Assembly: GCA_026709725.1 (NCBI GenBank) | Contig: JAPOSK010000515.1 | Coordinates: 1 to 21,580 of the forward strand | Direction of reading: 5' to 3' | Length of the DNA: 21,580 bases | From: Paracoccaceae bacterium | Lineage (GTDB): Bacteria; Pseudomonadota; Alphaproteobacteria; Rhodobacterales; Rhodobacteraceae | Part shown: positions 1-21,580 of the stretch, piece after piece | Position numbering within the stretch: position 1 is the first letter of the stretch | Layout: every line of letters begins with the position of its first letter | Program-made: the position numbers and the translations under genes | Notes under the pieces: model-generated | Told to the model about the DNA's origin: nothing | The model's input: only the letters and a program-made list of their open reading frames with translations | Databases searched by the model: none

Positions 1-321
1 CATATTCTCGGCCTGCTGGTTGAAGGGAAAGCAGAGGATATTGTGGATATCGACATTGCCGGAAAGTCCGATATCGCCGACTATCTGGTGGTGGCCTCGG
101 GGCGCTCAAGCCGACAGGTTGTTGCCCTCTGTGAAAAAATCACCGAATCCCTCAAGGCCGTATACGGTATGACTGTCGGCATCGAAGGCAAACAGCAGGG
201 CGACTGGGTTCTCATCGATGCCGGTGATATCATTGTGCACCTCTTCCGACCCGAGGTCCGGGAGTACTACCAGCTTGAAAAGATGTGGCTTCCCGAGGCG
301 CCATCAGACCCTTCACGCTGA
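1..321 (+). CDS. rsfS: Ribosomal silencing factor RsfS, 5' end outside window
   Basis: RsfS binds ribosomal protein uL14 on the 50S subunit and blocks joining with the 30S subunit when nutrients are low. The reading frame is open from the first base of the window, giving 106 visible residues. A GTG at 43 could be mistaken for the start, but the residues in front of it (HILGLLVEGKAEDI) match the conserved N-terminal region of the family, so the true start lies upstream. Family hallmarks are IDIAGKSDIADYLVVASG, GRSSRQV and, near the end, GDWVLIDAGDIIVHLF. The TGA stop shares its last base with the ATG of rlmH (TGATG), so the two are probably translationally coupled. The rsfS-rlmH pair is a standard bacterial arrangement. 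Identification is firm; only the N-terminus is missing. Confidence 0.95.
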   Translation, partial: HILGLLVEGKAEDIVDIDIAGKSDIADYLVVASGRSSRQVVALCEKITESLKAVYGMTVGIEGKQQGDWVLIDAGDIIVHLFRPEVREYYQLEKMWLPEAPSDPSR

Positions 322-794
322 TGAGGGTGCACCTTCTTGCCATCGGCAAAATCCGTACGGGGCCTGTTGCAACGCTGACTGAAGATTACATCACACGTTA
401 CAACCGTCTTGCCGGTCCTCTGGGAATCGGGCCGCTTGCGGTGCGTGAGGTCGAGCATTCCTGCAAGGATCCATTAAAAAAACTGCTTGACCGCAAGTGG
501 GATGCAGACAGCAATACGGCCCGTTATGCGCTTGATGCATCCGGATCGTGCTTGACCAGTGAAGCCTTCGCCCAACGGCTGGCATGTCACCGGGAGGAGA
601 ACATCGCCGATCTTGTCTTTGTTATCGGCGGTCCGGATGGTTTTGGCTCCAGGGGTCTGCCGTGCGACCTCCCTCGCCTCTCACTTGGCCCCATGACCTA
701 TCCGCATTTACTGGCCAGGGCCGTCCTTGCCGAACAGCTGTATCGGGCGACGACGATTCTTGCAGGCACTCCGTATCATTCCGGCCATGTCTGA
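321..794 (+). CDS. rlmH: 23S rRNA (pseudouridine1915-N3)-methyltransferase RlmH
   Basis: RlmH is a SPOUT-class methyltransferase that uses SAM to methylate N3 of pseudouridine 1915 in helix 69 of 23S rRNA, acting on assembled 70S ribosomes in the cytoplasm. I place the start at the ATG overlapping the rsfS stop, giving 157 residues, close to the family norm of about 155. The frame is open further upstream, but those residues are not family-like. The N-terminus MRVHLLAIGKIRTGP, the SAM-binding glycine loop FVIGGPDGFG around residues 100-109, and the C-terminal knot motifs LSLGPMTYPHLLARAVLAEQ and LYRATTILAGTPYH are all typical. The C-terminal tail (SGHV) is slightly different from the usual YHRE-type ending. 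It is followed after 41 nt by gpmI on the same strand. Confidence 0.95.
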   Translation: MRVHLLAIGKIRTGPVATLTEDYITRYNRLAGPLGIGPLAVREVEHSCKDPLKKLLDRKWDADSNTARYALDASGSCLTSEAFAQRLACHREENIADLVFVIGGPDGFGSRGLPCDLPRLSLGPMTYPHLLARAVLAEQLYRATTILAGTPYHSGHV

Positions 795-820
795 CAGTCC
801 GGCAAAATGGAGAGAATTGT

Positions 821-829
821 GAGGGAGAG
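821..829 (+). promoter_or_regulatory. Shine-Dalgarno that decides the gpmI start
   Basis: The purine run GAGGGAGAG ends 6 nt before the GTG at 836. The frame is open back to 584, through rlmH in another frame, so this site is the main evidence that gpmI starts at the GTG and not upstream. Confidence 0.6.
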
Positions 830-835
830 ATTCTT

Positions 836-2356
836 GTGATCGCCCGGGCCGGTCCAGTCGCCCTTTGCATCCTGGATGGGTGGGGACTTGTGCCGCCGGG
901 CCCGGGGAATGCCCCTGTTCAGGCCAACACCCCGGTTTTTGACCGCCTGTTGCGCGATTGGCCCAACACCAAACTCACCGCGCATGGGCCTGCTGTCGGA
1001 CTCCCTGAAGGTGTGATGGGAAATTCGGAAGTTGGCCATCTGCATATCGGGGCAGGCCGGGTTGTGCCCATGGATCGGGTCCGCATCGATGAGGCAATCA
1101 AGGATGGTTCACTTGCCGACAATGCATCACTGAAGGACTTCGCTCAGTCTGCCATCACGGCTGATGCCGCAATTCATGTTGTGGGGATCATTTCGGATTC
1201 CGGTGTCCATGGGTTGAGCGCTCATGTTGTTTCCCTCTGTTCAATCCTTGCCGATGCCGGTGCCAGAATCCATATCCATGCCCTGACGGACGGACGTGAT
1301 TCCCTTCCCGGTCTTGCAGCAGGACATCTGGAATCGCTCACCAACCGCCTCCCTGAGGCAGCAGGTGTGGCGACAATCACTGGTCGATACTACGCCATGG
1401 ATCGTGACCGGCGCTGGGCACGAATTGAGAAGGCGTGGCGCGCGATCATGCTCGCTGAGGGGCGCAGGGTCTCGTCATCGGCAGATGCTGTTGCCCGGGC
1501 CAGCCTAGCCGATGAGAGCGACGAGTTCTTCCAGCCTGCGGTCATGCATGACTATCAGGGTGTCCGACCCGGCGATCAGTTTCTCTTCACGAACTTTCGC
1601 TCCGACCGGATGCGGCAGATCACCGCTGCCATTGCCGACCGGGACTTCAGTGCATTTGCTACCATCGACAGGCCTCCCCTCGGCCCGATCCTGAGCATGG
1701 TCAAGTATTTTGACCCACCACGTTCCTGGATGCAGCATCTGTTTGATCGCCTCGCCATTCCGAACGGCCTTGGTGCCTGGTTGGCCCAGCACAACCGTAC
1801 CCAGTTTCGTCTTGCAGAGACTGAGAAGTTCCCCCATGTCACCTATTTTTTCAATGGAGGTGTTGAGGCCTGTTTCCGGGGTGAAGAGCACAGCATGGCT
1901 CCGAGCCCAAAGGTGGCCACCTACGATCAGGCGCCCGCCATGGCCGCCCCTGAGATCGCTGCGCGCTTTACCGAAGCCACTGCCCGCGACTTCGATTTTA
2001 TTCTGGTGAATCTCGCCAACCCCGACATGGTTGGCCACACCGGCAGCCTCCCGGCTGCGATTGCGGCCTGTGAAGCGACCGATGCAGCCCTCGGCAGGAT
2101 CGAGGATGCTGTCAAAAGCAGGGGGGGGCGACTGATTGTGACTGCCGATCACGGCAACTGCGAAATGATGATTGACCCGACCACCGGCGCGCCCCACACA
2201 GCCCATACGACCAGTCCCGTTCCCTTTCTCATCGCCCATGACTCCGGTATCAGGGTGCTCAATCCCGGCACCCTGACAGATATTGCGCCGACAGTCCTGG
2301 ACCTTCTTGATCTCGCACCACCCCCTGAAATGACCGGTCGCTCGCTTATTGATTGA
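836..2356 (+). CDS. gpmI: 2,3-bisphosphoglycerate-independent phosphoglycerate mutase
   Basis: GpmI interconverts 3- and 2-phosphoglycerate in glycolysis and gluconeogenesis, using two Mn ions and a phosphoserine intermediate. From the GTG start it is 506 residues, the usual length. Visible motifs are LCILDGWG with the first metal Asp near residue 14, GNSEVGHLHIGAGR with the phosphorylated Ser near 64, HALTDGRDSLPG, GRYYAMDRDRRW, NFRSDRMRQI, the LVNLANPDMVGHTG metal segment, VTADHGNCEMM and HTAHTTSPVPF. The alkaline-phosphatase-like metal ligands and the inserted phosphotransferase domain therefore appear complete. An 8-G run at 2121-2128 lies inside the gene. In many Alphaproteobacteria an envC-type M23 peptidase gene separates gpmI from ctpA; here only 129 nt separate them and no gene is seen there. 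Confidence 0.96.
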   Translation: MIARAGPVALCILDGWGLVPPGPGNAPVQANTPVFDRLLRDWPNTKLTAHGPAVGLPEGVMGNSEVGHLHIGAGRVVPMDRVRIDEAIKDGSLADNASLKDFAQSAITADAAIHVVGIISDSGVHGLSAHVVSLCSILADAGARIHIHALTDGRDSLPGLAAGHLESLTNRLPEAAGVATITGRYYAMDRDRRWARIEKAWRAIMLAEGRRVSSSADAVARASLADESDEFFQPAVMHDYQGVRPGDQFLFTNFRSDRMRQITAAIADRDFSAFATIDRPPLGPILSMVKYFDPPRSWMQHLFDRLAIPNGLGAWLAQHNRTQFRLAETEKFPHVTYFFNGGVEACFRGEEHSMAPSPKVATYDQAPAMAAPEIAARFTEATARDFDFILVNLANPDMVGHTGSLPAAIAACEATDAALGRIEDAVKSRGGRLIVTADHGNCEMMIDPTTGAPHTAHTTSPVPFLIAHDSGIRVLNPGTLTDIAPTVLDLLDLAPPPEMTGRSLID

Positions 2357-2485
2357 TTCGTTATCCCATCTGCGGTCCGGTCCTGGGGGTTGGTATCTCT
2401 GCGATCTTATGGTAGGGGCAATCCCACCCCAGACCGGTTGCCCTGTCGGGATTTGGCGGGATGTTGAAATCTGAGAGTTCTGTCC

Positions 2486-3805
2486 ATGCGATCCAGTCAC
2501 ACATGTTTTGGCATCATGCTTGCCGCGACCCTTCTGACCCTCTCTCTTCCCGTGCCGGCTCAGGAAGAAGAGGAAACCATCGAACTCTCCACATATGAGA
2601 ATCTATCGCTCTTCAGCGAGATCCTGACCCGGATTCAGGAGGATTATGTCGAGGAAGTCAATGAGACAGAACTCATTCAGGCCGCCATTAACGGCATGCT
2701 TCTCTCCCTTGATCCTCACTCATCCTACATCCCTGACAAACGCTACTCTTCAGTGCAGGAGCGGACATCGGGGCAGTTTGGCGGCCTCGGCATTGAGGTG
2801 ACCATGGAGAATGGTTTTGTCCGGGTTATCTCACCCATTGATGATACACCCGCCGCTGAGGCGGGTCTTCAGGCCGGTGATTTCATTACTGGCATTGACG
2901 GTGAGACTGTCATGGGAATGACCCTTGACCAGGCTGTCAAACGCCTCCGCGGTGAGCCTGGATCCGCAGTGACCCTTACAATTGACCGCGAAGAGGAAGA
3001 GGCCCCGTTTGATGTCGAGATCACGCGGGCGATCATAAAAATATCCTCGACTGACATTCGTGCTGAGGGCCGTTCACTCGTTGTCCGCGTCAAGGTCTTC
3101 AACCGTCAATCCGTGACCGGAATTATCGAAGGGGTTGAAGACATGATCACCGGGGGCAAGCCACTCGCTTCCTATGATGGCGTCGTCCTTGATCTCCGCA
3201 ACAATCCTGGTGGCCTTCTTGATGTCGCGATTGATGTCACTGATCTTTTTCTCGACTCCGGCGAGATTGTCTCTGTCCGCAATCGTGCTGACTCCTGGCA
3301 ATCATATGATGCCAAATCCGGGGATATTCTTGACGGAATTCCCATCGTCGTCCTGATCAACGGCGGCTCGGCTTCAGCCTCGGAAATCGTTGCCGGTGCC
3401 CTCCAGGATCACAACCGTGCTGTCGTGGTTGGAACGCAGAGTTTTGGCAAGGGATCTGTCCAGTCTGTATTCCGCCTGGGAGAGAGGTTCGGTGGAATGC
3501 AGTTGACGACGGCGCGCTACTACACACCTTCGGGTCGCTCTATTCAGGGCAACGGCATCACGCCGGATATCATCATCCAGCACCGCCTCTCCACACCAAC
3601 TCCTGACGATGATGAGCCAATCGAGGAATTCTACTCCGAGTCCGATCTCCCCAACAGCCTTGAGACCATCCAGACCAATCAGGAAATCGAGGCTTCGGAA
3701 ACACGTGCTGAGGAAGAGGTCAGTCGTGAAGAGCTGATCCGCAACGATCCCCAACTCGCCACAGCCCTTGATATCCTGCGCAGTCTCGCCGTGCTGAAAT
3801 CCTGA
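2486..3805 (+). CDS. ctpA: Periplasmic S41 carboxy-terminal processing peptidase (CtpA type)
   Basis: This is a serine protease of the CtpA/Prc family, exported to the periplasm and generally involved in trimming envelope proteins and controlling peptidoglycan hydrolases. The 439-residue product begins with a Sec signal peptide (MRSSHTCFGIMLAATLLTL, likely cleaved after PVPA). A PDZ domain lies at about residues 97-175 (GQFGGLGIEVTMENGFVRV and following). The catalytic core contains LDLRNNPGGLLD, INGGSASASEIVAGALQD and TQSFGKGSVQSV. By the spacing known for CtpB, the dyad is Ser297 and Lys322 with Gln326. A low-complexity acidic tail (about residues 370-420) follows the protease domain. GAGAG upstream of the ATG may serve as ribosome binding site. 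The substrate cannot be told from sequence. Confidence 0.93.
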   Translation: MRSSHTCFGIMLAATLLTLSLPVPAQEEEETIELSTYENLSLFSEILTRIQEDYVEEVNETELIQAAINGMLLSLDPHSSYIPDKRYSSVQERTSGQFGGLGIEVTMENGFVRVISPIDDTPAAEAGLQAGDFITGIDGETVMGMTLDQAVKRLRGEPGSAVTLTIDREEEEAPFDVEITRAIIKISSTDIRAEGRSLVVRVKVFNRQSVTGIIEGVEDMITGGKPLASYDGVVLDLRNNPGGLLDVAIDVTDLFLDSGEIVSVRNRADSWQSYDAKSGDILDGIPIVVLINGGSASASEIVAGALQDHNRAVVVGTQSFGKGSVQSVFRLGERFGGMQLTTARYYTPSGRSIQGNGITPDIIIQHRLSTPTPDDDEPIEEFYSESDLPNSLETIQTNQEIEASETRAEEEVSREELIRNDPQLATALDILRSLAVLKS

Positions 3806-3857
3806 GCAGCCTGCACCCCGGCCCGGGACATTCCAAGATCGTTCGTCTCGCATATCA

Positions 3858-4388
3858 ATGGTTCCCGTGCCCAAAACGCTCACCCATCGTCCCGATCCGG
3901 CCCTCTACCGACCCTGCGTCGGCATCATGCTGGCCAACGCTGTCGGCAAGGTCTTTGTCGGCCAGCGCATTGACAGCCATCAGGAGGCCTGGCAAATGCC
4001 ACAGGGCGGGATTGATGCCGGCGAAGACCCCATGGCAGCCACCTTGCGCGAGCTCCATGAAGAGACATCCATCACCGCCGACCTTGTTCAGAGAATTGCC
4101 ACGCGCGATGATTGGCTTTATTACGATCTCCCCACCGAACTCATCCCGCATCTGTGGGGCGGTCGCTATCTCGGGCAGCGACAAAAATGGTCCCTCTACC
4201 GCTTCACCGGAACCGACATCCAGATCTCCGTCGATACAGCAAACCCCGAATACTCCACCTGGCAGTGGCTGCCCTTTGATGAGCTGGCCAAGCGCATCGT
4301 TCCATTCAAAATGGAGCTCTATCTTGAGGTGATGGCCGGATTCGCTCCCCATTTCGAAAGTCCGGCCCGATCTGGGCCGCCATCATGA
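3858..4388 (+). CDS. rppH: RNA pyrophosphohydrolase RppH (Nudix)
   Basis: RppH removes pyrophosphate from the 5' triphosphate end of mRNA and so primes RNase E-dependent decay; related enzymes also hydrolyse diadenosine polyphosphates. The product has 176 residues. The Nudix box spans about residues 50-72 (GGIDAGEDPMAATLRELHEE followed by TSI), with the metal-binding Glu residues at 65, 68 and 69. The usual glycine near the end of the box is Ser, as is common in RppH. RPCVGIML, WQMPQGGID and QRQKWSLYRF are characteristic of this subfamily. The ctpA-rppH association is normal for Alphaproteobacteria, although a polysaccharide deacetylase gene often found between them is absent. No clear ribosome binding site is seen. 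Its TGA overlaps the ATG of the next gene (ATGA). Confidence 0.93.
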   Translation: MVPVPKTLTHRPDPALYRPCVGIMLANAVGKVFVGQRIDSHQEAWQMPQGGIDAGEDPMAATLRELHEETSITADLVQRIATRDDWLYYDLPTELIPHLWGGRYLGQRQKWSLYRFTGTDIQISVDTANPEYSTWQWLPFDELAKRIVPFKMELYLEVMAGFAPHFESPARSGPPS

Positions 4389-5281
4389 TCCCGCCCCGGA
4401 GCACACAGGACACTGACGCGAATGGTGATCTCCGCACCAGCGTCGACACCCGTGCTGTTGGTCTCGAAATCGGTCTTGACTTTATCCGCCTTGCCACCGG
4501 TCGGGAGCATCTGCACTATGGCCTGTGGCAGCCCGACCAGCAGATTGCCCTTGCCAACCTCTTCGCCGCTCAGGAAGCCTACACCGACAAACTTCTTGAG
4601 ATGCTTCCCGATCAATCCGATCTTGCCATCCTCGATATAGGTGGCGGCGCCGGCGAAACCGCCAGGCGGCTTCTCAAATTGGGACACAGTGTCGATGTGA
4701 TCGTTCCATCCGATACCCTTATGGAGCGTTGCCGCGTCAATCTTTCCGATCGCGCCCGCCTCTATCACAGCACCTTTGAAGATTTCCGGGCAGAACGGAC
4801 CTATGATGTGTGTCTGTTTTCCGAGAGCTTTCAGTATGTCCGCCTTGAGGTTGGTCTCAGAAAAGCAAAAAGCCTCCTCAAACCAGGTGGCATCATTCTC
4901 ATCGCTGACTGTTTCCGCAACGATGCCTACACGACGCCCCGCCCTGTTGGCGGTGGTATTCCCCTCGAACGCTTCTATGATGAGATGGAACGCAACGCCC
5001 TCACTGCCACGACCACCCACGACATCACTGCGTCTGTTGCCCCTTCAGTCGATCTTGAACGCCAGGTCTATCACTTCCTTCACAACACCCTTCTCCGCAC
5101 CAGCAGCTCTCTGAAAAGCACCCACCCCAAATCACACAAACTCATCCACATTCTGCTCAACAGAATTCTTGGCTCCAGACGAAAAAAGAAGCTCAACGAC
5201 CGCCTGCTCGGACATAACCGCACCTCCACCGACTTCATCAAGCACAACACCTACCTCTTCCTCGCCATTACACTGTCCTGA
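4385..5281 (+). CDS. Class I SAM-dependent methyltransferase, substrate unknown
   Basis: A 298-residue protein with a Rossmann-type methyltransferase domain at about residues 75-180. Motif I is LAILDIGGGAGETARRL (residues 80-96), followed by an acidic post-II segment (STFEDF) and LLKPGGIILIADCF after strand 4. The N-terminal motif REHLHYGLW is found in a group of small-molecule or lipid methyltransferases related to cyclopropane-synthase-like and methyltransferase-11 families. The C-terminal third is basic (GSRRKKKLNDRL) and not recognisable. The gene overlaps rppH by 4 nt (ATGA), so it should be co-transcribed and translationally coupled. It is the last gene of the left housekeeping block. 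The methyl acceptor cannot be assigned; the HYGLW motif argues against an rRNA methyltransferase. Confidence 0.8.
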   Translation: MIPPRSTQDTDANGDLRTSVDTRAVGLEIGLDFIRLATGREHLHYGLWQPDQQIALANLFAAQEAYTDKLLEMLPDQSDLAILDIGGGAGETARRLLKLGHSVDVIVPSDTLMERCRVNLSDRARLYHSTFEDFRAERTYDVCLFSESFQYVRLEVGLRKAKSLLKPGGIILIADCFRNDAYTTPRPVGGGIPLERFYDEMERNALTATTTHDITASVAPSVDLERQVYHFLHNTLLRTSSSLKSTHPKSHKLIHILLNRILGSRRKKKLNDRLLGHNRTSTDFIKHNTYLFLAITLS

Positions 5282-5306
5282 CCATGAAGCCCGGAATCAT
5301 TGATGG

Positions 5307-5325
5307 GCGGCATGCCGCGGTTTTT
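5307..5325 (+). terminator. Weak candidate terminator after the rppH-methyltransferase block
   Basis: The perfect palindrome GCGGCATGCCGC at 5307-5318 can fold as a 4-bp GC stem with a CATG loop and is followed after two G by five T. The stem is short, so termination is only possible. Its position 25 nt after the methyltransferase stop is appropriate. Confidence 0.25.
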
Positions 5326-5411
5326 GCACATGCTCACCTCCTGAAGTATGTCTTGATGTGTGCAGTTGCTTTTGGTGATTTTCAGCAGTGACGACATGTC
5401 TTGCCTCCAAT

Positions 5412-5516
5412 ATGGACCATGATCGAAAACCCGACATTATGCCAAAAAGGCCAGCTGCATGCTCACACTGCGGACATGAATTGCATGGAGCGCATGAAGA
5501 TGTTTCGCCACGATAA
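5412..5516 (+). pseudogene. Possible remnant of an IS66-type transposase (zinc-ribbon segment)
   Basis: The 282-nt stretch between the methyltransferase and the DNA methyltransferase holds no intact gene. One frame encodes a 34-codon ORF ending in RPAACSHCGHELHGAHEDVS. I recall the zinc-binding region of IS66-family transposases having the pattern R-P-x-x-C-x-x-C-G-x-x-L followed by an acidic stretch and a Gln-Val pair. Here the frame closes with two stops (taa tga) and then reads Gln-Val at about the expected distance. This suggests a broken, short transposase relic, but a chance CxxCG motif cannot be excluded on so few residues. No tnpA, tnpB or inverted repeats were seen. The rest of 5282-5563 shows only a weak promoter-like pair (TTGCAC at 5324, 17-nt spacer, TATGTC at 5347). 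Confidence 0.3.
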
Positions 5517-5563
5517 TGACAGGTCAAGACTGTCCGGGAGTGGCATGAATGTGGTGATTTGGT

Positions 5564-6640
5564 ATGACGGATTGCAATAGTCGCACGACCGTTCATGTCT
5601 ATGATTTCTTCGCTGGATGTGGAGGGACCAGTTGTGGCTTCCGCTCTGCGGGGATGGAGGTTGGGTTTGCGTTGGACCACGACCCGGACGCAGGAGCAAG
5701 TTTCAAAGCGAATTTTCCCGAAGCGCAATTCGAGCGTACGGATATTCGCAAGGTCGATATCGAAGCAGTCCAATCCAGGATGCACCAATCAAATCCAGTG
5801 CTCTTCAGCGGGTGTGCACCATGCCAACCCTACACGAGGCAAAAGACCACACGACCGAGGCTGGACCTGGATGAGCGTGTGCCTTTGCTTGACTGTTTTG
5901 CGAATCTTGTGGAAAAGTGTTTGCCGGATCTTGTCTTTGTGGAGAATGTGCCAGGATTGCAGAAGCTCAATGCGTGCAGTCAGCCATTTGGAGCTTTCGT
6001 GAAGCGACTTGAAGGTGCAGGTTACAAGTTGGACTATCGGCCAATCAAACTTGCCGGATATGGTATACCGCAAACCCGCTGTCGCCTTATCCTCATGGGG
6101 AGTCGTCTTGGCAGGGTCCGCTTGCCGGATGAGACTCATGGTCCGGGAACAGCAAACGAGCAATACGTGACAGTTCGGGACCGGATCGCTCATCTTCCAC
6201 CAATTCAGGCAGGGGAAGAGCATGACGATGTCCCCAACCATAAAGCGGCGAATCTCTCGGCACGCAATCTGGAGCGCATCAAGGCGACACCGGAGGGCGG
6301 CGGCAACCGGGATTGGCCGATCAATTTGATGCTCAAATGTCACAGGGGATTTTCAGGCTACAGTGATGTCTACGGCCGGATGTCGTGGGATGCCCCGGCC
6401 TCCGGGCTCACGACACGGTGCATAAGCTATTCAAACGGCCGCTTCGGCCACCCGGAGCAGCACAGGGCGATAAGTGTCCGCGAGGCTGCCTGTCTGCAAA
6501 CATTCCCCGAAGACTACACCTTCAAGGGGAGCATGGCGTCGATGGCAAGGCAGATTGGCAACGCAGTTCCGGTCCGCCTTGCCCGCCTTGTCGGACTTCA
6601 GTTCATCAAGCACCTCAAGGACGCGGGTGGTTTTTCCTGA
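5564..6640 (+). CDS. C5-cytosine DNA methyltransferase (Dcm family)
   Basis: This enzyme transfers a methyl group from SAM to C5 of cytosine in a specific DNA sequence. The 358-residue protein has the family motifs in canonical order: motif I DFFAGCGGTSCGFRSAG (14-30), motif IV SGCAPCQPYT with catalytic Cys87, motif VI VFVENVPG with Glu127-Asn128, motif VIII QTRCRLILMG (170-179), a target-recognition region at about 185-295, motif IX near SVREAACLQTFP (304-315) and motif X RQIGNAVPVRLA (329-340). It therefore appears active and single-specificity; the target cannot be predicted. The ribosome binding site is poor. Its TGA overlaps the ATG of the GHKL protein (TGATG), so they form one translational unit. 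With no recognisable endonuclease beside it, it acts either as an orphan methylase or as the self-marking part of an unusual defence system. Confidence 0.93.
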   Translation: MTDCNSRTTVHVYDFFAGCGGTSCGFRSAGMEVGFALDHDPDAGASFKANFPEAQFERTDIRKVDIEAVQSRMHQSNPVLFSGCAPCQPYTRQKTTRPRLDLDERVPLLDCFANLVEKCLPDLVFVENVPGLQKLNACSQPFGAFVKRLEGAGYKLDYRPIKLAGYGIPQTRCRLILMGSRLGRVRLPDETHGPGTANEQYVTVRDRIAHLPPIQAGEEHDDVPNHKAANLSARNLERIKATPEGGGNRDWPINLMLKCHRGFSGYSDVYGRMSWDAPASGLTTRCISYSNGRFGHPEQHRAISVREAACLQTFPEDYTFKGSMASMARQIGNAVPVRLARLVGLQFIKHLKDAGGFS

Positions 6641-9606
6641 TGGCAACATTCAGGACGCGCGCCCGGACAATCGACATGCTTGGGCGACAGCAGATCGCCG
6701 GCATCCCAACCGCGATCAGCGAGCTCTTCAAAAATGCGCACGATGCCTACGCCGATCATGTCGTGATTGATTACTATCGCTCGGACGGCCTCTTCGTCCT
6801 GCGGGACGACGGAATCGGAATGAATCATGGCGACGTCATGACACGGTGGCTCACCATCGGTACGGAAAGTAAGTTCGACCCTGATCAACGACCGCCGCAA
6901 GACCCCGACAAGCCGCCGCGCCAGATGCTCGGAGAGAAGGGTATCGGGCGGCTTGCGATAGCAACCATCGGTCCGCAGTTGCTTGTTCTCACCCGTGCAG
7001 GAACTGGTGAGAGCACCTCCGATCTCACGGCAGCCTTCCTGAACTGGGGCATCTTCGAATGGCCCGGCATAGACCTTGAAGATATCAATATCCCTGTGCG
7101 ATCATTTTCATCAGGTTCACTGCCGTCGGCCCGGGATGTAACCGAGATGGTGGACGAGTTCCGCGATGGCGCCGCAGGAGTGGGGGACAATATTAGGTCC
7201 GATTTGCTGGAAAAACTCGAAAGGGATCTGAATCTCTTCGATGTCGACCCGCAGGACATCAACTCCTGCCTTGGAGCGCCATCTCTTGACGCGGGAAATG
7301 GTGGAACGCACTTCATCATCAAGCCCGTCTCGCCCCTGCTGGCAGATGATATCGATGGCGATCCCACAATTGGCAAGGCAGCCGCACTCAAAAAGGCGAC
7401 ACCCCTGAAGAAGGCACTGCTCGGGTTCTGCAATACCATGACGCCTGGGGCACAAACTCCGATCAACACCTCGTTCCGTGATCACAGAACGGATGAATTG
7501 GTCGAGGACCAGATTGGCCAAGATGAATTTTTCACCCCTGATGAGTTTCAGAACACAGATCACCGGATCAGCGGCGCTTTCGACGATTTCGGCCAGTTCC
7601 GGGGAGAGATATCAATCTACGGTGAGACGATGGCCGACCACATTATTCCCTGGAATGGTGCACAGGGCATTCGCACTCTGTGCGGCCCTTTCTCCATTGA
7701 CTTTGCTGCTTTCGAGGGCGAGAGTCGGCATTCGACCATCCCGCATCAGGATCATGTGAGGCTGGCAAACAAGACCGAGCAGTTGGGCGGGTTGTACATC
7801 TACCGAAACGGCATCCGCGTTCTCCCTTACGGTGACACGGATTACGATTGGCTGGACATCGAATTCAGGCGAACGAAGAGCGCCTCCTACTATTATTTTT
7901 CGCATCGAAAAATGTTTGGTGCGGTGGAGCTTGATACGGAAAAGAACCATCGCTTGCACGAAAAGGCCGGGCGAGAGGGATTCCAGGAAAACAAGGCCTA
8001 CCGTCAGTTCCGATCAATACTTCAGAACTTCTTTCTTCAGATTGTGGCGGACTTTTTTCGTGCCGAGGGCATGCATACCGAAGCATTCGAGTCGCGAAAA
8101 GACCAGCTTTCAAGGGAAGACAAAGCCAGAAAACAGCGGGAAAAACATGTTCGGGAAAGAAAGAGAGCATTTGAAGACAAGCTGAACGATTTCTTCGAAA
8201 GCCTCAGGAACGACAAGCCCCGGAGCAGGGTATCGGCACTGACGGAACGTGTAGAATCGGATTTGCGGGAGGCATGCCAAATAGCGAACAGCGAGTTGGC
8301 CGGGCGGACGATCCTTGATCTCGAACGCAAGGCACATTCGGATATCAGAGATATCGAAAATGATTACCGTATCTCGAGACCGCGTATTGGTTTGAGTAAA
8401 GCCTCGCTTCGGGACTGGGGTGCGTATGAGTCCGAATATTCGTCACTTCAGAAGGCTGTATTCAGACCGGCATGGAACAGGATTGATGAGATCATTGGTG
8501 AAGAGGTCAGAAAGGCAAAGTTGTCACTCAGTCTTCGTGTCAGGACAGAAGCTGCGCTCAATGACCTTGGACAGAAGGTCCGAAAGGATACGGTCAGGTC
8601 TGGCCAAAATGTAAGAGCGGAAGCGGACGAAGTTGCCACAAGAGCACGAGAGGTGGCGGCTCAATCACTGAAGGGCGTTGAGTCGGAATTGCGTGAGGTA
8701 TTCAGTGAGTTTCAAAGAATTGACTTTGCCGGAATGTCCGATGACCTGTTCATTGAGACCAGGGAGGAGCTGGAGACCAGGGTTTTGAATGTTGCGGAAG
8801 ACCACAGGGTATTGCTGCAGTCGGTATTGGAACAGCTTCAGTCAGTGGATGTAAACGGTGACATCTCGACAGCGGAACAGCTCATGGCGATTGAGCAAAG
8901 GAATCTGCTCCTGGAAGAGAAGGCTGGGGCCGACACACAGTTGGCACAGCTGGGAATGGCGATTGAAATCATCAACCACGAGTTTTCGGGAACGATACGG
9001 TCGATCCGTATTGGTTTGCGAAGACTGAAGGCTTGGGCGGATGTCAATGAGGGTCTGGTTGATTTGCACAACAGCATCAGGGCGAGCTTTGATCATCTCG
9101 ACGGATATCTAACGCTTTTCACGCCGTTGCAACGACGACTGTACAGGAAAGCGGTGGCAATTCGCGGCTACGAAATCCGGAACTTTCTGCAGGAACTGTT
9201 CGGTGCCCGACTGGCACGCCATGATGTTTCCCTCAGCGCAACGAAGGCATTCGACAGTGCCGAGATCACCGGTTTCCCCTCAAACTTTTATCCCGTATTC
9301 GTGAACCTGGTGGACAACGCAATCTTCTGGGTGTCTCAACAGAACCCCCGACAGGAGCGAAGCATCAGGCTGGATGAGCATGATGGAATATTGCTCGTAA
9401 CTGATACAGGGTCGGGAGTTAATGTTCGCGACCGAGAGGCTATTTTTGAGTTCGGCTTCACTCGAAAACCCGGTGGGCGTGGAATGGGATTGCATATTGG
9501 GCGCGAGACCCTGCGCCGTGTCGGGTTCGACCTTGTGTTGATTGATGGCACTGAGGGAACAACATTCGGAGTCGGACCGATGAACGGGTCGGCGAAAGAG
9601 TTATAG
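6640..9606 (+). CDS. Dual-GHKL protein: MORC/MutL-like ATPase fused to histidine-kinase-like module
   Basis: I start this 988-residue protein at the ATG overlapping the methyltransferase stop; the frame is open further upstream only inside that gene. N-terminal GHKL ATPase: N-box ELFKNAHDAYA (28-38, Asn32), DDGIGM (56-61), and lid GEKGIGRLA (98-106). The segment YIYRNGIRVLPYGDTDYDW followed by DIEFRR resembles the S5-fold transducer of MORC/MutL-type proteins. A long charged, probably coiled-coil region covers about 488-760. C-terminal module: H-box-like AIEIINHEFSGTIRSIR with His780, second N-box VNLVDNAIFW (888-897), G1 VTDTGSGV (920-927), F-box FEFGFTRKP and G2 GGRGMGLHI (945-953). The second module looks like a sensor kinase lacking any membrane segment, and a receiver-domain protein follows immediately. 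MORC-like ATPases are known beside restriction-modification genes. DNA-responsive signalling by phosphotransfer is my inference. A pure chaperone-like ATPase with a decayed kinase fold is the alternative. Confidence 0.85.
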   Translation: MATFRTRARTIDMLGRQQIAGIPTAISELFKNAHDAYADHVVIDYYRSDGLFVLRDDGIGMNHGDVMTRWLTIGTESKFDPDQRPPQDPDKPPRQMLGEKGIGRLAIATIGPQLLVLTRAGTGESTSDLTAAFLNWGIFEWPGIDLEDINIPVRSFSSGSLPSARDVTEMVDEFRDGAAGVGDNIRSDLLEKLERDLNLFDVDPQDINSCLGAPSLDAGNGGTHFIIKPVSPLLADDIDGDPTIGKAAALKKATPLKKALLGFCNTMTPGAQTPINTSFRDHRTDELVEDQIGQDEFFTPDEFQNTDHRISGAFDDFGQFRGEISIYGETMADHIIPWNGAQGIRTLCGPFSIDFAAFEGESRHSTIPHQDHVRLANKTEQLGGLYIYRNGIRVLPYGDTDYDWLDIEFRRTKSASYYYFSHRKMFGAVELDTEKNHRLHEKAGREGFQENKAYRQFRSILQNFFLQIVADFFRAEGMHTEAFESRKDQLSREDKARKQREKHVRERKRAFEDKLNDFFESLRNDKPRSRVSALTERVESDLREACQIANSELAGRTILDLERKAHSDIRDIENDYRISRPRIGLSKASLRDWGAYESEYSSLQKAVFRPAWNRIDEIIGEEVRKAKLSLSLRVRTEAALNDLGQKVRKDTVRSGQNVRAEADEVATRAREVAAQSLKGVESELREVFSEFQRIDFAGMSDDLFIETREELETRVLNVAEDHRVLLQSVLEQLQSVDVNGDISTAEQLMAIEQRNLLLEEKAGADTQLAQLGMAIEIINHEFSGTIRSIRIGLRRLKAWADVNEGLVDLHNSIRASFDHLDGYLTLFTPLQRRLYRKAVAIRGYEIRNFLQELFGARLARHDVSLSATKAFDSAEITGFPSNFYPVFVNLVDNAIFWVSQQNPRQERSIRLDEHDGILLVTDTGSGVNVRDREAIFEFGFTRKPGGRGMGLHIGRETLRRVGFDLVLIDGTEGTTFGVGPMNGSAKEL

Positions 9607-9610
9607 GAAG
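9605..9610 (+). promoter_or_regulatory. Shine-Dalgarno of the receiver protein
   Basis: AGGAAG overlaps the TAG stop of the dual-GHKL gene and ends 6 nt before the ATG at 9617. It fixes the start and indicates co-translation within one operon. Confidence 0.6.
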
Positions 9611-9616
9611 AAGTCA

Positions 9617-11173
9617 ATGGATTCCGCAGAAGAAAATTGTGGTCGCAAAATTGCCCAACGCTTTCTTCGAACGGCGGTTGTTGTCGACGACCAAGCCTAT
9701 ATTCTATTGGCCGAAGAGCTTGCCAAGCCGGGATTGAAGGTGCCAGGTCGGCACACACGAGCATCGAGCCAGAACGGTCAGGATGCGGCTGCTCGTGGTT
9801 TGATCCACAGTCTGGATGCAGGTGCTGTTATGGATGCATTCTCAGCACTTGGAATTATCTGTGGTGTGGTCAACCCAAATGATGATGCGATGGAAACGGT
9901 GCGGCAGGCAGACATCGTGATCATTGACTGGCTTTTGAGGGACGGCAAACCTGATCACACAATCAAATTGATCCAAGAGCTGTTTGGATGTGAAGATCGG
10001 AATTCGCTCCGACTCCTGGCCATTTATACCGGAGAAACAAATCTGAAAGAGATCTCCGTGAAGATTTCTGGAATCCTGCAAGACGCTGATCTTGATCCTG
10101 TGATGACGAGAAATGACACATCAATCCTGTATCGACATGGTCAGGTGGTTCTTTATGCCAAGTCTGGTGTGAATTTGGCGAATGAATTGCTGTCCCGCAG
10201 GGTTCCTGAGAGGGAGTTGCCAGGGAAGCTGGTTGAGGATTTCGCGTCAATGACTGCGGGATTGCTCCCTGCCATTGGGCTCACCTCGCTGACTGCGGTT
10301 CGAGAGGGGACACACAAGGTCCTTGATCAGTTCAGTGCCGATCTGGATCCTGCGTATCTTGCGCACAGGGCATGCCTTTCCAATGCCGAAGATGCAGAAC
10401 ACCAGATTGTGGCCCATGTCGCGGAGGAGTTTCGTGGACTCATGGACAGCATGGTGGCGGAAGAGTCTCCTGCCGGAGCGAAGAAAGTGGAGGAGTGGGT
10501 GAAACGCAAAGGCAGGGAATTGGGGGAATTCACATTTGGCAAGGAGGGAAAACAACTCAACATTGATGAGACCATAGCCTTGGCGAACCAAGGCCTGGAT
10601 GCGAGTCCCCAGTTGAAAAGAAATGCCTTCGAAAGCCTTTCAGATGGCTTTGCCGGCAGCAATACCTATGACCTTGACGAGCGATTGGCTTGGATCATGA
10701 GTTTTCGAACGGTCTACAATACACCGTCACCGACCTTGTGGCTCGGCACCATCGTGACTGCGATATCCGATAACAATGAGCAGCATCTGATCTGCATGAG
10801 GCCCCGATGTGATTGCGTAAGGTTGACGGGGCTGACGAAATTCCTGTTTCTGCCATTGGTTGACCCGAGAAAAGAGATGGATCAGATCGTCGTCAGGATC
10901 GAGGATGAATACAAGCGGCTGGGCATCAACGGTGATCCCGATGGTTGGCAACTCATAAAATTCAAGCCGGTGAATGGGAGCAATACCGTCTCAGCGTCGG
11001 CAGATGATGATGGATTGAAATTCAAGGATCTCGGTGGGGTCGAATATACGTGGCGCGGTGAACTGAAGGCCGAGTATGCACAAAGGATCGCCCAGAACTT
11101 TGGGGAGAAACTGAGCCGTGTAGCGATAGATGAATCTGAATGGTTGAGACGATCAGCCAGAAAACAGGTCTGA
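9617..11173 (+). CDS. Receiver-domain protein with large unknown C-terminal region
   Basis: A 518-residue soluble protein. The N-terminal ~185 residues keep the landmarks of a response-regulator receiver: hydrophobic strand and acidic pair TAVVVDDQ (Asp24-Asp25), strand 3 with the presumed phospho-acceptor Asp104 in IVIIDWLLRDG, Thr138 in LLAIYTGE and Lys182 in VVLYAKSG. About 40 extra residues separate the acidic pair from strand 2, so it is longer than a standard receiver and resembles the divergent 'response receiver' family seen in conflict systems. Residues ~195-518 match no DNA-binding output domain I know. They include an alpha-helical middle, TLWLGTIVTAIS, and a cysteine-containing motif ICMRPRCDCVRL (Cys393, Cys398, Cys400). 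The gene follows the dual-GHKL kinase by 10 nt and is its obvious partner. A 180-nt sample (9961-10140) has 79 G/C, more A/T-rich than neighbours. The C-terminus may be the effector; that is inference. Confidence 0.75.
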   Translation: MDSAEENCGRKIAQRFLRTAVVVDDQAYILLAEELAKPGLKVPGRHTRASSQNGQDAAARGLIHSLDAGAVMDAFSALGIICGVVNPNDDAMETVRQADIVIIDWLLRDGKPDHTIKLIQELFGCEDRNSLRLLAIYTGETNLKEISVKISGILQDADLDPVMTRNDTSILYRHGQVVLYAKSGVNLANELLSRRVPERELPGKLVEDFASMTAGLLPAIGLTSLTAVREGTHKVLDQFSADLDPAYLAHRACLSNAEDAEHQIVAHVAEEFRGLMDSMVAEESPAGAKKVEEWVKRKGRELGEFTFGKEGKQLNIDETIALANQGLDASPQLKRNAFESLSDGFAGSNTYDLDERLAWIMSFRTVYNTPSPTLWLGTIVTAISDNNEQHLICMRPRCDCVRLTGLTKFLFLPLVDPRKEMDQIVVRIEDEYKRLGINGDPDGWQLIKFKPVNGSNTVSASADDDGLKFKDLGGVEYTWRGELKAEYAQRIAQNFGEKLSRVAIDESEWLRRSARKQV

Positions 11174-11569
11174 TTGCCCAGTCCGGGGCAAGGAGATGTT
11201 GTGAATTGACAGGGTTATCGGTTTGTACGGATACAATCAGGTGAGTTTTGGGCAGGCGCAAACCATGCAATGCGGGCTCGGGAATTGACGTCGGCAGAAT
11301 GGAGAGGGCGCAATCGCTTCATCACTGGATTGGATCTTGAGATGATGGAGAAGGATTTTGAAACAGGTCATGTACCATGCTGTCACGCAATCCGTGTGCT
11401 GTGACTTTCAACCAGAGGACAGAGCACAAAGTGGGCGTATCCGATATGCTGTCCTGTGACATTGTGTCGGAACCTGTTGAGTCTTTCCTCACTGTTTCGT
11501 GTATGGCTGCACATGTCAACCATGGCGGCACGCAAGGCAGGAGGGTTGCAGGGGAATGCCGGGATATGC
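11174..11569 (+). other. Gene-poor region after the system operon
   Basis: No convincing gene lies in these 396 nt. A hairpin with a 6-bp stem (TTGCCC/GGGCAA, 6-nt loop, 11174-11191) begins directly after the receiver gene stop and could weakly terminate or protect the transcript, but lacks a T-run. A consensus TTGACA occurs at 11206-11211 with a poor GATACA at 11230 (18-nt spacing), a possible promoter for the glycosyltransferase. A 44-codon ORF at 11270-11404 and the open frame from 11456 into the glycosyltransferase show no recognisable content. TGCTGT recurs at 11378, 11397 and 11447 without an evident role. No integrase or attachment repeat was seen. Confidence 0.35.
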
Positions 11570-12637
11570 ATGCCTGATATGCGAGCGCGGGATGCAGATA
11601 TCCTTGTGCCGAACTTCAAGTCGAAGGTCACAGGGGTGACGGCAACGATTGTGCAGTTGACCCGACTGCATCAGAAGGTTGCCCGTGTTGCAATTGTTGG
11701 AAGGTGCCCCGCGCATGACCTGCCGGTGCTGACGATCACGCAACTGCTGAAAAGTTGGCGTCGCCCGCGGATCTGGCATGCACGACGGAATGGCGAACTG
11801 ATTGCAGGGCTGTTCTTGAAACGACTGTTCGGTATGAACATCGCAGTTGTCTTCACCTGTTCCAATCCACGCCCCCGGACAGGATTGACGCGTGCCATGC
11901 TGCGTCACGTTGATGCGATCGTGGGGACCTCAACTGCAATGCAGGACTCGATGCCACAGCCATTGACAGCCATTGTGCCGCATGGGATTGATCGCACCGT
12001 CTTTCGGCCAGCTGGTGATCGGGCAGCAGTCCGGAGGCAGCTGGGATTGCCCGGTGGGTTTCTGATCGGGTCGTTCGGGCGAATCCGTCCGGAAAAGGGA
12101 ACGGATGTCCTGGTTGATGCCGGGCTTGGACTTCTCAGGGAGGGGCGGGATGTCCGATTTCTTGTCGTTGGCAAAGTGGCACGCGGACATCGTTCGTATT
12201 TTCAAGGCCTGCAGCATCGGATTGCTGCCGCTGGAATGCGTGAGCGGTTTCTCTTCCGTGAAGCGGTACCTTATGAAACGATCCCGCTCTGGTATCAGGC
12301 ACTTGACCTCTTTGTCGCCGTTCCGCGCTGGGAAGGGTTTGGCTTGACAGTTCTGGAAGCCATTGCAAGTGGTGTCCCCGTTGTTGCGTCACGGCAGGGT
12401 GTCTTTGCGAGCATTGTTGCACCCGGCAGGACAGGGCATCTTGTTGCATGCGATCGTCCGGGAGATGTACGTGAAGCCATTGCCATGATGGTCGGTGATC
12501 TTACCGGGACCAGGGGAGCCTATCGGGATGTGATGCGCCACATCCCGGACGCGTACCATATTGAGACAGAAGCCCGACGGCTCCTTGATCTTTATGAAGA
12601 TCTCCTCGGCAGACAATTGAGCCGTAACCGGGTCTGA
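11570..12637 (+). CDS. GT4 glycosyltransferase, LPS core mannosyltransferase type (LpcC/LpsB-like)
   Basis: This family adds a sugar, typically mannose, from a nucleotide sugar to the inner core of lipopolysaccharide at the cytoplasmic face of the inner membrane. I start at ATG 11570, preceded by GGGA with a 5-nt spacer, giving 355 residues; the frame is open to 11456, and ATG 11579 is another option. Diagnostic segments are ILVPNFKSKVTGVTATIVQL near the N-terminus, RIWHARRNGELIAG, VPHGIDRTVFRP, FGRIRPEKGTDVL (about 169-181, start of the donor-binding domain) and the EX7E motif in RWEGFGLTVLEA (Glu255 and Glu263). The first and second segments are typical of alphaproteobacterial LpcC/LpsB proteins. 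It lies immediately right of the accessory operon and is probably core genome. The exact sugar and acceptor are inferred from family only. Confidence 0.85.
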   Translation: MPDMRARDADILVPNFKSKVTGVTATIVQLTRLHQKVARVAIVGRCPAHDLPVLTITQLLKSWRRPRIWHARRNGELIAGLFLKRLFGMNIAVVFTCSNPRPRTGLTRAMLRHVDAIVGTSTAMQDSMPQPLTAIVPHGIDRTVFRPAGDRAAVRRQLGLPGGFLIGSFGRIRPEKGTDVLVDAGLGLLREGRDVRFLVVGKVARGHRSYFQGLQHRIAAAGMRERFLFREAVPYETIPLWYQALDLFVAVPRWEGFGLTVLEAIASGVPVVASRQGVFASIVAPGRTGHLVACDRPGDVREAIAMMVGDLTGTRGAYRDVMRHIPDAYHIETEARRLLDLYEDLLGRQLSRNRV

Positions 12638-12674
12638 GTGCGTTGTGATGGCAGGGTCGGGTGAGTTGGGCGGC

Positions 12675-13007
12675 ATGGCGAAACGTGTAATCAGCAGGCA
12701 AACCCAGGATGTCATCAGTGATGAAGTCCGGTATCACAAGGAGATGGGCTACAAGCAGGTGTTGTCTCAGGACAACAATGACGGGGAGGAAGCAGAGTGT
12801 CGCGATCCGGGGGCAATCATCTGGATGCTTGCCGGTGTGTTTGTCTACCGGTTCCTCTCAACACTCCTGATACTTTTTGGTATCTTCTGTCTGCTTGCAG
12901 CCCTCGCCCATGTCAACGCGGACATGATTGTCGAGTCCTATCCGCTGATGGAGCCGCATCTTGAGGTCCTGGCAATGATTGTGGAGAGGATCATGGTTCC
13001 TCGTTAG
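12675..13007 (+). CDS. Small predicted inner-membrane protein, unknown function
   Basis: A 110-residue ORF (from ATG 12675; GTG 12645 or ATG 12648 would add up to 10 residues). The first ~45 residues are charged and polar. One hydrophobic segment at about 47-79, including YRFLSTLLILFGIFCLLAAL, is long enough for one transmembrane helix or a tight hairpin, and is followed by a mildly hydrophobic tail. I do not recognise a family. It follows the glycosyltransferase on the same strand after 37 nt and converges with lysA, overlapping its 3' end by 17 nt. The membrane segment and the tight fit favour a real gene, but no strong ribosome binding site is seen at any candidate start. Confidence 0.5.
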   Translation: MAKRVISRQTQDVISDEVRYHKEMGYKQVLSQDNNDGEEAECRDPGAIIWMLAGVFVYRFLSTLLILFGIFCLLAALAHVNADMIVESYPLMEPHLEVLAMIVERIMVPR

Positions 13008-14316
13008 GGTCGTCAGGATCCTGGGAAAGCCAGTCAGGGATGGACTCCCGTTTGATCATGTCTTCAATGGTTGGTCGGGACCGGATTTGTGAAAATCTGT
13101 CTCCACTGACCATCACTTCGGGTACCAGAGGCCGACAGTTGTATTCGGATGCCATGGACGCACCATAGGCCCCGGCATGCAGAAAGGCGACACGATCCCC
13201 CGCGCTGAGCGACGGCAGGAGCCGGTCGCGCGCAAATGTATCGCTGCTTTCACAGATTGGCCCCACGACATCATGCGGGGTCCACCTGCTCTCGGGATCA
13301 GCCTCCCGGAACGGGATGAGGTCATGCCAGGCATCATACATTGCCGGACGAAGCAGGTCATTCAAGGCTGCATCAAGGATCAGGAACCTGCGATCAGCAG
13401 TCTCTTTCACATAGAGGACTGTGGCGATCAGAATACCGGCCGGGCCGATCATTGAGCGGCCGGGCTCAATGATGAGTTCGCAGTCAAGATCGCCGAGAGT
13501 TTCCCCAACCAGCCGGGCAAAGTCGGCAATGGCCGGAGGCAGTCCCGCCTCATGCTGATAAGCAATGCCGATCCCGCCGCCAATATCGAGACTCTCGACG
13601 GTCTCGCCCTGTTTCCGGAGGTTGCTGACAAGTTCCGCTGTCCGGTTGAAGGCGGCACGATAGGGCTCAAGTGAGAGGATTTGGGAGCCGATATGAAGTG
13701 CAAGCCCCTGCGTTCGGATATGAGCCATTTCCCCGGCCATACGCCAAACCTCCAGAATGTTGGCAAAATCAATACCGAACTTGTTCTCGGCCATACCCGT
13801 TGTGATCTTTCTGTGGGTCTGTGCCCTGACATCGGGATTGACCCGCAAGGCCACGGGCGCGACCATCCCGAGTGAGCACGCGATGTCATCAAGAGCCTTG
13901 AGCTCCGGTACACTTTCAACATTGAATTGCCGGATTCCAGCCACCAGCGCAGCATGCATCTCCTCGCCGGTCTTGCCCACACCGGCAAAGACAATGCGTG
14001 CCGGATCAGCACCCGCCGCCAGGGCCTTGGCGATTTCGCCGCCCGAAACCGCATCAAATCCCGCGCCTCTCCGTACGAGATGGGAGAGAATGGCCAGACT
14101 CGGATTGGCCTTGAGTGCGTAGCAGACAAGGTGCGGCAGATCCCGGAAGGCGTCCTGATAGGCTTTGAGATTTCGCGTGATCTCATTGCCGGCGTAGATG
14201 TAGCAGGGGGTCCCAACCGCCTCGGCGATCACGTCTGCAGCCACATCCTCACATGTCAGGATCCCGTCCCTGTAGCAGAATGGGTTCGGGCCCGGATCCA
14301 TCTTTCCGCGAGTCAT
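12991..14316 (-). CDS. lysA: Diaminopimelate decarboxylase
   Basis: LysA is a PLP enzyme that decarboxylates meso-diaminopimelate to L-lysine, the last step of lysine biosynthesis. The 441-residue product carries the PLP-binding lysine in VCYALKANPSLAILSHL (Lys69), the glycine-rich phosphate loop LDIGGGIGIAY, the IEPGRSMIGPAGILI segment, the dimer-interface Cys in GPICESSDTFARD and the C-terminal GAYGASMASEYNCRPL. The start used has GGGGCG 4 nt upstream; ATG at 14301 (MDPGPNPFCYRDG) is a plausible alternative and fits the shorter N-terminus of many homologues. It lies downstream of the small lipoprotein gene and argH on the minus strand, the order usual in Alphaproteobacteria. Confidence 0.96.
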   Translation of the reverse strand: MTRGKMDPGPNPFCYRDGILTCEDVAADVIAEAVGTPCYIYAGNEITRNLKAYQDAFRDLPHLVCYALKANPSLAILSHLVRRGAGFDAVSGGEIAKALAAGADPARIVFAGVGKTGEEMHAALVAGIRQFNVESVPELKALDDIACSLGMVAPVALRVNPDVRAQTHRKITTGMAENKFGIDFANILEVWRMAGEMAHIRTQGLALHIGSQILSLEPYRAAFNRTAELVSNLRKQGETVESLDIGGGIGIAYQHEAGLPPAIADFARLVGETLGDLDCELIIEPGRSMIGPAGILIATVLYVKETADRRFLILDAALNDLLRPAMYDAWHDLIPFREADPESRWTPHDVVGPICESSDTFARDRLLPSLSAGDRVAFLHAGAYGASMASEYNCRPLVPEVMVSGDRFSQIRSRPTIEDMIKRESIPDWLSQDPDDPNEEP

Positions 14317-14346
14317 GATCGCCCCGTGTCACTCGCCCGGTGCGAC

Positions 14347-14472
14347 TCATTCTGCATCAGGATGATCTGCATAAACCCCGTCAGGGTATGTCGGTTCACC
14401 ATACTGTCCACAGCCGGTCAGCAGGATGATCGACGCAAGGACAATCAGGAGATGTGAAGTCGGGTTTTCCAT
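14347..14472 (-). CDS. lptM: Small LptM-like lipoprotein (41 residues)
   Basis: The minus strand encodes a 41-residue protein, MENPTSHLLIVLASIILL then TGC, followed by GQYGEPTYPDGVYADHPDAE. It has a type II signal peptide with lipobox LLTGC and a mature part of only 21 residues beginning Cys-Gly-x-x-Gly-x-Pro-x-x-Pro, the pattern of the LptM/YifL family. LptM is an outer-membrane lipoprotein that helps the LptD/LptE lipopolysaccharide translocon mature. The gene starts inside the last codons of argH (28-nt overlap in another frame) and ends 30 nt before lysA, the location where such lipoproteins sit in Alphaproteobacteria. The symbol is assigned from motif and context; the protein is too short for certainty. 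Confidence 0.75.
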   Translation of the reverse strand: MENPTSHLLIVLASIILLTGCGQYGEPTYPDGVYADHPDAE

Positions 14473-15845
14473 AATTCAACCTGTCTTTGAACCTCATTTG
14501 GTGCAGTGCCACCGAAGCTGGAACGGCTTTTGACTGACGCCTCCAGTGTCAGCCGCCGCTGGATTGCGGGGGTCAGGAGCGGATGGATTGCCTCAAGGGC
14601 ATCGGGGGGAACCGTATCAAGTGAACAGTCACGTCTGTCAGCTTCCTTGACCAGCTCGCCAACAATGTGATGCGCTTCACGAAAGGCCAGATTGTGCTCC
14701 TGAACGAGAATGTCGGCAAGATCCGTGGCCGTCGTATGCCCGTGCCCAGCTGCAATACGCATGGCCTCAGAATTGATCGTGATGTGCTGCATGATGTCAG
14801 TCATGACAATGAGGGCCATCCTGAGCGTGTCTGCTGCATCAAACAGTGGCTCCTTGTCTTCCTGCAGGTCCTTGGCATAGGCAAGCGGCAACGCCTTGAT
14901 GACCGTGAGCAGGCCAACAAGACCACCAAGGATCCGACCGACCTTCCCCCGGATGAGCTCGGCAACATCCGGATTCCGCTTTTGCGGCATGATTGAAGAG
15001 CCCGTCGCCAGGGCATCAGGCAGGGTGATGAAGCCGAACTGTTGTGAGGACCAAAGCACGAGTTCTTCTGCCAGACGGGAAAGATGCACTCCAGCGATTG
15101 ATGCAGCGGCCAGAAACTCCAGCACGAAATCCCGATCACTGACAGCATCAAGTGAGTTGGCCATCGGGCCCTCGAACCCCAGCTCTCCGGCTGTGAACGC
15201 GCGATCAATGGGGAAGGATGTCCCGGCAAGTGCCGCTGCACCGAGCGGACACATGTTGCCGCGTCGGCGGGTATCATTCAGGCGTCCCTTGTCACGCTCA
15301 AGCATCTCCACATAGGCGAGGAGGTGATGCCCCAGGGTGACAGGCTGGGCATTCTGGAGATGGGTAAGACCCGGCAGGATCGTTTCTGCATGATCGGCCG
15401 CCCCTCGCACCAGCGTCACCTGCAATGCCTCCAGGCACTCAACGATTCCGTCGATGGCATCGCGGAGCCAGAGCCGCAGGTCAGTGGCGACCTGATCGTT
15501 GCGGCTGCGGGCTGTGTGCAGACGACCGGCTGCCGGACCAATTGTGTCGGTGAGCCGGGCTTCGATATTCATGTGGATATCTTCAAGCTCTGTCGCAAAG
15601 GGGAATGTCCCTGCCTCGATTTCCTGCTCAATCGCCAGAAGACCCTGCTCAATCGCCTTCATGTCCTCCTCACTGAGAATTCCCTGTCGTGCCAGCATTC
15701 GGGCATGAACAATTGAGCCTCGGATGTCTTGGCGGTATAGTCGCTGATCATAGGAGATCGAGGCATTCATTTCCTGTATCAGTGTGTCGGGTTCCTGACA
15801 GAATCGGCCGCCCCACATCGGGTTGACCGGGTCTCGTCCTGCCAT
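14445..15845 (-). CDS. argH: Argininosuccinate lyase
   Basis: ArgH cleaves argininosuccinate into arginine and fumarate, the last step of arginine biosynthesis, as a cytoplasmic homotetramer. I place the start at ATG 15845 (MAGRDPVNPMWGGRF), preceded by GGAG 8 nt upstream, giving 466 residues as usual; the frame extends 21 codons further but into the divergent gene's leader. Conserved blocks are GRLHTARSRNDQVATDLRLW, the catalytic His162 in LTHLQNAQPV, and the signature TGSSIMPQKRNPDVAELIRG with Ser283, the known catalytic positions of this superfamily. It is divergent from the thioredoxin-like gene, with only 34 nt between the two start codons. Confidence 0.97.
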   Translation of the reverse strand: MAGRDPVNPMWGGRFCQEPDTLIQEMNASISYDQRLYRQDIRGSIVHARMLARQGILSEEDMKAIEQGLLAIEQEIEAGTFPFATELEDIHMNIEARLTDTIGPAAGRLHTARSRNDQVATDLRLWLRDAIDGIVECLEALQVTLVRGAADHAETILPGLTHLQNAQPVTLGHHLLAYVEMLERDKGRLNDTRRRGNMCPLGAAALAGTSFPIDRAFTAGELGFEGPMANSLDAVSDRDFVLEFLAAASIAGVHLSRLAEELVLWSSQQFGFITLPDALATGSSIMPQKRNPDVAELIRGKVGRILGGLVGLLTVIKALPLAYAKDLQEDKEPLFDAADTLRMALIVMTDIMQHITINSEAMRIAAGHGHTTATDLADILVQEHNLAFREAHHIVGELVKEADRRDCSLDTVPPDALEAIHPLLTPAIQRRLTLEASVKSRSSFGGTAPNEVQRQVELWKTRLHIS

Positions 15846-15853
15846 ACTTTTTG

Positions 15854-15857
15854 CTCC
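15854..15857 (-). promoter_or_regulatory. Shine-Dalgarno that decides the argH start
   Basis: GGAG on the minus strand, 8 nt before ATG 15845, supports the shorter argH start and not the in-frame upstream starts. Confidence 0.5.
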
Positions 15858-15866
15858 ATGCTGAAT

Positions 15867-15871
15867 GAGGA
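15867..15871 (+). promoter_or_regulatory. Shine-Dalgarno that decides the thioredoxin-like gene start
   Basis: GAGGA with an 8-nt spacer to ATG 15880 favours that start over the in-frame ATG 15865, which has no such site and would put five extra residues before the signal peptide. Confidence 0.5.
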
Positions 15872-15879
15872 CACTTCCG

Positions 15880-16443
15880 ATGCGTTTCATCTTCCCACGG
15901 GTTGCCATTTATGTGCTGACCTGCCTCTTGACAATACATGCCACCGGACTGAATGCTGATCAGGACCTGGCTGCACTTCGGGATGGCAGCCTCAGGAAAC
16001 TTGTCATCCACGATGCCCCCAAAGCCAACACCTATGGCCCACTCGAGGCCATGGATGGCAGCCGGACGCATCTTCAGGACCTCGACAGCACCGTTCTCGT
16101 TGTGAATTTCTTTGCCGTCTGGTGCGCACCCTGCCGGATCGAAATGCCATCCCTTGATCAACTGCAATCGCAGTTCAACGCCGAGGACCTGACTGTCCTT
16201 GTCATTGCCACCGGACGGCATGCCGAGGGTGCCATTGAGACCTTCCTGACCGAGACCCGGATCACCAATCTCACCATCCTTCGTGACCCCACCGGCGCCT
16301 TCAGCCGCTCACTCGGCGTCTTTGGTCTGCCCACCACCCTGCTTCTTGATGCAAATCGTGATGAAGTCGCTCGCCTCGTCGGTGATGCGGACTGGGACAG
16401 TGCATCGGCCGTCGCCATCATGACCCGCATGCTGGAGGGTTGA
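15880..16443 (+). CDS. Exported TlpA-like thiol-disulfide oxidoreductase
   Basis: A 187-residue thioredoxin-fold protein of the TlpA/ResA type, which reduces or isomerises disulfides in the periplasm, often for cytochrome or copper-centre assembly. The N-terminus (MRFIFPRVAIYVLTCLLTIH) is a signal peptide or anchor. The redox site is NFFAVWCAPCRIEMP with Cys82-Ala-Pro-Cys85, and the cis-proline lies in GVFGLPTTLLLD (Pro151). The segment KLVIHDAPKANTYGPLEAMD before the fold is typical of the alphaproteobacterial proteins encoded next to argH. It starts the + strand series that runs to the BamF-like gene, with 1 nt separating its stop from the following small ORF. Confidence 0.88.
   Translation: MRFIFPRVAIYVLTCLLTIHATGLNADQDLAALRDGSLRKLVIHDAPKANTYGPLEAMDGSRTHLQDLDSTVLVVNFFAVWCAPCRIEMPSLDQLQSQFNAEDLTVLVIATGRHAEGAIETFLTETRITNLTILRDPTGAFSRSLGVFGLPTTLLLDANRDEVARLVGDADWDSASAVAIMTRMLEG
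16434..16439 (+). promoter_or_regulatory. Strong Shine-Dalgarno before the 74-codon ORF
   Basis: GGAGGG lies in the last codons of the thioredoxin-like gene, 5 nt before ATG 16445. It is among the best ribosome binding sites in the window and is the main argument that the small ORF is translated. Confidence 0.55.
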
Positions 16444-16444
16444 C

Positions 16445-16669
16445 ATGTCCCGGGCTGAACGGGTTCCGGATCTGGCGACAGCAGCCTCTCATCGGCCAGT
16501 GCCGCCCGCCAGATCCCAATCCGATGCCGCTGATCACCTCCACTCGCCGACACTGCCGGTGCGGATCACCGTCCCATCGCCGCTCAACCCCCATCTCCAG
16601 GTGATGGGAGATCATCAGGGTCTGCACCAGACCGCTCGTGTTTTCCAGGATCCGCCGGAGAGTCAGTGA
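16445..16669 (+). CDS. Small ORF of unknown function between thioredoxin-like and heparinase-family genes
   Basis: A 74-residue frame rich in Pro, His, Ser and Gln, with no signal peptide, membrane segment or motif I recognise (for example SPLNPHLQVMGDHQGLHQTA). Evidence that it is a gene is positional: ideal Shine-Dalgarno, start 1 nt after the previous stop, and a TGATG overlap between its stop and the ATG of the next gene, so it exactly fills the gap. Composition alone is not protein-like, and the minus strand of the same stretch is also open (16418-16693). Alternatives are a coupling leader peptide for the heparinase-family gene, or a remnant of a gene lost here. Confidence 0.45.
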   Translation: MSRAERVPDLATAASHRPVPPARSQSDAADHLHSPTLPVRITVPSPLNPHLQVMGDHQGLHQTARVFQDPPESQ

Positions 16670-18381
16670 TGATGACATTGATGAGCGAGACACCCGAGCC
16701 GGACGCAGACATGGCGGTGTCCATTCTCAGGCCACCCGCATCACTTGATCGGTATTTTGCCATCCGGAGACATGCATTCGCCCTGCCCGGGATTCTCATC
16801 AGGGCCCTGATGCCGCGCCCCGTCCGTGATCACGATCCCGCACCGGTCACCTACCGTCTCTATGGTGACCCGTCGCGGGGCGCGCAGATCCTTGCGGGTT
16901 GGGACCCTGATAACAAGGAGAGTGCACCCCTTATGGGCAGACTCGGGCGGAACAGTGCCGGACAGGATGTCGGTATCAATGATATCGGGGGGTTTTTCTG
17001 GCTCGACGATCTCCTGTCCATCCGCACCAATGCAGCCATCCGGTTGACACAACACGTGATCGCAGTGTGGATCAGGGAACATGAAAACCGTTCAGGTCAG
17101 GCCTGGCAGTCCACCCGGATCGCCCATCGGCTCATTGCCTGGATACGGGCGGCACCCTTGCTTCTATTTGATGCTCCCGACCGTCTTCGATCGGATTTTG
17201 CCAGGAGTATTGCCCACCACGCAGTCCTTCTCAACTGTTGCCGCCTGCTTCCGGGATCCGGTCTCACCCCCATTGCAGTCAGAACAGCCCTCATCCTTGC
17301 CCGGGTGTTCCTGAAGCGACCGGATGCGGTGTCATCAGGTACCCAGGATCGCTTCGCGGGGACCTTCCGTCGCTGGCTTCAGCGTGCAGCCTTGCAGCCG
17401 GACACCAATCCCCAGGATGTTCTCAGGGCCGGGTTTCTGCTCTCACTGGTCATTGAGACCTGCCGACACCTCAATGCGGCGATCACCCCGGCCCTGTCAA
17501 CCGTGGCGCATGATGTTGCCGGACTGCTTGCCGCCATGCGCCTCACCAATGCCGAGCTGTGCCGTCTGGCCCATGGCGGTCTGACGCCGACCGGTCTCCT
17601 GTCCGGGACTCTTGCAACCCTTGGCGTGCATGCCCCATCGTCCGGGTCTGTCAATTCCGCAGCATGCACCAGCATGATGACAGGCGGCATCCATGCCGTC
17701 ATGAACACGAGAGGGTCGCAAAACGCTGCCGGCAGGGTTGACCCGACCGCCCTCTCTCTCGAGCTTGCAGTCGATGACGAAATCCTTCTGATGGATAGTG
17801 GTGATGCCGGGGGGTTCACCGACAAACTCGCCGATTGGGTCAGGGCTGAACACGGTTGCAGTGCAGTTCATCTTGCACGGACACCATCCTTCACCGGGGA
17901 CAATCAGCCCGTGCCATCCGCAGGTATCATGTACGGGACAATCAGCCGTTCCTGTCAGGAGACACTTCACGCATTGCACCGCACAGCATCCCATAACGGC
18001 TATCAGAATACCTGCCAGGCCACGATTGAACGCACGTTGGCCCTTGCCCGTGATGGTGCATGTATTGAGGGTCTTGACACAATCACCATCAACGCGGAGG
18101 CAGAAGACAACCCGGTTTTCGTTCGCATCTCCTTCAATATCCATCCGATGGTTGAGATTGTTGATGACGAATCTGCCCTCTCCGAGGTCCGTCTGCGTCT
18201 GCCCTCAGGGAAACTCTGGCAGTTTGCCCTCACTGATGGCCGGGCCTGTGCCATCGCGGACACGATCTTTGTCAATGATCTTGATCATGAGATCTGGAAA
18301 ACCTCCCGCCTGCTTGTCCATGAGACCCTGACCTCCAGACAGTCTCATCTTGCCTGGTCCTTTGCACGTGTGCCGGATTGA
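16669..18381 (+). CDS. Heparinase II/III family-like protein, divergent
   Basis: A 570-residue protein matching the alphaproteobacterial heparinase II/III-family proteins: an alpha-helical N-terminal half with YRLYGDPSRGAQILAGW, FFWLDDLLSI and NCCRLLPGSGLTPIAVRTAL, then a beta-rich C-terminal part with LSLELAVDDEILLMDSGD, HNGYQNTCQATIERTLALA and RISFNIHPMVEIVDDESALS. True enzymes are polysaccharide lyases; the cellular role of this subgroup is not established. Several signature spots look altered: the usual His-Ala pair before the LSFEL-like strand reads Asp-Pro (358-359) and the Asn-Cys-Gly turn reads Asp-Ser-Gly, while a His (395) persists in the later R-x-x-H region. It may be inactive or altered in substrate. 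No signal peptide is seen. GGAG 8 nt upstream supports ATG 16669; ATG 16672 is possible. lspA follows after 26 nt. Confidence 0.7.
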   Translation: MMTLMSETPEPDADMAVSILRPPASLDRYFAIRRHAFALPGILIRALMPRPVRDHDPAPVTYRLYGDPSRGAQILAGWDPDNKESAPLMGRLGRNSAGQDVGINDIGGFFWLDDLLSIRTNAAIRLTQHVIAVWIREHENRSGQAWQSTRIAHRLIAWIRAAPLLLFDAPDRLRSDFARSIAHHAVLLNCCRLLPGSGLTPIAVRTALILARVFLKRPDAVSSGTQDRFAGTFRRWLQRAALQPDTNPQDVLRAGFLLSLVIETCRHLNAAITPALSTVAHDVAGLLAAMRLTNAELCRLAHGGLTPTGLLSGTLATLGVHAPSSGSVNSAACTSMMTGGIHAVMNTRGSQNAAGRVDPTALSLELAVDDEILLMDSGDAGGFTDKLADWVRAEHGCSAVHLARTPSFTGDNQPVPSAGIMYGTISRSCQETLHALHRTASHNGYQNTCQATIERTLALARDGACIEGLDTITINAEAEDNPVFVRISFNIHPMVEIVDDESALSEVRLRLPSGKLWQFALTDGRACAIADTIFVNDLDHEIWKTSRLLVHETLTSRQSHLAWSFARVPD

Positions 18382-18407
18382 CCGGCACCCCCAGGCAGCC
18401 AAACACA

Positions 18408-18893
18408 ATGCAGCACGCAAACCCGGCATTCCGTCCACTGCTGATCGTCAGCATCATGATCCTGATCACCGACCAGGTCCTGAAATATGTCATGCTGGTG
18501 CTCCTCAATCTCGACACACACGGGGTCATTGTGGTGATCCCTGACTATTTTCGACTGGTTATGGTCTGGAACACGGGGATCAATTTCGGTCTTTTCAGCA
18601 ACGCCGGTATCGCCACTCGCTGGATTCTGGTGGTTCTGGCCGTCTTTATCGTAATCCTGCTGCTCAGGCAGGTTCTCTCCCGTACGCAAAGCCGCAGCAC
18701 GGGCATCTTTGCAGGACTTCTCTGTGGTGGTGCAATCGGCAACGCCATTGACCGGGTCTTTCATGGAGCCGTTGTTGATTACCTCAATATCTCCTGCTGC
18801 GGTTTCACCAACCCCTACGCATTTAATGTCGCCGATATCGCCGTCTTTGCAGGCCTCCTCGGTTTGTTGTATTGCTGGCCGCGATCAGTCTAG
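18408..18893 (+). CDS. lspA: Lipoprotein signal peptidase (signal peptidase II)
   Basis: LspA is an inner-membrane aspartyl protease that removes the signal peptide of diacylglyceryl-modified prolipoproteins. From ATG 18408 it has 161 residues; an in-frame TTG at 18378 overlapping the previous stop would add 10 non-conserved residues. Four hydrophobic helices are visible. Conserved parts are ITDQVLKYVML near residue 20, VWNTGINFGLFS (53-64), GGAIGNAIDRVFHGAVVDYL with catalytic Asp124, and FNVADIAV with catalytic Asp143. The gene sits between the heparinase-like gene and a lipoprotein that is itself a likely substrate. The common ileS-lspA linkage is not present here. Confidence 0.93.
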   Translation: MQHANPAFRPLLIVSIMILITDQVLKYVMLVLLNLDTHGVIVVIPDYFRLVMVWNTGINFGLFSNAGIATRWILVVLAVFIVILLLRQVLSRTQSRSTGIFAGLLCGGAIGNAIDRVFHGAVVDYLNISCCGFTNPYAFNVADIAVFAGLLGLLYCWPRSV

Positions 18894-18913
18894 CAGCCAA
18901 GGGGTCAGAGCGC

Positions 18914-19450
18914 ATGAAAATCCCGGTCAGACCGTGCATAATCGCCGCCTCTCTCGCTGTGTCCATCACGCTCGCCGGTTGTTCCGGTCGGGAGGGCGTG
19001 ACCCCGGATCTGGCCCGCTACCACAGCAAGGGCGCGCCTGATGAATTCGCCGTCGTTGTCTACAACCGGATCACCACGCCGGACCGCACCACAACCCTCC
19101 CCGAACCCGGCACATCCCAAAGCCGCGCCAGACAGGATCCTGAAGCGATTGTTGATCGTGTTCTCGGTGGGCAGTCCGCCTCACGCCGTGATGCCCGAAC
19201 TCCTGCCGCCGATGCGGGTCTCCTCAGCCACATGGCCACGCGCGGTATCCATGATGATATCCGCCGGATCACCGCTCAGGAGGATCTCAGGATCCGCCGT
19301 GCCAATCCGGGACGGCTTCTTGAAAGAGTCTTCCGTACCGATATCTATTATCGGGCCTACGAAGACATGACCCTTGATCCCGCCATCGAAACCGAAAGAC
19401 TCTTGAGTTCCGGCTACCGTGTTCTCGCCCCGCCACCTGATCCCGTGTAA
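18914..19450 (+). CDS. DUF3035-type lipoprotein, probable BamF
   Basis: A 178-residue lipoprotein: signal peptide MKIPVRPCIIAASLAVSITL with lipobox LAGC (Cys23). The mature part begins SGREGVTPDLARYHSKGAPD and continues EFAVVVYNRITTPDRTTTLP, the pattern of DUF3035 proteins of Alphaproteobacteria, which are described as the BamF component of the outer-membrane beta-barrel assembly machine. The remainder is polar and low in recognisable motifs. AAGGGG 9 nt before ATG 18914 decides the start; the upstream extension overlaps lspA in another frame. It follows lspA by 20 nt, the usual association. M16 peptidase genes that commonly come next are absent; a convergent gene follows instead. The BamF role rests on family and context. 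Confidence 0.75.
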   Translation: MKIPVRPCIIAASLAVSITLAGCSGREGVTPDLARYHSKGAPDEFAVVVYNRITTPDRTTTLPEPGTSQSRARQDPEAIVDRVLGGQSASRRDARTPAADAGLLSHMATRGIHDDIRRITAQEDLRIRRANPGRLLERVFRTDIYYRAYEDMTLDPAIETERLLSSGYRVLAPPPDPV

Positions 19451-19582
19451 GCCCTGTCACCACAGAGTTGGCCCTTCTGCCGGCCCCCCGGCATTGGTCC
19501 GGGTGACAAATCCCTTCGACGACGAGACCGGCAGCACCGTCCATATCACTGTCAGTCTGACCAGTCAGAAATGCTATGAGGA

Positions 19583-19610
19583 CAGGCAGCCGTTTCCACC
19601 GGACTGCCTG
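19583..19610. terminator. GC-rich hairpin 1 of convergent junction
   Basis: Inverted repeat CAGGCAG/CTGCCTG with a 14-nt loop. There is no T-run. Its position between convergent genes suggests transcription termination or 3'-end protection. Confidence 0.35.
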
Positions 19611-19637
19611 CATTCTTCAGTTGATGCTGATCTCTCC

Positions 19638-19668
19638 TGCCTGCCCCGGCATAACCCGCAGGCAGGCA
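19638..19668. terminator. GC-rich hairpin 2 of convergent junction
   Basis: Inverted repeat TGCCTGCC/GGCAGGCA with a 15-nt loop, 27 nt after hairpin 1. The stems of both hairpins share the CAGGCAG/CTGCCTG unit, so alternative pairing between them is possible. No T-run follows on either strand. Confidence 0.4.
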
Positions 19669-19777
19669 CCTGCTGGCGGTGATGATGTCAGCCAGTCTGT
19701 CTCCTGACCGAATCCGGGAGATGTCAGAATGATGCCCCCAGGAAGGTGGACATATGCACGTGTGTGTTGCCCGTGCT

Positions 19778-21511
19778 TCAGCTGCATTCGGTCGCCACTG
19801 CCTTCATGCCCAGCGCATCTTCGACTTTTTGGGGTTTCTGCCCGACAAATCGTGCGATGTCAGCGGCCTCATACCCGCGTCGGGCAAGCTCCCTGATAAC
19901 CCGAATGTGGGTGCGGTGATTTTCGTAGAGCTCGGTGATGTTTTCCCTGCGGATATCATTCGCATCATCCCCCCTGTGCCGGGTCGCAGAGAATGCCTGT
20001 TCCGATTCATAACAGTTCGGCAGGATTGCCGGTCGAGGAAAGAGTTCGCTCATTGGAATTGACTTGCCATCAGGTTGGACGATGCGCACATGATCACGCG
20101 TCAACAAACGGGGGCGGACGACTCCACAGGAATGGGAAATGATCTGGACTTCCTTGACAATCTGCCGGCAGTAATTTGCGACCCGAACAGATTTTTCGGC
20201 AGGATTCAGCCCCCGCTGCAACCGGGGATTGTGGGTGGTGATCCCGGTTGGGCAGGTATTCTTATTGCATTTGAGAGACTGGATACACCCCAGTGAGAAG
20301 AGAAAACCCCGGGCAGAGGTGACAAAATCCGCACCTGTCGCAATTGCCCAGGCCACCTCTGAGGGGGTCACCAGCTTGCCGGAGGCGATCAGTCGGATCC
20401 GGTCTCTGAGACAATATCTGTGAAGAACATCGGAAGTCAGAGGCAGTGCTTCCTTTATGGGCAATCCGACATTGTCCATCAAGGCCATGGGTGCCGCACC
20501 GGTTCCCCCGTCACCGCTGTCGACCGTGATAAAGTCGGGTGCGGACTCAATCCCCCGCTTGTGAATCCGCCTGCAGATCTCTTCCAGCCATTCAAAATTG
20601 CCAAAAACGGACTTGAACCCCACCGGTTTCCCGGTCACTTCCCGGACATGCTCGATCATATCCAGAAGTTGATTTGCGTTCGCGATCTCCGGATGGCGGT
20701 TGGGCGAGATGGAATCCCTGCCCGCCTCGATTCCCCGAATTCTGGCGATCTCTTCAGTGACCTTGCGTCCTGGCAGGATTCCGCCCTTGCCGGGTTTCGC
20801 GCCCTGGCTGAGCTTGATCTCAAACATGCGCACATTGTCAATTGCGGCCACTTCCCGAAGCTTTTCATCTGAAAGTGCGCCGTTGTGATCCCGCACCCCA
20901 TATTTTGCTGTTCCAATCTGGAAGACAAGATCCGCTCCACCTTCCAGATGATACTCGGCCAGCCCCCCTTCTCCTGTATTCAGCCAGCAGTTTGCCATCC
21001 CGGCTCCCTTGGACAGCGCCCGTACCGCCGGTGTTGACAGGGCCCCATAACTCATGCCTGAAATATTGAAGAATGAAGGCGCATTGTACGGTTGCCGGCA
21101 CCCCGGCCCGATCTCCATCGGAATCATGTCAACTGCGTCTTCCGACAGCGTTGGAAAGGGAAAATTGACAAAGATCGCAGTCCCCGCCGGTGCCAGACTC
21201 CGCGTTGAGCCAAATGCCACCGTATTGTCATGATTGTCCGAAGAGCGCTCGACCCAGTCCCGTTCAGCCCGGTTAAACGGCATTTCCTCACGGTCCATGG
21301 CAAAGAAGTACTGCCGGAAGAATTCGCCCAGCATCGAGAACAAAGACCGGAACCGACCCAGGACCGGGAAGTTCCGTCGCACCGCATCCCGCGTTTGTGA
21401 GACATCCGCAATGAAGATCAATGCAACCGTTGCAAACCCCAACCCCACAGCAAACACAAACAGCTCCGACAGGGACTGCAGCAAACCCAAGGTCACCGCC
21501 CCACCAACCAC
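19778..21511 (-). CDS. FMN-binding glutamate synthase family protein, membrane-anchored
   Basis: A 577-residue protein homologous to the central FMN/Fe-S synthase domain of glutamate synthase (GltB), without the N-terminal amidotransferase domain. A hydrophobic segment at about 17-36 (ELFVFAVGLGFATVALIFIA) predicts a membrane anchor. Core motifs are SFFNISGMSYGALSTPAVRA, NTGEGGLAEYH, EIKLSQGAKPGKGGILPG, the ITVDSGDGGTGAAP FMN-side loop and the Fe-S cluster cysteines 409, 415 and 420 in GCIQSLKCNKNTCPTGI. Such stand-alone proteins are widespread, but their reaction is not settled; transfer of ammonia to 2-oxoglutarate is not assured without a glutaminase partner. The GTG start follows an in-frame stop closely, with GAGGAGGG 9 nt upstream. 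No partner subunit gene lies in the window. Confidence 0.88.
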   Translation of the reverse strand: MVGGAVTLGLLQSLSELFVFAVGLGFATVALIFIADVSQTRDAVRRNFPVLGRFRSLFSMLGEFFRQYFFAMDREEMPFNRAERDWVERSSDNHDNTVAFGSTRSLAPAGTAIFVNFPFPTLSEDAVDMIPMEIGPGCRQPYNAPSFFNISGMSYGALSTPAVRALSKGAGMANCWLNTGEGGLAEYHLEGGADLVFQIGTAKYGVRDHNGALSDEKLREVAAIDNVRMFEIKLSQGAKPGKGGILPGRKVTEEIARIRGIEAGRDSISPNRHPEIANANQLLDMIEHVREVTGKPVGFKSVFGNFEWLEEICRRIHKRGIESAPDFITVDSGDGGTGAAPMALMDNVGLPIKEALPLTSDVLHRYCLRDRIRLIASGKLVTPSEVAWAIATGADFVTSARGFLFSLGCIQSLKCNKNTCPTGITTHNPRLQRGLNPAEKSVRVANYCRQIVKEVQIISHSCGVVRPRLLTRDHVRIVQPDGKSIPMSELFPRPAILPNCYESEQAFSATRHRGDDANDIRRENITELYENHRTHIRVIRELARRGYEAADIARFVGQKPQKVEDALGMKAVATECS

Positions 21512-21520
21512 AGTTTGCCG

Positions 21521-21528
21521 CCCTCCTC
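21521..21528 (-). promoter_or_regulatory. Shine-Dalgarno supporting the GTG start of the glutamate-synthase-family gene
   Basis: GAGGAGGG on the minus strand, 9 nt before GTG 21511. An in-frame TGA overlaps this site, so the frame cannot extend further; GTG 21496 is the only nearby alternative. Confidence 0.55.
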
Positions 21529-21580
21529 ATATTCTCCCCGGGCTCCATTCCGGTCCCCATGACCATCCACATGTCATCAA

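Follow-up and report, generated by a model that had tools for sequence, protein, structure and literature searches.

A conserved unit of C5-cytosine methyltransferase, paraMORC-like HEF_HK kinase, and Response_reg_2 receiver genes as a candidate anti-phage defence cassette

Genes and domains of the locus

The window, i.e., the whole 21,580-nucleotide stretch of Paracoccaceae bacterium DNA that was analysed, carries three adjoining genes on the same strand at positions 5564 to 11173, which encode a C5-cytosine methyltransferase, a 988-aa kinase, and a 518-aa receiver protein. Pfam and the sequence itself bear out the gene identities and the layout given in a preliminary description of this DNA, in which the first two genes are linked by a TGATG overlap and the last two by a 10-nt gap with a ribosome-binding-like site. 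The start of the kinase gene was set to the ATG at 6640 (the mechanical open reading frame begins at 6385) because this codon overlaps the methyltransferase stop and because the one-base overlap recurs in relatives; it is also found in 8 of the 37 loci in which the methyltransferase gene lies upstream. The features are as follows.

5564..6640, + strand: C5-cytosine DNA methyltransferase gene (358 aa)
5819-5827, + strand: PCQ catalytic motif of the methyltransferase
Methyltransferase residues 127-129 and 170-174, + strand: ENV and QxRxR motifs, respectively
6638..6642, + strand: TGATG stop/start overlap of the methyltransferase and kinase genes, read from the sequence
6640..9606, + strand: gene for the paraMORC-like GHKL ATPase/HEF_HK histidine-kinase-like protein (988 aa)
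6709..7032, + strand: N-terminal GHKL ATPase domain HATPase_c_3, residues 24-131 (Pfam E 3.1e-12)
7033..7989, + strand: putative S5-type half that completes the ATPase module, marked by the conserved GLYIYRNGIR (384-393) and EKAGREGF (441-448)
7990..8934, + strand: poorly conserved linker of the kinase, residues about 451-765, from the drop in identity
8947..9147, + strand: HEF_HK phosphoacceptor domain, residues 770-836, with H780-E781-F782 at 8977-8985 (Pfam E 5.7e-27)
9289..9567, + strand: C-terminal HATPase_c catalytic domain, residues 884-976 (Pfam E 1.5e-13)
9605..9610, + strand: AGGAAG ribosome-binding-like site, which overlaps the kinase stop and lies 6 nt before the receiver start, read from the sequence
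9617..11173, + strand: receiver protein gene (518 aa), from Pfam and the AlphaFold2 model
9662..10162, + strand: Response_reg_2 receiver domain (PF19192), residues 16-182, with the predicted phosphoacceptor D104 at 9926-9928 (Pfam E 4.7e-29)
10181..10714, + strand: helical middle domain of the receiver protein, residues about 189-366, from the AlphaFold2 model
10715..11170, + strand: beta-rich C-terminal domain of the receiver protein, residues 367-518, from the model and conservation

The methyltransferase belongs to the DNA_methylase family (PF00145; Pfam E 2.2e-46, 159.3 bits) and matches TIGR00675 with 131.7 bits against a cutoff of 100.65. The residues of its PCQ, ENV, and QxRxR motifs are identical in all 37 aligned methyltransferases, that of the window included.

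The kinase contains two GHKL domains, in which the catalytic residues examined are largely conserved. In the N-terminal domain, E28, N32, D35, D56, G58, G60, G98, K100, G101, and G103 are identical in 39 of 39 kinases (window included), and in the C-terminal domain the same holds for N889, D892, N893, G924, G946, G948, and G950. At the G1-box position D922, 28 of the 39 kinases have Asp and the other 11 Asn, and the activity of the kinase half may accordingly vary across the family. The HEF_HK match reaches 94.4 bits against a gathering cut-off of 24.1, and the HEF motif (H780-E781-F782) is present in 39/39 kinases. The conserved region that follows the N-terminal domain appears to be of the S5 type. 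The linker (residues 456-765), with a mean pairwise identity of 0.31 compared with 0.54 for the flanking parts, probably forms long helices. The strict MORC motif of the S5 domain, GhXhhpXXRhl, occurs in 0/39 kinases, and the Arg of GLYIYRNGIR in the window kinase lies one residue later than in that motif; the ATPase is therefore named paraMORC-like. Thus, of the dual-GHKL MORC/histidine kinase that had been proposed, the two GHKL domains and the kinase features stand, and the MORC label is to be corrected to paraMORC-like.

The Response_reg_2 match of the receiver protein, whose gene adjoins that of the HEF_HK protein, reaches 102.2 bits against a cut-off of 27. D24, D104, and K182 are identical in 40/40 receivers and D25 in 36/40, and position 138 is Thr in 36/40 and Ser in the other 4. 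The full His-Asp set (the phosphoacceptor His, the ATP-binding boxes, the receiver Asp pair, the phosphoacceptor Asp, Thr/Ser, and Lys) is present in the window proteins, which suggests, at the level of sequence, that they are chemically equipped for a His-Asp relay with a second ATPase feeding into it.

The structure of the receiver protein was predicted confidently by AlphaFold2 (pLDDT 88.7). Its beta-rich third domain carries the conserved motif C393-x4-C398-D399-x2-R402 (10793-10822), and the protein ends with ESEWLRR; the confident model and the conserved motif in this predicted domain are new here. The top three Foldseek matches to the model are MazF (best E 2.2e-3, probability 1.00, TM by target 0.61, and rmsd 5.5, with the aligned range not given), and no rows were returned at E 0.001 or better. 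The VIA-align rows for the model mostly cover residues 16-214. We infer that the MazF match belongs to the C-terminal domain, which is perhaps an SH3-like barrel resembling MazF. PF02452 was not listed for any of 10 receiver C-terminal pieces at E up to 5, a search in which filters drop most weak matches, and hhalign of the domain against MazF/PemK gave a probability of 0.1, compared with 98.6 for a PemK split control. The MazF likeness of the model is, accordingly, one of predicted fold without sequence support.

Conservation of the unit and its genomic setting

Further loci were collected by a one-genome-per-species scan with the receiver alignment and two peptide patterns, and the resulting sample of 42 loci leans towards the clade of the window because the patterns came from close relatives. 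The sample includes records titled Pseudomonadales, Rhodobacteraceae, Cyanobacteria, Latescibacterota, Gemmatimonadetes, Nitrospira, Rhodothermales, Chloroflexi, Hymenobacter, Vibrio, and Geobacter; most of the loci are MAG contigs, the titles of which may be mis-binned. The kinase gene adjoins the receiver gene in 42/42 loci, and a C5 methyltransferase gene is found at 39/42, upstream on the same strand at 37 and downstream on the opposite strand at 2. In two of the three remaining loci (L005 and L037), the contig begins within the kinase gene or immediately upstream of it, and the third (L044) has no methyltransferase gene in about 5 kb upstream. A separately drawn sample of 398 genomes from the phylum was scanned with a receiver C-terminal domain profile built from the 42-locus set, and 8 of them, the window's own included, gave a match. 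Six of the other seven have the complete trio, with the receiver and the C-terminal domain in one frame, and the seventh locus (L095) lies too close to the contig start to judge; L095 apart, the domain was not seen outside a trio locus in this draw. The distance correlations among the three proteins are 0.70-0.75 (35 sets, window included), values calculated without a species control. The trio is kept together elsewhere, as had been expected of it; because the arrangement is conserved, it is not a chance one, and, judged by sequence, the three genes form one unit. In one of the loci (L017), part of a kinase gene and another methyltransferase gene lie at 14712-16321 on the - strand, the strand opposite to the first trio and about 3 kb away from it; these extra pieces are possibly a duplicated or decaying copy.

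A Vsr gene is located within about 6.5 kb at 19/42 loci, a few of these genes being fragments, as detected with a model made from two Vsr proteins of the window's own genome. Since Vsr corrects the deamination of 5-methylcytosine (established knowledge; also PMC8011034, in the part available), its proximity fits an active methyltransferase and not a restriction partner, as expected beside active 5-methylcytosine marking. Two Vsr genes were noted on other contigs of the genome. On contig C199 (L073; 1922-5191, + strand), C5 methyltransferase, Vsr, and GHKL/HATPase_c_3 genes stand in a row, the last of which runs off the contig; this is a separate methyltransferase-Vsr-MORC-like operon. The second Vsr gene is on contig C111 (L072; 1388-1882, + strand), near a gene that reads as Lon protease-like.

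The preliminary description placed the trio as an insertion between housekeeping genes. Twenty relatives with RppH were found, and stretches of 10 of them (10-19 kb) were compared with the window. The order RlmH-GpmI-CtpA-RppH is kept in 10/10 stretches and the next SAM-methyltransferase gene in 9/10, and none of the trio genes has a match at E 1e-8 in these stretches. The upstream side of the insertion is therefore supported by synteny without the trio in all 10 relatives, whereas the downstream side is weak: a glycosyltransferase 25-28% identical to that of the window occurs in 5/10. The glycosyltransferase gene downstream of the trio (11456-12637, + strand) matches general glycosyltransferase families most strongly and, secondarily, GT4-conflict (PF20706; E 4.2e-8, 33 bits vs 26).

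Response_reg_2 was found in 2/100 genomes of the family, including the window's own, and the receiver of the other one (G069) is 27% identical to that of the window, compared with 58% and 56% for the receivers of loci titled Latescibacterota and Cyanobacteria. This sporadic distribution with distant best relatives, which agrees with the earlier view of the locus, is what horizontal spread would give, provided that the MAG titles are right. A plasmid search with a Vibrio relative as the query gave 2 matches in 72,556 records, one of which covers 34% of the query, and no match to the window's receiver was found in phage records. On contig C390 of the window's own genome (L071; 2164-2847, + strand), a 227-aa frame combines part of an HEF_HK domain with the C-terminal portion of a C5 methyltransferase; it probably represents what is left of a second locus of this type. 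The sporadic distribution, this relic, and the MazF fold hint from Foldseek would all suit an addiction module, in which the loss or dilution of methylation turns the kinase-receiver pair on the host and so keeps the cassette in the genome. However, the MazF likeness is confined to the predicted fold, and a phenotype of the trio is not known from the literature searched; we regard an addiction module as very improbable.

Nuclease searches and comparison with described systems

Pfam shows no nuclease domain in the trio. In the kinase, no C-terminal PD-(D/E)xK domain (DUF4263) was matched, only PF19191, PF02518, and PF13589 being found at E up to 0.1. No clear nuclease residue set was seen by eye among the linker columns conserved at >=80%, but this is a weak negative, as charged residues, E562, D695, and E712 among them, do occur there. 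Neighbouring genes were scanned as 91 of 92 ORFs of the 42 loci (one in L021 was left out); no more than one upstream and two downstream neighbours were taken from each locus, and ORFs of <100 or >700 aa were excluded. Among the first 25 families listed, Vsr is the sole one found in more than 2 of the 91 ORFs (13/91 by Pfam and 13/91 by PADLOC), and the nucleases comprise HNH_2 in 2, EcoRII-C in 1, and the REase_II model in 2; HNH_2 and EcoRII-C indicate that nuclease genes do occur near some of the loci. The three neighbours scanned in the window, one upstream and two downstream, are not restriction-modification (R-M) genes. Unless a nuclease is of an unrecognised kind or is coded elsewhere, the lack of a recognised one places the effector in the receiver or the kinase.

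No PADLOC model matches the receiver, and the other two proteins match methyltransferase models only (type II, Druantia, and DISARM among them), apart from two weak REase_II matches. Residues 10-123 of the kinase resemble a PADLOC REase_II model (E 3.8e-13) and, in a match confined to that part, the BbrUII/HgiDII restriction enzymes (NF050001, E 4.1e-17). Together with the conserved polar motif of the receiver, these matches speak for an ATP-dependent R-M system with a nuclease of an unrecognised kind, in which the receiver C-terminal domain, or a complex that it forms with the GHKL protein, would cut unmethylated DNA and the relay would serve only as a gate. However, the NF050001 score of 61.9 bits is far below the cut-off of 550, the trio has no Pfam nuclease domain, and the conserved Cys, Asp, and Arg of the receiver are, as read, not the PD-(D/E)xK set; such a restriction system therefore seems unlikely.

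Iyer et al. (2008; PMC2292703) report, in the part of the article available, that MORC, paraMORC, and other prokaryotic GHKL relatives sit in R-M operons. The N-terminal GHKL domain with an S5-like half and the context of cytosine methyltransferase and Vsr are shared with those ATPases, whereas the window family differs in lacking the strict MORC motif (0/39) and in having HEF_HK and HATPase_c in addition. VcSduA, a GHKL-headed Shedu protein (paraMORC3), defends against phage and needs both its ATPase and its nuclease residues, and its anti-phage activity is lost on the E27A mutation in the ATPase (PMC12137116, available text). The N-terminal GHKL ATPase in a defence protein is the point of likeness to the kinase; VcSduA, however, ends in a PD-(D/E)xK nuclease (DUF4263), for which the window kinase has no Pfam match. 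In the available part of PMC13092281, HATPase and REC (receiver) appear as abbreviations in a figure legend on predicted, unvalidated defence systems, one of which may correspond to the trio.

The closest counterpart is the HEF_HK/Response_reg_2 system of Bellieny-Rabelo et al. (2021; PMC8011034), who defined both domains and, in the text available, give a linkage of 91.6% in 644 regions, a C5 methyltransferase frequently upstream, over-representation of R-M genes, the presence of Vsr, and paraMORC ATPases as the likely ancestors. The window shares with that system both domains, the order HATPase_c_3+HEF_HK+HATPase_c (group 1, 174/222), the upstream C5 methyltransferase, and the frequent proximity of Vsr. 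There is no difference in kind; the C-terminal receiver domain is modelled here for the window, and the available text mentions no other known domain in Response_reg_2 proteins. The composition, for which the preliminary description knew of no well-characterised system, has thus been in print since 2021, and the trio therefore matches a described system that is functionally uncharacterised, as far as the available text goes. No functional study of the trio was found in the literature searched, a body of text outside which most subscription journals fell.

The same authors offer, as speculation, that the signalling controls R-M systems (PMC8011034, available text). A two-component-like regulator that acts on R-M or other host genes, at the level of their expression or of their activity, and is not itself a defence effector is compatible with the His-Asp residue set. 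On the other hand, neither Pfam nor the searches with its C-terminal pieces revealed a known DNA-binding output domain in the receiver, and none of the three scanned window neighbours is an R-M gene, which makes a purely regulatory role quite improbable in our estimate.

Proposed function

The most likely reading, to which we give about an even chance, is that the trio is a horizontally spreading, methylation-guided anti-phage defence cassette with a His-Asp relay as its signalling route. The methyltransferase would mark self DNA at its site, and the N-terminal GHKL/S5 module would close on DNA in an ATP-dependent manner and detect unmodified DNA. This change would be transmitted along the long linker and reach the HEF_HK domain, where the C-terminal ATPase domain would phosphorylate H780; from there the phosphate would be handed on to the receiver at D104. 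Once phosphorylated, the receiver would be the effector, or recruit one, via its beta-rich, perhaps MazF-like, C-terminal domain, and the phage or the infected cell would be stopped. The DNA state that is sensed and the action of the output are the weakest steps. A His-Asp relay in phage defence is found in Detocs; to our knowledge, the sensor and effector of Detocs differ from those of the trio, and Detocs has no methyltransferase.

The defence reading is supported by the conservation of the unit and its residues, the sporadic spread, and Vsr at 19/42 loci, and, by analogy, by the ATPase requirement of VcSduA (PMC12137116) and the R-M operons of GHKL relatives (PMC2292703), each as given in the available text. 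Against it count the absence of a Pfam nuclease, the Asn at D922 in 11/39 kinases, the absence of a PADLOC model for the receiver, the few plasmid and no phage matches, the possible mis-binning of MAG titles, and the speculation on R-M control in the available part of PMC8011034.

A more specific proposal, which we consider rather unlikely, is that the receiver has a MazF-like barrel and acts as an effector gated by the phosphorelay; i.e., the paraMORC ATPase would detect unmethylated DNA, the histidine kinase in the same chain would signal, and a toxin-fold output would act. If true, this would be an immunity based on self/non-self DNA in which two-component signalling replaces restriction, with no nuclease at the recognised site.

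The conserved receiver motif and the model name residues to mutate, and the role of the system is therefore directly testable. The trio family spans phyla, and MORC-type ATPases are related to eukaryotic silencing ATPases. If the defence model is right, DNA-methylation identity, MORC-type ATPases, and His-Asp signalling would be joined in one system, a combination that we know of nowhere else.
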